This document shows positions 1 through 64,000 of a stretch of DNA of 64,000 bases, in pieces. The notes below the pieces were generated by a model that had not been told where the DNA came from, ran no database searches, and saw only the letters and a list, made by a program, of their open reading frames with translations. The position numbers and the translations under genes are program-made. The stretch is from Gimesia alba (GTDB taxonomy: Bacteria; Planctomycetota; Planctomycetia; Planctomycetales; Planctomycetaceae). The first letter of the stretch is position 1; each line of letters starts with the position of its first letter. Location of the stretch: contig NZ_CP036269.1 of assembly GCF_007744675.1 (NCBI RefSeq), forward strand, positions 434,001-498,000. Direction: 5' to 3'.

Positions 1-1
1 A

Positions 2-565
2 CCAAAAGGCGAATCAGGAGATGCATTTCTGCGTTGGATTGGTGGCTACTTTGAAGAATGGTGGTCGGTGAATCCTCACTGGACTGCCGATTATCAGAGT
101 CTGCCCGCTCATCCCATCTCCAACGGTGTTGAGCCGTTTGCCATCAATGATGAATGGTATTATCACATGCGGTTTCAGCCCGACATGAAAAACGTGCAGC
201 CGATTCTGACAGCGATTCCTCCCAAAGAAACACTCAAACGTCCTGATGGTGCTCACAGCGGAAATCCCGCGGTACGTAAGGAAATTGGGCAGCCGCAACA
301 CATGGCCTGGGCCTACGAACGTCCCGATGGCGGGCGTGGTTTTGGTTTTACCGGCGGCCACTTTCACTGGAACTGGGGCCACGATGATTTTCGCAAATTG
401 GTTTTGAATGCGATTGCCTGGACGGCCCATGTCGAAGTCCCTTCTCAGGGCATCGATTCGGCGCCTGTGACAGTCGAGTTACTCGAGAAAAATCAGGATT
501 ATTCTAAACCAGATAACTTTAATCCCGCACGCATCAAAGCGATGCTCGCTGAGTGGAATCAATAA
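2..565 (+). CDS. ThuA-like domain protein, C-terminal part
   Basis: The reading frame is open from the window edge to a TAA at 565, so only the last ~187 codons are seen. The sequence has the look of the ThuA/trehalose-utilisation-like family (glutamine-amidotransferase-like fold) common in planctomycetes: a W-W-x-V-N-P-H-W stretch, the phrase E-W-Y-Y-H-M-R-F, then a region with GGHFHWNWG and a final helix ending in a N-A-I-A-W pattern that closes this fold. Members often sit beside haem-binding dehydrogenases of the kind encoded just downstream (69 bp gap, same strand), which suggests a shared transcription unit in sugar or polyol breakdown. The exact substrate cannot be told. The N-terminus and any signal peptide lie outside the window. 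Confidence 0.75.
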   Translation, partial: PKGESGDAFLRWIGGYFEEWWSVNPHWTADYQSLPAHPISNGVEPFAINDEWYYHMRFQPDMKNVQPILTAIPPKETLKRPDGAHSGNPAVRKEIGQPQHMAWAYERPDGGRGFGFTGGHFHWNWGHDDFRKLVLNAIAWTAHVEVPSQGIDSAPVTVELLEKNQDYSKPDNFNPARIKAMLAEWNQ

Positions 566-633
566 ACAACTTTGGATTAAAATGAACCTCACGCCCGGGA
601 CATCAGCTAAAACATAAGAAGGAAACTGACTCC

Positions 634-3600
634 ATGAAGTATCGTTGGCTTGCGATTATTCCCGCCCTGTTTCTGAATACGACATTCAACCTCGCAAACG
701 TGTCTGCACAGACGGAACATGACCCCAGCCAGGCTGTCCCCAGTTTAACGGTGGCTCCCGGCCTGCAGGCAACTCTGTTTGCGTCCGAACCCAAAATCAG
801 CAGTCCCTCCAGTATGGACGTCGACTCACAAGGCCGCGTCTGGATCTGCGAAGTGGTCAATTACCGCGCCAATCTGCGTGGGATTCCGACCCGCAAAGAG
901 GGCGACCGGATTCTGATTCTGGAAGATACAGACGCCGATGGAAAAGCCGATAAGACAACCGTTTTTTATCAGGGAAATGAAATCAACGGTTCACAGGGGA
1001 TCTGTGTTCTGGGAAACAAAGTCATCGTTGCTGCTTCACCCAATGTGTTTCTCTTCACCGATGAAAACAACGATGGTAAAGCAGACAAGAAAGAGTTGCT
1101 GTTCAAAGTTGCTGGATGCGAGCACGACCATTCTGCCCATACTTCGATTTTTGGTCCCGATGGAAAACTATACTGGAACTATGGGAATACCGGAAAACAG
1201 GTTTTTGATCGTGATGGAAAACCGATTCTTGAAAGTGACGGACGTCCCGTTTTGGATAATGGTAAACCTTACTGGGGAGGGATGGTCTTCCGTTGTAATC
1301 TGGATGGCTCTGACTTCGAAGTGCTGGGGCATAACTTCCGAAATAACTATGAAATCACCGTCGATTCTTTCGGCACCCTCTGGCAGTCAGATAACGATGA
1401 CGACGGTAACCGTGGTGTCCGCATCAATTATGTAATGGAATACGGAAATTACGGCTATCTCGATCAACTGACGGGGGCGCGCTGGAAGACGCCACGAACT
1501 GGCATGCATACTGAAATTCCCCTGCGTCACTGGCACCTGCGTGATCCGGGCGTGGTTCCAAACTTGCTGCAGACCGGTGCCGGCTCACCGACGGGAATCT
1601 GCATTTATGAAGGTTCTCTTTTACCGAAAAAATATCAGGGTGAAATTATTCACTCCGATGCCGGACCGAATGTGGTCCGCGCGTATCCGGTTGAAAAAGA
1701 GGGGGCTGGCTACAAAGCCGAAATCGCCAATATCATCACCAGTGAAAAAGACAAATGGTTTCGTCCGTCCGATGTCTGTGTTGCCCCCGATGGGTCCCTG
1801 TTCGTCGCCGACTGGTATGATCCCGGCGTGGGGGGACACCGGATTGGCGATCAGGAACGCGGACGAATTTTCCGTATCGCGCCTCCCAATACGAAATATC
1901 AATTCGAGAAGCTCGACCTGAACACAATCGAGGGAGCGATTGCCGGCATTAAAAGCCCGAATCTGGCAACCCGTTACCTGGCCTGGAATAAATTGCACGA
2001 ATTACAGGAGCAGGCGGAACCACAATTGGAAGTACTCTATCAGACTGACAACCAGAGGAACCGCGCTCGCGCCCTCTGGCTGTTGGCTGGCATTAAGGGT
2101 AAGGCAAACCAGTACGTCGAACGCGCGATCAAAGATGAGAATCCTGATATTCGCATCACCGGCCTGCGTGCGGCACGCCGTTACAAACTGGATGTAATTC
2201 CCTATGTGCAACAGTTAGTGAAAGATCCCTCACCGCAAGTGCGTCGTGAGTGTGCCATCGCACTGCATCACAATCAATCCTCGGCCGCACCCGGACTTTG
2301 GGTCACACTGGCTGATCAATATGATGGTAAAGATCGCTGGTATCTGGAAGCACTCGGAATTGGCATGGATGAGCAGGAGTCAAAATTCATGTCAGCCTGG
2401 CTCAAGCAGGCGGGCGACAATTGGGATACTCCCGTTGGCCGCGATCTACTGTGGCGCTCCAAGATTCCTTTGGCTGTGCCTTATCTGGTTAAAATTATCG
2501 AGAACCCGGATACGAAATTAGCTGAGCTGCCTCGTTATTTCCGTGCATTGGACTTCATTCCCGGAAAAGAAAAAAATGCAGCGGTTGCGGAACTGGCACT
2601 CATGCAGGAACCAGGTAACAAAACCCGGGAAACCTACATCATCGCAGAAGCCATTTCCCGCATGCCTGCGAACGTTGTGACACAAGATAAAAAGTACCAG
2701 CGTGCATTGGCGCAGGTGATCGACAGTAGCCGGGGTACTCCCGAGTTCACAAAGCTGGTCGGAAAATTCAAGGCGTCTGATTACTATCCCGAGTTAGTCG
2801 CTTTAGCCAGCCAATCGGGTAAATCACAGGCAGCCGTCGATGCGATTAGCGCTGCTCTCAGTCTGAAACAGAATGCGTTGATTCGGAAATCGCTGCAGGA
2901 TAAAGGCGATACCGAAAAAGAACAGAATCAGAAACTTGATCTGATCTGGGCATTGGGAAGTGCCGGACATAATGGAGCTAATGCGATCCTGTTAAAAATC
3001 ATCAAAGACAATCAGGAACCACTGGTCGATCGTCGCGAAGCCGTCCGGGCGATTGCCAAGACTCGGCCCGGCGCACATGCGCTGCTGGACCTGGCAGAGA
3101 AAGATTCTTTTGACTCACAATTAAAACAGACTGCTGCTGCTGCGATGTCTTCAACGATTATGAAAGATGTCAAAGAACGGGCCGCCAAACTTTTCCCGGC
3201 ACCGCCCACCAAAGACAACAAACCTCTACCTCCCATTAACGTTCTGGCAGGGATGAAGGGTGATACGCTGGATGGTCGTGTGATGTTCAACACCAAAGGT
3301 ACTTGTGCCAAGTGTCACGTCGTGAATGGCATGGGCAAAGAGGTGGGGCCAAATCTGTCTGAAATCGGTAAGAAGCTGAGCCGCGAAGCGCTGTTCGAGT
3401 CGATCCTCTATCCCAGTGCCGGCATCAGCCACAACTATGAATCGTATACACTGATTCTGGAGTCGGGAAACGTTGTGAATGGACTCCTGGTTAATAAAAC
3501 TGACGACGCCATCACGATCAAGGATGCGGAAGCGATTTCACGCACCTTCAAAATGGATGACGTGGATGAGATCATTCAACAAAAGATCTCCCTCATGCCT

Positions 3601-3702
3601 GCTGACCTGCAGAAAGTGCTGACTCAGGAAGAACTCGTCAACATCGTCGAGTACCTGACCACATTGAAGAAGGCCAAAAAGAACGAAAAAGCGAGCCGGT
3701 AA
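634..3702 (+). CDS. PVC-type membrane-bound dehydrogenase with HEAT repeats and cytochrome c domain
   Basis: This 1022-residue exported protein starts with a signal peptide (hydrophobic residues about 4-25, ending V-S-A-Q). Residues ~35-440 form a sorbosone/glucose-dehydrogenase-like beta-propeller of the Pirellula/Verrucomicrobium type, with repeated calcium-type loops (D-x-D-A-D-G-K-A-D, D-E-N-N-D-G-K-A-D). Residues ~450-850 are helical HEAT-like repeats. The C-terminal ~130 residues are a haem-binding domain with C-A-K-C-H at 891-895 and a later SLMP methionine motif. Proteins of this architecture are thought to oxidise sugars in the periplasm and pass electrons to c-type haem. The start has AAGGA about 10 bases upstream. 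The substrate is unknown; a structural or regulatory role of the propeller is possible. Confidence 0.9.
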   Translation: MKYRWLAIIPALFLNTTFNLANVSAQTEHDPSQAVPSLTVAPGLQATLFASEPKISSPSSMDVDSQGRVWICEVVNYRANLRGIPTRKEGDRILILEDTDADGKADKTTVFYQGNEINGSQGICVLGNKVIVAASPNVFLFTDENNDGKADKKELLFKVAGCEHDHSAHTSIFGPDGKLYWNYGNTGKQVFDRDGKPILESDGRPVLDNGKPYWGGMVFRCNLDGSDFEVLGHNFRNNYEITVDSFGTLWQSDNDDDGNRGVRINYVMEYGNYGYLDQLTGARWKTPRTGMHTEIPLRHWHLRDPGVVPNLLQTGAGSPTGICIYEGSLLPKKYQGEIIHSDAGPNVVRAYPVEKEGAGYKAEIANIITSEKDKWFRPSDVCVAPDGSLFVADWYDPGVGGHRIGDQERGRIFRIAPPNTKYQFEKLDLNTIEGAIAGIKSPNLATRYLAWNKLHELQEQAEPQLEVLYQTDNQRNRARALWLLAGIKGKANQYVERAIKDENPDIRITGLRAARRYKLDVIPYVQQLVKDPSPQVRRECAIALHHNQSSAAPGLWVTLADQYDGKDRWYLEALGIGMDEQESKFMSAWLKQAGDNWDTPVGRDLLWRSKIPLAVPYLVKIIENPDTKLAELPRYFRALDFIPGKEKNAAVAELALMQEPGNKTRETYIIAEAISRMPANVVTQDKKYQRALAQVIDSSRGTPEFTKLVGKFKASDYYPELVALASQSGKSQAAVDAISAALSLKQNALIRKSLQDKGDTEKEQNQKLDLIWALGSAGHNGANAILLKIIKDNQEPLVDRREAVRAIAKTRPGAHALLDLAEKDSFDSQLKQTAAAAMSSTIMKDVKERAAKLFPAPPTKDNKPLPPINVLAGMKGDTLDGRVMFNTKGTCAKCHVVNGMGKEVGPNLSEIGKKLSREALFESILYPSAGISHNYESYTLILESGNVVNGLLVNKTDDAITIKDAEAISRTFKMDDVDEIIQQKISLMPADLQKVLTQEELVNIVEYLTTLKKAKKNEKASR

Positions 3703-3785
3703 TTTGAACCAGGGGGGCGTTGGGCTTTACCGTTCCTCCTGATGCCGCCCTTACCTGGCTCAATGAGGTGTCTTGGAGAAGTCAG

Positions 3786-4853
3786 ATGGAAGAGCAGTCA
3801 GACTTATCGTCTGAAGTGTCAAGTGAGGTTCGTAATAAACCTCGCCTGAGCACAAACGGTATTGGTCAATTCATTTTTGCTTTGTACAAGCGAAGATGGG
3901 GGTGGATTACAACGCCTTTTGGCTTATTCGTTTTTGGTGCGGCACTCGTTTTCATGGCGACAACTGCCGACAGTAAAAATACGCTTCGACATCAATCAGC
4001 AGTTAATATTGTGACTTTCAGTCCAGATGGTAAAACTCTGCTCACTGCGGGTCACTACGAAGTAGCGCGGCTATGGGACGTTGACTCACGAAGTCCCAAA
4101 GGGAAGTTGTTAAAGCATAACGAAGAGGTCCGCGCATTGGCCTTCAGCTCTGATGGCAGGACAGCGATCACAGCCGGAGAATATGGAGCTGTCTGCCTAT
4201 GGGATGTTTCCAGCGGTCGTTTGAAAGGTAAGCCAATTAAAAATCTGGGAAACCTGTATGCTGTGGCAATCAGCCCCGATGGTCAAAAATTGGTTGCAAG
4301 TAACCGGAACAGTGAAGTCACTTTCTGGAATATTGAAAGTGGTGAAAAAAACGGAACCCAACTACAGTTTCGAGGTCAAGTTAATGCGTTTGCATTCAAT
4401 CCGGATGGGAAAACGATTGGCATCGCAAGTGGTGATAAAGTACAAATATGGAATCTAATCACTGGCGAACTTCAGGGAAAAACTCTTGAGAACAAAAGAT
4501 TTAATGGTGTCTACGCACTTGCCTTCAGCCCCGATGGAAAATCAATTGCCACTGGAAGCAAGGACAGTATGGTGCGTCTGTGGGACTTAGCCAGCGGTGA
4601 GCTCAAAGGGAAACCGCTGCCGCATGAGAGATTCAATCCCGTGAAAGCAGTCGCATTCAGCCCTGATGGAGAGACCCTGATCACAGGAAGCGAAGACAAT
4701 ACTGCGCGATTTTGGGATGTGAAAACGGGCGAGCTCAAGGGAGAGCCAGTTCAACACGAAGATCGAGTGACGTCAGTCGCTTTTAGCCCCGATGGGAAAC
4801 TGGCGGCGACTGCAAGCTGGGATGGTACAGCGCGTTTGTGGGAAGTGCCGTAG
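3786..4853 (+). CDS. Membrane-anchored WD40 repeat protein
   Basis: I place the start at ATG 3786, with a GGAGA ribosome site six bases upstream, rather than at the in-frame TTG at 3720. The protein has 355 residues. A short cytoplasmic N-terminus is followed by one membrane segment (about residues 37-55, G-L-F-V-F-G-A-A-L-V-F) and then seven WD40 blades, each with a V-x-F-S-P-D-G-K strand and an R-L-W-D or F-W-D turn; together they should close one beta-propeller. WD40 propellers act as binding platforms and no catalytic domain is present. The gene follows the dehydrogenase gene closely (83 bp from its stop) and may be co-transcribed, but the partner is unknown. Confidence 0.88.
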   Translation: MEEQSDLSSEVSSEVRNKPRLSTNGIGQFIFALYKRRWGWITTPFGLFVFGAALVFMATTADSKNTLRHQSAVNIVTFSPDGKTLLTAGHYEVARLWDVDSRSPKGKLLKHNEEVRALAFSSDGRTAITAGEYGAVCLWDVSSGRLKGKPIKNLGNLYAVAISPDGQKLVASNRNSEVTFWNIESGEKNGTQLQFRGQVNAFAFNPDGKTIGIASGDKVQIWNLITGELQGKTLENKRFNGVYALAFSPDGKSIATGSKDSMVRLWDLASGELKGKPLPHERFNPVKAVAFSPDGETLITGSEDNTARFWDVKTGELKGEPVQHEDRVTSVAFSPDGKLAATASWDGTARLWEVP

Positions 4854-4923
4854 ACACTTAAAACATTCGCAAAAGTGATGAAGGGCAGTCCCAGTATCAC
4901 TCCGAATCATAAAGGAGAACCAG

Positions 4924-5844
4924 TTGCGCACCACGAATCTCATTGGCTGGATTGGTGTGGTGCTGGTCACCCTCGCTGCCGGCTTCTGGTCGTTCTGGGG
5001 GACCATCGAAGCTTTTCACGAAGGTTGGTGGCAACCTCTGTTAGGGATGCGGTTGCTGCAGACGGCCGCTTATCTCAGCCCGGCAGTCGTTTTTAGTGGT
5101 GTCGCCGTATTGGGAATTCGCTGGCCCCGTGTCGGCGCAGTGTTGTTTATTTTGCTGGGAGCGGTGATCGCAACTCTGATCATCATTGATCGGTCGAGTA
5201 TTTCAATTCAGATCGTACTTTGTTTGACGGCCCTGCCGATGATAGTGGGCCTTCTGTTTCTATTCGGGCGACCGCAGCCCAAAGCAGCCGCTTATGCTGT
5301 TGCGGTGGGAATTCCTCTGTTGATATTACTGGGATCGGGGGCAGAGCCTGTCTATCGGGTTTGCACGCGATTCGATGATGGTGATCGGGGAGAGCGGTTG
5401 GTGGAAGGGCTGGGGGTGACTCTCGTCTGGGCGCCGGCCGGTCCGGGGTGGAGTCGGGATGGAGGCGTTGACTGGCACGAGGCCCGCGAACGCGTTCGCT
5501 ATCTGACTGAAGATGGTCTGTCACTGGCCAACGAACCGCAAGGTTTCTGGCGGTTGCCAACGCGCGAAGAAGTTGTCTGTTCATTGACGCGCGGCAATCG
5601 AAATGCAGGCGGAACATGGGACCCCGTTCGAAATCAACCACACTACAAACGCAAACCTGATAAAGAGTCTCCGCTCTGGGATCCCTTTGCCCCCCTGATT
5701 TATCTCTGGACATCTGACGAAGCGGACGAACGAAGTGCCTGGATCGTGGTCTATCATGGCGGCATCTACCCCAAGCCCAAGACTCTGGCATCACCCAGTA
5801 TCGGCTTTCGTGCCGTCCGCAAACCTGGGGCAACCAAACTTTGA
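4924..5844 (+). CDS. Multi-pass membrane protein with C-terminal DUF1566/FGE-like domain
   Basis: The start is a TTG at 4924 with AAAGGAGAA just upstream, which is clearly better than any ATG. The protein has 306 residues. The first ~145 hold about five hydrophobic segments. The tail (about 150-303) has the pattern F-W-R-L-P-T-R-E-E-V, a G-T-W-D-P step, L-W-T-S-D and a closing S-I-G-F-R-A-V-R, matching the DUF1566 (Lcl C-terminal) branch of the formylglycine-generating-enzyme/C-type lectin fold. I see no catalytic residues that would make it an active enzyme, so a binding role on one face of the membrane is the likely job. No adenine-rich template repeat resembles its C-terminus, so it is probably not a target of the retroelement at 57 kb. 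Confidence 0.75.
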   Translation: MRTTNLIGWIGVVLVTLAAGFWSFWGTIEAFHEGWWQPLLGMRLLQTAAYLSPAVVFSGVAVLGIRWPRVGAVLFILLGAVIATLIIIDRSSISIQIVLCLTALPMIVGLLFLFGRPQPKAAAYAVAVGIPLLILLGSGAEPVYRVCTRFDDGDRGERLVEGLGVTLVWAPAGPGWSRDGGVDWHEARERVRYLTEDGLSLANEPQGFWRLPTREEVVCSLTRGNRNAGGTWDPVRNQPHYKRKPDKESPLWDPFAPLIYLWTSDEADERSAWIVVYHGGIYPKPKTLASPSIGFRAVRKPGATKL

Positions 5845-5965
5845 AAACGGTTCAGGAACAACTTTTCTCAAATTACTTTAATATCTCGTTAACAGATTTA
5901 TTTTCAGATCACCTATGCTAAGATAGTTTTAGTCAGTGTTTCATTTTATCCTGTTGGCGTTCGAC

Positions 5966-6781
5966 ATGAATACGAGCATCGCAGCCACAGATCTTCCTCG
6001 GCTTTCAGACATCGGTACTGATTTACTTCAGATTACAAGATGTCAGCGGATTCGAACCCTTTCAGTCCCCTTCATTGCCTGTCTGGCGTATTGGCTGTTT
6101 GCCTGTTCTGGATACTGGGGCTTTGCAGTCTTATCACTGGTTGTAATGAGCTTCATTACTTACGGTTCTACTTCACACGATCTGGTTCATCACAATCTGG
6201 GTTTACAGCGCAGGACCAATGAGTTTTTCCTATTTCTGATCGAAGCGATCGCGCTTCGGAGCGGTCATACTTATCAGGTGGTCCATTTGAACCACCATGC
6301 ACGATTTCCGCATGAAGATGATATTGAAGCTGATGCATCCCGTATGTCTTTCCCGCGGGCCATCCTGGAAGGTTTTGTGTTTCAGTTTCGAATTTATATC
6401 TGGGCGCTGCGAAATCCGCGAGGTCGATTGAACTGGATTATCGTGGAAGGCGTGGTTGTGTTTTGCCTGATCCTGGGAGCCCTGATTGCGATTCCGTATA
6501 CTCTTATTCCTGTCATCTATGTCGGTCTGATGATTGCCGGGAGCTGGATTATTCCGCTCATTACTGCATTTATCCCACATGATCCGCGGGCAACCGATGC
6601 CGTGCATCAGACACGGTTATTTCGAGGGACACTGTTTCGGTTCATTGCCTTTGATCATCTCTACCATCTGGAGCATCATCTCTATCCGAACGTTCCTCAT
6701 CAGAACTGGCCTCGGCTGGCACAACGTCTGGATCCCTGGTTTGAGAAAATGGGGCTCCAGTCGATCCGCTTCTGGTTCTGA
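5966..6781 (+). CDS. Fatty acid desaturase family protein
   Basis: This is a di-iron membrane desaturase or hydroxylase of the FA_desaturase family. With ATG 5966 as start (271 residues) the three histidine boxes are H71-D-L-V-H-H, H107-x-x-H-H and H234-x-x-H-H followed by L-Y-P-N-V-P, the spacing expected for metal ligands. Hydrophobic segments lie near 36-66, 160-190 and 190-205. A GTG at 5936 is also in frame but would add ten residues with no better ribosome site. The family includes acyl-lipid desaturases and carotenoid hydroxylases/ketolases; the sequence does not decide which. A metallo-hydrolase gene starts 33 bp downstream, so the two are probably one transcription unit. Confidence 0.87.
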   Translation: MNTSIAATDLPRLSDIGTDLLQITRCQRIRTLSVPFIACLAYWLFACSGYWGFAVLSLVVMSFITYGSTSHDLVHHNLGLQRRTNEFFLFLIEAIALRSGHTYQVVHLNHHARFPHEDDIEADASRMSFPRAILEGFVFQFRIYIWALRNPRGRLNWIIVEGVVVFCLILGALIAIPYTLIPVIYVGLMIAGSWIIPLITAFIPHDPRATDAVHQTRLFRGTLFRFIAFDHLYHLEHHLYPNVPHQNWPRLAQRLDPWFEKMGLQSIRFWF

Positions 6782-6814
6782 TGAGCAAACAAGATTCCTG
6801 TGGGGGAGAAGACA

Positions 6815-7852
6815 ATGATTGGAAAATGGCTGCGGTTTCTATTGTGGCAGCCTTATGCACTATTCTGTCGGCGTTTTCCCTTATGGCCCTTTCGTGTGAC
6901 TGTGACGCAACCCGTGGAATATATCACCTGTATCCAGATCGATAATTTACTGACACGCCTGTTAAGCCGGTTCAGTGGAGGATACGATTACGCCGTCTGT
7001 TATCTCGTGGATGGATCACTGCTGATCGATACGGGCTTTCCCTGGGCACGTCGCAGTTTGAAACAGACACTCATCGAACTGGGAGTCGTGGATAACATCA
7101 CCACGGTCGTCAACACGCACTATCATGAAGATCATACGGGAAACAACGACCTTTTGGTCGAGCTGTGTAAAGCACAGGTGCTGGTTCATCCGGATGCGAT
7201 TCCGGAAATTCGTTTTCCCGTCGAATTGCGCTGGTATCGCAGTTTTCTATTTGGCCCGACTCAGATTGCGGATGCGAGTCCCATCGGGGCGTCAATCAAG
7301 ACAGAGCATACGCAATTTGATGTAATCGAAACGCCCGGTCATTGTCCGGGGCATATCTGTCTGTTTGAACCGGACAAAAAAATCTTATTCAGCGGAGATC
7401 TCTACATCGCCGCCGATCTGGACAGTCAATTGGGTGATGCGGATGGTCCCCAATGGATAGCCAGCCTGGAAAAGGTTTTGGCCTTAAGTCCCGAATGGCT
7501 ATTTGATGCCCATGGCACCGTTTTTGAAGGGAGCCAGGCGGTAGAACAGCAGTTACAGAGAAAACTGGAATTTCTGCTGACGATTCGCAGTCGGGTACAT
7601 CAGTTTGCGACGCACGAGCAGACGATTGAAGAATTGACTCGGAAAGTGTTCGATCGCCATAGTCTGGTTGATTTTCTGTCTTTTGGTGAAGGCTGGCTTT
7701 CCTTGATTACTGGCTCCGACTTCTCTCGGAGTAACATTGTGAAGTCCTTTCTCCGCGAAAAATTTCGTGCTGAAGCTTCCGATGAGAAGACATTCATAAA
7801 AAAAGAAGTACAGGACACAGCCATATCTTCGATGGACGCTCAACAACTCTAA
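6815..7852 (+). CDS. Metallo-beta-lactamase-fold hydrolase
   Basis: ATG 6815 has GGGGGAGAA five bases upstream and is preferred over the in-frame GTG 6800; it gives 345 residues. The zinc-binding signature is H102-Y-H104-E-D106-H107, with a later G-H-C-P-G-H (third histidine) and S-G-D (bridging aspartate), so the active site looks complete. The family covers hydroxyacylglutathione hydrolases, lactonases and many hydrolases of unknown substrate; the C-terminal helical part from ~230 does not identify one. Genes for a desaturase (upstream) and a C45-type acyltransferase (downstream, 65 bp) are on the same strand, which would fit lipid or acyl-amide chemistry, but that is inference. Confidence 0.88.
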   Translation: MIGKWLRFLLWQPYALFCRRFPLWPFRVTVTQPVEYITCIQIDNLLTRLLSRFSGGYDYAVCYLVDGSLLIDTGFPWARRSLKQTLIELGVVDNITTVVNTHYHEDHTGNNDLLVELCKAQVLVHPDAIPEIRFPVELRWYRSFLFGPTQIADASPIGASIKTEHTQFDVIETPGHCPGHICLFEPDKKILFSGDLYIAADLDSQLGDADGPQWIASLEKVLALSPEWLFDAHGTVFEGSQAVEQQLQRKLEFLLTIRSRVHQFATHEQTIEELTRKVFDRHSLVDFLSFGEGWLSLITGSDFSRSNIVKSFLREKFRAEASDEKTFIKKEVQDTAISSMDAQQL

Positions 7853-7917
7853 GAGGAATCAGTATGATGAAGGTGAGAACAAAAGCCGATTTCCTCAATC
7901 AGCAGTGAGAAGCTTTC

Positions 7918-8973
7918 ATGCCTGAAACCACCCGTTATCGTGAAATTGAAGTCACTGGTACGCCCCGTGAAATGGGTCAGCAGCTGGGAGAGACAGCCAG
8001 AGAAGAAGTGCAGGTGTTTTGTGAAGTGGCGCTCGAGCGTCTGCAAGAGACGATGCAGGTCGGCTGTGATCACGCGAAATCGCTGGCGGAACAGTGCTTG
8101 CCGTTTGTGAAAGAATATAGCCCGGATTCTGTTGAGGAACTGCGGGGCGTTGCTGAAGCCACGAGATTGCCATTCTGGAAAATCATGCTGTTGCAGATTC
8201 GTAACCAGTTCACCCCGGACTCCGACTCAGGTTGTACCTCAATCAGCCTGCCTGCGACTTCTAAATGTTCCGCGATTGTCGCGCAAAACTGGGACAATGA
8301 TCCTACGCTCGATCCCTTCACCATCATGCTGACACGCCGCCCGGTTGGAAAACCGGCACTGATGACACTGACCCAGGCAGGATTAATTTCCTATATCGGC
8401 TTTAATGAAGCCGGGATCGGGGCCTGTCTGAATTCGCTGCCGGCACCGAGTCGCTCGCTGGGAGTTCCACATTATTTCACGCTCCGCGAATTATATGAGG
8501 CGACCAGTCTGGATACCGCCGTCCACGCGATCAGGCGGGCACAGCGCGCGATTCCGGCGAACATCATGTTGACCACACCCGAAGGGCCTGCCGACCTCGA
8601 AGTCACGATAGACGATGTGCAGGTTCTACGTCCGGAAGAAACCAGCTGGATAACGCATACCAATCATTGTCTGCATCCGGATTTGTGTGAATATAACGAA
8701 CAATTTCCGGAGCTGATCGGTTCCCATCCTCGCAAAGCCCGGATTGATGAATTGCTGAGTGCAAATACCGCCGAGATCGGAGTTGAGGAGATCAAGACGG
8801 CGCTCAGAGATCATCAGGGCCATCCCCGTTCCATTTGCCGGCATGTCAATGATGATCCAGATCACGGATTCTGGCAAACCGTTTTTTCTGTGATCATTGA
8901 ACCAGGAGAGAGACGCATGCACGTCTCACGAGGAACACCCTGCAGTGCTCCGTATGAGATCTATCAGTTATAG
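7918..8973 (+). CDS. C45 peptidase / acyl-CoA:6-APA acyltransferase-like protein
   Basis: The 351 residues match the acyl-coenzyme A:6-aminopenicillanic-acid acyltransferase family (peptidase C45, N-terminal nucleophile fold). The N-terminus has the typical G-T-P-R-E-M-G-Q-Q-L-G-E motif. The expected self-cleavage site and nucleophile is C106 in D-S-G-C-T-S, followed by A-Q-N-W-D, the strand that carries the conserved Asn. Such proteins cut themselves before the cysteine and hydrolyse or make amide bonds; most bacterial members have unknown substrates. A 14-codon reading frame with an AGAGGAA site lies just upstream (7864-7908) and may be a leader. The 3' end overlaps the convergent aminotransferase gene by 10 bp. 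Confidence 0.85.
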   Translation: MPETTRYREIEVTGTPREMGQQLGETAREEVQVFCEVALERLQETMQVGCDHAKSLAEQCLPFVKEYSPDSVEELRGVAEATRLPFWKIMLLQIRNQFTPDSDSGCTSISLPATSKCSAIVAQNWDNDPTLDPFTIMLTRRPVGKPALMTLTQAGLISYIGFNEAGIGACLNSLPAPSRSLGVPHYFTLRELYEATSLDTAVHAIRRAQRAIPANIMLTTPEGPADLEVTIDDVQVLRPEETSWITHTNHCLHPDLCEYNEQFPELIGSHPRKARIDELLSANTAEIGVEEIKTALRDHQGHPRSICRHVNDDPDHGFWQTVFSVIIEPGERRMHVSRGTPCSAPYEIYQL

Positions 8974-10178
8974 CCCGTCTTTTCCTGCTCCAGACTGAGG
9001 ATCAAACCACACATCCTATCAATGGCTGCGTCGGTCAGTTCCGGGTAACAGGGGAGGAATACCGTTTGGTTTAACAGATGCGTTGCATGCGGGCAGTTGA
9101 GTCCAGGTCGATCAGTGGGTGGAGGAACTACCGCCAGACGTCCCCGCTGAGTGCTGTCGAAGCCCTCTTGTTGTAACTGCGAGATCAGTGCCTCAGGTTG
9201 ATCGCTCAGCAATGGGAACAGCCAGAACGAGTGTTGTGGATTAATTCGTTCCGGCTGTGTTAGTTCCAGTTCTAACCGGGTGATGATACGCTGTGCGTGT
9301 TGAATTCGTCGGTGGATTCGTTGAGTATCGTAGGTTTGCAGGCGATGTTTCAGCAGCTGGAGTGTGCCGGTGCTGGGCTGTTGGCGTAACTGGGCCAGCA
9401 AATTATCATCTGAGAAGCCGCGAGTTAGACCGCCGAGGATGTCGTCAACACTTTTTCCAAGTCGTCTGGCAAGTGCGGTGATGGTACCGAAAAAGGGTTT
9501 TGTCGAAATCGCTTTGAGGCAGGCGAATTTACAGATGTTGCAGGTGAGTTTTCTACCGACCTGAACGGGCTCCTGTGCTTGTCTGTTTCGCATACAATCA
9601 AGAATCGCAGGATCACTCACACGACAAAGTGCGCCGCCCAGCGCCGTTGCCGTTTTAATGGGACCGAAGCTGAACAGACTGGCGTCTGCTTGTTCGCTTC
9701 CGCGCCACTCGGGTTCACACCATGCCTGAGCGCAGTCTTCTATGACGTAGAGATTATGTTTGCGGGCCACTTTGAGGATCTCTTCCATCTCAGGTCGGGC
9801 GCCGAACAGATGCGATACGACAAGCACTTTCGATTTTGAAGTGACTGTTTTCTGTAAGGCGGTCAGATCAAGCTGAAAATCGCTACCGCTGAGATCAACG
9901 GGGACAGGGATGAGATCGTGAGCTTTCGCAATCAGTGGCATGTCGGGAATTGTGACTGCGGAAAACAGAACTTCTGATCCTGTCGGCAGGTCAAGGGCCT
10001 GCAGTAGCAGATCGAATCCACTACGGACGGAGAGACATACCAGTGCATCATTGTTGCCTCCCGACCAGAGGTCTTCCAGTTTTGCCTGAGCGACTTGCCT
10101 GCCTCCCGGCAGTAGTGAACTGCAGAAACCAAAGCATAAGTCGCGCCAGCCGATATCCAGCCTCAGGCGGATCCACAT
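8964..10178 (-). CDS. DegT/DnrJ/EryC1/StrS-type PLP-dependent aminotransferase
   Basis: The 404-residue protein has the fold-type I aminotransferase pattern of the DegT/DnrJ/EryC1/StrS family. The cofactor aspartate lies in V-I-E-D-C-A-Q, and the Schiff-base lysine in the segment F-S-F-G-P-I-K followed by T-A-T-A-L-G-G-A-L. An early S-G-F-D motif and H-L-F-G-A-R are also typical. These enzymes usually transaminate keto-sugars for surface glycans or antibiotics, but the N-terminal part here is unusual and the sugar role is not certain. The gene lies 45 bp downstream of the FAD-linked oxidase and is probably in the same operon. Confidence 0.85.
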   Translation of the reverse strand: MWIRLRLDIGWRDLCFGFCSSLLPGGRQVAQAKLEDLWSGGNNDALVCLSVRSGFDLLLQALDLPTGSEVLFSAVTIPDMPLIAKAHDLIPVPVDLSGSDFQLDLTALQKTVTSKSKVLVVSHLFGARPEMEEILKVARKHNLYVIEDCAQAWCEPEWRGSEQADASLFSFGPIKTATALGGALCRVSDPAILDCMRNRQAQEPVQVGRKLTCNICKFACLKAISTKPFFGTITALARRLGKSVDDILGGLTRGFSDDNLLAQLRQQPSTGTLQLLKHRLQTYDTQRIHRRIQHAQRIITRLELELTQPERINPQHSFWLFPLLSDQPEALISQLQQEGFDSTQRGRLAVVPPPTDRPGLNCPHATHLLNQTVFLPCYPELTDAAIDRMCGLILSLEQEKTGYN

Positions 10179-10223
10179 TGATTTGCTTTCATGATCGTGA
10201 CCGAGAAAATCAGACTCGTAATC

Positions 10224-11777
10224 TTATTCTTCATCATACTCGATCTCTTTCTCTGGATTGCCATATTTCTGATAGAACTGATTCTGGAACAGTTCCTGCG
10301 GATCATAGTCTCTCTTTAATGTAAAAAACTGCTTAGCCTGTGGGTAGGCTCTGTGAAACTGCTGTGGTGTCGCGTGCAGACGGTAGGGCAGGTAGTATCG
10401 GCCGTCTGCTTGAAGTGCTGCTTCGATCAAATCCACAGACATTACCTCCATTTTTCTGTCTCCCCCTTCCGTTCGTGGTTGATAAAACAGCATCACGAAT
10501 GCAAACATCTGCTGGTCTGCATAGCGGAGAAAGGTATCCTGATCCGTATTAATCTGGCGAACGGTCACATTCAACAGGTCCTGATTATGTCGTGGAATGA
10601 TTTCACGTAACGCTTTGACAAATTCCGCAAGACCTGTCTTGGGGATAAAATACTCGTGCAGAATGTCGGTGTGATCTGCAGAACGATTCTCAAAGATTTC
10701 CACACCTTCATTCAGTAATTGGTTCCGCGAATAATATTTCTGTTGCAAGTGTGGTTGCAGTTTTGTCTCCGCATTCCAACGCAGTTTTTTTCCATACTCG
10801 TTGCTGCTGGAACCTCGAAAAATAGGACGTCGAATTGCCGCTATGCTGGGTTCTGTTAGATCAGGTATTTTTCCCGAAGTAGCTGGATCAGGATAAAATA
10901 CATTGATGATGACGTCCTGCAGGAAATGATCGGGGGTGATATTCATTCGAGCGAATACCATTGCGACATTGGGATCGTCGATCATTGTATCGAACGTACC
11001 GAGGGCCTGCTCGACAGGGACGATTGATTGTTCCAATCGGTATCTCTCATTCGGTACCACTCGCAAATCAACATCCAGAATTACTCCAAACAGGCCATAC
11101 CCACCTAGCGCCAGTGAAAACAGTTCTTTGTTTCTGGTTCGACTGCAATGGACAATTTTCCCGTCAGCCAACATCAAACGAAAGGATTCCACTGACGAGG
11201 CGATGGGAGGTTGGCCATATTGCCAGCCATGACAGTTCACACTGATGGACCCGCCGACAGTAAAGGAATTGTTCGACTGCATGATCGCGACGGACTTTCC
11301 TCGCTGGTTGAGCCAGGGAATGATTTCACTCCATTTTGCTCCCGCCTGAACGTGCAGCAAATTTTGTGCTTCATCCAGTTCCATTTTTTTGAAGGGCGTC
11401 ATGTCGATCATGATCCCGCCAGGAATTAGAGTGTGGCCTCCCATACTGTGACGCGAGCCAGCAATCGAGATGCGTAATCCTGTTCGATGCGCGTGCGCAA
11501 ACAGTTGTGCGAGTTGTGTTTCGGCTGCTGTCGTATCCAGGGGAACCGGCCAAACCTGATGGATTGGGGTTAAATTCATTCGGCTGGCATCATCCATGAA
11601 ACCTTCCGGCGGTGATTCGCGCACTTCGGTATCCTGCCAGGCCGTTCGAGCTAAGTGCAGCAATGGTCGCCCGATCAGCGCTGCCGTCAGTAAGAAAATG
11701 ACCATACTTACGATAGCACAACGGCGGCTTCTTCTACCCCACTTCCAGTGTCGGGACCGAAATAATGTCCATCGCAT
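10224..11777 (-). CDS. FAD-linked oxidase, L-gulonolactone/alditol oxidase-like
   Basis: ATG 11777 has AAGGGGGGG six bases upstream and is chosen over the ATG at 11810; the protein then has 517 residues. One N-terminal membrane segment (about 20-42, V-S-M-V-I-F-L-L-T-A) anchors it. From ~65 comes the FAD_binding_4 domain with the signature G-S-R-H-S-M-G-G-H, where the histidine often binds FAD covalently in this family, and T-V-G-G-S-I-S-V-N-C-H-G. The C-terminal half resembles D-arabinono-1,4-lactone/alditol oxidases and ends in the typical D-P-Q-E-L-F-Q-N-Q-F-Y. It should oxidise a lactone or polyol, with the catalytic part outside the cytoplasm. It heads a two-gene operon with the aminotransferase. 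Confidence 0.87.
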   Translation of the reverse strand: MRWTLFRSRHWKWGRRSRRCAIVSMVIFLLTAALIGRPLLHLARTAWQDTEVRESPPEGFMDDASRMNLTPIHQVWPVPLDTTAAETQLAQLFAHAHRTGLRISIAGSRHSMGGHTLIPGGIMIDMTPFKKMELDEAQNLLHVQAGAKWSEIIPWLNQRGKSVAIMQSNNSFTVGGSISVNCHGWQYGQPPIASSVESFRLMLADGKIVHCSRTRNKELFSLALGGYGLFGVILDVDLRVVPNERYRLEQSIVPVEQALGTFDTMIDDPNVAMVFARMNITPDHFLQDVIINVFYPDPATSGKIPDLTEPSIAAIRRPIFRGSSSNEYGKKLRWNAETKLQPHLQQKYYSRNQLLNEGVEIFENRSADHTDILHEYFIPKTGLAEFVKALREIIPRHNQDLLNVTVRQINTDQDTFLRYADQQMFAFVMLFYQPRTEGGDRKMEVMSVDLIEAALQADGRYYLPYRLHATPQQFHRAYPQAKQFFTLKRDYDPQELFQNQFYQKYGNPEKEIEYDEE

Positions 11778-11852
11778 CAAGAACCCCCCCTTAATAATGA
11801 GAACCTGCAATTATCAAGGCGGGGTCTTCAGGAGAATATCACGGCGAAAGTT

Positions 11853-11874
11853 GCTGATTTTTATAAAAATCAGC
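11853..11874. terminator. Perfect 11-bp palindrome after the hybrid kinase gene
   Basis: The dyad GCTGATTTTTA / TAAAAATCAGC has no loop and lies 32 bp after the kinase stop codon and 75 bp before the oxidase start. A transcription terminator for the kinase unit is the simplest reading; an operator for the oxidase operon is also possible, as it lies in that gene's upstream region. Confidence 0.5.
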
Positions 11875-11905
11875 AGACAGATTGTTTAATGTCGGAGAAG
11901 CTGCT

Positions 11906-14608
11906 TTAGCTGGCACATATTTGACTATTCTCTGCTTCATGAACATAACTGGCCACAACTTCGATTAGTTTTCTGCGGTCAATTGGCTTGGTCAGATAGT
12001 CGTCGCAGCCGGCATCAATACACTTTTGACGATCTCCACTCAAAGCATGTGCCGTTAAAGCTATGATCGGTCCGTTGAAATTTGCTTCTCTTAATTGTTG
12101 AGTGGCGCTATAACCGTCCAAAACAGGCATTTGCATATCCATCAGAATCGCGTCGAAAGGATTTCCCTCTTTCATTGCGGCTGTCGCCTGATCAAAGGAA
12201 ATTTGTCCATTCTCGGCTAACGAGACTTTCGCGCCTGCTTTTTTCAAAATAAAGCTGATCAGTCGTTGGTTGTCGATTCCATCCTCAGTGACCAGAATAT
12301 GTTGGTCACGTAACGGGAACTCACTTGGTACTGCCGTCTGTGTGTCGTTTTTCTTGATGACTGGTGCTGTGATATGACCTTCAATCAAGGGAATCTTCTC
12401 CAGGGAACCAGTGTTAATGGTGAAGGAAAAGGTACTTCCTTTTCCAGGAGTACCGGAAACAGAAATGGTTCCTCCCAGAAGTTCTGTCAACCGTTTGCTG
12501 ATTGCCAGTCCCAGACCAGTTCCACCATATTTCCGTGTCATGGAACCATCGGCTTGGGTAAACGGTAAGAAAAGCAGATGGGTTTTATCTTCGGCGATCC
12601 CAATGCCGGTGTCGATGATATCAAACTGGAGTTGAGGTTGCTGGCTATTTTCATTGACCAGGCGAGTGATCACCTCAACGGTTCCTGTCTCCGTAAATTT
12701 AATGGCATTTCCAATGAGATTGATCAAGATTTGAGTCAATCTTGTGGGATCAGTATTAATTGTTTCTGGTATGGGACCATCAATTCGGAAATCAAATACC
12801 AGGCCTTTGGTTTTTGCCTGGAGTTTCATCAGGGAGACCACTTTACTCATGATTTCGTGAGGAGAGCACCGTACTAATTCAACATGGAGTTTTTTAGATT
12901 CGATACTGGATAAATCGAGAATATCAGTAATTAGTTTGATTAGAAATTCTCCGTTTTCCTTGATCGTACGTGCCGCTTCTACTTCGCCCGGTTCACCGGC
13001 ACTGTCTAGAATAAGATCACTGAACCCCAAAATGGCGTTCATGGGGGTTCGGATTTCATGACTCATGTTGGTCAGGAATTCACTTTTGGCGCGGTTCGCC
13101 GCCTCAGCTACTTCTTTTGCTTTGATTAGATCGACTTCAGCATGCTTACGCGAGGTTATGTCCGTTGCATACAGGTTGACGTAGCTCTCTTCTTTGGCAA
13201 TCGGTGTCACGATCAGAGAGTAATATCGATCGATGGCATCGATTTCGAGTTCAATTGTTTCATGCGTTTTCAAAGCCTGCTGACACGTATAATAGATTTC
13301 GTCAGGGAGTGGTTTTTCCTTTTGGGTTTCCCAGAAGTCAAGTAAATGTTTACTCGATTTATTGGCGTAAAGTAACGTCCCGTCAGCAGAGGCTCGCATG
13401 ACCGGGTTGCTGTCTTCGTCGGGGAATCGTGACAGCCGCTCAATTGCTCTGGAAGATCGTTGCTGTTCTGTAATATCCAGTATGACGGCTACAAAAACCT
13501 TTCTCGTTCCTAGAACAGAAGATTCAATGTGCACTTCGACTGGGTATTCTGACCCATCTTTTCTACGATGTATGCTGTTTAATTCGACACAGCTTTGCAA
13601 ACCAAGCTTGAGGGGTTCCAGCATCCTTTCTAAATCAGGCATTGTGAGCCCCGAAGTGATATCCACAGGAGTGAGTTTTTGTAACTCTTCCAGATTGTAA
13701 CCAATATTGAGTCGCGCTCCTCGATTGGCATAAATAAAATGGTAGGTATCGGGATCGCCGATAAATATTTCGTTATGAGATTGATCTAATATTTTACCAA
13801 AAGCGCTGAGTTGTTCGGCCCGTTCGTTTGCTGCCAATAACTCTTCAGCCTGCTGTTTCAGTTCCTGGGTTTTCAGCTCTAAATTACGGTTATTTTCCGA
13901 GATCAACTGGTTGGCAGTATGTAATTCGTGTGTTCGTCTTTGAACCTCTGTTTCCACTGTTTCATTCGTTTCTTCCAAGGTTGCCCGTTGTCGTGCCATT
14001 GCTTTCATTTCACCTAAACTCTGATTAATGGCAATCAGCAAAAAGATATCTTCAAAGACAACCCAGGCACCATGTTCCACAATCCGCCATGGACTTGCTG
14101 TGAGCGTTCCGAATACAGCCTGTGGATAGAAGAGACCAAATGCTGTATGATCGATTACCACAACGGTTGTGGCAGTGATCAGGACGCGCCAGTCTCGATA
14201 AAAAGCAAGAAATGCCAGCGATCCAAAAATATGGAAGTGTGTTTCAATGCGTCCCCCACTCAAATGAATTAAGAGTGAAGCCGTCAACATTTGGCCAATC
14301 GCGATCGAATGTCGTGTTAAGGTGGCACCAGGACGGAGAAAGGTAAAAAGCACAGGGAAGAGAGTAATCAATCCACCAAATAATATTGCCGCCCAGACAT
14401 GCAGATGTGTTTCGCTGACAGAGCCGATCCATGTTCGGGGAGTTACCAGAAATGCGGCTCCGATCGCAGCAAACCACTGCACAATCATCAGACAGGCAAA
14501 GAGTCGGTCGGTTCTTCTGTAAAGATCTCGCCGATTTTCCGTAAATAGCTCATCAGCTCTTTTCGAAGCTGTTTCATTCATCGTTGTAGATAAAATATGA
14601 GTAGGCAT
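11906..14608 (-). CDS. Hybrid sensor histidine kinase/response regulator
   Basis: ATG 14608 (AGGAG eight bases upstream) gives 900 residues. Order: an N-terminal membrane domain with about six hydrophobic segments (residues ~30-190), a coiled coil (~195-255), two PAS-like domains (~255-370 and ~380-480), HisKA with H517 in N-M-S-H-E-I-R-T-P-M-N-A, HATPase_c with G-T-G-L-G-L-A-I-S, and a receiver domain with phospho-acceptor D824 in L-M-D-M-Q-M-P. The kinase core is complete. There is no DNA-binding output, so phosphate must pass on to another protein or the receiver acts as a switch. The start codon shares its A with the stop codon of the upstream thioredoxin-fold gene, so translation is coupled and a redox or membrane-stress signal is a reasonable guess. 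Confidence 0.92.
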   Translation of the reverse strand: MPTHILSTTMNETASKRADELFTENRRDLYRRTDRLFACLMIVQWFAAIGAAFLVTPRTWIGSVSETHLHVWAAILFGGLITLFPVLFTFLRPGATLTRHSIAIGQMLTASLLIHLSGGRIETHFHIFGSLAFLAFYRDWRVLITATTVVVIDHTAFGLFYPQAVFGTLTASPWRIVEHGAWVVFEDIFLLIAINQSLGEMKAMARQRATLEETNETVETEVQRRTHELHTANQLISENNRNLELKTQELKQQAEELLAANERAEQLSAFGKILDQSHNEIFIGDPDTYHFIYANRGARLNIGYNLEELQKLTPVDITSGLTMPDLERMLEPLKLGLQSCVELNSIHRRKDGSEYPVEVHIESSVLGTRKVFVAVILDITEQQRSSRAIERLSRFPDEDSNPVMRASADGTLLYANKSSKHLLDFWETQKEKPLPDEIYYTCQQALKTHETIELEIDAIDRYYSLIVTPIAKEESYVNLYATDITSRKHAEVDLIKAKEVAEAANRAKSEFLTNMSHEIRTPMNAILGFSDLILDSAGEPGEVEAARTIKENGEFLIKLITDILDLSSIESKKLHVELVRCSPHEIMSKVVSLMKLQAKTKGLVFDFRIDGPIPETINTDPTRLTQILINLIGNAIKFTETGTVEVITRLVNENSQQPQLQFDIIDTGIGIAEDKTHLLFLPFTQADGSMTRKYGGTGLGLAISKRLTELLGGTISVSGTPGKGSTFSFTINTGSLEKIPLIEGHITAPVIKKNDTQTAVPSEFPLRDQHILVTEDGIDNQRLISFILKKAGAKVSLAENGQISFDQATAAMKEGNPFDAILMDMQMPVLDGYSATQQLREANFNGPIIALTAHALSGDRQKCIDAGCDDYLTKPIDRRKLIEVVASYVHEAENSQICAS

Positions 14609-15273
14609 TATTGATTCTCCTGCTGACAAGCGTCGTTTCGTCCTAGCAGAGGGCATCCAAAGGTGAATGTTGTTTGTCTTTCGGTATTGCCACCGGTTAA
14701 GATTGTCTCGATTGCTGTTCTTCCCACGTTGTCACCTGAATGGCCCCGTGAACCCGTGATACCACCGTGAAATAATAATTGTCCATTTGCATCATAAAGT
14801 AAGACATAACCGGAAGTCGTGGCACCAAATAAATGGGCCTCAGAACCATCTATGTCACTCGAAACAGAGACTCCGGGGATATGTTTCGCGGTTTCCCAGA
14901 GATCTGTCTTTTCCCATCCTTCAAGAAAACTGGCAGGTTTATAGAATAATACGCGGGCATCAATCCGTTCTGGACCATGTGCCATGATCAAGGCCAGTTC
15001 ACCAATGCTGGCACGCGTGCAAGGGCAACGAGGGTGCGCAAACATAACCAGAGTCGGCCGTCTATGATTACAGGTCATACGACTGTCGGCTGGCCAATCT
15101 TTTGGTGCATCGGGAAGTTCACCCGGCGTCACTTGATATTCCCAGATCACAGACATACCAAGTAACACAGCACCCAGCCAGAGAACGAGCATCGCTGGTA
15201 GAGCCAGGCTTTGGCTCATCCCTTCTTGAGGGGGTAAATCTTTTTGGTCAATCATCTTCTCAGTATGTGACAT
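14608..15273 (-). CDS. redB: Membrane-anchored thioredoxin-fold protein, RedB-like
   Basis: The protein has 221 residues, one membrane segment (about 24-46, L-A-L-P-A-M-L-V-L-W-L-G) and then a thioredoxin-like domain outside the cytoplasm. The active-site-like motif is C-P-C-T after L-V-M-F-A-H-P-R, followed by R-A-S-I-G-E-L-A. A further cysteine lies in F-T-F-G-C-P-L near the end. Planctomycete proteins of this type are often annotated RedB; I recognise the pattern but the biochemical role is not established. The stop TAA overlaps the kinase start as TAATG, a sign of tight coupling, so it may be a redox partner or modulator of the kinase. Confidence 0.7.
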   Translation of the reverse strand: MSHTEKMIDQKDLPPQEGMSQSLALPAMLVLWLGAVLLGMSVIWEYQVTPGELPDAPKDWPADSRMTCNHRRPTLVMFAHPRCPCTRASIGELALIMAHGPERIDARVLFYKPASFLEGWEKTDLWETAKHIPGVSVSSDIDGSEAHLFGATTSGYVLLYDANGQLLFHGGITGSRGHSGDNVGRTAIETILTGGNTERQTTFTFGCPLLGRNDACQQENQ

Positions 15274-15659
15274 GTGAGTGATTACTTCGTGAATTCAATT
15301 TATCAACTAAAGTGAGTTTCCAGTTTCCTGAAAATTGTTTTAAAAAGGCGACATTGCTGTATAAGAGTAAGTTGCTTTTCTGGGTTATGGCTGCAATTTC
15401 AGAACAAATAAAGATCGATTAATCTTAAATATGAGGTTTTGAATGAAGAGACTTCATAATCGGTAAAAGTAAATGAAATCGTGGAGGAATTCCGCTGAAG
15501 CTAAAATAGACCTCCCTTAAGCGGTCTCATTTTCACAAGTGAAATAGAGGTTGGGAGTTGCGATTTTAATAGAAGATTGCAGTGTGTTTGGAATCGATCA
15601 GGCGTTCTAATTTAGTCGCGTTTGTTCAGAAAATGAAACGATCCGATTCACCTCCTCTC
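15274..15659. other. AT-rich intergenic stretch, no gene seen
   Basis: No reading frame with a credible ribosome site is present. The only structure is the short palindrome CTCTCTTAAGAGAG at 15655-15668. The promoter of the redB-kinase pair should lie near 15280-15400, but I could not pick convincing boxes. Confidence 0.5.
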
Positions 15660-16010
15660 TTAAGAGAGAAGATTCCCTCCATCAATGAAAATGATGAAGC
15701 AGAGGCGCGTTATTAAAGAGTGACTTGATGTCGTTCTATGCAAGAATTTGAATGAAGAAACTAAAGTGGAGGCAAAATCATCATCCCGATTTCGTAACAT
15801 TTGCAACCATACATGACGGAATCGAAAGCATGGCAACAGGTCGTACCTGAATGAGCATATTCCGGCAGACGGCCTGTGATTTTTATTGACATCGCAGGCA
15901 CTGATCATATCCTGTGCCTCTTCGGGAGTCGCCTGATATTTCCTGGGAGATGACATGCCAATTCCCACGAGGCAAAACCAGATCACAGTCATTACTTTAA
16001 ACCGAGCCAT
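15660..16010 (-). pseudogene. Decayed redB-like N-terminal fragment (tentative)
   Basis: From ATG 16010 the frame reads a short hydrophobic segment (V-I-W-F-C-L-V-G-I-G-M-S), then K-Y-Q-A-T-P-E-E-A-Q-D, followed by C-D-V-N-K-N-H-R-P. This follows the order of the intact RedB-like protein 400 bp away (G-M-S, then E-Y-Q-V-T-P-G-E, then C-N-H-R-R-P-T). After H-R-P the similarity stops and the remaining ~75 codons look random, with no C-P-C-T motif. The DNA of the shared part also aligns (for example a TGATATT stretch). I read it as a truncated, drifting duplicate; a small exported protein of unrelated function is the alternative. Confidence 0.4.
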
Positions 16011-16046
16011 CGTTTGTTTTAATGATGGATGTCTTCCTATGAACAC

Positions 16047-16541
16047 CAGGGGGGCTGAATAGGGATAAGTAAAAAACTTCCCGTCATGTCATGATTATCG
16101 AGAATCAACTATGATTCTATATCGAATTCGTGAGGAAGGTTCTGAGGGTGATAGGTCCCCTCTTCTTGATTCATCCGATTAATTACTGAATGATGTAGTA
16201 TCGGTTTTGTTACTTCAGGGACGACTGATTCAATCGTCCTGCGAGCCCATAAGTTCGGTGTCTTCCAGATCTTACTGCCATGATTTGCGGAAAAACTCCG
16301 CCGAGGAATGAGTTCAAATTCTGGCATTCATTTGTACTCACAATATGATGAGTGAATACAGATGGTCCTTGAGATTAATTACATCGCGAGAAACATTGAA
16401 GGATACTCAATATTCTATTTTATTAAGAATAAACTATAGAATTCTGCTGAGTTAGAAAGATCTTGTCGACTTTGCGAATGAGATAATTTACAATACGAGG
16501 TCGCCCATCATTGCACAGTTTGAATCAGGCAGGAAACGAGT
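16047..16541. other. Intergenic stretch upstream of the XylR-type regulator
   Basis: About 500 bp with no supported gene. A 72-codon frame at 16109-16327 on the minus strand lacks a ribosome site and recognisable composition. The regulator's promoter should be in the AT-rich part at 16400-16500. Confidence 0.45.
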
Positions 16542-17699
16542 ATGAAGCGAACTCACTCAGTGGCTTTACTCATCGAAACTTCTAATTCCTACGCGCGAGG
16601 TGTTCTGGAAGGAATTGCCAAATATGTCCGGTTACACGAGCGCTGGTCTATTTATCTACCGGAACAGGAACGAGGTGGGCAGCCTCCTGCCTGGTTGTCT
16701 GAATGGAAAGGAGATGGCATCATTGCGCGGGTAGAAACGGATAAAATCGCAGCCATTTTGAGAAATACCGGTTTACCGATCGTCGACGTAAGTGCTGCTC
16801 GTCATCTGCCAGACATCCCTTGGGTAGAAACGAATGATGAAGCGATTGCTCAAATGGCCGCAGAACATTTGATGGAGCGCGGTTTTCAGAATTTTGCTTT
16901 TTGTGGTGATCCTAGTTTTAACTGGTCAAACTGGCGAAAGCAGTATTTTGCTCAAATTATTAAAAATGAAGGACGACAATACTTTGAACTCGATTCCGTT
17001 TCACAGAACTCTTCTGAATATTCGTGGAGTGTGGAGCAAAACGAACTAGTCAAATGGTTAAAAAAGCTTCCACGTCCCGTGGGCATATTTGCCTGTTTTG
17101 ACATCAAGGCACGCGCGTTACTTGATGCTTGCCGGGAACTTGAAATCGCCGTTCCTGAGGAAGTTGCTGTTTTAGGAGTTGACAATGATCACCTGCTGTG
17201 TGAACTCGCAGACCCACCTCTTTCCAGCGTTCGCTGCAATGCTTCTCGGGCAGGTTTTGAAGCTGCTCACTTGCTCGACCGTATGATGGCGGGCGAATCC
17301 GTGAATCCCAATGCATTATTGATTGAACCGATTGGTGTTGAAACCCGTCAATCTACAGACATTCTCGCGATTGATGATCCGGAAATTGCTCATGCCGTAA
17401 GTTTCATTCGTAAAAATGCTTATTCAGGGATCAATGTTAATGACGTTCTGCAAGAGATCCCGATTTCACGACGTGCAATGGAACATCGATTCCAGAAATT
17501 ACTCGGACGAACTCCGCATCAGGAAATTATCCGACTAAAAATTGATCGGGTGAAAAATCTACTCACTGAAACGGAGCTTTCACTGTTCGAAATCGCGAAC
17601 TGTGCAGGATTCCAACATGAAGAATATCTATCAGTTGCGTTCAAGAAGGCGGTCGGCATCCCCCCCAGTCAATACCGTCGTCAACATTCCAATCTTTGA
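16542..17699 (+). CDS. XylR-type AraC family transcriptional regulator
   Basis: The 385 residues show two parts. Residues 5-270 are a LacI/periplasmic-binding-protein-like sensor domain, with V-A-L-L-I-E-T-S-N-S-Y-A-R-G-V-L-E-G-I at the start, typical of the XylR regulators common in planctomycetes, and V-A-V-L-G-V-D-N-D near 205. Residues ~285-383 are an AraC-type double helix-turn-helix, ending with G-F-Q-H-E-E-Y-L-S-V-A-F-K-K and G-I-P-P-S-Q-Y-R-R. In the xylose regulator the sensor binds a sugar; the ligand here is unknown. No sugar-utilisation genes adjoin it, so its targets are probably elsewhere. The ribosome site AGGAAACG sits six bases before the ATG. Confidence 0.88.
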   Translation: MKRTHSVALLIETSNSYARGVLEGIAKYVRLHERWSIYLPEQERGGQPPAWLSEWKGDGIIARVETDKIAAILRNTGLPIVDVSAARHLPDIPWVETNDEAIAQMAAEHLMERGFQNFAFCGDPSFNWSNWRKQYFAQIIKNEGRQYFELDSVSQNSSEYSWSVEQNELVKWLKKLPRPVGIFACFDIKARALLDACRELEIAVPEEVAVLGVDNDHLLCELADPPLSSVRCNASRAGFEAAHLLDRMMAGESVNPNALLIEPIGVETRQSTDILAIDDPEIAHAVSFIRKNAYSGINVNDVLQEIPISRRAMEHRFQKLLGRTPHQEIIRLKIDRVKNLLTETELSLFEIANCAGFQHEEYLSVAFKKAVGIPPSQYRRQHSNL

Positions 17700-17823
17700 T
17701 GAAATCTTGCTGAGATAAGTTTAGCTCCCTTTGTAATTTAAAATTCGATCTACTTTTAAATTACGAAACGTTGGCGATAATCAGGTGTTTGCGAAGTGTG
17801 GTCGATGCTTGATCCAGCCTCAT

Positions 17824-20811
17824 TCAGCTATCAGAATCTGCGTCCAATGTCATTGAAATGAGATTCCCTCCCTCGAGGAGCCACATTTCCTGGGAAACTG
17901 GCACGTTTTCGAATTTTTGTACTTTTCCCGAAGTCCAGCGAACAATCAGTTCATCAATTAAACTGGCACGTCCCACACCAACTACAATACGGCGCTCGTT
18001 GCTGGCTTGATACCCGTCTCCTGCAGTGAGTTGACGTGTAATCGTGTTGCCGTTGATTCGAACTTGAATCGTTGTTCCAATCGCATCTCGATTTGACTCA
18101 ACGCCGAAGAATCTGAGTGAAAGAAAATGTCCTGTCGAAACACTGGTATTTGTTAATAGAGCGGAGCCACCATCAAGATGACCAACGATCAGATCCTCTC
18201 GCCCATCTCGATTCCAGTCAATTCTAGCAACGGATCGTCCCAGTCTTTGTTGCTGAAAATACGGACCCAATGTGGTTGCATCGACTTTCAAGAATCGCTG
18301 TCCGTTCCCCTGATACAGATGTGGTCGCATTTGATACGGTCGTCCGTATTGGCGCAAGTCATCAACGTGTCCATTCGAGACGAATAATTCAAGACGTCCG
18401 TCAAGATCCATGTCAAGGAATTGTGTTCCAAACCCGAGGACATTTAATGTGGGAGCATGCAGCCCCAGCATACGGGTTCGATCTTCGTAAAATCCTGTCG
18501 TCGAATTCGTATAGATGGTATTTGATTCGCTCAGGAAGTTCGTAATATGGACATCCAATTCTCCATCATCATTGAGATCGCCAAGGCTAATCCCCATACA
18601 TCCTTCGGCCTTTCCATCCTCATTGAGTGCCAGGCCGGCCAGGGTCCCACGTTCCTGTAAACTGATCTTACTGTTACTGTTCGACTCGTTGACGAAAAAA
18701 AAGTTCGGCCCGGTGTCATTCGCAACGAGCAGACTCAGTTTTCCGGTTCCGTCCGAGTCCCAAACTGCGACACCGAGTCCTTTTCCGTTTGGTTTTACGG
18801 AGAGAAACTCTTTTGTCGCATCAGTAAAGTGTCCGTTTCCGTCATTCAACCATACACGGTCCGTCTCCCCTTCAAAGTGAAACGGTAAGCATGCGCGCGG
18901 TGTCCCATCAGGGTGTTTACAAACTCGTTCGAAGACATCTTCTGCGGTTAAATAGTTAACGGCGTAGATGTCTGCCAATCCGTCAGAGTTTAAATCGGCT
19001 AGAACGCAACTCGTCGTCCACTGATTACCACCGACCTCTGCCACTAACGTCACATCTGAAAATGTACCATCACCATTATTCATCCATAAATAGTTCGCCC
19101 CAATGTTGGCTACATACAGATCTGGAAACCCATCTGTGTTAAAGTCCCCGACGGCAACTCCCTGCCCAAAGCCGCTTTCTCGAATACCGCCGCCGCTCGT
19201 CACATCGTCAAAACGAGTTGCCCCACGATTCCGAAAGAGACGATCGGAGAAATGATTCACTTGCGTGTTGAGTGGCCAGGGGCGTCCTTGTGTGAAATAA
19301 ATATCGGCGAAACCATCCATATCGAAGTCAAGGACGCCGATTCCGCCGCCTGTGAATTCAAACATTCTCCGCGAAGGGGAGCCCTGGGTCCCATTAAAAT
19401 ACTGGAAATTCAAACCATTTGCTTGCGCATCGTCCCGAACAGAAATTGTTGATGAAGTGATTAAACTAATATTGTCTGGAGATTTATGAGACTCATGAAA
19501 GTTTGGAAGAGGATACATCGAGAGGTCAACAGACTTTGCAACGTTCGCTGTATTGGCTGTCAGCTGCAGCGCGATGCCCTCAACTTGTTTTTTTAGTTCA
19601 TTCAGATAGAGCTGCGCATTCTGATGTAATGGATTAACTCGCACAGATAAGAGGCACCAGGCATAAGCTTCCCAGAATCGGCCAACTGATTCATAGCTTC
19701 TTGCTAATTCCAATACGGATTCGATGCTTGGTTGATCATTCATTGAAAAAATCCGATCTTGGGTCACATTCAATTTCTGTAGTTGATCAACGTGTTCTGC
19801 AAATTTTTCTGCCGTTTCGGTGTCTCCCGTTTCAAACAGTAAAGTTGCGAGCCGAAAGTTTGGAAGTTTTGATTCCGGGGCGCGCAGGGCCGCTTCCCAA
19901 TAACAACGAATCGCCGCTTCTTTCAATCCCTCTTTCTCTGCGGCTTGTGCACGAATAAGCCAGGTCTCCGAATAATGTTCTGCCTCAGGCGGTATCTGTT
20001 TTTCCCAGAGAAAAAGTTCATTGAATCGACCTGTAATCAGCAATTGACGCCCCAGCGCTACATGGGCGGCAATAAGATCGGGCTGTCGATCGATCGCGTC
20101 TCGAAGTAATTGGATGGCGCGTTCGGTTTGCTCGTTCTCTGCAGCGTGCCAGGCAAGACCCAGCAAAGGATTCGCATCATCGCGAACCTCTACATTCGCC
20201 CGCTTCAGCGCATCCTGATCGTGAATGACACCTGATTCTCGCGCGAGCAGCATCAGCAAATCCGTTTCTACTCCCAGGCGAATCAATTTTAAGACGTGGG
20301 GAATTGCGTCAGTCCGCCGCCCGCAGAGCCCCAGAAGTCTCGCCAGATTGGAGTTGGCCTGTATGTTTTCCGAATCAAGATCGAGCGCCCTGCGGTAGGA
20401 CTGTTCTGCATCGGTAAATCGACTCAGCTGATAATGCTGCAAATCTGCTGTGAACAATGCTGCACGTAGAAGCACATCCGACTTGGATGTTTGCAATTGG
20501 TTCAGGTAGTCGAGTGCATGTTGATATTTTTCTTGTGATACGGCGCACTCAGCTGCGAGAAATACCGCTTCATCAAGTCCAGGGTTGATATTCAGAACTT
20601 GAGCGGCTTTTCTTTCTGCCTGTTGTTCCCGTCCCATCGCATGGTCACGTTTAGCCTGTTGCATCAATCGTTCTGTACTAACATTGGGGCTCCACAATTG
20701 ATACCAAGTTACCCATCCGCATATTGCGAGGATCAACAGAACAATACCCAGCCCAACCCGCCTTCGATTGGATCGAGATTGTGTAAGGGGAGAGTTATCT
20801 TTTGCGGACAT
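17824..20811 (-). CDS. TPR-FG-GAP-ASPIC/UnbV surface protein
   Basis: ATG 20811 has GGAG seven bases upstream and overlaps the end of the preceding gene by 17 bp, so the two are translationally coupled; length is 995 residues. An N-terminal anchor (~17-38, G-L-G-I-V-L-L-I-L-A-I-C) is followed by TPR-type helices to about 400, then by FG-GAP/VCBS loops of the type D-x-D-x-D-G-x-x-D (for example D-F-D-M-D-G-F-A-D, D-F-N-T-D-G-F-P-D, D-M-D-L-D-G-R-L-E) forming a calcium-binding propeller, and by a C-terminal ASPIC/UnbV domain (R-D-A-I-G-T-T-I-Q-V). Such CRTAC1-like proteins are abundant in planctomycetes and are thought to act at the cell surface; their function is not settled. Confidence 0.87.
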   Translation of the reverse strand: MSAKDNSPLTQSRSNRRRVGLGIVLLILAICGWVTWYQLWSPNVSTERLMQQAKRDHAMGREQQAERKAAQVLNINPGLDEAVFLAAECAVSQEKYQHALDYLNQLQTSKSDVLLRAALFTADLQHYQLSRFTDAEQSYRRALDLDSENIQANSNLARLLGLCGRRTDAIPHVLKLIRLGVETDLLMLLARESGVIHDQDALKRANVEVRDDANPLLGLAWHAAENEQTERAIQLLRDAIDRQPDLIAAHVALGRQLLITGRFNELFLWEKQIPPEAEHYSETWLIRAQAAEKEGLKEAAIRCYWEAALRAPESKLPNFRLATLLFETGDTETAEKFAEHVDQLQKLNVTQDRIFSMNDQPSIESVLELARSYESVGRFWEAYAWCLLSVRVNPLHQNAQLYLNELKKQVEGIALQLTANTANVAKSVDLSMYPLPNFHESHKSPDNISLITSSTISVRDDAQANGLNFQYFNGTQGSPSRRMFEFTGGGIGVLDFDMDGFADIYFTQGRPWPLNTQVNHFSDRLFRNRGATRFDDVTSGGGIRESGFGQGVAVGDFNTDGFPDLYVANIGANYLWMNNGDGTFSDVTLVAEVGGNQWTTSCVLADLNSDGLADIYAVNYLTAEDVFERVCKHPDGTPRACLPFHFEGETDRVWLNDGNGHFTDATKEFLSVKPNGKGLGVAVWDSDGTGKLSLLVANDTGPNFFFVNESNSNSKISLQERGTLAGLALNEDGKAEGCMGISLGDLNDDGELDVHITNFLSESNTIYTNSTTGFYEDRTRMLGLHAPTLNVLGFGTQFLDMDLDGRLELFVSNGHVDDLRQYGRPYQMRPHLYQGNGQRFLKVDATTLGPYFQQQRLGRSVARIDWNRDGREDLIVGHLDGGSALLTNTSVSTGHFLSLRFFGVESNRDAIGTTIQVRINGNTITRQLTAGDGYQASNERRIVVGVGRASLIDELIVRWTSGKVQKFENVPVSQEMWLLEGGNLISMTLDADSDS

Positions 20812-23800
20812 TATGTTTCTCCGAGACCGCATTGGAATTTGCCAGCTTACTTTCATATTCCAATTTTAATTCGGCATTTGATTTTTCGAGATCCGAACCG
20901 CGCCATAGTGCGAAATGAGTCTTTCCCTCCACCAACTCCAGAGTGGCATCGACCGGAGGGTTCTTCATTCTTGACATACCACCCGAAGGCCAGTGGATCA
21001 GGATTTCTTGAATGGAGTCAGCTGTTCCCAGTCCGAATTGAACCATCCGCTGATTACTCGCCATGTAACCATCCCCGGCCACGATTTGCTTTTTCCAGCG
21101 TCGATCTTCCGTGACAACCTCCACGACAGTACCAATCGCATCACGTGCGGTTCTCGTCGCATGCAGACAGACATTAATGAAATGGCCACTTCCAGTGGTC
21201 CGATTTGTCATGAGAGAAACAGGTTCGCTGATTTGGGAAACGACAAAATCCGGCAAGCCGTCCCGGTTCCAGTCAAGACGTGCCAACCCTCGTCCTAGAA
21301 TTTTTTTCTCGAACCATGATCCTACATCAACTGCGGGAAGTTCGATAAAACGCCCTTTCCCCATGTTTTTGAAAAACTGAGAACGCATTTGATATTCGCC
21401 TCCCACATCACGATAGTCGTCGACATGACCATTTACCACAATGATATCTACCGCACCGTTGAGATCGGCATCCAGAAACTGCGTCCCCCAACCGACAAAA
21501 GGCCAACTCGGGCCAGCCAGGCCAGCTTGTTTTGTCGCGTCAATAAAGATTCCCTCTGTGTCTTGCGAATAGAAAGTGTTTGATTCATCTTTAAAGTTCG
21601 TGACAAAGAAATCGATCCGCCCATCTCCGTCTGCATCGTCGGCGGCAATGCCCATACAAGCCATTGACAGTCCATCTTCGTTGTGGGAGATTCCGTCAAT
21701 GAATCCTCTATTTTCCAAACGAATACTGGAAGAATCGTCTGTGCTGGAAGCCTGAAGCAGAAAATTAGGAGTTTGATCATTGGCTACAAACAAGCATGGT
21801 CGTTTGCGATCATGTAGATTAAGTGCCACGACCCCCAGGCCTTTTGCTCCCGCTGCAGGAGTGATATCCGGAATGCAGGCAAATGTTCCATCACCTTGAT
21901 TCAGATGCAAACGATCTGGAGTTCCAATGAAAACGGAGGGAGAGCATGCTTGCCCCTGGCAGATTGCCGTATAGATATTCTTTCCTTGCAGGTAGTTAAC
22001 GTCAAACAGGTCTGGTAATCCGTCTGCGTTCAGATCAACGACGACACAGCTTGCCGTCCAGTCTTGTCCTGTTAGTCCACATGCATCGGTAACATCTTCG
22101 AACGTACCGTCTCCATTGTTCTTGTAAAGCCGATTGCGACCGATGTTGGCGATATAGAGGTCGGGAAATCCGTCATTATTAAAATCGGCTACAGTCGGAC
22201 CTTGTCCATATCCCTGATTTCCGAGACCTGATAAATCCGTAATGTCTTCAAATGAGTCTCCCAAGTTTCGGAACAAGTGGTCTGTATACTGCTTGGAAGG
22301 CGACGGCTCTGTCTTACCGGATTTCCATTCCGTCCCTTGAGTAAAGTACAGGTCAGGCCATTCGTCTCCGTCGAAGTCCACAACTGCTACCCCACCACCG
22401 TTTGACTCAAATACACGTACACCCTTTGTCGATAGATCGGGACTATTGAAGTAGGTGAAGTCGATGCCGGTGTCTGATTGTGAGAACCGAATTTGAGCAT
22501 TGACCTGAAATTTGGAGTCTTCGACCGAAGAATTCAGATCGACTTGCGGTAATTGGAACTCTGGATAAGACGTTAAGTTAATTCTTTTTGTCAAATTTTG
22601 AGCGTCTTGCACCAGTGGCAGGTCGCTATTCAATAGAGGCGCACATCGCGCTAAATATTGTTGTGGCCAATCGGATGTATTAAATTGGTTACGCGCCAGG
22701 ACCCCCCAGGCGCATGTCTCCCAAATTCGTCCCATTTTTTCCAATAAATCCAGTGTTTGATGAACGGCTGCTTCATTGAGTCCCCCACTCCGTAGTACGT
22801 CGTCGACTTGCTGTGTCAGTTCGACCATCTGAGCCGCTCTCTCACGAAATGCTTCCGAAGCTATTTCGCCAAGTGATGCCAACACCTGACTGAGTTGAAC
22901 GTTCGCGCGCCGGTGTCTTGGGTCGCGGCAAACACATTGCCAAAAGCAATGTGCGGCCATATGACGTTGGTCATGTCGGCGTGCCCAAAGCCCGCGAACA
23001 TACCAGATATCCGGATGCGATTCGGCTTCGTCCGGTAAATTCAGGTGCCATTGCACAAATTGTGTTTCTTTATCATCGAGCAGTAATTCTCCCAGCATTG
23101 CCTGTGCGGAGATCAGTTCGGGAGTTTCTAAAACAATCTGACGCAAGCTTTCTTTTGCCTGATCTGGCTCACCGTCCCAGAACGAATGCGCGGCTAGCCC
23201 GAATCGTACATAGGGATCATCTTTTGATTTTAGCAAGCAAGACTCAAGGAATGCTTTATGCTCAACATGTCGATCAAGATCCGCGAAGATTGCCAATTCA
23301 TTAATCGTGGCTGTGCCACTACGAACCAGAAAAAAGAAATGGGGTAATGCTTCCCAGCGTGCTCCGGTAGTACTGAGTAAGAATGCGAGCCGTTCGTGAG
23401 TGGCAGCATTGTCTGGGTTTGCATTCAGCACTTGCCGATAGGCCTGAATCGCATTCGTCAATTGTCCAAGCTCACGATAGACTTCGGCTAATGAAAATCT
23501 GGCTACTTTGGTGTGTTTTGGGGTTTTGCTGGAATCAATCGCCAATTGAAAGTATTCCAGCGCATCGATGAATCGTTTATCGTGCATGGCAGCTTCTCCG
23601 GCCACGATGAGAGCAGCTGAGCGTTCGGGGGCACTGGCAGGAATATCCATGGCAAGTTTTTCGGCGCGGTCGAAGTCTTTTTTGATGAGGGCCGCTTCAG
23701 CCTGCTGAAGAGACATGGCCGGATCAACAGGTTCTGACTCACAACCGCACACACTGGCCAAGCAGAGTGTTCCGACGAACAATGCCACTTGCCATCGAGC

Positions 23801-23842
23801 AAGTAGCATTGCATCAATTCTCAAGTGTCTCCCATTGGACAT
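20795..23842 (-). CDS. TPR-FG-GAP-ASPIC/UnbV lipoprotein
   Basis: This 1015-residue paralogue of the next gene in the unit has the same order: an export signal with a possible lipobox (residues ~12-34, ending S-V-C-G-C), TPR repeats, FG-GAP calcium loops (D-F-D-G-D-E-W-P-D, D-F-N-N-D-G-F-P-D, D-A-D-G-D-G-R-I-D, D-W-N-R-D-G-L-P-D) and an ASPIC/UnbV tail (R-D-A-I-G-T-V-V-E-V). ATG 23809 is an alternative start that would leave a more compact signal peptide. It lies 23 bp after the small lipoprotein gene and overlaps the following paralogue. Two non-identical copies side by side suggest an old tandem duplication and a paired function. Confidence 0.86.
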   Translation of the reverse strand: MSNGRHLRIDAMLLARWQVALFVGTLCLASVCGCESEPVDPAMSLQQAEAALIKKDFDRAEKLAMDIPASAPERSAALIVAGEAAMHDKRFIDALEYFQLAIDSSKTPKHTKVARFSLAEVYRELGQLTNAIQAYRQVLNANPDNAATHERLAFLLSTTGARWEALPHFFFLVRSGTATINELAIFADLDRHVEHKAFLESCLLKSKDDPYVRFGLAAHSFWDGEPDQAKESLRQIVLETPELISAQAMLGELLLDDKETQFVQWHLNLPDEAESHPDIWYVRGLWARRHDQRHMAAHCFWQCVCRDPRHRRANVQLSQVLASLGEIASEAFRERAAQMVELTQQVDDVLRSGGLNEAAVHQTLDLLEKMGRIWETCAWGVLARNQFNTSDWPQQYLARCAPLLNSDLPLVQDAQNLTKRINLTSYPEFQLPQVDLNSSVEDSKFQVNAQIRFSQSDTGIDFTYFNSPDLSTKGVRVFESNGGGVAVVDFDGDEWPDLYFTQGTEWKSGKTEPSPSKQYTDHLFRNLGDSFEDITDLSGLGNQGYGQGPTVADFNNDGFPDLYIANIGRNRLYKNNGDGTFEDVTDACGLTGQDWTASCVVVDLNADGLPDLFDVNYLQGKNIYTAICQGQACSPSVFIGTPDRLHLNQGDGTFACIPDITPAAGAKGLGVVALNLHDRKRPCLFVANDQTPNFLLQASSTDDSSSIRLENRGFIDGISHNEDGLSMACMGIAADDADGDGRIDFFVTNFKDESNTFYSQDTEGIFIDATKQAGLAGPSWPFVGWGTQFLDADLNGAVDIIVVNGHVDDYRDVGGEYQMRSQFFKNMGKGRFIELPAVDVGSWFEKKILGRGLARLDWNRDGLPDFVVSQISEPVSLMTNRTTGSGHFINVCLHATRTARDAIGTVVEVVTEDRRWKKQIVAGDGYMASNQRMVQFGLGTADSIQEILIHWPSGGMSRMKNPPVDATLELVEGKTHFALWRGSDLEKSNAELKLEYESKLANSNAVSEKHNVRKR

Positions 23843-23865
23843 AGTGCAATCAGCACTCCATCCCG

Positions 23866-24351
23866 CTATTTGAGTTCGAAATCGAATTTGTTCTCTCCAC
23901 CGGATTCGACATTTGCTGATAACGGAGTCGTGGCCACATCGGAATATTGTGCCGAAATTACGTTGTCAGTCGTTTGCGTCGCTTTCGCGTCGTGGCCGCT
24001 GACTGAATCGTAGTTCTTTGTAGGGTCGGTTCCATGAGCAGCATTAATGTTACTGGCGTTAGCTGCTTTGCCTAAGTACTTGGTAACCAGCACAGCATAC
24101 GTGCCGGCAGCTGCTCCGTCATCGGGATCGTAAGTCGTCAGTTCAAACGCGCCAGAGCCGTTGGTGCGTCCATAAGCAACGGGTTGTTTTTCCCTGGACA
24201 CAAAAGTAACGCTTGCGCCTGATATGGGAGCACCCCCTAATTTCACGGTTCCGGTCACTTTATAGACAGGCTTCCGATCTTCTTCACTACCTCCACTACA
24301 ACCGTATGAAAACATGCAAATAGAGATGATAAGTAAAATCCGTACTCTCAT
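23866..24351 (-). CDS. Transthyretin-like (carboxypeptidase regulatory-like) lipoprotein
   Basis: The protein has 161 residues with a lipoprotein signal (I-S-I-C-M-F-S-Y-G-C; the lipidated cysteine would be residue 18). The rest fits the carboxypeptidase-regulatory-like beta-sandwich of planctomycete lipoproteins: Y-K-V-T-G-T-V-K-L-G-G-A-P-I-S-G-A-S-V-T-F, then G-A-F-E-L-T-T-Y and a G-T-Y-A-V-L-V-T-K strand. These proteins are nearly always next to a DUF1559 gene, as here. Function is unknown; a surface or fibre-binding accessory role is likely. A stable hairpin separates it from the DUF1559 gene. Confidence 0.85.
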   Translation of the reverse strand: MRVRILLIISICMFSYGCSGGSEEDRKPVYKVTGTVKLGGAPISGASVTFVSREKQPVAYGRTNGSGAFELTTYDPDDGAAAGTYAVLVTKYLGKAANASNINAAHGTDPTKNYDSVSGHDAKATQTTDNVISAQYSDVATTPLSANVESGGENKFDFELK

Positions 24352-24404
24352 TGTAGGAATCCCTTAGAAATTGGTATCACGAATAACGCTACACATAACC
24401 ATTG

Positions 24405-24432
24405 CGGAGGGCGGTACTCTGACCGCCCTCCG
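24405..24432. terminator. 11-bp GC-rich hairpin between DUF1559 and lipoprotein genes
   Basis: Arms CGGAGGGCGGT and ACCGCCCTCCG enclose a six-base loop. On the plus strand TTTT follows; on the minus strand, where the genes run, no T-run follows. In the transcribed direction it may act as a partial terminator or 3'-end stabiliser that lets the DUF1559 gene be expressed above the downstream genes. Confidence 0.6.
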
Positions 24433-24470
24433 GTTTTCAGGTCGATGGTGAATAGACTGATTCAGCCAGC

Positions 24471-25568
24471 CTAGAACTCGCCGATCGTTTCGCTCCCTGC
24501 GACAGAACCCAATGCGCCCCAAATACCATAGGGGCTCCTTGTGGCACCTGCGGGAGATGGTGAAGCGGGATTGCCGGCGTCAATGTTCTCACTGATAAAC
24601 CGAACTGCTCCATCCCCCATAAGAACCTGGGCACCTCCTGCGTGATGGCTGGTTGGATCCTGGATCCCATCGTGATCATCACCTGGCTGAGTACAACTCG
24701 GCTTATTGGGGCCAAGGATGGTGGTCATACCGGTAAAACTTACCGTTCCATCCATCCAACGCAAACCTGCCCAACGACTCGAACTCCCGGCATATTGGTC
24801 GGTTGAGTTATTGTAGTTATTGAGACAGACCGATGCGTCTGCACGATATTGGGCTTGAGTAATATTTGTGGCAATTGCACCAGTCAGAATCGAATTTCCA
24901 CCCGGCTTTGCTTTAATACGCTCACCCATGGCAATCGTGTTACTTAAGCCGTCGGTGATGTCGCGGATTCTTCGCACGTTGGAGTTGCCTGATCCACCAA
25001 CAAAGAAACCTCTCAGGCCACGACCACCATTTCCGTTCCATCCGGGGTTGGTGTCCCAGGCAGTGTCACCTCGCGAGAACATGTAGTTGCATTTGGCACG
25101 TGGATTTTCTTCGGTCGTGTCTCCGTCTGATGGACACAACAGCATGGGGATTTTTGTTATGACAGCTTTGTGATTGTTATCCCAGGGAACAAAATCGAAT
25201 CCATTATAATTTGTGGTCCCATCGACTGCAGCGGCAGTACCACCCGCTGCAATTAAATTAAAGAGTGGAGCCTGATCAATAAAGGGAAGCATGCCCACAA
25301 ACCCACTCTGCCGCCGTCCTCCCGGACCGCCGTTGGACCCAGCTCCCATCGGCATACAGCCATGCACTTCGTGATAACCATGCATCGCGATTCCCAATTG
25401 TTTCAATTTGTTTTTGCATTCTGTCCGACGGGCTGCTTCGCGCGCCTGTTGAACAGCTGGTAGTAGTAAGGCAATCAAAATGGCAATGATGGCAATGACA
25501 ACCAGTAACTCAATAAGTGTAAAACCATGTAATGAAAAACCACGTTTCCGCTGACGTTTCAGGTCCAT
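24471..25568 (-). CDS. DUF1559 prepilin-like protein
   Basis: ATG 25568 (GGAAGAGAG upstream) gives 365 residues. The N-terminus is a type IV prepilin/pseudopilin-like leader and helix ([17 protein letters not shown]), followed by the conserved Q-Q-A-R-E-A-A-R-R step. The C-terminus has the H-x9-D-G motif ([13 protein letters not shown]) and ends G-E-F. DUF1559 is a planctomycete hallmark with tens to hundreds of copies per genome; cleavage before the Phe of G-F-T and a place at the cell surface or in pore/pilus-like structures are assumed. It is the first gene of the unit running to 17824. Confidence 0.93.
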
Positions 25569-26178
25569 GCCTCTCTTCCTTTCATTAAAAAATGAGATAA
25601 GACAAATCGTGATAGATGAATTTTTTGCCAAAAGTGGCGTATCGATTCTTAGAACCGTGAAGGAATTTTCCGCAGGCAACTCCAAAATTAAGAACGATGA
25701 TTCTGGAACTGCAGTGGAGGTAAATGCCTTTTAATTAAAGGTATTTACAAAATAAAAATGCATAAATAAAGCCATAAACATACAGATTGACCATTGGACT
25801 ACGTTATACAGCAGTATTGAGAAGTGCTAACGAAATTTTGAAAATAAAGAATTTTGCGTTAAATCTAAGTGAAGACAACATTTCATGAAGTGTAAGTTTT
25901 CCCTCTTTTGCGGAAACTTAGATGATTGAGAATTAGCCTTAATTATTACTCATTAAGACATTAAAGAATGTAGTCTTCTTTAAGAACATCTAACTGTGCA
26001 AAAGGCATTTTACTTGTTGAGGGATATGTACTAATTCTTTGATTCAAAATTAGTCGTATAGCAAAATATGTTATTTCAAGCCGCATTGCCATGAGTTAAT
26101 GCGTATAAGACTTGAGAAAAATTGCACGAGGTCGCATGCCTGGAACTGATTGTCCAAAAGCGTTGTAACATTGAGACC
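25569..26178. other. AT-rich intergenic region upstream of the DUF1559 unit
   Basis: About 600 bp, strongly AT-rich, between the DUF1559 start and an IS3 remnant. I see no gene. It presumably carries the minus-strand promoter of the DUF1559-lipoprotein-ASPIC unit. Confidence 0.5.
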
Positions 26179-26371
26179 ATGTTGAATGTGTTACAAACGA
26201 TGAGTAAAGTCTTTCCGCAGCGAGAAATTAGTGAGCAATCCTTTGATAGCTGGCTAGCTCAGTTTCGTGGGAGCACCTTTCAATGCATCCAAACGGCTGA
26301 AAGAGCAGGAACATGAAAACAGGCAACGCAAAAGTTGCTCACTGAAGCAGGGCGGTGTGGAAGCATCATAA
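26179..26371 (+). pseudogene. Remnant of an IS3-family orfA transposase gene
   Basis: In one frame the sequence reads R-E-I-S-E-Q-S-F-D-S-W-L-A-Q-F-R-G-S, matching the helix-turn-helix of IS3 orfA proteins (compare [13 protein letters not shown] in the intact element at 34.3 kb). The continuation is in the next frame: K-R-L-K-E-Q-E-H-E-N-R-Q-R-K, the leucine-zipper part (compare [13 protein letters not shown]). One frameshift separates the two parts and a stop follows. It is a decayed fragment with no orfB beside it. Confidence 0.55.
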
Positions 26372-26668
26372 ATTGTAATGCAAGCTAAATTAGCTCCACA
26401 TTAAAAGTACCCCATGATTCTGTTTCACGATTCTGTTTATTGAGAAGAAATACGAGCTCAAACTACCCGGTTGATTAATACCGCAATACTCAAATTGACA
26501 ATCCTCGGAAGCCCGGTATCCTGATGAGGGAGCTGTTTTCTCATGATCTCTCTTCTGTCTGATTCTTCTTTCAATCGTTTCCAATGGTAGTTCTGCATTA
26601 ACAGTCATTTTCATATCTGTGTCTGAGACTTGAGGTAGTTTGATGATCGATGGGAGCCATTTCATTGC

Positions 26669-28399
26669 ATGACTTTATCAGTCCGAAGAGTAATTAAATC
26701 AAAACCAGCTTTCGGAACTCTTGTCGTTGTTATCTATGCAACCTTGGCTATCTGGTCTACATGGCCATTGGCACGTTGTCCGACAACGTGTTTACCAACG
26801 GGGACGTCAGACTCATTAACAGTTCCGATGTTCAATCTTTGGACAATCTGGTGGAATGCGGAAGGGTTTTTGCAGGGGACTAACAGCTATTGGAATGCGC
26901 CGATATTTCATCCAACCCCAAATACATTTGCATTTTCGGAGCCACAAACAACTACGATTCTCATGGCGCCCCTCTTCTGGTTCACCCAATCTCGCGTTCT
27001 CGCCTATAACATTTATCTGTGGTTTGCATTGTTGCTCAACGGACTGTTTGCATTTTTGTTATTGAGAAAATTAAATGTAAATCGTTCCATTGCAATCGTG
27101 GGGGGAGCCATGCTGTTGCTGCTGCCGATTGTACACTGGCAACAAGATGTCCTGCAGTTGACCCCCCTTTGGGGGATCCTGTGGACTTGGATCGTCTTGT
27201 TGAAAATTTCCCGAAGCTCTTCCCTTTTTCTTGGAGCGGAACTTGGGGTCGCGTTCGGACTCACTTTTCTGACCTGTAGTCACCAGGGCTTCTTTCTGGC
27301 GGTGCTGCTTCTCGGGGCTGCAGGGACATTGTGGAAGCGGCTGCTGAATCCGAATTTATGGGCCACTTTGGTCATTGGAATTTGTGTTGCAGCAGTGATG
27401 ACAGGCCCCGTAGTTTTCCATTTGAGAAAAGCCTCTGAAGAAAACTCCTTCAAACGTCACCCGATGACAGTCTTACAACTTTCTGCTCTACCAGGAGACT
27501 ACACCGCATCGAAAGGCAGGCAGTTGATCGAATTTGATATCTGCGCAGCGCGAGACCAGAGTCGACTTTCTCCCGGGTGGTTTAAGGCCGGGTTTGCTAT
27601 GATCGGAGTCATTCTGGGATTGAAGCGGAAACGTTGGCGATGGTGGACGATGTTTATGCTGATTACCATGCTTCTTGCCTTTTTGCTTTCTCTGGGACCG
27701 AACCTTCTTATCTATGAATGGCGACCCTGGTGGACTTTGACAGAGTATTGCCCCGGATTTTCTCTAGTACGCAATGTTTTTCGATTTGCATTTTTCGTGC
27801 AAATGACGATTGCTCTACTGGCCGCTCAAGGTCTTTATGGAGCTTTCCTGATTAGTCGAAGATTGTGTTCGAGAAAACAGCAAAGTTATATAGTAAAACC
27901 TGCGCTTCTAATCCTTTGTCTGATTGCTGTGTTTGAGGTGTTTCCATCTGAACCTGCGCTTGAAAAAATTCCCAGTGCCGAAAGTCATGCTGGGTGGATT
28001 CAGTTTATTCGAGAGAATACTCCCCCCAACCATGCAATAGCTTGTTTTCCCTTTGCCGCTGGATTTAAAGTCAAAGACTTTGAGACCACGGCAAAGTGGA
28101 TGTACTTTGGCACGTTCCATGGTGTCCCACTTGTCAATGGCTATTCCGGTTTCTTTCCGGATGAGTATTTCGACATTTGCGAAGCCATCAACGCAGAACC
28201 CTCATCAGAAGCAGTGTTCCGAAAACTTGCCGATTCCAAAGTGAAATTTCTGGTGGTACAGCGATCTTGGGACAAGAAAGGTGCGTTCAGCGATACCAGA
28301 TTCGATTCTATTTTAATTCAGTCTGTTTATTCTGATCCCGTTGGTATCGATGTCTATCGTTTACAGCGAGTTGAAACTTCGAGTGATCAACTGAAATAG
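26669..28399 (+). CDS. GT-C-like polytopic membrane protein
   Basis: The 576 residues contain roughly ten hydrophobic helices over the first 420 residues and a soluble C-terminal part. The loop after helix 1 contains G-T-S-D-S-L-T and W-N-A-P-I-F-H-P-T-P-N-T-F-A-F-S-E, a layout seen in GT-C/YfhO-like membrane glycosyltransferases, where acidic residues of the first loop bind a lipid-linked sugar. The tail includes Y-F-G-T-F-H-G-V-P-L-V-N-G-Y-S-G-F-F-P, also typical of these planctomycete proteins. It probably transfers a sugar on the outer face of the membrane; donor and acceptor are unknown. It is the last intact gene before the integrase and tRNA remnants. Confidence 0.7.
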   Translation: MTLSVRRVIKSKPAFGTLVVVIYATLAIWSTWPLARCPTTCLPTGTSDSLTVPMFNLWTIWWNAEGFLQGTNSYWNAPIFHPTPNTFAFSEPQTTTILMAPLFWFTQSRVLAYNIYLWFALLLNGLFAFLLLRKLNVNRSIAIVGGAMLLLLPIVHWQQDVLQLTPLWGILWTWIVLLKISRSSSLFLGAELGVAFGLTFLTCSHQGFFLAVLLLGAAGTLWKRLLNPNLWATLVIGICVAAVMTGPVVFHLRKASEENSFKRHPMTVLQLSALPGDYTASKGRQLIEFDICAARDQSRLSPGWFKAGFAMIGVILGLKRKRWRWWTMFMLITMLLAFLLSLGPNLLIYEWRPWWTLTEYCPGFSLVRNVFRFAFFVQMTIALLAAQGLYGAFLISRRLCSRKQQSYIVKPALLILCLIAVFEVFPSEPALEKIPSAESHAGWIQFIRENTPPNHAIACFPFAAGFKVKDFETTAKWMYFGTFHGVPLVNGYSGFFPDEYFDICEAINAEPSSEAVFRKLADSKVKFLVVQRSWDKKGAFSDTRFDSILIQSVYSDPVGIDVYRLQRVETSSDQLK

Positions 28400-28447
28400 A
28401 CCTCAGACTAAAATGTGAGCGTCATTCCTGGGGGAAAATGCCTGCAG

Positions 28448-28597
28448 CATTCCTTTATCAGAAATCTCTCATCCCATTCGATTGACCAAAGGCTGATCAA
28501 TGAATTCGTCGGACACATGACTGAAGAAATACACCGTCGTTACTGTCATCTCTTTCCCGAAGTAAAACAGGCTGCGATTCGGTCAGTGTTTCACCAA
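28448..28597 (+). pseudogene. Tyrosine recombinase (phage-type integrase), C-terminal remnant
   Basis: About 50 codons translate to the end of a tyrosine recombinase: H-S-F-I-R-N-L, then I-D-Q-R-L-I-N-E-F-V-G-H-M-T-E-E-I-H-R-R-Y-x-H-L-F-P, followed by A-A-I-R-S-V-F. The G-H box and the tyrosine of R-R-Y are in the expected places. The rest of the protein (catalytic Arg/Lys and N-terminal core-binding domain) is missing; the preceding gene ends only 48 bp upstream. An integrase remnant directly beside a tRNA fragment marks an old integration event. Confidence 0.75.
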
Positions 28598-28647
28598 AAG
28601 CACTCCAATCACATTAAAATATTGTCCGCAGTAGTCCCGTTCATAAG

Positions 28648-28681
28648 AAAGGACTTAGAGCGATATTGCCCTAAGTCCTTT
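28648..28681 (+). terminator. Hairpin terminator after integrase remnant
   Basis: Arms AAAGGACTTAG and CTAAGTCCTTT (11 bp, perfect) with a 12-base loop. The arm ends in TTT and more T residues follow. It may have ended transcription of the integrase gene. Confidence 0.55.
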
Positions 28682-28691
28682 GATTTCAAAA

Positions 28692-28755
28692 TGCCCAAAC
28701 GAGGACTCGAACCTCCACGCGGATTACCCCCACTCCCACTAGCCCCTCAAGCTAA
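28692..28755 (-). other. tRNA-Leu(GAG) 3' fragment, attachment-site remnant
   Basis: Read on the minus strand, this holds an anticodon arm with stem TTAGC/GCTAG and loop TTGAGGG (anticodon GAG, Leu), a long variable region as in class II tRNAs, a T arm with loop TTCGAGT (stem GGAGG/CCTCG, outermost pair mismatched), the 3' acceptor strand TTTGGGC and discriminator A. The D arm and 5' acceptor strand are absent, so it is not a working tRNA. A 3' tRNA half next to an integrase end is the usual form of an att site created when an element integrates into a tRNA gene. Confidence 0.72.
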
Positions 28756-29017
28756 AAATGGGAGATTGGGAAAATGCTGCTTTCACGTTGTAACTACGTT
28801 GATGCCAGAAAGATGTGTTGATTTTACACTGCGATGCCGTTGTAGATAAATTGCCTTAAAATTTCCAATTCTGTCCGCGATTTGTCCGCGGTAGTAATAG
28901 CCGGAAGCCCACTACACTTGCCGTCGATGAACTGGTAGTTATTCAGTTCAGCCTCTGTTGGCTCTCAAAAGAAAAAATATCGCGATGCCCGTTGATAGAC
29001 CGTGTATTTCCTGAAAC
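28756..29017. other. Short stretch between tRNA fragment and transposase remnant
   Basis: No gene is seen. A stretch TTGTCCGC(A/G)GTAGT occurs at 28622 and again near 28882, on both sides of the tRNA fragment. It may be a direct repeat left by recombination. Confidence 0.35.
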
Positions 29018-29551
29018 GGTTACGAAGTCTGGACGAAAAGTGGCCTTGTGACTTTCTATTTGCTGTTTGTAATCGAACTGAAGACACGTAGAACGCATTT
29101 TGCTGGTTGCACAATGAATCCACACGAAATTTGGATGAAACAGATCGCCAGAAACCTGTCAGATGAGGACGAAGGGTTTTTGCGTGAGATGCAAAAAATA
29201 ATCATGGATCGAGACACGACTTTTTCTGAGTCATTTCAAATGATCTTAAACCAGTCAGATACTAAGCCGATTGTCTTGCCACCACGGTCTCCTAATCTGA
29301 ATGCTTTTATTGAGCGATTCTTTCGCTCACTCAAATCAGAGTGCCTCGACAGAATGATATTCTTTGGGGAGAACTCGTTAAGAAATGTAATTACAGAATA
29401 CCTGACTCATTATCACACAGAACGGAACCACCAGGGACTCGATCATCAGATCATTGAACCGGGAGAGGAAGTTGGTCAAAGCGCTGGTGAGATTGAGTGT
29501 CGCAAACGGCTTGGTGGCCTGCTGAACTATTACTATCGCAAAGCGGCGTAG
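29018..29551 (+). pseudogene. Truncated DDE (rve) transposase, C-terminal ~175 codons
   Basis: The frame encodes the second half of an integrase-core transposase: G-L-V-T-F-Y-L-L-F-V-I-E-L-K-T-R-R, W-M-K-Q-I-A-R-N-L, D-R-D-T (aspartate), P-P-R-S-P-N-L-N-A-F-I-E-R-F-F-R-S-L-K-S-E-C-L-D-R (glutamate), H-Y-H-T-E-R-N-H-Q-G-L and L-L-N-Y-Y-Y-R-K-A-A. The first ~half of the family's usual ~330 residues is missing: an in-frame TGA lies at 29012 and no helix-turn-helix region is present upstream. A second, shorter copy of the 3' end lies inverted at 34077-34203. Confidence 0.75.
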
Positions 29552-29784
29552 TAGTTTTGATCATATCATTCAGTTTCTCCAGCGATCACAGTACGCAAAC
29601 TTCACAGAAATTCAGCACGAAACTCTCCTATCTTACCAGCGTAGGATGAAAGTCAGTCAAGAATGGATGGTATCAACTGATTAGAAAGCCAGGTTATCAA
29701 AGATTTTATCGCACGGCTGAATTAATTGACCATACGGGGACAATATTAGTCATTTGAAGCATGCTCTTAGCCAGATGATCGGTC

Positions 29785-29954
29785 CTATTTTCGGACAATC
29801 TCCGCTGCCGCAGTACCTGATTCTGCTTGACGTAAAGCAAATGTAATTTGTGCTTCGGTGTAGCGTTTTCGTTTCATAGATCTGATCCTTTTCCTGAATA
29901 CAAGATAACAAAATCTCTCACATTCCGCATGAATCAGGAAACGGGGAAAGGTCA
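29785..29954 (-). pseudogene. 5' end of an IS3-family element (terminal repeat and start of orfA)
   Basis: From the minus-strand end at 29954 the DNA begins TGACCTTTCCCC, close to the left end of the intact IS at 34204, and runs to an orfA start at 29877 that encodes [20 protein letters not shown] before a stop at 29785. The sequence is about 80% identical to the intact element by eye. The rest of the element is gone. Confidence 0.7.
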
Positions 29955-30103
29955 AATGTTTGTTTAATTTTCTGTAATAATTCTTAAGGCCATTGGATTA
30001 AAATGTCGACAAATAAGCAGGCAGACTACTGTTCTTGCATCCATATGTCACTCTGGATTGAATCCTAAGCTTATAAAATATACGGATATATTGGAGCTTT
30101 AAA

Positions 30104-30565
30104 TTGTATTTGTTATTGAGAGTGATCACGGGAATTTTCCTTTTTTTGCCACTTGCCGGTTGCGTAGGATCAAGATGCTTCGAACCTGTAAAAGGGGTAG
30201 TCTGTAGAAGCTATCAAAGAGTGCTTGGTCAGCATACTCCCCAATCACATAACTTCTATTGTAAAAAATGCAATGGCAACTCTCTGGATGCTGACCAAAG
30301 GTCAACTCCTGCACCTCGGTTCAATGAAGCGGCTTGTAGTGCTCCAAGAGGAAATTGTTTGCACAGACCAATCGTATCAAACGCAGATACATTCAATTCC
30401 ATAATGTTTATTCCCAAAACAGTCTCTCACGTTTCTGATTATAGACTAAAGGAGAACATCAGAAGATTGCCGTTTGCACCAGCCGTTGATGAGCAAATAT
30501 CTTTAAGGTCTCCGAAATTAATGGACGTTCCAACTACGATTCCTAGTTCAGCACACCCATTCTAA
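30104..30565 (+). CDS. Hypothetical lipoprotein
   Basis: I choose TTG 30104 because GGAG lies seven bases upstream; no ATG is near. The 153-residue product has a short signal with a clear lipobox (L-P-L-A-G-C), then a cysteine-rich segment (C-F-E-P-V-K-G-V-V-C, later C-K-K-C) and no recognised domain. The low-complexity second half and the position among decayed elements leave open that it is a remnant of a longer gene. Function unknown. Confidence 0.45.
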   Translation: MYLLLRVITGIFLFLPLAGCVGSRCFEPVKGVVCRSYQRVLGQHTPQSHNFYCKKCNGNSLDADQRSTPAPRFNEAACSAPRGNCLHRPIVSNADTFNSIMFIPKTVSHVSDYRLKENIRRLPFAPAVDEQISLRSPKLMDVPTTIPSSAHPF

Positions 30566-30931
30566 TAAATCACGTCGAGTTCAGCAGGAATCTGATCTGG
30601 TTCGGTAAAAAGGGATGAGTTTGCCAGGCGAGTGAGGAGCCTGAGCAATGGGTGGTCAAACAGTGTGCCTGAGGAATCAAACGGTGCCCACGAGTTTTCG
30701 GCGCATCCGTGATCGCTTGCCGGAAGTTGCTTGGGGTTTGCCATGTTAGGTTGCTTTCGAAAAATCGGTGGCAAACGCGTTCACCGGCCGACCGCTATCG
30801 CGCCGCGTTGTGACCTTTGACAATCTTCTCTCATACGGCACCAAGTGACTTCCGCCGCCCTACCCCACCGGGCTTCTGAACAAAGAGCTTGAACTTCCGC
30901 TTGCACGCTCGCGATGTCAAAGCCTTAATGA
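30566..30931. other. GC-richer intergenic stretch, no gene supported
   Basis: Around 365 bp, more GC-rich than its surroundings, between the hypothetical lipoprotein and the GNAT gene. A 70-codon frame on the minus strand (30562-30774) has no ribosome site or known domain. The base change suggests the GNAT gene and this flank arrived together. Confidence 0.4.
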
Positions 30932-31480
30932 TTATCTGTCCTTTCGTGTAACGAATACTAAACCTTCAAGTCCTGGATTCTTATTTCGACCAGAGCCCAA
31001 CGGGATCATATCACAACGCCGGGCAACACAGTGTGCTGCGACATTATCGGCATGACAGTAGGCTCGGACTTCGACCAAGTGTGACAGAGAAGCAACAAGG
31101 GCTTTTGTCGCTTCGACAGCAAACCCGTTCCCTCGATGTTCTGGATTGATTGTAAAGTAGCATTCGACGACAGCATCGTCATAAGGTGCGAAGCCGCACG
31201 ACCCGACATATGCATCCGAGTTTGCATCGGCAATTGCATACGCGTGCACAACATCGGGTGAATCGTAGTTCTCAATTACGTAATTAAACAACGCCCGTGC
31301 ACCGGCCTCCGTTGTCTGTTCTTCGTCGAAGGCAAGAAACCGGGTTGAGCCATCGTCAAGCATAAATCGCAGATAGCCGCTAGAGTCAGTCGAAGTGAAT
31401 CGGCGGATTAGCAGGCGTTCTGTTCTGATCGAAATTCCAATCAGAACAGAACGCAACCGCTCTGCGAACGTTGCTCCCAT
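30932..31480 (-). CDS. GNAT family N-acetyltransferase (RimJ/RimL-like)
   Basis: The 182 residues carry the GNAT fold: an R-T-E-R-L-L-I-R-R-F first strand, then Y-V-G-S-C-G-F-A-P-Y and the acetyl-CoA loop motif I-N-P-E-H-R-G-N-G-F-A (Q/R-x-x-G-x-G/A), and a later A-H-C-V-A-R-R-C. It acetylates an amine, possibly a protein N-terminus or a small molecule; the substrate cannot be told. The first ~15 residues before I-S-I-R-T-E-R are unusual for the family and lie over a perfect 15-bp inverted repeat, so the true start may have been altered. No genes flank it closely. Confidence 0.78.
   Translation of the reverse strand: MGATFAERLRSVLIGISIRTERLLIRRFTSTDSSGYLRFMLDDGSTRFLAFDEEQTTEAGARALFNYVIENYDSPDVVHAYAIADANSDAYVGSCGFAPYDDAVVECYFTINPEHRGNGFAVEATKALVASLSHLVEVRAYCHADNVAAHCVARRCDMIPLGSGRNKNPGLEGLVFVTRKDR
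31415..31454. repeat. Perfect 15-bp inverted repeat in the 5' end of the GNAT gene
   Basis: Arms GCGTTCTGTTCTGAT and ATCAGAACAGAACGC are separated by ten bases. It falls inside the first 25 codons of the acetyltransferase frame, just before the conserved R-T-E-R-L-L motif. It could be an operator if translation begins after it, or a scar of recombination. Confidence 0.65.
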
Positions 31481-32019
31481 TACGTCGTCAAAGTAACGTC
31501 CCTGAATGGCGACCTGGAGGTTTACTCAGCAATTCAGAAACGACTGTAATTCCGATTCCTGCCTCAGGCTGTTAGAGACATTCTACTAAGCAGGCGATCT
31601 CATGTGCTTATATGTTCTTAAAGTAAGATTCATTAAAAAAACGCAATTATTCATTCAACCCGGAAAAGGATTGACATTTTGTAAATGCCATTGCTAGAAT
31701 TGACTGGTTGTGCATATATCAAAAAATAGCTATTCATAAATTATGTGTGTACGCACTGAAACCATTTCTACGTTTTTGCTTGTTGACGATACCACCAACA
31801 AGCAACTCAATCATGTTTCAATTTGTATCACAAACTCCACCACAGTTTCTTTTGGCGTGAAATATTGCGTGATTTTTATGTTTAAATTTGCTTAATATGT
31901 GTTTGAGGTTTGAAACCATCACTCCAAAGTGGGAATAGAGTCACGTTTTGTGAAGCGAATTTCTTATCAACTTTGAATTGAATTCTCATCTCATGATGAT
32001 GTGAGAAAGGGCCCAACAA
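31481..32019. other. AT-rich upstream region of the second lipoprotein/DUF1559 pair
   Basis: About 540 bp with no gene. It contains an inverted repeat at 31776-31805 and presumably the promoter of the downstream pair. Confidence 0.45.
31776..31805. promoter_or_regulatory. 10-bp inverted repeat upstream of lipoprotein/DUF1559 pair
   Basis: TTGCTTGTTG and CAACAAGCAA with a ten-base spacer, about 215 bp before the lipoprotein start. It could be a regulator-binding site or a weak terminator; no T-run follows. Confidence 0.4.
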
Positions 32020-32451
32020 ATGAATCATTTCTTTCTTCGATCGTGCCTCCTGTTGTGTTTTCTGATTTGTTTTTGTTTGGGAGTTTCTGGCTGTGGTGGT
32101 GTGGAAGATGCTCCTACTTTACATCCGGTCAAGGGGACCATCAAAAAAGATGGAAAAGGTATCAAGGATGTTTGCGTTTCGTTTGTCCCTGCTGAAGATG
32201 GGATTCCCGCAATCGGTGTTTCAGGTGAAGACGGCAGTTATGAAGTGAGCAATCCCAAAGGGGGAAAGGGAGCTCAGGTTGGTACATATAAAGTTGTTTT
32301 ATCTGTGACTCCCAGCGAAGAGAGTTATGCCAGTGGTGGTGATCCCAATAAAGCAAAATTACCATTTCCAAAATCGTATACTTCTAAGATGACAACTCCC
32401 AAGAGTGCCACCGTAAAAGAGGGTGAAAACGTCGTCGATATTGAATTTTAA
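32020..32451 (+). CDS. Transthyretin-like lipoprotein paired with DUF1559
   Basis: The 143-residue protein has a long hydrophobic signal ending in a lipobox (G-V-S-G-C-G-G) and a carboxypeptidase-regulatory-like beta-sandwich: L-H-P-V-K-G-T-I-K-K-D-G-K-G-I, then D-G-S-Y-E-V-S and V-G-T-Y-K-V-V-L. It is the counterpart of the lipoprotein at 24 kb, but here it precedes the DUF1559 gene. The partner gene begins 135 bp downstream on the same strand. The function of the family is not known. Confidence 0.83.
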   Translation: MNHFFLRSCLLLCFLICFCLGVSGCGGVEDAPTLHPVKGTIKKDGKGIKDVCVSFVPAEDGIPAIGVSGEDGSYEVSNPKGGKGAQVGTYKVVLSVTPSEESYASGGDPNKAKLPFPKSYTSKMTTPKSATVKEGENVVDIEF

Positions 32452-32586
32452 CAGCACAATTTTTCCGGTTTAATATAATGTTTTAAGATGCCGATTTTTT
32501 CTTTATTTTAAGTAGGTACCGGTTCAGCTTTAAAGGATGCATTTTAGGAGTAGTTCTTTTTTTTACTTTTTCAGGAGTACCATTCA

Positions 32587-33615
32587 ATGAAAAATTTATC
32601 TATGAAGCTACGAATGCGAACACGCGCATTCACTCTGATTGAGCTGCTGGTGGTGATTGCCATCATCGCCATTCTAATTGCTTTACTCTTACCTGCAGTG
32701 CAGCAGGCACGCGAAGCAGCCCGTCGATCTACCTGTAAAAACAGTTTGAAACAGTTGGGTGTTGCGATTCATAACTATCATGATACTCATGGAATTTTTC
32801 CTCATAATTATGATGCCTCTCGCAGTCCAGGACAGGTAGGCTGTTCGGTTTCCTGGATTTCCATGACGCTGCCATTTATGGACCAGGCGCCGTTGTATAA
32901 TCAAATGAATTTTGATGACATCACCAATACTTCGGGATCTACTTCGTCCTTCCCGGGCATGGACAGCGTTTCGAATGATTCTGCCCGAATAACCACGATT
33001 CCGATTCTCCTGTGTCCCAGTAACCCACAGCCCAAGCTGACCTCTTCTGCCATGCACTATAGCTTTTCTGGTAGCGGTGGAAATTCGCGGGCACTTCAGG
33101 CTGCTAGAACCGATTATGTTGGCAGTATGGGTTACATCTGGACTGGTTGGAAGGACTGTAGTGATACCGGTTCCAATGGTGCACCCTGGGTTGATGCTGG
33201 TAGAGACATTACCCACAATGATCTCAGTCGCGTCGGGGGGATTTTCTGGTACCGCGGTTCGGCCCGAATTCGCGACATTGTCGATGGTACTTCAAATACG
33301 ATTGCCATTTATGAAAATCATCACTGGAATTTCAGTAAGAAATTTCCGTCTGAAATCAATAAATGTGCTGCCTGGATCAGTCCACTGGGATCCATTGACA
33401 CTCATACCTCTTCAATCAATGCCGATCCTGAGCAAGTTGCAGGTGGCAATGGTGCCGACGATACCCGCTGCACCAACTGGAGCAGTTCTCATGTCGGGGG
33501 AGCTCACGGTTTATTGACTGACGGATCTGTCCGTTTTGTCAGTGAAAACCTGGACTTGGGAATCAATAAAGCATTAGTGACAAAAGCAGGTGGTGAAACC
33601 TTAGGTGAGTTCTAA
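32587..33615 (+). CDS. DUF1559 prepilin-like protein
   Basis: The 342 residues begin with the planctomycete prepilin-like helix ([17 protein letters not shown]) and the [10 protein letters not shown] step, and close with the H-x9-D-G motif (H-V-G-G-A-H-G-L-L-T-D-G) and a final G-E-F. The start has AGGAG about 12 bases upstream. It is likely cut by a prepilin peptidase and displayed at the surface. A strong terminator follows it directly, so the pair 32020-33615 is a closed unit, apparently native chromosome sitting between two mobile-element scars. Confidence 0.93.
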   Translation: MKNLSMKLRMRTRAFTLIELLVVIAIIAILIALLLPAVQQAREAARRSTCKNSLKQLGVAIHNYHDTHGIFPHNYDASRSPGQVGCSVSWISMTLPFMDQAPLYNQMNFDDITNTSGSTSSFPGMDSVSNDSARITTIPILLCPSNPQPKLTSSAMHYSFSGSGGNSRALQAARTDYVGSMGYIWTGWKDCSDTGSNGAPWVDAGRDITHNDLSRVGGIFWYRGSARIRDIVDGTSNTIAIYENHHWNFSKKFPSEINKCAAWISPLGSIDTHTSSINADPEQVAGGNGADDTRCTNWSSSHVGGAHGLLTDGSVRFVSENLDLGINKALVTKAGGETLGEF

Positions 33616-33651
33616 GTCGCCGAGGACTGTTTTTGTTTCGATTGATTCATG

Positions 33652-33685
33652 CCTCCCCATCAGCCCTGGTGGGGAGGATTTTTTT
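33652..33685 (+). terminator. Rho-independent terminator after DUF1559 gene
   Basis: Arms CCTCCCCA and TGGGGAGG with a ten-base loop, followed by ATTTTTTT. It starts 36 bp after the stop codon. Confidence 0.85.
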
Positions 33686-34076
33686 CCGTTGCATTTCAAT
33701 GAATCAGGACGGAATCGTTTCCTTTTCAGAGAGTCTGAAAATTCATAATGAGCCCGAGCGTCTATCACACGGGGCGATTTCTTTTCATATTATTTTTGAT
33801 TCCTCTTTGCATCATCCGCTGAACATGCTGCGTACCAACTTTCGCAACCACATTCGACTTTATAACAATTGAGTTCTGCTTTACTCATCCCCCGTAGGGT
33901 CAATTTATTCAGCCGCGCGTTAAACTCTTTCTCGATTTAGCTTTCTACTCAGTTGAGACAATCAATTCTCGGCCGACTGTTACCTATTTTGATAAAGCTG
34001 AGAGCGTTCAAGTGCAATTTTAATAGAATGCGCGCACTGTGATCGCAGAAGAAACAGAATGAGATGATCAGAATCA
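33686..34076. other. Intergenic stretch leading into a transposase remnant
   Basis: No gene is seen. The last part (about 33980-34076), read on the minus strand, continues the similarity to the DNA after the transposase remnant at 29551 (for example GCGATCACAGT), so it is the tail end of the same insertion sequence type. Confidence 0.5.
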
Positions 34077-34203
34077 CTATGCCGCTTTGCGATAGTAATA
34101 GTTCAGCAGGCCGCCAAGCCGTTCGCGACAATCAATCTCTCCAGCACTCTGACCAACTTCCTCTCCTGCTTCAATGATCTGATGATTGAGTCCCTGGTGA
34201 TTT
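34077..34203 (-). pseudogene. 3' end of the same DDE transposase as at 29 kb, inverted
   Basis: On the minus strand the frame reads H-Q-G-L-N-H-Q-I-I-E, then G-E-E-V-G-Q-S-A-G-E-I-D-C-R-E-R-L-G-G-L-L-N-Y-Y-Y-R-K-A-A and stops at 34077. This is nearly the same as the end of the remnant at 29402-29551 but in opposite orientation. The intact IS3 element abuts it at 34204, so it was probably cut by that insertion or by a deletion next to it. Confidence 0.75.
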
Positions 34204-34281
34204 TGACCTTGCCCCCGTTTCTTGATCCATGCGGAATGTGAGAAATATTGTTATTCTTTCATTTTAAAAAGGACCAGATCT

Positions 34282-34548
34282 ATGAAACGAAAACGCTACA
34301 CAGAGGAACAAATCGCTTTTGCACTACGGCAAGCTGAGTCAGGAACCGCTGTCGTTGAGGTGACGCGCAAGATGGGCATCTCCGAACAAACGTTCTACCG
34401 CTGGAAAAAGAAGTTTGCCGGAATGGGAGTCGCTGAAGTACGCCGCCTGAAGCAACTCGAAGAAGAAAACAAAAAGCTGAAACAGCTTGTAGCCGATCTC
34501 AGCCTGGATAAAAAGATGTTGCAGGATGTTGTCCAGGGAAAGGTATGA
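34282..34548 (+). CDS. IS3-family transposase OrfA
   Basis: The 88-residue protein has the IS3 orfA helix-turn-helix ([18 protein letters not shown] and [13 protein letters not shown]) and a leucine-zipper helix ([16 protein letters not shown]). It binds the IS ends and is fused to OrfB by -1 frameshifting when active transposase is made; a run of five A before GATG near the end could be the slip site. It overlaps orfB as ATGA. Confidence 0.92.
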
Positions 34549-35381
34549 GGTCCGATCGTCGTCGAGTAGTGGTGAAACGGTTGCAAGTCAGTTATGCCGA
34601 AAGTGAACGTCGTGTTTGTAAAGCCTTGAACTTTCCGCGAGCTAGCCACCGTTACCAAAGTGTTCGAGACGAGCGGGCCGAATTACGAATCTGGTTACGT
34701 GATCTTGCCAGTACCCGTGTGGATTTCGGTTATCGGCGGTTACATATTTTCTTGTTGCGTGAAGGATGGAAAGTAAATCATAAGCTGGTTTACCGACTTT
34801 ATATCGAAGAAGGCCTACAAATGCGTCGAAAACGTCCACGGCGGAATCGAAGTTGTCAGGTCCGAGTAACGCGACCGAAAGCCAGCTGCACTAATGAGAG
34901 TTGGAGTATGGACTTCATGTCCGACCAACTGTTTGACGGGAAGCGATTCCGGCTGTTAACGTTAGTCGATAACTTTAGTCGTGAGAGTCTGGCCATTCGG
35001 GTCGGTACCCGGATGACGGGGGATGATGTCGTAGCAGCTCTGGAGCGAGTCAAAGAGGTTCGGGGCTGTCCTCAATCGATTCGCGTGGATAACGGTCCTG
35101 AGTTCATTTCGAAGAGCCTGGACTGGTGGGCTTACTTCAACAAGGTAACTCTGGATTTTAGTCGGCTTGGAAAACCGACGGATAATGCGTATATTGAATC
35201 GTTCAACGGACGGGTTCGCCAGGAATGTTTAAACCAGCATTGGTTTTTAAGCCTGGCAGATGCTCAGGAACAAATCGACCAGTGGCGGCTGGACTACAAC
35301 GAAAACCGCCCACATAGCTCACTGGGAAATCTGACCCCGGTGGAGTTTGCGAAAAAATCATCCTCGGCGCGCCGAGGATGA
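34545..35381 (+). CDS. IS3-family transposase OrfB (DDE integrase core)
   Basis: The 278 residues contain the HTH_21 region ([14 protein letters not shown]) and the rve catalytic core: D in W-S-M-D-F-M-S-D, D in R-V-D-N-G-P-E-F and E in [15 protein letters not shown], the complete DDE set. It ends with [13 protein letters not shown]. It is in the -1 frame relative to orfA and starts at the ATGA overlap. The gene looks intact, so this copy may still be active and could mobilise related ends nearby. Confidence 0.92.
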
Positions 35382-35433
35382 TTTACATTGGATTTCTAAC
35401 GTTCCAACTGGCTCAAGGTTGGGGGGAAGGTCA

Positions 35434-35688
35434 ATCGATTATAACTAAATTTCTAAGCATTCTGAACAACTGATATTTTAATTACGGCTTTTTACATAAC
35501 ACCAAGATTTCTCTATATCATTCCATTTGTTTTTTACGATTAGTGATGTTGCTTGAAGTCAGTATGCATTCAAGGATATTTCGCATTTAGAAGTAACTTG
35601 AGCATTCTTTCCAAATGAACGGTGTTTATATATGAATGAGATGTTGTTTAGCTCGACGAAACCAGAGACAAACTGGTAATCTTTTATC
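35434..35688. promoter_or_regulatory. AT-rich upstream region of parA
   Basis: About 255 bp, AT-rich, between the IS and parA. It should hold the partition promoter and could hold a centromere-like site, but I see no clear inverted repeat of the ParB-site type. Confidence 0.35.
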
Positions 35689-36549
35689 ATGCCCTCTCTC
35701 AAACGTGCCCAGGCAATTACTGTGATCAACCTCAAAGGAGGTGTCGGCAAAACCCATACCACCTGGCTTTTAGCTGGAAACTGTGAAGAGCAGGGGAGAA
35801 GAGTTCTGGCTGTGGACCTCGACCAGCAGGGAAATTTAACACGTAATTTAATGCAGGGGCCCGATCAGAATTCTTCATTCGGCTCCGCAGTTCTCTTCGA
35901 TCCGACTCAAGACATTGATCCTACGCAAATCATCCAGCAATCCAAGTTCTCATACATCGATTTCATCGCCGCGAATTCGGCCCTGCAGCCGTTAGATGTC
36001 GCCAGTCAGAAAGAGTGGGAGCAGGCTGATCTGCAGTTCAGTCTGGTAGATCTGGTACAGCAGGTTCAAGGCGACTACGACTACATCTTGTTTGACTGTC
36101 CTACGAAATTATCGCTGACCGGCTTTGCAGCCTTAACGGCCTCGGATTTTGTGATTGTGCCCTTGGAGCCCGCTGACTGGGGCGCTCAGGGAGTGGAAAA
36201 AGTGACGCAGGCGGTTGATTATGTCAAACAACGACACAATTCCCGGCTGGAACTGCTGGGGTATCTCATTTCCCGCATCAAACCCCGTCGACAATACCAT
36301 CAAATCTACTCAGACGAATTAAGAAGTCGCTACGGCAAAAAAGCCTTTGACATAATGATCCCTGATTGGGCAGGCTATGAACAAGCTGTTACTCATGCCG
36401 TCCCCGTCAACCTCCGCCGGCCAAACAGCAAAGAAGCCCGCATCGCACGGGAATTCTTTGCCGAAGTCGAAACCCGCATCCGGCAAGCACAAAGCAGCAA
36501 AAGACGCCGCCGGCGCCGCGTTTCAAAAAACGGACTCACTGCCGTTTAA
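35689..36549 (+). CDS. parA: ParA-type partition ATPase
   Basis: The 286-residue protein is a deviant Walker ATPase of the ParA/MinD family: K-G-G-V-G-K-T-H-T-T at residues 16-25 (signature lysine and P-loop lysine both present), then L-A-V-D-L-D-Q-Q-G-N (Walker A') and Y-I-L-F-D-C-P (Walker B). It moves ParB-bound DNA over the nucleoid so each daughter cell gets a copy. The C-terminus is very basic (K-R-R-R-R-R-R-V), which may help non-specific DNA binding. The parB reading frame begins inside its 3' end, so the two proteins are made together. Confidence 0.92.
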   Translation: MPSLKRAQAITVINLKGGVGKTHTTWLLAGNCEEQGRRVLAVDLDQQGNLTRNLMQGPDQNSSFGSAVLFDPTQDIDPTQIIQQSKFSYIDFIAANSALQPLDVASQKEWEQADLQFSLVDLVQQVQGDYDYILFDCPTKLSLTGFAALTASDFVIVPLEPADWGAQGVEKVTQAVDYVKQRHNSRLELLGYLISRIKPRRQYHQIYSDELRSRYGKKAFDIMIPDWAGYEQAVTHAVPVNLRRPNSKEARIAREFFAEVETRIRQAQSSKRRRRRRVSKNGLTAV

Positions 36550-37384
36550 ACCGATCGAAGCGGATGTCGGGAACAGTACCGAGGGACGCAGGCGACTCAA
36601 AGGGGCATTTTTGATTGCGATTGAAAAAATTGAGCCCGATCCCAACCAGCCTAGACGTAAGATCGATCCTGCTCACTTGGAAGAACTGACGAAGTCGGTC
36701 AAGCAGCTGGGGATCCTGCAGCCGATCAGTGTGCAGTATATCGAAGCTCAAGATCGCTACAGAATTATTGCCGGTGAGTGTCGTTATACGGCTGCCGAAG
36801 CAGCGCATCTGACGGAAATTCCCTGCTGGGTCAAAACGCCCAAAGCGGAAGAGGTGTTACTGGAACAGATCGTGGAGAACTGGCAGCGCTCGAATCTGAA
36901 TCCTTTTGAACTGGCCGATTCCTTAGCAATCCTGCGTGACGCCAATGGCTATTCTCAGACGGAACTGGTCCGGCAGACCGGTAAATCCAAGGGAGAAATC
37001 TCCAAACTCCTGAAGATTCTGGATCTAGACGAAGGAGTGCAAAGCCTGGCACGTCAGGATACCAGTGGTCGCATCAGCCGTCGGCACTTGTACTCATTGG
37101 CCCGCCTAGATGTGGAAGGACAAATTCGCCTGCTCAAACGGATTCAGCGTGAGGAGCTAACGGCCCTCGATACGGAAAAACTGGTGAGCCGCTACATGCA
37201 AAAAAACGGCCAACCCAAACAACCGGGGGCACCAGTCACCCGTCGCAAATTTGAAACCAAAACAGGTTCAGTGCTTTTTACTTATCGCAAACAACGCGTC
37301 TCTGACACCGATCTGCTAATGACGTTACGGGAAGTTAAAAAACAGATCATCGAACGGTCTTCCGATCCGGCAGACCTACAGTGA
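36377..37384 (+). CDS. parB: ParB-type partition protein
   Basis: The ParB N-terminal domain is clear: I-E-K-I-E-P-D-P-N-Q-P-R-R-K-I-D, I-L-Q-P-I-S-V, R-Y-R-I-I-A-G-E-C-R-Y-T-A-A (the CTP-binding G-E-x-R-x-x-A loop, here with Cys), then L-V-R-Q-T-G-K-S-K-G-E-I-S-K-L-L-K-I-L (helix-turn-helix). The start is uncertain: ATG 36377 would overlap parA by 173 bp; TTG 36458 has a GGGA site five bases upstream and gives 308 residues. A start after the parA stop is unlikely because conserved-looking residues (E-G-R-R-R-L-K-G-A) precede the only later candidate (TTG 36611). The binding site of this ParB is not evident. Confidence 0.9.
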   Translation: MNKLLLMPSPSTSAGQTAKKPASHGNSLPKSKPASGKHKAAKDAAGAAFQKTDSLPFKPIEADVGNSTEGRRRLKGAFLIAIEKIEPDPNQPRRKIDPAHLEELTKSVKQLGILQPISVQYIEAQDRYRIIAGECRYTAAEAAHLTEIPCWVKTPKAEEVLLEQIVENWQRSNLNPFELADSLAILRDANGYSQTELVRQTGKSKGEISKLLKILDLDEGVQSLARQDTSGRISRRHLYSLARLDVEGQIRLLKRIQREELTALDTEKLVSRYMQKNGQPKQPGAPVTRRKFETKTGSVLFTYRKQRVSDTDLLMTLREVKKQIIERSSDPADLQ

Positions 37385-37561
37385 ATCAGTGAGCGTGTTT
37401 GGCTTACGAAAGCCAACAATCAAAATGTTTTTCGGGGAAACTCCATTTTCTTTCCAGGTTGCTTCCCTGCTTCCTTTTTGATACTTCAAACAATCACTAA
37501 TTTAGTGAACTACAAATCAGCGAACAAATTCGCTCGTTTGTCAATCTGATTTCTCGATAGG

Positions 37562-37876
37562 TTACAGACAAAACCTCGATCGATTACGGACATTTTGCGC
37601 GATGGCCTAAGGACAAAATTCTTAAGGTCTGATACCTGTTTTCAGCAACAGTCAGCCAATCTTTTCAGCTTGTTGGAGAGTACCGATCACTTACAGACCA
37701 ATTTGAGACCACATACGGACATTTTTCGCCACTCATTGGAGGATTCCGGCTTGAATTCCACATAACTCAAGCCTCTTGATGTCTTACGGACGAAAGCCGA
37801 CGGGTTACAGACCGCAGGCGATGAGTTACGGACGCAAATTCGATCAGTTAAGGACTTTTTCTGTTCTCTTACAGAC
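37562..37876 (+). repeat. Iteron array, probable replication origin (oriV)
   Basis: The 8-bp motif TTAC(A/G)GAC or a one-base variant occurs ten times in one orientation, starting at 37562, 37584, 37607 (CTAAGGAC), 37691, 37713 (ATACGGAC), 37784, 37805, 37826, 37848 (TTAAGGAC) and 37869. Spacing inside each group is 21-23 bp, two helical turns. The array is followed by an AT-rich tract and by the initiator gene at 38065. This is the layout of iteron-regulated plasmid origins, in which the initiator binds the repeats on one face of the helix. No reading frame crosses it. Confidence 0.82.
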
Positions 37877-37957
37877 AAAACGGAATCTGGAAACCTCCAC
37901 TTTTGCTGTTGGAATACCGGTAAACACGAAGTCATCGACTTAATGGGAGACTCTGTA

Positions 37958-38002
37958 GTGTGAGTGTGTTTTAAAAAATATTTAATCACTCACACACTCA
38001 CT
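37958..38002. other. Inverted repeat around an AT-rich tract, possible unwinding element
   Basis: GTGTGAGTG at 37958-37966 and CACTCACAC at 37987-37995 flank an A/T-only run of about 15 bases. It lies between the iterons and the initiator start. It could be the DNA-unwinding element of the origin, the initiator's own operator, or both. Confidence 0.5.
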
Positions 38003-38064
38003 GCGCGAATCGATTGTTTTTGGCCCACTTGGCGCAATCGGCTTCCTGTGGCAGTCTGCTGGGG

Positions 38065-39504
38065 ATGAGCGATGTTGCAACCAGTCAACGGCTGGAACCG
38101 AGCCATGAACGGGGGCGGGATGAGTTGAACCTGATCGATTTTCCGATCGCCGTCCTGCAGCACCAGCAGCCCAAGGACAAGAATGGGGGACGACCGGATG
38201 AACTGGTGAGTGAAATTGAAGCGTTCGACAAAGATCTGAAAAAAGTCGTCCCTCGGACGCTGACCAGACGCACCGCTTCCAAGCACGGTTTTCCGACGCC
38301 TTTGGAAGATGAAGTGCTGGTCGCCTTGCTGACCCTCACTCGCATCAAAAACGGATTTTCGCAACCTCGGGTCAAATTCCGCAATGGCGAGCTCTTCGAT
38401 CTGATGAAGTGGCCGCACAACGGGAGCAGCAACCAGCGTCTGGCCATTGCCCTGGATCGGTTGACCGGACTCACGCTCAAATATGAAAACTCCTGGTCGA
38501 CGGAAGCGGGAACCTTTGAAAAAGAGTTCACCACCGGGCTGCTGGAGTCTTATCAATTGACGAAACAGGTGCGGGGACGCGGAGAGCGGAGCAGGGAAGC
38601 GAGCTGGTTTCAGTGGGCGTCGGAAGTTTTTGCCGATATTCAGCGGGGCAATGTCCGTACTCTGAATACCGACCAGTTTTTTTCACTCCAACGGCCCATT
38701 TCTCGCCGCATGTATCGCTTTCTGGATAAGCATCTGTCCGAAGAACCGAAGTTTGAGATGGATCTGATCATGTTTGCCAGCCATCTGGGGCTGGCAGAGA
38801 CACAGCATATCGGCAAGATCAAGGAACGTCTGGCAACCGGCGTCCGTGAACTGGAACAGATTCCGGGATTCATCGATCCATTGCCGCCATCGGAACGCTA
38901 TCAGAAACTGGGACCAGGGAACTGGCAGATTCAGTTTCAGCGATCTGGAGCGCAACAGACGACAACGGAATCGCGTATCCCCACCTCCTCGCCAAAGAGG
39001 GCACCTAATGCTGCCGAAAATATGATCAAAGACTTCTATCAGAGCTGGAACGGGAATCAACAGCATCAGCCCACCGTCAAAGAACGGCAGCAGGCTGAGC
39101 ATGTGATTCAACAATATGGACTCGAAATGGTTCAGCAGATACTACCCGGTGTCATCAAAGCCATGCGGGTGCAGTTTCCGGAAGCCCGTGCCTTTGGAGC
39201 GACGATGGTCTATTGGAACGACGTGGCCCAACAATGGAACCAGCGGCAACAACGAGAGCAGCAAGAAAAAGCACAAAATATTCAGGAACAACAGGAAGAA
39301 CGTCAACGTCAGCAGGAAAAACAGCATCAGGACAAGTACCGAACTCAGTGGAACCAACTCCCTGAGGCGGATCGGGATGAGATCCGTCAGGCAGTCATGC
39401 AGACCTGCAGCCGGACGGTCAGACAGTTTATCGAACAGGGAAAGTACGATGATCCCCTGGTGATGATGGCCTGTTTGGCTGAGCTGGCCAAACGAGACAG
39501 CTGA
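38065..39504 (+). CDS. Plasmid replication initiator protein (RPA/RepA family)
   Basis: ATG 38065 is preferred over the upstream TTG 38014; length is 479 residues. The first ~290 residues match the replication initiator protein A family: L-N-L-I-D-F-P-I-A-V-L near the start, then G-F-P-T-P-L-E-D-E-V-L-V-A-L-L, R-L-A-I-A-L-D-R-L-T-G-L-T-L, and F-F-S-L-Q-R-P-I-S-R-R-M-Y-R-F-L-D-K. The C-terminal ~170 residues are a Gln-rich coiled coil (about 385-445, many Q-Q-R-E-Q) typical of an added partner-binding tail. It should bind the iterons directly upstream and open the origin. The partition genes precede it on the same strand. Confidence 0.87.
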   Translation: MSDVATSQRLEPSHERGRDELNLIDFPIAVLQHQQPKDKNGGRPDELVSEIEAFDKDLKKVVPRTLTRRTASKHGFPTPLEDEVLVALLTLTRIKNGFSQPRVKFRNGELFDLMKWPHNGSSNQRLAIALDRLTGLTLKYENSWSTEAGTFEKEFTTGLLESYQLTKQVRGRGERSREASWFQWASEVFADIQRGNVRTLNTDQFFSLQRPISRRMYRFLDKHLSEEPKFEMDLIMFASHLGLAETQHIGKIKERLATGVRELEQIPGFIDPLPPSERYQKLGPGNWQIQFQRSGAQQTTTESRIPTSSPKRAPNAAENMIKDFYQSWNGNQQHQPTVKERQQAEHVIQQYGLEMVQQILPGVIKAMRVQFPEARAFGATMVYWNDVAQQWNQRQQREQQEKAQNIQEQQEERQRQQEKQHQDKYRTQWNQLPEADRDEIRQAVMQTCSRTVRQFIEQGKYDDPLVMMACLAELAKRDS

Positions 39505-40083
39505 CGCTGTTGAAGAGTGCTCATGTGAGTGATCATATCGTTGATCATCCGTCTGATCACCGCGACGATCCTCAGAGAGGAATGCGTCGTTGGCTTGACA
39601 GAGCCAAAATCCCCTCGTATGAGGGCACACCACTCGCGGGACGATTGCCCGCGAGGTCCCCGCTTCCGACAACTCCTGCGATCAAGATCGACGGGCTGCT
39701 GCACCGGGGACCTCGCGTACATCCGGACGTGAGACTATGAAGACCAATTCGGGCAGGAAGTTATTTCCGACGCTGATCTGAGTCGGGCCAGTCAAACGGT
39801 CCGGACGCTCGTGGTGTGCCGCACGCCGCTTCCCACGCCGGAGGCGACACCGCCGCCCGTCGAGCAACGGGCTCACAGCGCTTCCCCTGTCTCCCCCGAC
39901 GTTGTCGGAAGCCTTGTGCTGAATCGGAATTGTTATGAATCAGACGCCCCGTTCTTCGGTGGGCATCCCACTGCCGCCGAGAGGCGGCAGCCGCGCGCGG
40001 GAGATTCCGTGAAATGGCATCAATCAGGGATTTCCTGTCGAGTGGCTGACAGGCTGTTGACACCTTTTCCCAAACATCAAAAA
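39505..40083. other. GC-rich non-coding region with strong hairpins
   Basis: I find no credible gene in these ~580 bp. Two strong hairpins are present: CTCGCGGG/CCCGCGAG at 39633-39655 (seven-base loop) and CTGCCGCC/GGCGGCAG at 39971-39990 (GAGA loop), and a small CCTC-GTAT-GAGG at 39613. Candidates are a transfer origin, a structured RNA or a second origin signal. A region of similar character lies at 42831-43235. Confidence 0.5.
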
Positions 40084-40111
40084 TTGACTCTTTTTGAAAA
40101 CTCTGTACAAT
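40084..40111 (+). promoter_or_regulatory. Sigma-70-type promoter of the PemK/MazF-type pair
   Basis: TTGACT (40084-40089), 16 bp, TACAAT (40106-40111), with an expected start near 40118, 13 bp before the antitoxin ATG. A CCGGAAGC sequence acts as a weak ribosome site. Confidence 0.6.
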
Positions 40112-40130
40112 CATTTCCGGAAGCAGCACT

Positions 40131-40349
40131 ATGAAACTGACCGATACTGAAAAGCAGGCACTCTCAAAAGGAGAAACCATTCAAATCACGGAGGATGGGA
40201 TCCACGTGGTCATTATGCGCGCGGATCTCTATGAACAGTATCGGTCAGTTCTTCCCTCTGAAGTCGTGACCCAGCTGGTGGATAAGTCGTTGAACGAGTA
40301 TGACAACGACGATCCCTTGCTTGAAGGCTACCAGCGTCCCTCTGCATGA
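40131..40349 (+). CDS. Antitoxin of PemK/MazF-type pair
   Basis: This 72-residue acidic protein has a short strand-rich start (G-E-T-I-Q-I-T-E-D-G-I-H-V-V-I-M) and a C-terminal tail (N-E-Y-D-N-D-D-P-L-L-E-G-Y) of the kind that wraps a toxin. I do not recognise a specific antitoxin family; the assignment rests on size, acidity and the ATGA overlap with a PemK/MazF toxin gene. It would bind the toxin and probably the promoter at 40084, giving autoregulation. Confidence 0.75.
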   Translation: MKLTDTEKQALSKGETIQITEDGIHVVIMRADLYEQYRSVLPSEVVTQLVDKSLNEYDNDDPLLEGYQRPSA

Positions 40350-40693
40350 AACGTGGGGAGATTGTCCTCATCGATTTTCCTTATACGGACGGACGTTCCA
40401 GTAAACTGAGACCTGCTCTGGTTGTCCAGAATGATGTGGACAATGCCCGATTACGGGACACGATAGTGGCCATGATCACGGGTAATATTCGTCATGCTCA
40501 GGAACGGACGCATTTTTTAGTGGATCCGACTACGTCTGAGGGGGCCGGTTCCGGCCTACATGGGTCTTCCTGTGTCTTGGGGCGGCATCTGTTTACTGTG
40601 CGACAAACATTGATCACGCGGACATTGGGAAGTCTGTCAGATGAAGTGATGCAGCACGTAGATGAAGCATTGAAGGCGGCCCTCGGACTTTAA
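40346..40693 (+). CDS. PemK/MazF-family toxin (mRNA endoribonuclease)
   Basis: The 115 residues have the PemK/MazF barrel: M-K-R-G-E-I-V-L-I-D-F-P-Y-T-D, then R-P-A-L-V-V-Q-N-D and later T-H-F-L-V-D-P, with S-C-V-L in the position of the S-x-V motif and R in the catalytic region. Members cut mRNA at short sites and stop growth when the antitoxin is lost, which stabilises plasmids and islands. It overlaps the antitoxin by ATGA and its stop overlaps the convergent primase gene by four bases. It looks intact. Confidence 0.87.
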   Translation: MKRGEIVLIDFPYTDGRSSKLRPALVVQNDVDNARLRDTIVAMITGNIRHAQERTHFLVDPTTSEGAGSGLHGSSCVLGRHLFTVRQTLITRTLGSLSDEVMQHVDEALKAALGL

Positions 40694-41886
40694 GTCTGCA
40701 GCAATGCGGGACGCAGGTATTCGTTCCATTCTTCGTCAGTAAGAGATTCCGGCTGCCGCCCCGCAAATTGCCCCCCATACATGCCACTGGACCAGCCCAG
40801 CTTCACACTGATGTCTGGCTGTTCGTTGAGCTTCCAGAGCAACTCTTTAAAGCCGGCCTCTCCTTCTGGATCACAGTCGGGAAGCAGGACCACCTGACCT
40901 CGGGCGACCTGCTTGGCGAAAGTGACAATTTTTGCAATCTGGTCATTGGTAGCCTGGTTGGAGCAGAGGCCGACGGCCCCCACATTCAAACAATCCAGGC
41001 GAATCACGTCATTGGGACCTTCGACCACTGCCAGCCCCAGTTGCTGCAGTGATTCCTGGAGCCGGTTTTCTGATAACCGCTGTGCACCATTCTGGCCAAA
41101 TAGTTCAAGTCCCCGCTGAAAGCCTTTGACAAAACGGTGCTTTATCGGTTTGTTCTTTTCACGGGCGCCCTTTTGTTTCCATGCTTGCCATTTCCGGTCA
41201 TAGGCGGGATCGCGACCAAAATAGGTGAGGATGTCGTTTTGTTCGTTGGGATAGGCATAGACGATCCGGCCCCTTAGCAGGCTCTTGGCCGAATGTGGCA
41301 GATAACCCATCCGCCAGCGGCGGGCGATATCGGGAGTCAGCCAGGGGCGTTTCCGAAAATAAGCGGCCGCGTCCGGATTCATTTCGTCCGGATGTACGAT
41401 CAAAGTTTCGTGGAGCGTGACCAGGTCACGGGCCCGCTCGTTGTCCGAGTCGTGTAGGGGGATGTTGAATGCCGGTTCTTTAGCGGACGATGTTTGTGTT
41501 GGGACTGATTGCTCAGACATTTCTTTCTCGTGTGGTTCGTCTCCCAGAATCTCTTTGAGCAGAGCCACGGTTTCCTTAAACTCGTCCCCTCGTAGTTTAC
41601 CACTCGTGGGAGGGCGATGTTCGGAAAGTCCCCAGAGAAGTGTGAGCAGATTTCCCCGCACGCCGCAGGAGTGGCAGAAAATCCGTTTGGCCACATCGCT
41701 CTGATTGATGGTCAGCGAACCATAACTGCTTTCCGCACAGTTTTCATTGAACATGCAGGGCATTCGATATTCGCCCGTGGTTTGGTCGGGGAGCGGCAGA
41801 TGAAAATGACTCAAGACCTGTTCCAGCGAGGTCTGCTGGATCAACTCATCAACTCCCTGTGTAAACTTCTTGCGAGGTGAATTCAC
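40690..41886 (-). CDS. DNA primase (CHC2 zinc finger and TOPRIM)
   Basis: I choose GTG 41886 (398 residues); the TTG at 41946 would overlap the divergent gene. A CHC2-like zinc site is formed by C44, C50, C71 and C74 (C-x5-C and C-H-S-C). The TOPRIM fold follows at about 270-350: E-G-P-N-D-V-I-R-L (conserved Glu and Asp) and L-P-D-C-D-P-E-G-E-A-G (the D-x-D pair). The layout fits a DnaG-like plasmid primase that lays primers for replication or for strand replacement after transfer. The RNA-polymerase core between the two domains is short. It is transcribed away from the replication-relaxation gene, with 47 bp between starts. Confidence 0.85.
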   Translation of the reverse strand: MNSPRKKFTQGVDELIQQTSLEQVLSHFHLPLPDQTTGEYRMPCMFNENCAESSYGSLTINQSDVAKRIFCHSCGVRGNLLTLLWGLSEHRPPTSGKLRGDEFKETVALLKEILGDEPHEKEMSEQSVPTQTSSAKEPAFNIPLHDSDNERARDLVTLHETLIVHPDEMNPDAAAYFRKRPWLTPDIARRWRMGYLPHSAKSLLRGRIVYAYPNEQNDILTYFGRDPAYDRKWQAWKQKGAREKNKPIKHRFVKGFQRGLELFGQNGAQRLSENRLQESLQQLGLAVVEGPNDVIRLDCLNVGAVGLCSNQATNDQIAKIVTFAKQVARGQVVLLPDCDPEGEAGFKELLWKLNEQPDISVKLGWSSGMYGGQFAGRQPESLTDEEWNEYLRPALLQT

Positions 41887-41933
41887 AATCCAAAATGGAA
41901 AACAAACGGTCCGGGAAATGGTAAGCTGTCTGT

Positions 41934-42830
41934 ATGCGACGCGCAACGAAAACGACTCTGAAACTGACGGAGCGGGATACAGAGATTCTGTTCTATCTCG
42001 ACTGCCATCCCCTGACGGCCCAGCAGCTTTTCAAGTTGAGTCAGACTTTTGTCGCTCCGTTTACCCAACTACGTTTACTGCAACGGCGATTGCAAAAACT
42101 GACAGAAGCCGGCTATCTGCAAGCCTGGCCCTATGCGACCACTGGTGTGGGAACGCCCCATTATTTCAAGTTGACCCGATCGGGATTTCAAAGGTTACAC
42201 GGTGTGCAAGCGGAATTGCCGCGCCGGCGGTATTTTGAAGTAATTGCCGAAAATCATCATGGGCATACCCGGTCACTGGGAGAATTTCTGGTGCATCTGC
42301 TGGTAGCTGCTCACAAACAGGGAGTGCACGTCAAAAATCTGGTCCGGGAAAACACACTGAAAATCCAGGCTGGTGACAAAACGCTCTTTCCGGATAGCGG
42401 ATTTCAGCTGGTAACACCGGAAGGCAAAAGATTTCAATACCTAGTGGAGTTGGATAACAGCACAGAACGGATCCGCAGCAATAAAGCGGTAGAATCCATT
42501 GAAAGTAAACTGCGCGGCTATGATCAGCATCAGGGAACCATTGATCCTTTTGAACCGGAACATTATGTGGTGCTGTTTGTCACAACCCGCAGCTCAGAAC
42601 GTCTGGATCACATCATGCAGGCGGCGAAACAGGTGATGGCCAATCCCCGTCGTACGGTCTTTCTGGGAACACACCTGCCGACGTTTCTGTCCTGTGGCAA
42701 TCCGCTCAATGAAGTCTGCCTGGTCGATAATCGCGACCGGCAGCGAGGATTGCTTCCGCAAACCTCTTCTCAGGATCGCCCACAACGCAACCAGCCCAAA
42801 CACCAAATGGCCGCGACTTTTGAAGTGTGA
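41934..42830 (+). CDS. Replication-relaxation family protein
   Basis: The 298 residues begin with a winged-helix segment (L-K-L-T-E-R-D-T-E-I-L-F-Y-L, then R-L-L-Q-R-R-L-Q-K-L-T-E-A-G-Y-L) typical of the plasmid replication-relaxation family. A basic middle is followed by F-P-D-S-G-F-Q-L and Y-L-V-E-L-D-N-S-T-E, an acidic pair-containing strand resembling nuclease-like cores seen in this family. The ATG lies 47 bp from the divergent primase start. These proteins occur on conjugative plasmids and are thought to help DNA processing; activity is not proven. Confidence 0.78.
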   Translation: MRRATKTTLKLTERDTEILFYLDCHPLTAQQLFKLSQTFVAPFTQLRLLQRRLQKLTEAGYLQAWPYATTGVGTPHYFKLTRSGFQRLHGVQAELPRRRYFEVIAENHHGHTRSLGEFLVHLLVAAHKQGVHVKNLVRENTLKIQAGDKTLFPDSGFQLVTPEGKRFQYLVELDNSTERIRSNKAVESIESKLRGYDQHQGTIDPFEPEHYVVLFVTTRSSERLDHIMQAAKQVMANPRRTVFLGTHLPTFLSCGNPLNEVCLVDNRDRQRGLLPQTSSQDRPQRNQPKHQMAATFEV

Positions 42831-43235
42831 TATTCTCGGGCCCTTGTCGGCAGGCCAACTCCACTGAAGTACCGGGGAAGTCCGGGCTTGCGCTCTCCCA
42901 CGCCACATGCTCGCGGGCCTTTCAATCAACCGGCATTTGTGGTGGATGCCGGTTGGCTCCCGCCTGACTTTCGGGACTGCGGTGAACGGGGCAGGCCACG
43001 GCAAGCCCACCCCCGAGCGGTTTCCCAGACGTGACGGGGTGGTGTCTCATCAGACCGGGAAGGGCTCGTTTCCAGAAATGGTCCGCACGCTCGCTGGCGT
43101 GCTCGCCTGGCATCGCTGACCTCTTGATAGACCACTTGGGTGAATCAGGCCGAGAATCTGGCTTATCTGAGCCAAAACAGCCGAAAGTTTCTCGGGGAAA
43201 CGGGACGGTAAGCTTGAGATCATCGTGTCTCGGAA
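42831..43235. other. GC-rich non-coding region with hairpins, candidate oriT or structured RNA
   Basis: About 400 bp with no credible gene. AACCGGCAT (42928-42936) and ATGCCGGTT (42946-42954) form a perfect 9-bp hairpin; GCACGC/GCGTGC at 43085-43102 forms another. The part GGTCC-x-ACGCTCG is also found in the GC-rich region at 39.8 kb. It sits directly before a VirD4/TraG-like gene, where transfer origins are often found, but no nick-site motif is recognised. Confidence 0.45.
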
Positions 43236-45269
43236 ATGTTTGATAAACTGGTGCAGATGTTGTTGACGGTTTCCGTTCCCCCCGATAATCCGCGCGGCCC
43301 CCAATACATGGAACAGGTTCTGGATGCCCTGTTCACAGGCCAGCTATTCGCTGGCAATGTGGAACTACGAATCGAGCGAAGAAGAGGGGAGGTCATGCTT
43401 GCTTGTCGCGCCTCCCAGTCCTTACTGACTCGCTTCCAGCAGCAGTTGCAGGCTGCTTATCCAGACAGCCATCTGGTGCGGGGCACGGATGACGTTGATT
43501 CCCCAACCCGTTTCAGGCGTTGCTGGCTCTTTCTGCAACCTCAAAACAGTCGGTTACGCAGTTGGCAAGATTTTACAGACCAGGACCAACGACTGCTTGC
43601 CGATCCATTGTCGGGTGTATTGGCGACCATTGCTGAGAGCGCGATCGCTGCTCTCGTTCGCATCCAGTTCAAACCGTGTCCAGTTTGGCGAAAACGTCTA
43701 CTTGAGAGACACTGTGATCAGGAACAACGTTGCCATCGCCGTCTGTTTTTAGTGAGACTGGCGGTTGAAGTCTCTACTGGCGATGCCTCGTGTTCCCTCT
43801 TTCGCCAAAAGCGGGACGATCTGATCGCTGCCCTGGGACGTTTTCAAGCAGAGGGCACATTTCGATCGTCGTGGTTTCCTCGTTCGATGGTACTCTCGAC
43901 TCCGGAACTGGCCACACTCTGGCATCCGGCTACGGTTCAGGTCTGCTCTCCCACGCTGGCGACCGTCGAGAGTCGCCAGTTGCCGGCACCGGTACGGATT
44001 CCCCTCAAAAGAGAGGAACAAGAGCTAGCCGTGCTGGGGAAGACGACTCACAACAACCGGTCTGAGCTGTTTGGTATTCGGCCCGCAGATCGTCTGCGCC
44101 ATCTGGTCATTGTGGGGAAGACCGGGATGGGGAAGTCAACGCTGTTGTTGAATTTGCTAGCCTCTGATATCACAGCGGGAAAAGGCATTTGCCTGATCGA
44201 TCCGCACGGAGATTTGAGCGAGGCAGTGGCAGCCACTGTCCCCCGGTCGCGTACGAATGAAGTAATACTGTTTGATGCTGGGGATCGAGCGACTCCCCTG
44301 GCTTATAATCCCTTGGAATGCCTGCAGGAGACGCAGCGACCGTTGGTCGCTTCAGGAGTGCTATCGACATTCAAGAAACTGTATGGCGAGAGTTGGGGAC
44401 CTCGGCTGGAGTATATTCTGAGAAATGCTTTGCTGACTTTGGTTGAACAGCCGGGAACGTCCCTGGCCTCCTTGCTACAGTTGCTCAACGACGGAGCCTA
44501 TCGCCGGCAGATGGTGAATCGAACCAGCGATCCAGTGGTGCGTGCATTCTGGGAACAGGAATTTGCGAAATGGAAGCCGCAGTTTCAAGCGGAGGCCGTG
44601 GCCCCTATTCAAAATAAAGTCGGGCAATTTCTATCGCATCCGATTCTGCGTGGGATTCTGGGACAACCGCAGAACAAACTCAACTTGCGGACTGTCATGG
44701 ACCGGGAACAGATCCTGCTCATCAATCTGAGTAAGGGGAGAATCGGAGAAGACGCCTCCACCATGCTGGGTTCTTTCCTGGTAACCGGCCTACAGCTTGC
44801 TGCCATGAGTCGTGCGGAACTGGATGCTTCCGACCGCACACCGTTTTATGTCTATGTGGACGAATTTCAGAATTTTGTAACCGAATCCTTTGCAACCATT
44901 CTTTCCGAGTCCCGGAAGTATGGTTTGAGCCTCACTATTGCCAATCAGTATTTGGACCAGATAGAAGAACGGACCCGTCATGCGGTCTGGGGAAATGTCG
45001 GAAGTCTGCTGGCGTTTCAGGTGGGGGCCCGGGATGCGGAAATTCTGGCTTCTGAGTTGGGAAATCATCTGGCCGTTCAGGATCTGGTAAATCTCCCCCA
45101 GTATCGGGCTTACGTGCGGCTGCTAGTCGACGGAATGCCCAGCCGACCCTTCTCGATGGAGACGCTTCCCCCGCAACAGTCCAGTGACCCGCGACGTCTG
45201 GAAATTATCCGCAGAACGTCCCGTCAGCGGTATGGTCGCAATCAAAAAACTTCTGTCGCTGCGGACTGA
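43236..45269 (+). CDS. VirD4/TraG-like conjugation coupling ATPase
   Basis: The 677 residues include a P-loop G-K-T-G-M-G-K-S at 294-301 in H-L-V-I-V-G-K-T-G, a motif G-I-C-L-I-D-P-H-G-D-L, and Walker B F-Y-V-Y-V-D-E-F-Q-N-F, with the sensor region L-T-I-A-N-Q-Y-L-D-Q. This is the type IV secretion DNA-binding/TraM-recognition ATPase pattern. The first ~280 residues are an unassigned domain and there are no N-terminal membrane helices, unlike classical VirD4. It probably pumps DNA, either as coupling protein or as a HerA/FtsK-like translocase. A second such ATPase is at 62.5 kb. Confidence 0.83.
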   Translation: MFDKLVQMLLTVSVPPDNPRGPQYMEQVLDALFTGQLFAGNVELRIERRRGEVMLACRASQSLLTRFQQQLQAAYPDSHLVRGTDDVDSPTRFRRCWLFLQPQNSRLRSWQDFTDQDQRLLADPLSGVLATIAESAIAALVRIQFKPCPVWRKRLLERHCDQEQRCHRRLFLVRLAVEVSTGDASCSLFRQKRDDLIAALGRFQAEGTFRSSWFPRSMVLSTPELATLWHPATVQVCSPTLATVESRQLPAPVRIPLKREEQELAVLGKTTHNNRSELFGIRPADRLRHLVIVGKTGMGKSTLLLNLLASDITAGKGICLIDPHGDLSEAVAATVPRSRTNEVILFDAGDRATPLAYNPLECLQETQRPLVASGVLSTFKKLYGESWGPRLEYILRNALLTLVEQPGTSLASLLQLLNDGAYRRQMVNRTSDPVVRAFWEQEFAKWKPQFQAEAVAPIQNKVGQFLSHPILRGILGQPQNKLNLRTVMDREQILLINLSKGRIGEDASTMLGSFLVTGLQLAAMSRAELDASDRTPFYVYVDEFQNFVTESFATILSESRKYGLSLTIANQYLDQIEERTRHAVWGNVGSLLAFQVGARDAEILASELGNHLAVQDLVNLPQYRAYVRLLVDGMPSRPFSMETLPPQQSSDPRRLEIIRRTSRQRYGRNQKTSVAAD

Positions 45270-45290
45270 GATGATTGATAGAATGGGAGA

Positions 45291-45488
45291 ATGAAAGATT
45301 TCGGAACCGGTAAGACATTGAGCGAAGCCTCTCCCTTTTTACGGGACTCGGCCCGACGTCATGCATTGATCCTGGAAGTGGTTGAGCGAGATAGCGTCAT
45401 CGAAGGGTTGCCGCCGTTTACTGAAGAATTTCGTGCCCGGCTTAAAAAACAGCTGGAAGCAATGGCTCGTTCCGAAACCGTGGAATAA
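45291..45488 (+). CDS. Small hypothetical protein
   Basis: A 65-residue charged protein with GGGAGA four bases before the ATG, 21 bp after the coupling ATPase gene. The C-terminal half is helical (F-R-A-R-L-K-K-Q-L-E-A-M-A-R-S). No domain is recognised; it may be an accessory of the ATPase. Confidence 0.6.
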   Translation: MKDFGTGKTLSEASPFLRDSARRHALILEVVERDSVIEGLPPFTEEFRARLKKQLEAMARSETVE

Positions 45489-45573
45489 CCTCCCTGATCT
45501 GTAGAGTGACATTTTTTCCTTGTACAGAAGAGGATTGGGAGATCAGGGAGTGGGAGAAAGTGTTTCTTTTTTG

Positions 45574-45603
45574 CTGACAGAATGTGCCACTTTCTGCTAT
45601 ACT
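45574..45603 (+). promoter_or_regulatory. Promoter of the broken ParE-type pair, possibly leaderless
   Basis: CTGACA (45574-45579), 18 bp, TATACT (45598-45603). The expected start base is close to 45610, which is the A of the antitoxin ATG, so the transcript may have no leader. Confidence 0.5.
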
Positions 45604-45609
45604 AAAACC

Positions 45610-45857
45610 ATGTTAAAACCACGACTCACCGAAGAACAGCGGAATGCCCTCGACGAACACCACGGACTGGTGGAAGTGGACGAGGAAGGGCGAAAGTACA
45701 TCCTCATGTCGATTGAGATCTATCGAGATATGCTGGGGTTGGTACGGATGAGGAGTTGGCAGCTTCCCTCAAAGCATTAGAGGCAGGGCTGGCTGACGTC
45801 GATGCGGGGCGAACCCGTCCCTTTCGTGATGTCCTGTCCGAACTCGACGAAGCATGA
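45610..45857 (+). pseudogene. Frameshifted antitoxin of a ParE/RelE-type pair
   Basis: Frame 1 gives M-L-K-P-R-L-T-E-E-Q-R-N-A-L, a start common to small antitoxins, through to I-Y-R-D-M-L-G. The rest continues in another frame: T-D-E-E-L-A-A-S-L-K-A-L-E-A-G-L-A-D-V-D-A-G-R, ending L-S-E-L-D-E-A at a TGA that overlaps the toxin ATG. The break is at a run of four G near 45731; one extra G would restore a single 83-residue protein. So the gene is broken by one base, or the run was misread. Confidence 0.75.
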
Positions 45858-46172
45858 CATTTCGAGTGGAACTTTCACGCCGGGCGGAAGCGGACATTAA
45901 AAGTGCCTACGCTTATATCCGCAAGCATGGACCGGCAGATCCGAGTGCCTGGAAAGCCCGATCTTGAACAAAAATTGACCGGTCTCGAAACCTTTCCGGA
46001 AGCCTGTGGACTGGCTCCCGAGAACGAGTTTGTCAAAGCAGAAATCCGTCAGGCCTTGTACGGTCCGTTTCGGATTGTTTTTACGATTCGGGAACAAATC
46101 GTGTTTGTGCTAACCGTTCGCCATGCGGCCCGGCTTGCCTTGCAGCAAGACGAATTAAACAAAATCCAGTAG
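45854..46172 (+). pseudogene. Frameshifted ParE/RelE-type toxin
   Basis: From ATG 45854 the frame reads M-T-F-R-V-E-L-S-R-R-A-E-A-D-I-K-S-A-Y-A-Y-I and A-W-K-A-R, then stops (TGA near 45965). The continuation in another frame is clear: L-E-Q-K-L-T-G-L-E-T-F-P-E-A-C-G, then Y-G-P-F-R-I-V-F-T-I and V-L-T-V-R-H-A-A-R, the typical end of ParE/RelE toxins. One extra base in CGATCTTGAA explains the shift. Loss of toxin together with antitoxin is what one expects when the pair no longer matters. Confidence 0.78.
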
Positions 46173-46280
46173 TTGCCGCTTTGCTGCGATGCTGTTTCTC
46201 CATGTCGCTATTTTAGCGGGGCATTTCCCAGGTCGGACAGCTTCTTGATGCCATGATCGTTTTCTGGCACGCTGTTGCCC

Positions 46281-49200
46281 ATGTCTTCTAACGACGGCCA
46301 ACACAACACGGGAGAATCCCTTTCCGAATTGCAGGATACGGTTGAGTTGCTAGCTCAGGAAGTTCATGTATTACGGGAAGTGATTGACGAAATTCGGGAA
46401 GATTTTCGCTGGGCCGTTCAGAATGGATGTTTGACGGCAGGCGATGAAACTGTTCCTGAAAGTTATGACCGGAACTTTTTGAAGTCTGCACGACCGGAAA
46501 CCGATTCCGGGGGCAAGGAGGGCTCCACAGAGGACGTTGATCAACAATGTGACTCATCAGCGGAACATTCGTCTGAAGAACCAGCGGGATCAGTCATTGC
46601 CGGGGATTTGGATGAGCGGCTTCAGCAGCATGAGGAGTGGGCGGCAACGGTCCGTGATCCGGCAAAGGAGACCAGTGAGGGAGTTCGCATGCTTCAGACA
46701 AAAGATCGAGGTGCCTCGGCAGAGTATGAAATTGCGCCGTTACCCTCGGACCGTTGGGCACTTCGTACGGATTTGAGATACCATGTGGGAGATCTGAGAG
46801 GGAATTCTACTCCCTGGGCGGAGTATGAGTCCCGCGAAGCTTGTGTGGATCAGTTTATAGATCGTGCCAAAAAATTCTTTAGTGCAGACATTGATGCGGG
46901 TGGGAGCGATTCACAACGGCACACTCGCAATGAAATGTTAAAGCATTTTGAGACGAGTCTCTTCGGGTTTGTGGAGCCGGATGTCGTTCTTCAAGAAAAA
47001 GATCCAGTTGATTCATCCTCTGATGAGCATTCTGTCGAAGATAATCTTCTGACGTTGAAACGTCGCATTCTCGAATATCTCTCTGCTTGTGTCGGTTCAG
47101 TGAACCTGTCAGACATTCGCAGTGACATGGGGTTTACAGAGATCGACTCTACTGCCCCACTGGCGAATCCAGTCCATCGTGTTTTAGTCGCCCTGCAAAA
47201 ATCAGGCAATGTCTCTCTCGTTGAAACCGAGTTTGGCGAACCAGGGTTTCTGTTTCAACGTCCGCTCTTTCTTCGTCCTGATCGACAAGACAATTTTGAG
47301 GGAACCCCATTCTATCATTGGCCTGATCCGGATGAGGATCGGAATACGCTCACCGTGGATCGAGTTGGCGATCATGTCGATGGAGGCGAACACCGATTTA
47401 CTGTCAAACGAGGTGACACGGTTGAAGCCTTTTTTAGTCGCGACAAGCAGGAAATCGGCAAGGTGGTTGGGATCTCTCATGCAAACCGGGAAGTCCGCGT
47501 TTCATTCCGAGAAGGAAGTGAGGGAACGTGGTTCGCAATCGGCAGCATTTATCCCGCAGTCGAATCTGTTTCTGACGACGTATTCCCACTTTCGGAAGTG
47601 ATTGAGAAAGCAAATACACAGAATACGCCTCAAGAAAAGGAAGAAACTGAGATAAACCGCGTCTCATCATCAAATTTGGATTCCGGCGAAACCCCGTCTC
47701 GTGATTCCCACGGCAAAGGTGTGGAATCACTCACGGAACATCACCGGCCCTATCAATTTGATGACTTTCAAGCATTTCTGCAACGTCTCGATTCTGGAGA
47801 TTTATCGGCGTCTGAACTTCAAGCCGATTTCTCACGCCTGAACTCCAGCAGAGAAGCGTTGATTGCAGAGCTGCTTGCTGACAAGAATGCAAAAGCGTTA
47901 CAGGTGCTGGCCTATCGATTTGGGTGCCTCGATGCCCGACGGAACACAAAACAGCAGAATGGTGAGGCGATTATTCGGTCGATGTCGCTGGCATACACCC
48001 TCAAAAACATCGTCACCTATCAACCCTTCTCGGGAGAATCTTACGAAGATGCCATTCGTAAGGTGGTGGAATCATTGACTGATGAAGACATTCAGCAATA
48101 TGTTCAAGAACGAAAGGCCACGATAGAACAAAGCGAAAAATCCCTCACAAATCCGGAAACACTCGCTGAGTTCCGGTACTTCATTGATCGAAAAGGAGAA
48201 TCTCATCTCAGTCATGAGCAGTTGATCCAATATGATCGATTGCGAGCAGAGCAAACACGTTTGCAGCGTGCCAACAAAAAGCCAACAACCGTCGAACAAT
48301 TCTCGGGAGATCTCTTGGGCTTAGAGATCACCATCAAAGAGGGTTTTCATACTCGCCAAAACATTCCGCTCTGGATTTGTCAGTTGAATGAGCGCGTGGA
48401 TCGTGCTACATTCAGCGACCTGAAATTCAAGGCGAAACAACTGGGAGGCTGGTGGTCCAGTTTCAAGAAGGATGATGCCGGTTTCCAATTCAAGTATGAA
48501 GAATCCGCACAGAAATTCCAGTCGCTCCTGCATGGCAATGCAGATCGAAGCGATGAACTGGCAGACCGCAAAACACGGAAGATTGAAACCGCCAGTGAAC
48601 GACTTCTTCAATTGGCAGATGATCTTGAACAGAACGCGAACGAATCTTTGCAACAAGACCGGCAGACCAATACCGTTCGCCGATCAGAAATGGCAGCCGG
48701 CATTCGTGGACGGGCTTATGTCGATATTGCTTTCGCGGGAACCTTGCGGAGTCTGTCTACTGCTCTCGCTTCAGGAGAGGCAATCTATCTCGATGGCATC
48801 AGAACCAAGACTCAGCTTGCGACTCTGATTGCAGTCCTTCGACGTGCAAAACGAAAGCGAAACGATTTGCTCCTCAGCGAAAAAGGAGAAATGGGGATCT
48901 GGGATCGGCACAACGCCGTTGAAGAACTCGATCACCGCCCAATGGATATCGAAGACGCGGATTTCACAGAGTTCCCCTATCCCAATATCTATAAACGCAA
49001 TTTCACAGATGTGATTGCCCGTGCAGTCAATCGTAAGGGAGTCAAGCAACGGGCACAGAGAATGAAAAAATGGATTCCTGCTGAAGGAGATTTTATTCAG
49101 TTCAAAGAAGACTATGAGATCGAACGTTTTTCCGATTTCTGCACTCGTTGCAAAGATGTCGGTATCGATGTCCAATGGCTTGAGCACTCGCTCGGCGACT

Positions 49201-49853
49201 TTAAACGACTCCGTGCAGCCAATATTCACACACTTCCTGAACTACGCATGGCGCTCCGGGAACTGGTGCCGCATCTGCAAAAGAAACAAGCTGATGATCC
49301 CGTATTGAAAGCAGAACACGCTCTCGTTGGTCGCAAATTGGGTGGATTCTTTCCCACTCCGAAAACAATTATCTCTCGAATGCTTGAACTGGCAGATATT
49401 CAACCAGGAGACCGTATCCTCGAACCCTCCGCTGGAAAAGGCGATATTCTCGACATACTTCGTCAGCATTATCCTGATACTGAAGTGATCGCTATCGAAT
49501 TGAATGGCACACTCTTCGATGTTCTCGAAGCGAAAGGGCACAATGTCAATCGGGGAGATTTTCTGGAACATCAGGGCGAATATGATCGCGTTCTGATGAA
49601 CCCACCCTTTGAAAAAAGTTTGGATATCGAACACGTTCGCCATGCCTTCAGTCTGCTTGCACCCCACGGAACACTGGTCGCCATTATGAGCGAAGGCCCC
49701 TTCTTTCGGAATGACAGCCAGGCGACAGAATTTCGGAACTGGCTGAATGAAGTCGGTGGGGAATCAGAACAACTTCCCGAAGACGCCTTCAATAGTTCAG
49801 AAGCGTTTCGCAAAACGGGGGTTCGCACGCGGATTGTGACTATTACGAAATAA
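46281..49853 (+). CDS. Large plasmid-type protein with C-terminal SAM-dependent DNA methyltransferase
   Basis: ATG 46281 gives 1190 residues. The C-terminal ~170 are a class I methyltransferase: motif I in I-L-E-P-S-A-G-K-G-D-I-L (about 1045-1056) and catalytic N-P-P-F at 1107-1110 in V-L-M-N-P-P-F-E-K, the N6-adenine type. There is no recognisable target-recognition partner or nuclease. Residues 1-60 contain a coiled coil, 60-140 are acidic and disordered, ~250-320 look like a winged helix, and 480-1000 hold long helical segments. Similar giant methyltransferase-like genes occur on plasmids and ICEs, perhaps for escape from restriction or for unwinding-associated marking. It stands alone in a strand-matched block. 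Confidence 0.72.
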   Translation: MSSNDGQHNTGESLSELQDTVELLAQEVHVLREVIDEIREDFRWAVQNGCLTAGDETVPESYDRNFLKSARPETDSGGKEGSTEDVDQQCDSSAEHSSEEPAGSVIAGDLDERLQQHEEWAATVRDPAKETSEGVRMLQTKDRGASAEYEIAPLPSDRWALRTDLRYHVGDLRGNSTPWAEYESREACVDQFIDRAKKFFSADIDAGGSDSQRHTRNEMLKHFETSLFGFVEPDVVLQEKDPVDSSSDEHSVEDNLLTLKRRILEYLSACVGSVNLSDIRSDMGFTEIDSTAPLANPVHRVLVALQKSGNVSLVETEFGEPGFLFQRPLFLRPDRQDNFEGTPFYHWPDPDEDRNTLTVDRVGDHVDGGEHRFTVKRGDTVEAFFSRDKQEIGKVVGISHANREVRVSFREGSEGTWFAIGSIYPAVESVSDDVFPLSEVIEKANTQNTPQEKEETEINRVSSSNLDSGETPSRDSHGKGVESLTEHHRPYQFDDFQAFLQRLDSGDLSASELQADFSRLNSSREALIAELLADKNAKALQVLAYRFGCLDARRNTKQQNGEAIIRSMSLAYTLKNIVTYQPFSGESYEDAIRKVVESLTDEDIQQYVQERKATIEQSEKSLTNPETLAEFRYFIDRKGESHLSHEQLIQYDRLRAEQTRLQRANKKPTTVEQFSGDLLGLEITIKEGFHTRQNIPLWICQLNERVDRATFSDLKFKAKQLGGWWSSFKKDDAGFQFKYEESAQKFQSLLHGNADRSDELADRKTRKIETASERLLQLADDLEQNANESLQQDRQTNTVRRSEMAAGIRGRAYVDIAFAGTLRSLSTALASGEAIYLDGIRTKTQLATLIAVLRRAKRKRNDLLLSEKGEMGIWDRHNAVEELDHRPMDIEDADFTEFPYPNIYKRNFTDVIARAVNRKGVKQRAQRMKKWIPAEGDFIQFKEDYEIERFSDFCTRCKDVGIDVQWLEHSLGDFKRLRAANIHTLPELRMALRELVPHLQKKQADDPVLKAEHALVGRKLGGFFPTPKTIISRMLELADIQPGDRILEPSAGKGDILDILRQHYPDTEVIAIELNGTLFDVLEAKGHNVNRGDFLEHQGEYDRVLMNPPFEKSLDIEHVRHAFSLLAPHGTLVAIMSEGPFFRNDSQATEFRNWLNEVGGESEQLPEDAFNSSEAFRKTGVRTRIVTITK

Positions 49854-49935
49854 ATCACTGGTTTGCATGTGTCGTCACTGATAAAACTATCTATAAGTAC
49901 TTAACTATAATTAAAAAAACAGTAGAGTGTGATCA

Positions 49936-51045
49936 ATGAGTGATAAACTGCCAGCCCCAATACTTGATAATCCCGGAGATTTTCTGCTTTATGAGACAGA
50001 AGATGGACAAACTCGGATTGAAGTCCGTCTGGCAGAAGAGACCGTCTGGCTGCCTCAACGCTTGATTGCGGAGCTGTTTCAGACAACAATTCCGAACGTA
50101 AATCAGCATCTCAAAGCAATTTACGAAGAAAGGGAGCTTCTTCCTGAGGCAACTATTAAGAAATACTTAATAGTTCAAAAAGAGGGTAAACGAGAAGTCT
50201 CCCGGCAGGTTGATCACTACAATCTGGATGCCATTATATCCGTTGGTTATCGCATCAAATCGCATCGTGGTACGCAATTTCGCATCTGGGCAACCGAGCG
50301 ATTGCGTGAATATCTCATTAAGGGATTCACGATGGATGACGAACGACTCAAGCGAGCGGGGGGCGGTAATTACTTTGATGAATTACTATCACGCATTCGA
50401 GATATTCGTTCTTCTGAACGCGTCTTCTGGCGAAAGGTTCTCGATATTTATGCAACCAGCATCGATTACGACCCACAAACAGAAACCTCAACTCTCTTCT
50501 TCAAAACGATCCAGAACAAGATGCATTGGGCAGCTCATGGCCAAACCGCCGCTGAAGTCATTCATCGCCGTGCTGATGCAACGAAACCGAACATGGGATT
50601 GACCAGTTGGGAAGGGGCGAAGCCCCGTAAGACAGAAGTGAGCGTTGCGAAAAATTATCTCACTGAAGCAGAAATTGAAGTCCTGAATCGAACTGTCACT
50701 GCCTATCTGGAATTCGCAGAATTACAGGCGATGAATCGGCAGCCGATGTATATGACGGATTGGATCAAAAAGCTCGACGACTTTTTGCGTCTTTCCGACC
50801 GTGAAGTTCTCAGTCATGCAGGCAAGATTTCACACGAAATCGCCAAAGAGAAAGCAGAAGCAGAATACGACCGCTACAAAGAACAACAAGCTGCACTCCC
50901 TCATCCTGTTGATCAGGACTTTGAGAAAACACTGGATGAACTAAAGAAGATTGAACAAGTGGCTAAGAAAAACCCTGCCCAAAAACCTACAACAAACACG
51001 AAAACTAACAAGAAAAAAACAAACCGCAAGAAGAAAGAAGATTGA
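49936..51045 (+). CDS. rhuM: RhuM family protein
   Basis: The 369 residues match the RhuM family throughout: L-Y-E-T-E-D-G-Q-T-R-I-E-V-R-L, E-E-T-V-W-L-P-Q-R-L-I-A-E-L-F, Y-N-L-D-A-I-I-S-V-G-Y-R-I-K-S-H-R-G-T-Q-F-R-I-W-A-T-E and M-N-R-Q-P-M-Y-M-T-D-W. The tail after ~325 is lysine-rich and disordered. RhuM was named from a Salmonella pathogenicity island; homologues are frequent on mobile elements and in defence islands, and their action is not known. TATAAT occurs at 49906-49911, 30 bp before the ATG. Confidence 0.9.
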   Translation: MSDKLPAPILDNPGDFLLYETEDGQTRIEVRLAEETVWLPQRLIAELFQTTIPNVNQHLKAIYEERELLPEATIKKYLIVQKEGKREVSRQVDHYNLDAIISVGYRIKSHRGTQFRIWATERLREYLIKGFTMDDERLKRAGGGNYFDELLSRIRDIRSSERVFWRKVLDIYATSIDYDPQTETSTLFFKTIQNKMHWAAHGQTAAEVIHRRADATKPNMGLTSWEGAKPRKTEVSVAKNYLTEAEIEVLNRTVTAYLEFAELQAMNRQPMYMTDWIKKLDDFLRLSDREVLSHAGKISHEIAKEKAEAEYDRYKEQQAALPHPVDQDFEKTLDELKKIEQVAKKNPAQKPTTNTKTNKKKTNRKKKED

Positions 51046-51090
51046 CTCAATCGATCGTAAGGAGCTTGTGAGTCAGTCTTCTGTGACCTT

Positions 51091-51430
51091 TTACCTGTCT
51101 ACGGGTTGGCTGATTTCACTGCCCGCTTCGATTGTCTGCTCGCAGTCGATCATCTCAGGACGTTTGGTTGCGAGCAAGTCGCTCACGCGCTCGTAAAAAT
51201 TGCGAAGTGTGTCGCGGATCCGATGTAGAGGATTACGGCGAGCAGGAGCAGGCCGGCATCACCCCAGCCAAACGGGGCGGTCCAGAAACCCAGATGGATC
51301 CGTCTGGCGACAGGTACGACGCGCCCCACAAGGCCGTAAAGCCAGGCAATACAAACGCGATGAGCAGCCCGAAGTTGCTGGAGGAGATTTCTTTCAAGCG
51401 TACCAACACCATTCTAGGATCTCGCAGCAC
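51091..51430 (-). pseudogene. Fragment of a membrane protein gene broken by frameshifts
   Basis: Three pieces in three frames follow each other on the minus strand. From 51430: S-S-S-N-F-G-L-L-I-A-F-V-L-P-G-F-T-A-L-W-G; then F-W-T-A-P-F-G-W-G-D-A-G-L-L-L-L-A-V-I-L-Y-I-G; then R-D-T-L-R-N-F-Y-E-R-V-S-D-L-L-A-T-K-R-P-E-M-I-D, ending at TAA 51091. Together they read like the remains of a small inner-membrane protein with a soluble C-terminus. The order and hydrophobicity argue against chance. Confidence 0.55.
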
Positions 51431-51500
51431 GCGCCAGGTCTATGCGGCCAAGGTCCGTCAACTTCACATAATCTGGATGGGGCCGAGACTCAGTCAATAC

Positions 51501-51737
51501 TTATGAAGGATCGATTCGTTGTAAAAAATCCGCGAGCGGTACGTTATAGATCCTGCAGAATGCCGCCAGTTCAATCACGTCAATTCTTCTTTCCCCTGAT
51601 TCACACTTAGAGACAAAAGAAGCGTGAGCCCCAAATATTTTTCCTACCGTGGTTTGGGTTACCCCGGCTTCTTTTCTAGCTTCTTTTAAAGCTTTTAGTA
51701 GCTGTGAGTATTTTTGAGAGTAACGAGATTTCTTCAT
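51501..51737 (-). CDS. XRE-family helix-turn-helix regulator
   Basis: ATG 51737 (AGCAGG upstream) gives 78 residues. The whole protein is one Xre/Cro domain: L-K-E-A-R-K-E-A-G-V-T-Q-T-T-V-G-K-I-F-G, then F-V-S-K-C-E-S-G-E-R-R-I-D-V-I-E-L and Y-N-V-P-L-A-D-F. It should bind DNA as a dimer and probably controls itself or nearby element genes. The small plus-strand frame at 51862 starts 124 bp away in the opposite direction, so the shared region may be its operator. Confidence 0.85.
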   Translation of the reverse strand: MKKSRYSQKYSQLLKALKEARKEAGVTQTTVGKIFGAHASFVSKCESGERRIDVIELAAFCRIYNVPLADFLQRIDPS

Positions 51738-51861
51738 TAGCCTGCTCTTTTTTAATTTCAAGTTGCAGCAGACTATTCAGTTGGGCAGGGTATCCCAAAA
51801 TAGGAAATATCCTGAAATGGGAAAATGCTATTGGCACTCAAATTTAGAAATGGAGAAAGAC

Positions 51862-51966
51862 ATGACAAACGGTGGTTCAAAGGGACCTGAAGAAGAGAAG
51901 AAGGAAAAACCTATACAATCACCCTCGACCACTGAAGTGGGGCGCTTCGAAAAAAGTAGGTTCTGA
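51862..51966 (+). CDS. Very small hydrophilic protein (34 residues)
   Basis: ATG 51862 has GGAGAAAGAC directly upstream, and a perfect terminator hairpin follows the stop by 14 bp, so the unit looks like a real small gene. The product is rich in Lys and Glu (K-G-P-E-E-E-K-K-E-K-P) with no hydrophobic part. Function unknown. Confidence 0.45.
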   Translation: MTNGGSKGPEEEKKEKPIQSPSTTEVGRFEKSRF

Positions 51967-51980
51967 AGAAAGCTAAAGAG

Positions 51981-52012
51981 AACAGGGCGGCAAATTAATT
52001 TGCCGCCCTGTT
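51981..52012. terminator. Perfect 16-bp palindrome, bidirectional terminator
   Basis: AACAGGGCGGCAAATT and its exact complement meet with no spacer; the GC core flanked by A and T runs on both sides suits termination for the small gene (plus) and the 52070 gene (minus). Confidence 0.75.
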
Positions 52013-52069
52013 TCAGATTCAGAGAGAGTTCAAGGTAGGAGAGATTATATCAATCCGCTTGTTCCCTGA

Positions 52070-52726
52070 TTACAAAATTTCGTTTTCACTGGAAGCGATG
52101 TGGAAAATGAAGTTCACACTATTGTCCTTGGCGAATGCGATTGCGGCACTGCGGTCTTTGAAATACAGCGGAAAATCAACGCACCAGCGATTGGCTTGCT
52201 TCTCTTTCCAGCAAGCGACATAGGGTACGGAATTGGTTGCCTCCAGGTCGGCTGCTAATTCAAGCAGTCGTCGTTGCTGTTTAAGAAGCCGGAGGAGTTG
52301 TTCCCGACCAGGACGTTTCCGCAGGGAATGATGGTGTTGTGGGGTGACGAAATAACCATCGTGTTCCCAGTTGATAGTTTTAGCAGACTGTATGGAAAGC
52401 AGGCAGGCACCATATTTATCAAGCCACTCTCCTATCAGAGTAACTAAGAAATACACGCGCAGTAATCGCATTGCTGTCGGGATCGTTCTGTGAATGGTTG
52501 ACGGGTTTTTACCGACAACTATGGCGATCTCACGTTCAGAGTAATCGCTTGCATAATGCAGGCCAATTTCAAGTCGATTTTTCAAATCTTCGCTAACGGC
52601 CTGTTTGAGTTCTTTGCTGAGACGCGCAGCACGATCCGGATCTAGCGGATCATGATTCCACCGGCTTCCATCATGATTGGCCCAGATTAACTGTTCAATA
52701 TGTTGTGTATTGTTATATTTTACCAT
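52070..52726 (-). CDS. Hypothetical protein with helix-turn-helix-like segment
   Basis: The 218 residues include Y-S-E-R-E-I-A-I-V-V-G-K-N-P-S-T-I-H-R-T, which looks like a resolvase/sigma-type helix-turn-helix, around residues 61-80, and a hydrophobic stretch (L-L-R-V-Y-F-L-V-T-L-I-G-E-W-L). The C-terminal part has no known domain. It may be a regulator of the neighbouring retroelement genes, as it lies just upstream on the opposite strand, but that is only position. Function unknown. Confidence 0.6.
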   Translation of the reverse strand: MVKYNNTQHIEQLIWANHDGSRWNHDPLDPDRAARLSKELKQAVSEDLKNRLEIGLHYASDYSEREIAIVVGKNPSTIHRTIPTAMRLLRVYFLVTLIGEWLDKYGACLLSIQSAKTINWEHDGYFVTPQHHHSLRKRPGREQLLRLLKQQRRLLELAADLEATNSVPYVACWKEKQANRWCVDFPLYFKDRSAAIAFAKDNSVNFIFHIASSENEIL

Positions 52727-52843
52727 TGTGATTATCCCTTGTGTGAATTACGTGGTTTTAAAGCAGAGCATTATTGTGATACTGCTATAGAAAGAAAAAC
52801 GGGGCCGCTTCAAACTCGAAGCGCCCCCGGCGTGTCAGGCGAT

Positions 52844-53092
52844 CTAACGTGACCAGTGCATGAATTCCGAATCTTTTTCAGAACTTCCTCCATAAGCACT
52901 GTCGGCTAACGAATCCCGAAGGCTGCGCAAATATCCTTCAATAAATTCGCGATTAAACATTCCACCTTCTCCCGCCACGATGACAGGTGGACGGGGGGGC
53001 TTTTGATCGCCATTTCCGCTTGTCGATGGCAAAGGTTGGGGGTCAGGCCGAGAGCTTCGGCCACGTGGTATAGTTCTTTGCTGAGTGTCCAT
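52844..53092 (-). CDS. Small hypothetical protein
   Basis: ATG 53092 is set by AAAGGAG six bases upstream; the product has 82 residues. It begins with a disordered Pro/Arg/Ser-rich part (residues 1-40) and ends with a short helix (N-R-E-F-I-E-G-Y-L-R-S-L-R-D-S-L). No domain is recognised. It may form an operon with the 52070 gene, which lies 117 bp downstream. Confidence 0.5.
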   Translation of the reverse strand: MDTQQRTIPRGRSSRPDPQPLPSTSGNGDQKPPRPPVIVAGEGGMFNREFIEGYLRSLRDSLADSAYGGSSEKDSEFMHWSR

Positions 53093-53454
53093 GGACATCT
53101 CCTTTGGTGTTGGAGTATTCCACGGCGAACAACTGCTTGACCACAACGCCGGTGCACCTGTAATGTGTGCGAGTCAGTGTCGTCATTCTCCGCGATGTAA
53201 CAGCGGCACTGGCACGGGCATCGGATCTAACTCATCCGGTGCCCACTGCTGCAGTCAGCGAGCACTTGCCTTTCCAAGGCCGAAAACAGCATGATTTGCT
53301 GATTGTCTGCCACAATCAAGAAGTGTCCGACTAATAAAATCCCCCCGCTGAACCCCAATCCCCCGCGATGAATGTGACTTGTTTTTTCGCTTGTTTTATG
53401 GGAGATTAATAAAAGAAAATTCAAAAAAGGGGGATCGCGGGGGAAAATTGGGGG
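53093..53454. promoter_or_regulatory. Upstream region of the retroelement target gene, with long inverted repeat
   Basis: About 360 bp between divergent genes. CCCCAATCCCCCGCGAT at 53353-53369 is repeated in inverted form at 53434-53453 (with two added A), ending directly before the start codon at 53455. The pair could fold the leader RNA over the ribosome site or be a double operator. Confidence 0.5.
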
Positions 53455-56400
53455 ATGAAAAATCAGAGCCAGAAGCCAAAAAAAGGAAGTTTGACAGTTT
53501 ACTTCCGATCGTTAGCTCAGATCCATGATTTGACGAAAGAGACAGCGCCTGACATAAGCAGATCTTGGATAAATACTGAGTTCTGGTTTTCAGGACTGTT
53601 GAGCCACAGTTCTAAACCAGAAGATAAACCACTAGAAAGTCCAATATCTTTCGATTCAAGTCCGCAAAAAGGCGCATGTGAATTGATTGAATTAATCTTA
53701 CGCGTTGTCGTGTATCAAGCTAGTAAATCGGATCGTCTGCCCTGCGGTAAAGCTTTGGGGGAGCTTAAGCCAAGAGAGCTTACAGACTATGCCAAACGAA
53801 TGTTTGGTTATGTCAAGTCTGAGGAATCAACGAATCCGTTGTTACTTCGACTATTCAGCTTTCACCAAGCAAAAGCGAGTTCGACAGGATATGTGGCCAG
53901 ATTTCTTGCAGATGACCTATTCGATCATACCTGTATCAGAATTCTTTCAGAAGACAAACCCGGTAAGTTTGAACCTGTAACAGCAGAGCAACTCTCTTGG
54001 TTGTTGAAGACCTATGAGTCACTCTTTCGTCGCGGTGACAGTCAGCCGATCAAAGATCCGCCACAATTTGATTCAAGTGTGGATGTCGTTCTTGAGAAGT
54101 ATTGCAAGCGGCTTCGCGAAAATTGGGAGCAGGATTGTGAGACGGACACCAAACGTGAGCAACTTTGCTTCTATGTGGAACCCCACTATTCGCTGCTGCC
54201 CCTCGGTATGCATTTTCGGGATTCTAACCCCGTGGGAGGCGATTCGGGCCAACGATTCGAGCCGGTTACTCCGCGCAGTGGAAATACGAAAGAACTGGTT
54301 GCACTGTTAAAATCTGAAGCCGGACAACGAATATGTATTGTGCAGGATTCTGGGATGGGAAAGACGATTTTTAGTCGTCGCGTGCAAGCCTATTTTTCTA
54401 CGACGGAATCTTGGAACGAATTCTACAATGGCAAAGCTTGCCTCCCCGTAAGATTTGCCACTCAAGATGCACTCGGCTGGCCTGCTGACTTTAAACGGGC
54501 GATCAGCGATGAAATTCAGTCTGACTGCGAGCGTCACGGGATCGATCCGAATCAACTGACGTCAACCCTCCTTGATGCAGGACGTGTCGTGTTGATCCTC
54601 GACGGATTTGATCAATTCGGTCCGGATGAAGTAACTGCGGCCTCTGACACTCTCAAAACGTTCCTTGCGAAAACTGGACAGCATTGTCGCGTGCTGCTTA
54701 CTAGTCGGCCATACGGGGTCGAACATGAGGTCAATCCATTATTTCTATATATAGACTGGCGTTACGCACAGATAGACCCATTTGACGTCGAGCAGCAATA
54801 TCAATATCTGACTCAGCTTCGCCCCGTTCATGACGAGCTGAAACCAATCGAGCAACTCGACCTGCCCGAGCCTGATGCAGATCTACCTGGCAGACGCGAA
54901 ACTTTGTGGAACGAGCTTTGTAAAAATAATCCCCGTATTGAACAAGTCACTTATGCACAAGCGAAGAAAATAGACGCTGAATTAGACGCTTGGTTGGACG
55001 CGACCATCGAGGAGACTCAATCAACTGAGGGGGCAACTCGCTGCGAACGATTGATTGATGGCCTCAAGAAGATCGCTCCCCAATATGACCAGATTTCAGC
55101 ATTATTTCAATCACCACTCCTACTGAAATACATTCGAAATCTTGCCGAAGACAATTTACTCGGTTCATTTGCAAATCGTTCGGAACTTTACTTGGAAGTA
55201 ATCGCTCACGAAACCAAACGAGCGTTGCCAACACTTCGATGGCGATTTAGTGAGGAGGCTCCAAATCGAATCGAAAGCATCGTGAGCGCGGCAGGCTTCC
55301 AAATGATGGTTGATGGTCGTTCGAGTAAAGGTGGCTACAGCGGTCGTGTGTGGGGGGAAAGAGAAGTCAGGAATTTTCGCAAAAATGTGTCTGCACGTCT
55401 GGCCGAGTCTGTGACTGACGAGGAATGGGAGGAAGTTGGGAAAGCGGCTGGGCTTGCGTATCGAGGAGTCATTCTGTCAAGTACACAAAGCGTTTTTGGG
55501 TTTCGGCACCGCAGTATGATGGAATTTTACTGTGGACTGTATTTAGCACAAAACGAACAGCGGGGTGGTTGGGCGTTAATCGAGCATGATAACAAGGAGA
55601 ACATCACAAAGATTGAGTGTGTCGAGCGTGAAGTATTGCTGGATCGCGCGAACGACCCAGCCTGGATGGACGCATGGCGTTTCGCCATCGAGATGCCTGC
55701 TACAATCGTGCAGTCCAATCCAAAGATTCTTTCCGCTTCTCTTTCTGTTTTATTCCTTCCGCCTAAGAATGGCGGCTCGCGACCAACCAAATTGATGTTT
55801 CAAGCTTGGCCACGATTTATAACACCCAATAAGGAAGACCAGCTACCTGGAGCAGAATTCGTTCTGAATCGTTTTCGGGGTGAATTTCAGCAACTCATGC
55901 GAATGCAGGACCAGAACCCACATCCAGGATTTACGCGGTGTCGTGGTGAAATCGCTCGTATGTTGGTGGAGAACTTTGCTCCTTGTCCGAACACAAACGA
56001 GGGTTTCGGAATCTTTCGAATGGGAGCGAGCAAGTATCAGAATGAGTTTCCGCCTCATCGTGTCCGGGTCGAAAAGTTCGAAATGCAGACGACTACGGTG
56101 ACGAGGGAGCAATACCGCTTATTCGATCCGAATCTGGAAACCATTTTTGCGCAAAGCTTCGAGCGAGTGGCTCCCAAAAATGATGAGGGCGAAGTAGCCA
56201 TTGAGTTTACCAATCATGCACCCGTTGTTTGTGTGTCGTGGTATGATGCAGTCGTTTTTTCTCGCTGGCTGGGTGGAGAGTACGCACTTCCCACCGAAAC
56301 ACAATGGGAATTCGCCTGCCGAGCGGGACATGATGATGAACGGGAATTGTTTTCTCTCGCTAACAAAACCAACGTTGAAAAAATCTCGACGAGGGAGGTC

Positions 56401-56895
56401 AACTTCGATCCGAGCAGGGACTCTGACGATTACCGTGACGATGCTGCCAACAATAAATATCGTCAGTGCACGGTTCCGGTTTCCGGAAACGGTGATCCTC
56501 TAACTGATGATTTTCTCCCGAATGCGTTTGGGCTTTGGCATATGCACGGCAACGTTTTGGAATGGTGCCAGGACAGCTACTCCCATGACTTCTACCTCGA
56601 CAGAATCATCAAGCAGCTCCAGCAACAAGAGATCATCCCTAATCACATTGTCAAGTCGGCGACTCGAGTACAAAAACTCGAAATGATCAAGACGCATGTA
56701 GACAAGATGGTTTTCACCGCCAATTTGAACGATTCCGTGGGTTCGTTGCGCGTGTTGCGTGGCGGGTCGTGGTTCAACGACGCCGACTACTGTCGGTCCG
56801 CGTACCGCAGCAGGGACGCACCCGGCAGCGGGGACGGCACGATTGGTTTTCGATTGTGCCGAGTGATTGTTCTCCCCGAGTCGTCCTCATCTTAA
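53455..56895 (+). CDS. NACHT-type NTPase with C-terminal FGE/C-type-lectin domain, DGR target protein
   Basis: The 1146 residues hold, in order: an unassigned N-terminal region (1-280), a STAND/NACHT NTPase core with P-loop D-S-G-M-G-K-T (298-304), Walker B V-L-I-L-D-G-F-D (to ~386) and L-L-T-S-R-P-Y-G, a helical middle with F-G-F-R-H-R-S-M-M-E-F-Y near 680, and from ~848 a formylglycine-generating-enzyme/sulfatase-type domain (F-R-M-G-A-S, V-C-V-S-W-Y-D-A, L-P-T-E-T-Q-W-E-F-A-C-R-A-G, L-R-V-L-R-G-G-S-W, G-F-R-L-C-R). The last ~50 codons are the variable repeat of the retroelement. By analogy with known lectin-fold DGR proteins, the diversified face should bind a changing ligand, and the NTPase would turn binding into a response, possibly defence. 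The N-terminal effector is not identified. Confidence 0.9.
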   Translation: MKNQSQKPKKGSLTVYFRSLAQIHDLTKETAPDISRSWINTEFWFSGLLSHSSKPEDKPLESPISFDSSPQKGACELIELILRVVVYQASKSDRLPCGKALGELKPRELTDYAKRMFGYVKSEESTNPLLLRLFSFHQAKASSTGYVARFLADDLFDHTCIRILSEDKPGKFEPVTAEQLSWLLKTYESLFRRGDSQPIKDPPQFDSSVDVVLEKYCKRLRENWEQDCETDTKREQLCFYVEPHYSLLPLGMHFRDSNPVGGDSGQRFEPVTPRSGNTKELVALLKSEAGQRICIVQDSGMGKTIFSRRVQAYFSTTESWNEFYNGKACLPVRFATQDALGWPADFKRAISDEIQSDCERHGIDPNQLTSTLLDAGRVVLILDGFDQFGPDEVTAASDTLKTFLAKTGQHCRVLLTSRPYGVEHEVNPLFLYIDWRYAQIDPFDVEQQYQYLTQLRPVHDELKPIEQLDLPEPDADLPGRRETLWNELCKNNPRIEQVTYAQAKKIDAELDAWLDATIEETQSTEGATRCERLIDGLKKIAPQYDQISALFQSPLLLKYIRNLAEDNLLGSFANRSELYLEVIAHETKRALPTLRWRFSEEAPNRIESIVSAAGFQMMVDGRSSKGGYSGRVWGEREVRNFRKNVSARLAESVTDEEWEEVGKAAGLAYRGVILSSTQSVFGFRHRSMMEFYCGLYLAQNEQRGGWALIEHDNKENITKIECVEREVLLDRANDPAWMDAWRFAIEMPATIVQSNPKILSASLSVLFLPPKNGGSRPTKLMFQAWPRFITPNKEDQLPGAEFVLNRFRGEFQQLMRMQDQNPHPGFTRCRGEIARMLVENFAPCPNTNEGFGIFRMGASKYQNEFPPHRVRVEKFEMQTTTVTREQYRLFDPNLETIFAQSFERVAPKNDEGEVAIEFTNHAPVVCVSWYDAVVFSRWLGGEYALPTETQWEFACRAGHDDERELFSLANKTNVEKISTREVNFDPSRDSDDYRDDAANNKYRQCTVPVSGNGDPLTDDFLPNAFGLWHMHGNVLEWCQDSYSHDFYLDRIIKQLQQQEIIPNHIVKSATRVQKLEMIKTHVDKMVFTANLNDSVGSLRVLRGGSWFNDADYCRSAYRSRDAPGSGDGTIGFRLCRVIVLPESSSS
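56735..56884 (+). repeat. Variable repeat (VR) of diversity-generating retroelement
   Basis: These 150 bp align without gaps to 57313-57462. Fifteen positions differ, and every one is an adenine in the template copy; none of the 117 non-adenine positions differs. The repeat encodes the C-terminal ~50 residues of the NACHT-FGE protein, beginning just before L-R-V-L-R-G-G-S-W. The substituted codons are mainly AAC in the template and code here for Phe, Asp, Tyr, Ser and Gly, plus ACA-to-GCA and GAC-to-GGC changes. Confidence 0.97.
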
Positions 56896-56932
56896 TGAAC
56901 TCTGTATCTCTGTACTCTGAACTCTAGGGGGT

Positions 56933-56951
56933 CTGGGGGCGAAGCCCCCAG
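56933..56951. other. GC-rich hairpin downstream of VR
   Basis: CTGGGGGC and GCCCCCAG (8 bp, perfect) enclose a GAA loop, 48 bp after the end of VR and 37 bp after the target gene stop. In the Bordetella phage retroelement an 8-bp hairpin with a short GAAA loop close to the VR is needed for efficient homing; this one is similar in stem and loop but further away. It could also be a plain terminator, though no T-run follows. Confidence 0.7.
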
Positions 56952-56964
56952 TCGCAATGCGGCC

Positions 56965-57312
56965 ATGAATGTTCCCAAGACACCACTCTTTGTCAAAACA
57001 CACGACTTTATTTTCTGGCTGTTGAAACACACCCAGCGATTTCCCAAGCATCTACGGCATAGTTACACGAATCGTCTGGAAGGTGTCGCGTTCGAGTTTG
57101 AAGAACTGATCCTGATGGCGAACACGCTGCGTGGTAAACAGCGTCAAGAATTTCTCGCACTTGCCGACGGCAAGCTACTCTGCCTACGTGGTCTGCTCCG
57201 TTATACAATTGATTTGACATTATTAGGTAGTAATCAATTTCGATTTGCGGCAGAATGTGTTGATGAGCTAGGCCGACTTCTGGGGGCCTGGCAAAAGGGG
57301 GCAGACCGCTAA
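56965..57312 (+). CDS. avd: Avd, accessory variability determinant
   Basis: The 115-residue, basic, all-helical protein fits the Avd/23S-rRNA-intervening-like four-helix bundle: T-H-D-F-I-F-W-L-L-K-H-T-Q-R-F-P-K, then R-L-E-G-V-A-F-E-F-E-E-L-I-L-M-A, L-L-C-L-R-G-L-L-R-Y-T-I-D-L and C-V-D-E-L-G-R-L-L-G-A-W. In known systems Avd forms a pentamer that binds the reverse transcriptase and template RNA and is required for mutagenic homing. It lies between VR and TR, and TR begins at the base after its stop codon. Confidence 0.9.
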   Translation: MNVPKTPLFVKTHDFIFWLLKHTQRFPKHLRHSYTNRLEGVAFEFEELILMANTLRGKQRQEFLALADGKLLCLRGLLRYTIDLTLLGSNQFRFAAECVDELGRLLGAWQKGADR

Positions 57313-57462
57313 CCGTGGGTTCGTTGCGCGTGTTGCGTGGCGGGTCGTGGAACAACAACGCCGACAACTGTCGGTCCGCGTACCGCAACAGGAACACACC
57401 CGACAACAGGAACAACACAATTGGTTTTCGATTGTGCCGAGTGATTGTTCTCCCCGAATCGT
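57313..57462 (+). repeat. Template repeat (TR) of diversity-generating retroelement
   Basis: The 150-bp template contains 33 adenines, of which nine AAC codons lie in the variable stretch; AAC can reach 15 amino acids and no stop codon when its adenines are randomised, the usual design of these elements. The repeat starts directly after the avd stop codon and is followed by a 220-bp spacer before the reverse transcriptase. The last part (from ATTGGTTTTCG on) is nearly invariant between copies and should include the IMH-like end where homing begins. Confidence 0.97.
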
Positions 57463-57613
57463 TCGTTATGCCAGATGTCGGGTCTGCTGCACCTTGGTGT
57501 GTTCTGCACGTCCGGCCTGTGCCAAGAGGACGACAGGTCTGTTTCCTGTGTACCCATCCCAAAAGAGGGTATGAGAGTGTTTCTTTTTTGGGCGACGGGG
57601 CCGAAGCCGCAGC

Positions 57614-57660
57614 GACGGGCGGGGGCTGGTAGCGTCAGCGAACGTCCCCACCCGTCTTTT
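57614..57660 (+). terminator. Hairpin with T-run between TR and reverse transcriptase gene
   Basis: GACGGG-C-GGGG (57614-57624) pairs with CCCC-A-CCCGTC (57646-57656), one mismatch, followed by TTTT. Read as a terminator it would release a short avd-TR transcript; read-through would reach the RT gene. A structural role within the TR RNA is the alternative, since the spacer after TR is needed for priming in the best-studied system. Confidence 0.6.
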
Positions 57661-57683
57661 GTTTCTATTGAAAGGTGGACACG

Positions 57684-58760
57684 GTGGCAAAATCCTACGG
57701 CAATCTCTGGCCCCAGTTCGCATCATGGGACAACTTGACACTTGCCTCTCGTCGTTGCCGCCGCCGCAAGCGATTCAAACGTGGAGCCATCGCCTTTGAC
57801 TTCGGATGGGAATCGAACTTGCTCACACTTCAACGCGAACTTGATGGTGGAACTTATGAACCCGGACCTTATCGGCATTTCTTCATACGTGATCCCAAAC
57901 CTCGCAAAATCAGTGCTGCCCCCTTCCGCGATCGGATCGTCCACCATGCGATCGTGAATGTCCTCGAACCGCTCTTTGAGCGGCGGTTCCTTCACGACAG
58001 TTATGCCTGTCGCCGAGGAAAGGGAACACATCGAGCTCTCGACCGGGCACAGCATTTTCTCCGCCGTCATTCATTTGTCCTGCAAACCGATATTCAGCGG
58101 TTCTTTCCGAACGTTGACCATGAGATACTGCTTGATTTGCTGAAGCGTACAATCGTCGATCATCGGCTACTGGACTTGGTTTCGAAAATCGTGGCTTCAG
58201 GTGAGGGCATATTCGATGATGAGACGCCTCGAACCTGGTTCCCAGGTGATAACCTATTAGATATCCTGCGTCCGACCGGACTGCCGATTGGCAATCTCAC
58301 CAGTCAGTTTTTTGCCAATGTGCTGCTCGATCCGGTCGACCACTTCATCAAGGAGCAACTCCGTATTCCGGGATATGTGCGCTACGCAGATGACCTCTTA
58401 CTATTTGCCGATGAGAAAAAAGTCCTGTGGTCGGCAGCTGAAAAAGTGGTCCGATTTCTGGCGACGCTTCGTCTTCGGTTGCATTCCCAAAAGACAGTAG
58501 TGCATGCTTCACAGCATGGCGTGAAATACCTTGGATTTCGACTGAAACCCAACGGTAGACGTTTGGCTCAACAAAGTGTCCGCCGCATGCGGTCGCGACT
58601 CCGTCAGCAACAGCGGCTTTTTTCTGCAGGGGAAATCGATTGCTGCGATGTCAGCCGCTCGTTGCAGGCATGGTTGGCACATTGCCACACCGCCAATACG
58701 ACTGGTCTGATAAATGACCTGCTGCGTGGTGTTCGTTTTCATCGCAGTCCCGGCAACTGA
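57684..58760 (+). CDS. Reverse transcriptase of diversity-generating retroelement
   Basis: GTG 57684 (a GGTGG sequence upstream; GTG 57675 is also possible) gives 358 residues. All core motifs are present: F-F-I-R-D-P-K-P-R-K-I-S, F-R-D-R-I-V-H-H-A-I-V-N, D-I-Q-R-F-F-P-N-V-D (motif A aspartate), L-P-I-G-N-L-T-S-Q (the I/L-G-x-x-x-S-Q signature of DGR enzymes in place of the Q-G of group II introns), Y-A-D-D at 234-237 and G-V-K-Y-L-G-F. No maturase or endonuclease domain follows, as expected. The enzyme copies TR RNA into cDNA with errors opposite adenine. Confidence 0.95.
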   Translation: MAKSYGNLWPQFASWDNLTLASRRCRRRKRFKRGAIAFDFGWESNLLTLQRELDGGTYEPGPYRHFFIRDPKPRKISAAPFRDRIVHHAIVNVLEPLFERRFLHDSYACRRGKGTHRALDRAQHFLRRHSFVLQTDIQRFFPNVDHEILLDLLKRTIVDHRLLDLVSKIVASGEGIFDDETPRTWFPGDNLLDILRPTGLPIGNLTSQFFANVLLDPVDHFIKEQLRIPGYVRYADDLLLFADEKKVLWSAAEKVVRFLATLRLRLHSQKTVVHASQHGVKYLGFRLKPNGRRLAQQSVRRMRSRLRQQQRLFSAGEIDCCDVSRSLQAWLAHCHTANTTGLINDLLRGVRFHRSPGN

Positions 58761-59020
58761 CTTAATTCCGTTGCAAAAGCGTGGAAACTGCAGCGCCTGC
58801 GCCTAAGGGTAGAGCCCCCTGGCAGAGCGATGTCATTAAAAGGATATCGTACTCCTGGAGCCGTCTCGTCTCCAATTTCTCGTCCAGACATTGATTTAGC
58901 ATCTACATGCTGAATGTATATCTTGAGCAGGACGTTGGTTTTTCTAAGCGTTCCACAGGGATGTCCGGATACGACCGGAGACTCTTTTATTATTTGGCTA
59001 ATCATTTAAGGGAGTCAAAC
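58761..59020. other. Spacer after the reverse transcriptase gene
   Basis: 260 bp with no credible gene. The end of the retroelement lies here. A GGGAG site at 59010 belongs to the following gene. Confidence 0.5.
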
Positions 59021-59218
59021 ATGACAATCCATGTTCTGGAAAAGCTTAGTTTGTGGGGGACACTCTTTGTAACCTCAACGGTCGTTGTCTGGATGTTCAA
59101 TCATAACCTGGAAGGTGCTATCGCTTCGGGAGTGACCACCGCATCGATCAAAACACCTTTTGTGTTAGTCCACCAACGTCTCTGGTTAAAGATCAAAGAA
59201 ATCATAACAAAGCAATAG
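59021..59218 (+). CDS. Small membrane protein, DUF2061-like
   Basis: ATG 59021 with GGGAG six bases upstream; 65 residues. Two hydrophobic stretches (L-W-G-T-L-F-V-T-S-T-V-V-V-W and A-I-A-S-G-V-T-T-A-S-I-K-T-P) and a final helix with H-Q-R-L-W-L-K-I-K resemble DUF2061 proteins, which often end with a H-E-R-x-W motif. It is first in a row of plus-strand genes leading to the E2/JAB/E1 genes. Its role is unknown; a membrane adaptor is possible. Confidence 0.6.
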   Translation: MTIHVLEKLSLWGTLFVTSTVVVWMFNHNLEGAIASGVTTASIKTPFVLVHQRLWLKIKEIITKQ

Positions 59219-59259
59219 CATTACTGTCTCAATATCAAACGAGAAAGGTCCAACAATCA

Positions 59260-59469
59260 ATGTACACCATTCACAGTTACCACAAAAAAGCTAAATGTGA
59301 ATACGCAGGACGTGAAGGCGAAGCGGTGGAAATATCTTCTGCCGATGGAACTATCGATCATGCGATTCTTTGTTTCCAGGAACTGCAAAAACTGCTTCGA
59401 TTTCGTCAGTCTCAAACTGAAAAGAAGAACGGTTCTGTCCCGAAAGCGAGTTCAGTTTCATCGAAGTAA
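59260..59469 (+). CDS. Hypothetical 69-residue protein in the conjugation-like operon
   Basis: The product starts with a strand-rich half (M-Y-T-I-H-S-Y-H-K-K-A-K-C-E-Y, then E-G-E-A-V-E-I-S-S-A-D-G-T-I-D-H-A) followed by a helix (F-Q-E-L-Q-K-L-L-R-F) and a disordered Lys/Ser tail. The order strand-strand-helix would allow a small beta-grasp-like fold, but there is no C-terminal Gly-Gly and no clear homology to ubiquitin-like proteins. It stands where such a protein would be expected, before the E2-like gene. Confidence 0.5.
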   Translation: MYTIHSYHKKAKCEYAGREGEAVEISSADGTIDHAILCFQELQKLLRFRQSQTEKKNGSVPKASSVSSK

Positions 59470-59549
59470 TATGTTTTACCGTCTGTGTTCAATCCCGTTG
59501 TTCGGGTTTCACTAAAACAATTTTCCTATGAAGAAGGAGTACCAAAACA

Positions 59550-59843
59550 ATGGCTGTTACCAAACATTACCGGGTCGATGGAAGTGATAACTATACCGTC
59601 ACGTACAAACAGAAATGGAATGGGACGTATGAGATTCGTTGCTCCCAACACCCGCACAATCCACAGAGCACTAACGTGAATGATTGCCATCTGTATTCCG
59701 ATGGAAGGGTTTGCGTTTCCAAAGGAAAGGAACCACGCACGCTCGATAAGGCGAAAGCGATTGGAATAGCTTTTTGTGAAGGGTACAGCCAGTACGTCCG
59801 TACTGGCAGATTTCCCAATGGCCGCAAGCGAGTAAACGTTTAA
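59550..59843 (+). CDS. Compact E2 (ubiquitin-conjugating)-like protein, tentative
   Basis: The 97 residues show the pattern of prokaryotic E2-like proteins: a strand pair (N-Y-T-V-T-Y-K and T-Y-E-I-R), an H-P-H-N-P stretch, H-L-Y-S-D-G-R-V-C-V with a candidate catalytic cysteine C55, and a C-terminal helix with F-C-E-G-Y-S-Q-Y-V-R-T-G-R-F-P. It is shorter than typical E2 proteins (about 150) and lacks the N-terminal helix. The call depends on this motif order and on the neighbours (JAMM peptidase, E1-like enzyme). AAGGAG lies ten bases before the ATG. A nucleic-acid- or zinc-binding protein is the main alternative. Confidence 0.55.
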   Translation: MAVTKHYRVDGSDNYTVTYKQKWNGTYEIRCSQHPHNPQSTNVNDCHLYSDGRVCVSKGKEPRTLDKAKAIGIAFCEGYSQYVRTGRFPNGRKRVNV

Positions 59844-60126
59844 CGGTTGTGTTTTTCTGAGGTCGTTACCACAGCGGGCTTCGTTCCAACGTTGCGATGA
59901 CGACTGGTTACCAGGTGGAACGACATTGAATGAAGGACTTCGTCATGAAATACGTTGTATTTGGTATTGAAGAACTGGAGGACGGAACTCTGCACACTGG
60001 CAGATAGAGACAGTTATGAAAGTCTATCTGTAGTGGCTGAGCATTGCCGGGGTCGATACCAAAATGATCGATCCCCGGCTTTCCCACATTTTTATTTATT
60101 CTGTCACATTTAACCGGAGAACAATC
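59844..60126. other. Spacer with a 20-codon reading frame
   Basis: Between the E2-like and JAB genes. A short frame at 59945-60007 (ATG with AAGGA upstream; M-K-Y-V-V-F-G-I-E-E-L-E-D-G-T) ends in TAG and could be a leader peptide or the stub of a lost gene, such as a ubiquitin-like protein. A second ATG frame at 60016 has five codons. Confidence 0.4.
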
Positions 60127-60801
60127 ATGTTTAGTCCCCCACTCGCTTTTCACGGCGACCTGCCTGGACTTTGGCGAAGAAACTTGGATTCGCTACAAAA
60201 TGCGTGTTGTGATGGCTTCCCTATCGGATCGGACTTCATTCAAGAAAACTCTGATCCGGAAACGCAGATTCAACCAAATCCGAAGCCTATCATTGGTCGT
60301 CGGAAGAAACGCAAAGGGAGCAAACAAGACGTAATATCAGATCTCAAAGTGACCGGCCTCGGCCCGATCCTGATAATGATTCGGTCGGTTTACCAGCAAA
60401 TTCTGGAAGATCTTGTAGAGCATCCTTTTCAGAAGGAGAAGGCCGGAATTTTACTGGGACCTACGGCAGAGGATGATCTCGTCACGCACTATGTTCCCGA
60501 CGAAAACGGTCATGCGACGTATTCTTCATTTACCCTGGATGCCGCAAGTCTCAATCGAACCCTGAGACACCGAAAAGGTGTCGGGTTGAATTGCAAAGGG
60601 GTCGTTCACGTACATCCGCCCGGAGCGTTGCACCCTTCATTTGGGGATCTGGAGTATGTCGCCAAACTGTTTGCCAATCCTAAGAACACGGAAGCAACAC
60701 AAGTGATGCTCCCGATTGTTGCCGATGGTCGACTCTATCCCTACCAGATCGATGCCAGTAATCCCCGCGAAGTCCTGGTTCCCCGCTTGATTCTGATCTG
60801 A
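60127..60801 (+). CDS. JAMM/JAB-domain metallopeptidase (deubiquitinase-like)
   Basis: ATG 60127 (GGAG seven bases upstream) gives 224 residues. The JAMM zinc site is complete: E104 in K-E-K-A-G-I-L-L-G and H161-V-H163 with S171 and D174 in the fixed H-x-H-x7-S-x2-D spacing. The N-terminal ~75 residues are basic and unassigned. JAB peptidases beside E1 and E2 genes process ubiquitin-like precursors or remove them from targets, as in bacterial Bil and type II CBASS loci. Since no ubiquitin-like substrate with a processed C-terminus is visible, its substrate is open. Confidence 0.85.
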   Translation: MFSPPLAFHGDLPGLWRRNLDSLQNACCDGFPIGSDFIQENSDPETQIQPNPKPIIGRRKKRKGSKQDVISDLKVTGLGPILIMIRSVYQQILEDLVEHPFQKEKAGILLGPTAEDDLVTHYVPDENGHATYSSFTLDAASLNRTLRHRKGVGLNCKGVVHVHPPGALHPSFGDLEYVAKLFANPKNTEATQVMLPIVADGRLYPYQIDASNPREVLVPRLILI

Positions 60802-60875
60802 CGGCATTGGCGGGTTTTATTCAGGAGCAGCGAGCAATGTTTACAACGTAGTTCATTAAAGAAAGGCATGGAACC

Positions 60876-61823
60876 ATGCAATTTGAGCGAATCAAAAATG
60901 TGATTGATATTCCAACCATCCAATCCAAGGTAGTGACAATTATCGGTGCCGGTGGATCTGCGCCACTGATTGAGAATCTCACTCGATGCGGTGTGCAACA
61001 CTGGAAGCTTGTTGACCTGGATATCATTGAAAACGCAAACATTTCTCGACAGGGGCATTCTCCGGCTGATATTGGGATGCCGAAGGTGCATGCTGTGGCT
61101 AACAAGATCTGGGAAATCAATCCTGAAGCGGTGGTGGACTGTTTTCCGGAGGACTTTACAAAACTGAGTGATGAAGAAATACGTGAATCATTCGGCAGCA
61201 GTGATCTGTTCATTTTTGCGACCGATTCCTTTGCCGCCCAATCTCGGGGTAATGAGGTTGCTCTCCTTCTAAATGCCTCGGCAATCTGGATCGGCCTGTA
61301 TCCGGGTGGTGCCGGAGGCGAAGTCGTTTTTTGGCATCCGGATCTTGAATGCTGTTTTCGCTGCCTCTGCAGTGGTCGCTATCAGGCACAACAGCAGGCT
61401 GCTCAGCAGGGGCGTTCGCTCGATCCTCCGAGTGACGGCGCAACAATTTTCGATATCCAATTGCTCGACTCCATTGCCGGTCACATTTGTCTGGGGCTTC
61501 TTACCCGAGGTTGTGAGAATCGCTTTGGGCAATTGATTGACCAGCTGGGAGACCGCCAATTTATTCAGGTCGGCATCCGTCCCGATTTTCGCATCAATGG
61601 AAAAGATGTGATCCGCAAGCATCTGGGAGTCGATGCAGAATGCCCATCGTTGTTTGCCTGGAATTCCATTGCATTGAGCGATCCGGATGAAGGGAACGCT
61701 TACTGTCCGGATTGTGAAACGTATCGTGGAATCACGTTTTCGCGTTCGGCAGAAGGAAGCTCAGGTTCTATTCGGGTGAGAACGGAGCAAGGACACCAGA
61801 AAAAATCAACGACCGTCAATTAA
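60876..61823 (+). CDS. ThiF/E1-like adenylyltransferase
   Basis: The 315-residue protein has the E1/ThiF/MoeB Rossmann fold: V-V-T-I-I-G-A-G-G-S-A (residues 19-29, nucleotide loop), D-L-D with N-I-S-R-Q (residues 48-59, acidic and arginine residues that hold ATP), and K70 in G-M-P-K-V-H-A-V. Later C-C-F-R-C-L-C and Y-C-P-D-C provide cysteines for zinc or thioester chemistry. It should adenylate the C-terminus of a small protein. It directly follows the JAB gene (74 bp), so E1, JAB and E2-like proteins are probably made together. Confidence 0.87.
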   Translation: MQFERIKNVIDIPTIQSKVVTIIGAGGSAPLIENLTRCGVQHWKLVDLDIIENANISRQGHSPADIGMPKVHAVANKIWEINPEAVVDCFPEDFTKLSDEEIRESFGSSDLFIFATDSFAAQSRGNEVALLLNASAIWIGLYPGGAGGEVVFWHPDLECCFRCLCSGRYQAQQQAAQQGRSLDPPSDGATIFDIQLLDSIAGHICLGLLTRGCENRFGQLIDQLGDRQFIQVGIRPDFRINGKDVIRKHLGVDAECPSLFAWNSIALSDPDEGNAYCPDCETYRGITFSRSAEGSSGSIRVRTEQGHQKKSTTVN

Positions 61824-61875
61824 CAGGGGCGGTTAGTACTTTAGATATGTTTTCTTCTAAGGGGGGAAATATCAC

Positions 61876-62550
61876 ATGGAAATACTTCTGATACTTGTGG
61901 TATTGGCTGGTGGGGGCTGGTGGCTGTGTAAGCGGTTCTATCGCGTGATCCGGTCTGCTCACAGGCAGAACCTATGGCAACGACAGAACGATGCAGTTTC
62001 AGTGGGACGCCAGCAACAGCAGCAGAGGCAAATGTATGAACGTCGCCGTCGGCAACAAGCGCTCAATCAAAAATATCGTGCACTCCAGGTCGCTTTATTG
62101 CAGCTGGATCAGGCTCCTGATTTTCAGCGGGCGGCCTCTCGGGCGGAGGCCGCCAGTGAGGTTCCACTGGCTTTGCGGCAAAGGCAGTATCGTCGCTTTC
62201 GGCAAAAACTGGTCAGACATTTCGTACGCCGTCTGCGGATGGGTACTGAGACCCAGGTTCTGCTCGATTCTCTCACGGTATTGGTCGAGGCACTGGGCGT
62301 TGCCGGTTTTGAGGCGAGTTATATTGAACAGGCAGCTTCGCGGCAGTTGCAAAACAGAACCATGAGACCAGCAGAAAATTTCTCTGCCACGTTAGAGCGA
62401 GTGCAGCGGGAGCATGCTGACCGGAAGGCTGCGCTGAATCAGGCGAGCCTGGATCCGGATACAAAGCAGCAATTACAGGAAGCACAGGACCAGCAATTAG
62501 TGGAATCCTTGATGGAAATGACGCTTGGTAATCGAGGAGAAGAGACATGA
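61876..62550 (+). CDS. Single-pass membrane protein with Gln/Arg-rich coiled coil
   Basis: ATG 61876 follows AAGGGGGG by nine bases; 224 residues. A membrane anchor (residues 2-19, I-L-L-I-L-V-V-L-A-G-G-G-W-W) is followed by a long basic, Gln-rich helix and a second helical half. No domain is recognised. It overlaps the next gene (ATPase) by ATGA, so the two form one unit; the anchor may hold the ATPase at the membrane in the way VirD4-type proteins hold their own. Confidence 0.65.
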   Translation: MEILLILVVLAGGGWWLCKRFYRVIRSAHRQNLWQRQNDAVSVGRQQQQQRQMYERRRRQQALNQKYRALQVALLQLDQAPDFQRAASRAEAASEVPLALRQRQYRRFRQKLVRHFVRRLRMGTETQVLLDSLTVLVEALGVAGFEASYIEQAASRQLQNRTMRPAENFSATLERVQREHADRKAALNQASLDPDTKQQLQEAQDQQLVESLMEMTLGNRGEET

Positions 62551-64000
62551 ACCAGCTTTCCAGAACTATCAGACCGAAGCGACTATCCCGAACCAGACGG
62601 CATTCGTTTTTCTCGTCGAAACAGCTTTTTGCTGAGAGTCAGGCGGGAATCTTCATCTCCGGCGACTCCGGTTTCGGAAAGAGCAATGCGATGAAAGTGC
62701 TGATGCAGCTCCTGGCGATCTTGGGATATGGCTTTCTGTTCATAAGCCCGCACGGTTCTGATCCGAGAGACATACTGAGTTGGTGTATGGCTCAGAAAGC
62801 ATCGATCCGCAACCGGGTCGTGTATATCGATCCGGCTGAGACATCGCGTACGACCTGTATCAATCCCCTCGCAGTCGAATCGACCCGTGACCCGATCCAA
62901 TACCGCGCTCGGCTGGTCAGTAAAATCGGGCATGTTTGCCGGATTCTGCTCTCTGCCTGGGGAGAGGAAGATTTTGACAGTCGTCCCCGCCTCTTTACCT
63001 GGACAATGAGAATTTTGAAGACGCTTGCAGAACTCGGTTTACCTCTGGCGGATGCAAAGCATTTTCTGGATGTTGGTTCTGATGTCTACAATGCTCTGGT
63101 ACAAGCGGTCCCCGATGTCATGGCACGGCACTTCTTTGAGAATCTGGCCGCCGGTCGTCCGCAAGATATCCGGGAAGAGATCGAATCGACGCGCAACCGC
63201 ATCCTGGGGTTTTTCAGTAATCCGATTATCGAAGCCATGCTTTCCCGGACGAGCGGGGTACTCGATTTTGGACAGCTGCGACGAAAAAACGCCATCGTGA
63301 TTGTCAATCTCAGACAAGGGGGCGTTTTGCGGGAGGAAGATCAGCAAATATTAGCTAATTTATTTCTGGCCGAGTTATTACACGACGTTTTTAATAGTGA
63401 TACTCCTACTCCGTACTTTGCCTTTCTGGATGAGCTTCCCGTCTTTGCCAGGGGATCAGGACCGGAACTGACTGCTGCAGCCGGCCAAATCCGCAAGTTT
63501 TTATTACGTCTGGTTTGTGCCACGCAAGGGGCGAATCCGTTTCCGGATCGTGTGGATGATCGTTTACTAAATGCCTTGATTGGGCAGTGTGGTCTACATT
63601 TTCTATTTCGCCATAAGCATCCGTATGATGCGAAGTTTTTCGGCGAGATCATCGGGTTCCCAACCTATGATCCTCAGCGAGTGAAACATCAGACTGTGCA
63701 GTCGCAGCAGTATCAGGCGGGCCATGATTTAGTCACCCTGATGGATTTCAGTGAAAGTGAGTCGGAAACCAGGGGAACGGGAGGCTCTGAATCAAACGGT
63801 GTTACGGAGACCGAGCAGTGGAGTGATACCCAGAGCCATTCGGTGGGTTCATCCACCAGTCATTCGGAATCAAGCTCGCAAACAACGGGAACCAGTCAGA
63901 ATCCCTACAACACACAATTGCAACAGATACGACAGGCGGTCAGTGATGCCCGATCTTCGACAGCAGGGCAATCTGAAAACCGTACCGATGGTCGTTCTTC
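62547..64000 (+). CDS. VirD4/TraG-like conjugation ATPase (3' end outside window)
   Basis: From ATG 62547 the frame is open to the window edge (484 codons seen). The P-loop is G-D-S-G-F-G-K-S-N in I-F-I-S-G-D-S-G-F-G (about residues 37-45), a G-S-D-P-R-D motif follows, and Walker B is Y-F-A-F-L-D-E-L-P-V-F-A near 290, with L-V-C-A-T-Q-G as sensor. Together these fit the type IV secretion DNA-translocating ATPase family. From ~400 the sequence is low-complexity Ser/Thr/Glu/Gln. It lacks its own membrane helices, which the upstream gene may supply. It is the second such ATPase in the element. Confidence 0.82.
   Translation, partial: MNQLSRTIRPKRLSRTRRHSFFSSKQLFAESQAGIFISGDSGFGKSNAMKVLMQLLAILGYGFLFISPHGSDPRDILSWCMAQKASIRNRVVYIDPAETSRTTCINPLAVESTRDPIQYRARLVSKIGHVCRILLSAWGEEDFDSRPRLFTWTMRILKTLAELGLPLADAKHFLDVGSDVYNALVQAVPDVMARHFFENLAAGRPQDIREEIESTRNRILGFFSNPIIEAMLSRTSGVLDFGQLRRKNAIVIVNLRQGGVLREEDQQILANLFLAELLHDVFNSDTPTPYFAFLDELPVFARGSGPELTAAAGQIRKFLLRLVCATQGANPFPDRVDDRLLNALIGQCGLHFLFRHKHPYDAKFFGEIIGFPTYDPQRVKHQTVQSQQYQAGHDLVTLMDFSESESETRGTGGSESNGVTETEQWSDTQSHSVGSSTSHSESSSQTTGTSQNPYNTQLQQIRQAVSDARSSTAGQSENRTDGRS

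Follow-up and report, generated by a model that had tools for sequence, protein, structure and literature searches.

E1-E2 cascades are thought to act on folded beta-grasp modifiers. Like the candidate modifier peptide described below, Pup and UBact are small modifiers that are not folded beta-grasp proteins, but Pup, with ~60-70 residues, is ligated by a glutamine-synthetase-like enzyme and not by an E1 and E2 as in the scheme proposed here. The microcin C system is not known to have an E2 or JAMM protease. Several published systems resemble our locus in part. A known exception to beta-grasp-only modifiers is the cGAS of CBASS; in type II CBASS (Cap2/Cap3), E1, E2 and JAB activities conjugate this non-ubiquitin protein, and the JAB protein Cap3 cleaves a tandem cGAS fusion (PMC10097602). 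BilABCD likewise combines an E1, an E2 and a JAB with a JAB-trimmed precursor, BilC trimming BilA (PMC11354881). The types 6a-6e of Iyer 2006 also bring E1-like, E2-like and JAB proteins together, often on mobile DNA; in type 6e the JAB is fused to the E1 and the modifier domains occur in tandem, and type 6d has a Ub-like protein and an E2 without the classical His (PMC1779556). In microcin C, the substrate of the ThiF-like MccB is the C-terminal end of a ribosomally made peptide of seven residues (MccA), to which the enzyme joins AMP (PMC12250964).

The window, i.e. the whole 64,000-nucleotide stretch analysed, spans positions 434001-498000 (G000:C1) of a 7.77 Mb contig and, given the size of this contig, is probably chromosomal rather than part of a plasmid as first described, though the element carrying the E2-JAMM-E1 trio also has an integrase gene. 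Around this integrase we found no convincing flanking att repeats and 0 tRNAs, and an Rfam scan gave 0 matches. The block of genes for E2, JAMM, E1, a membrane protein and a HerA/VirD4-like ATPase (Table 1) recurs in 11 loci of related genomes; two paralogous, mobile-element-like copies lie on the same contig, the second at 7.47 Mb with an E2-like protein 78% identical to the 97-residue protein. The paralogous ATPase listed in Table 1 has HerA and T4SS coupling-protein matches, all of them sub-threshold. For the small membrane protein upstream, resemblance to DUF2061 was seen, as the preliminary description had noted, but its score lies below the Pfam cut-off.

Table 1. Features of the locus (positions within the window).
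Feature	Position	Strand	Evidence
DUF2061-like small membrane protein, probably cargo	59021..59218	+	17.9 bits, below Pfam cut-off 23.1
69-residue protein	59260..59469	+	in 6/11 loci; no Pfam match
97-residue E2-like protein, His47 and Cys55	59550..59843	+	His/Cys conservation; no family match
Peptide gene MKYVVFGIEELEDGTLHTGR, proposed modifier precursor	59945..60007	+	AAGGA before ATG; core in 11/11 loci
Hairpin, possible attenuator or terminator	60046..60079	+	-19.8 kcal/mol
JAMM/JAB protease, 224 residues	60127..60801	+	Prok-JAB match; E, HxH, S, D aligned
ThiF/E1-like adenylyltransferase, 315 residues	60876..61823	+	Pfam ThiF 89.2 bits
224-residue protein, N-terminal hydrophobic stretch	61876..62550	+	tblastn: linked in 11/11 loci; no Pfam match
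HerA/VirD4-like ATPase, continues beyond window end	62547..64000	+	83% identity, 485 residues, to paralogue L014:9497-11398

The locus differs from each of these systems. Types 6d/6e carry beta-grasp proteins and types 6a-6c fuse E2 and E1 (PMC1779556), whereas the candidate modifier here is a peptide and the E2 is separate; the presence of the His and the absence of any Ubl among the proteins found also set it apart from type 6d. The Bil system has a two-domain Ubl, BilA, and a BilD containing two adenylation domains (PMC11354881), whereas the E1 here is a single 315-residue chain, and a scan of ORFs and proteins near the trio showed no BilA-like two-domain Ubl. Cap2 fuses E1 with E2 and the C-terminus conjugated in CBASS is Gly/Ala (PMC10097602), while E1 and E2-like proteins are here encoded by separate genes; in agreement with the preliminary description, neither a CD-NTase nor a beta-grasp family match, nor a Cap2 fusion, was seen among the trio and neighbours scanned. 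MccB, moreover, forms a phosphoramidate on a C-terminal Asn (PMC12250964). The evidence agrees with the earlier proposal of a new variant of E1-E2-JAMM system devoid of a beta-grasp modifier.

The catalytic residues of JAMM, E1 and the E2-like protein are conserved, and the JAMM and ThiF/E1 identities given at the outset were borne out. The E1 scores 89.2 bits against Pfam ThiF (cut-off 28.1), harbors the GxG, N..RQ, Lys and CxxC pairs of the ThiF/E1 superfamily, and has MoeB, UBA5, ThiF and Cap2 as its nearest solved chains; with the PRTRC ThiF model it reaches 24 bits vs. a cut-off of 144.75, outside that family. Among 16 aligned E1 sequences, Cys is invariant only in two CxxC pairs, which resemble zinc sites, with no invariant non-zinc catalytic Cys. 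The JAMM protein matches Prok-JAB at 23.4 bits, just below the cut-off of 25 (25 as a genome match), and its E, HxH, S and D zinc site is in place, with E, the first H, S and D kept in 16/16 and the second H in 15/16 aligned sequences; a search of the PDB yielded one designed protein at 0.033. Its start is most likely 60127 and not 60064 as initially assigned, because GGAG precedes the ATG at 60127 and the paralogues share this start, while 60064 falls within the hairpin.

The 97-residue protein matched no family in Pfam, NCBIfam or PADLOC, nor did a Pfam scan of 17 members give a relevant match. It does carry the E2 signature of a catalytic Cys with an upstream His: the His is kept in 17/17 homologues and the Cys lies 8-13 residues past it (10 in a RAD6-like chain). 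Conservation of Cys55, whose lack had been named beforehand as one of two refuting observations alongside a fold unlike E2, held in 12/13 close copies. The exception, one member of a tandem pair, has Ser there. A nearby Cys, two columns further on, is found in 4/4 remoter homologues of the fused kind described below. By hhalign, the protein scored 24.0 against one UBC sequence (best of 57 other proteins, 19.9) and 18.9-21.1 against a three-sequence UBC profile (best decoy, 19.2); a PDB search with its profile found no E2, only two unrelated matches at E 0.6. These comparisons with UBC E2 profiles exceed decoys slightly at best, and a UBC (E2) fold is a tentative assignment. That the protein is some other Cys protein, e.g. 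a peptide ligase or carrier, with the rest of our scheme kept, is an option that overlaps with the explanation we prefer; the weak profile similarity and a poor single-sequence structure model (pLDDT 48, no N-terminal helix) speak for it, but the spacing of His and Cys and the recurrence of the domain beside ThiF and Prok-JAB proteins in another locus (L085) make it, in our estimate, rather unlikely. In wider searches, Prok-E2_B gave one locus in 118 genomes, and the single E2-like sequence found 3/392 genomes of the phylum, all of one genus. A contig scan with the protein gave two short matches (L018, L019); L018 falls within a probable AMP-binding enzyme.

The preliminary description saw no visible modifier, overlooking, on account of its tiny size, a 20-residue ORF in the gap between the E2-like and JAMM genes. 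Beside E2, each of the 11 loci has a gene for a peptide of ~17-33 residues; the peptide core is G-[IV]-E-E-[LIV]-x-x-G-T-L-H, and the gene lies in the E2-JAMM gap except in L039, where it sits between two E2-like genes. This peptide gene is conserved at the protein level and linked to E2-JAMM-E1-ATPase loci, a finding that contradicts the suggestion that the modifier was lost and makes the suggestion that it is encoded elsewhere unneeded. The idea was drawn from four of the 11 loci and four fused-type loci; the peptide was present in 7/7 of the remaining loci, checked afterwards. Across 170 genomes, EEL..GTLH has 11 matches, 9 within 8 E2-JAMM-E1-ATPase modules and 2 elsewhere, vs. 0 for the backward control; the latter two lie within longer open frames that look like putative peptidases (out of frame in G042, in frame in G089). 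The core did not occur in 22,000 shuffles, and the pattern matches once in the window and 0 times in 100 shuffles. Synonymous sites are saturated (pS 0.78 vs. pN 0.16), with pN lowered because the sequence set was excised using the motif itself. Two of the 11 loci carry tandem units, differing at 8/33 nt in L014 and 7/33 nt in L056 with 0 residue differences, and a locus found later likewise has two units. After the core His come 0-3 further residues, the peptide ending at His in 4/11 loci and having 1-3 extra residues in 7/11; these are variable (none, A, R, RD, TGR, SDN, QPQ) while the sequence up to His is kept. In this pattern, and in the tandem arrangement, the peptide resembles by functional analogy the trimmed precursors of Ubls, in which a conserved C-terminus precedes a changeable tail that is cut away or the units are repeated. 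Searches of open-licence literature, preprints excluded, turned up no paper with a peptide of this kind in its title or abstract, which is weak evidence of absence. As to the other small candidate, the 69-residue product once offered as the conjugated protein is an unlikely modifier, being present in only 6/11 loci with a C-terminus unconserved beyond the near-identical copy in L032.

A strong hairpin lies 3' of the peptide stop in 11/11 loci; a generic terminator scan did not return that at 60046..60079, probably because it lacks a T-run. Such a hairpin could yield more peptide than enzyme.

In five loci that are more distant and have JAMM fused to E1, one to four ...PxG[TG]F[HR] units (four in L059) are found near E2, the peptide being placed before E2, and in three distant loci the linked ATPase is a ClpB-like AAA+. 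Only a degenerate peptide array is visible in L057 and L058, and no peptide of this kind was seen in the related E2-E1-JAB locus L085; these were counted against a peptide tag. So were three features of the fused kind: the shifted E2-like Cys, the missing Arg of the E1 N..RQ motif (present in 11/11 first-kind loci, 0/5 fused-kind) and one JAMM with HxQ. No relatives of E1, JAMM-E1 or the E2-like protein were found on viral contigs; plasmids and phages gave partial ThiF matches only (E1, 6 plasmid and 1 phage record; JAMM-E1, 5 plasmid), with two neighbourhoods inspected.

We are inclined, with modest confidence, to view the locus as a ubiquitin-like conjugation module with a short peptide as modifier in place of a beta-grasp protein; the 20-residue peptide is probably the tag attached by this enzyme set. 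From the loci we infer a scheme for the trimming site, adenylation, E2 transfer, conjugation, targets, reader and biological purpose. A precursor of ~17-33 residues, in some relatives a polyubiquitin-like tandem array of ~11-residue units, would be trimmed by JAMM past the invariant His (G-T-L-H|) or, alternatively, after the Gly of G-T-L-H. The E1 would then adenylate the freed C-terminus and, since the two CxxC pairs are its only invariant Cys residues, would probably hand the peptide directly to the E2-like Cys. The E2-like protein would attach the peptide to target proteins, with JAMM able to reverse the attachment, and the linked ATPase, HerA/VirD4-like here and ClpB-like in the three distant loci, may read the tag. 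Counted against the model, too, was the His at the peptide end, where the majority of known Ubls require Gly. We entertain more tentatively a new category of tagging, in which E1, minimal E2 and JAMM would handle an ~11-residue His-ending peptide and the tag would direct proteins to the linked T4SS-coupling/HerA-like or ClpB-like ATPase.

The chief rival is a RiPP pathway, in which the E1-like enzyme would activate the precursor C-terminus, JAMM would serve as leader or unit protease and the E2-like protein would join the peptide to a small molecule or cyclise it; the product would be secreted or would serve in signalling. RiPP precursors can contain repeated core units. Short precursor peptides are modified by ThiF-like enzymes (PMC12250964). 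However, the recurrent partners of our peptide are a JAMM and the E2-like Cys protein, which are of conjugation-pathway types, plus a DNA-pump-like ATPase; no other tailoring enzyme was recognised in the loci, and the terms JAB and E2-like do not appear in the ThiF-RiPP review (PMC12250964), so we regard this pathway as unlikely. Less plausible still, the trio may conjugate a beta-grasp protein supplied in trans, the peptide being a regulator, substrate or inhibitor. The same genome does harbor a gene for a YukD-like Ubl, adjacent to E1 and JAB genes (L016), with a UQ_con E2 ~4 kb on, on the same strand, but that cluster has an E1, E2 and JAB of its own, the peptide accompanies the trio in 11/11 loci from two families, and tandem duplication of a regulator is hard to account for. 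Finally, that the ORF is a translated leader controlling downstream genes via the ever-present hairpin seems very improbable, given peptide residues kept over saturated synonymous sites, units duplicated in frame and the placement before E2 in the fused kind.

If the peptide is indeed the modifier, an E1-E2 cascade can do without a beta-grasp protein, and this would be among the smallest protein-tagging systems proposed. A peptide-sized tandem modifier would join MccB-type peptide adenylation with ubiquitin-like conjugation, and biotechnology would gain a covalent tag of very small size. It would also argue for re-reading other 'Ubl-less' bacterial E1-E2-JAB operons, with an eye to tiny ORFs skipped by gene callers.

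Analysis of the window (G000:C1:434001-498000, on a single contig of 7.77 Mb in the source genome) revealed all genes named in the preliminary description, namely those for a 69-residue protein, a 97-residue E2-like protein, a JAMM protease, a ThiF/E1 protein and a DUF2061-like protein (17.9 bits, below cut-off). The JAMM frame does open at 60064, but the likelier start is the ATG at 60127, with GGAG upstream and with the segment common to the paralogues beginning there. A paralogous copy of identical gene order is located at 7.47 Mb, its E2-like protein being 78% identical to that of the window. Searches with the E2-like protein matched 10 of 170 genomes (single sequence) and 12 of 170 (profile) at the order level, 13 of 397 at the class level, and 3 of 392 and 5 of 392 at the phylum level.

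Among the neighbourhoods fetched (loci designated L###), 11 loci carry the block of the first kind, comprising genes for the E2-like protein, JAMM, E1, a ~220-residue protein and an ATPase: the window, L014, L032, L033, L034, L035, L036, L037, L038, L039 and L056. By similarity, a Replic_Relax/HTH gene occurs in nine of these, L037 and L038 being the two where it was not seen. The 69-residue protein, with shared GEAVEI-like and EL.KLLRFR-like motifs, lies directly upstream of the E2-like gene in 6/11 loci and is most diverged in L034. In the second kind JAMM and E1 are fused (L041, L057, L058, L060, L061, L084 and a rearranged region of genome G031, covered by L040, L059 and L086); in L041 and L058 the module is followed by a gene for a ClpB-like AAA+ protein, and L057 matches L058 in layout and protein length. 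A remoter locus, L085 (genome G418), has the E2-like domain in a 198-residue protein adjoining ThiF and Prok-JAB proteins. Tandem E2-like genes occur in L036 and L039, both second copies having an N-terminal hydrophobic stretch. A further E2-like frame in G031, interrupted by a single in-frame TGA, looks like a decaying copy; it lies ~1 kb past a four-unit peptide array and ~10 kb from an intact E2-like gene.

Features of the window and of related loci, in the coordinates of each
Feature	Locus	Coordinates	Remark
Diversity-generating retroelement	window	53455-58760	
bAvd-like protein	window	56965-57312	part of the retroelement
Template repeat	window	57313-57462	
Reverse transcriptase	window	57675-58760	part of the retroelement
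69-residue protein	window	59260-59469	
E2-like protein	window	59550-59843	+ strand
Peptide MKYVVFGIEELEDGTLHTGR	window	59945-60007	AAGGA upstream of ATG
JAMM protease	window	60127-60801	+ strand
ThiF/E1	window	60876-61823	+ strand
224-residue protein	window		downstream of E1, before the ATPase
HerA/VirD4-like ATPase	window		downstream of the 224-residue protein; every Pfam match below cut-off
Replic_Relax protein and tyrosine recombinase			past the window end
YukD-like cluster	L016	1-7224	Ubl gene 6952-7224
120-residue protein cluster	L015	5628-11078	
Prok-E2_E cluster	L057	3662-5870	
Prok-E2_E cluster	L058	12615-14729	
Frame after Replic_Relax gene	L014	12319-13272	
Frame after Replic_Relax gene	L032	13080-14054	
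Frame after Replic_Relax gene	L033	12845-13819	
Frame after Replic_Relax gene	L017	1372-2346	
Tandem E2-like genes	L036	3581-4293	
Tandem E2-like genes	L039	9079-10044	
TGA-bearing E2-like frame	L059	6219-6482	

The preliminary description had seen no ubiquitin-like protein in this operon. We noticed that, near the E2-like gene, all 11 first-kind loci harbor a small ORF whose product contains the core G-[IV]-E-E-[LIV]-x-x-G-T-L-H, positioned between the E2-like and JAMM genes in ten and between two E2-like genes in L039. The peptide has ~17-33 residues (12 from a later ATG in L036 and L039) and ends exactly at the His in 4/11 loci, with 1-3 extra residues in the other seven (TGR in the window and its near twin L032; elsewhere A, SDN, RD, QPQ or R); L014 and L056 have two tandem units. 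The idea was formed on four first-kind and four fused-type loci, and the remaining first-kind loci, examined later, were positive in 7/7 cases, as was L084, found afterwards. Units of the fused kind resemble P-x-G-[TG]-F-[HR]: the G031 array in L059 has one WRDVVPEGTFH and three GEDVVPPGTFH units followed by AG, L041 has four units, L060 two clear ones, L061 one and L084 two. In L057 and L058 nothing beyond GTWY/GTWH is seen, within an ORF whose limits are poorly defined. A motif scan of L085 gave no unit. A clear peptide is thus present in 16 of 19 E2-like loci examined (first kind 11/11; second kind 5/7, with G031 counted once; L085 0/1).

Several observations indicate that this peptide is more than chance: 1) dinucleotide shuffling of the 11 intergenic regions (22,000 shuffles) produced the core in no case and a loose form of the motif in two; 2) a DNA pattern for EEL..GTLH, also allowing F in place of L, had 11 matches in 170 genomes, nine in eight first-kind modules (the units of L014 counting as two) and two elsewhere within longer open frames, as compared with none for a backward control pattern in these genomes; 3) a loose motif had no match in L008, L009, L015 or L016, four further loci of the source genome with ThiF or JAB genes; 4) pS and pN pooled across 13 units were 0.78 and 0.16 (0.80 and 0.07 without two variable codons), pN being biased low by excision of the units with the motif itself. 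Free of this bias are the presence of a motif-bearing ORF in all loci chosen by the E2-like protein and the saturation of synonymous sites. Tandem units differ at 8/33 nt in L014 and 7/33 nt in L056 with no residue change in either; units of identical residues differ at 3-8 of 33 nt in L059 and 5-9 of 33 nt in L041, a count omitting the first unit of each array, which differs in residues. The L060 units differ at 9/42 nt and one residue, and those of L084 differ in residues.

A stable hairpin (-18.5 to -30.5 kcal/mol) lies no more than 110 nt past the peptide stop in 11/11 first-kind loci, in each case more stable than at least 94 of 100 shuffles; for comparison, among 138 stretches that follow other genes in these loci, unmatched for base composition or operon position, 35 attain -17.9 kcal/mol. 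Such a hairpin may allow the peptide to be made in excess over the enzymes.

As for the enzymes, 16 JAMM/E1 sequences were aligned (11 first kind, 5 fused; L059 and L084 left out). JAMM residues E, H, S and D are present in every sequence, and all but one of the 16 also have the second H. E1 has GxG, D-x-D, N, Q and Lys conserved, together with two CxxC pairs, and no invariant Cys outside these pairs; the Arg of N..RQ is found in 11/11 first-kind and 0/5 fused sequences. The E2-like His occurs in 17/17 sequences and the Cys in 12/13 first-kind copies, the exception being the second copy in L039, which adjoins an intact first copy and has Ser at this position, as an inactive E2 partner would; in 4/4 fused-kind sequences a Cys lies two columns further on. 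The structure model has five strands (pLDDT 48). With hhalign, the E2-like protein scored 24.0 against a single UBC sequence (19.9 for the top scorer among 57 other proteins from these loci), its Cys aligned with the catalytic Cys, and 18.9-21.1 against a three-sequence UBC profile (best decoy, 19.2). The evidence for an E2 fold being weak, we use the label E2-like rather than E2.

In the window retroelement, the final 150 bp (VR) of the NACHT-FGE protein are 90% identical to the template repeat, with changes at template adenines; the paralogous module in L014 is preceded by another copy of the retroelement, which has a NACHT-FGE target of its own. In the source genome, L016 has a YukD-like Ubl gene adjoining E1 and JAB genes, with a UQ_con-type E2 ~4 kb past it on the same strand, cut off by the locus end. 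In the L015 cluster an E2-looking 120-residue protein (PHTFGCGELCIY), with no match in Pfam or PDB, is accompanied by a ThiF protein and by an ATPase that matches FtsK weakly; the modifier of this cluster could be a 69-residue protein with the C-terminus WVFG. Adjoining the fused-type modules of L057 and L058 are a protein assigned to Prok-E2_E, a ThiF protein that also matches JAB below threshold (Pfam assignments from L057) and an 81-85 residue protein, and therefore a second ubiquitin-like system is close by. The open frame after the Replic_Relax gene, 87-88% identical among L014, L032 and L033 and clustering with frames in L034 and L038, looks non-coding and may be a conserved site of replication or transfer.

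The module is similar to Iyer's 6a-6e operons, Bil and CBASS, yet falls outside the definition of each. Titles and abstracts of the literature searched, with preprints and most subscription papers outside its scope, described no peptide modifier with E1, E2 and JAB; the nearest treatment found was a 2006 survey of 6a-6e operons (PMC1779556).

From the protein families we infer each of the following steps, for which there are precedents. JAMM would trim the precursor or split units after His; cleavage could alternatively fall between G and TLH, but a site after His is preferred because conservation ends exactly there. E1 would adenylate the peptide C-terminus and, since it has no invariant catalytic Cys of its own, probably load the peptide directly onto the Cys of the E2-like protein, which would then attach it to target amino groups; JAMM may take it off again. 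In the precedents, a peptide of seven residues receives AMP from MccB (PMC12250964), Cap3 cleaves a tandem fusion of its own modifier (PMC10097602) and BilC trims BilA (PMC11354881). The simplest idea is that the tag would be read by an ATPase, given that the block is accompanied by a coupling-protein-like ATPase in the first kind and by a ClpB-like ATPase in three fused-kind loci. STAND-type NTPases lie upstream of the block in several loci (NACHT above cut-off in the window and L014 and just under it in L039; NB-ARC/AAA_16-like, below cut-off, in L056), which makes it plausible that the module takes part in conflicts among mobile elements, phages and hosts.
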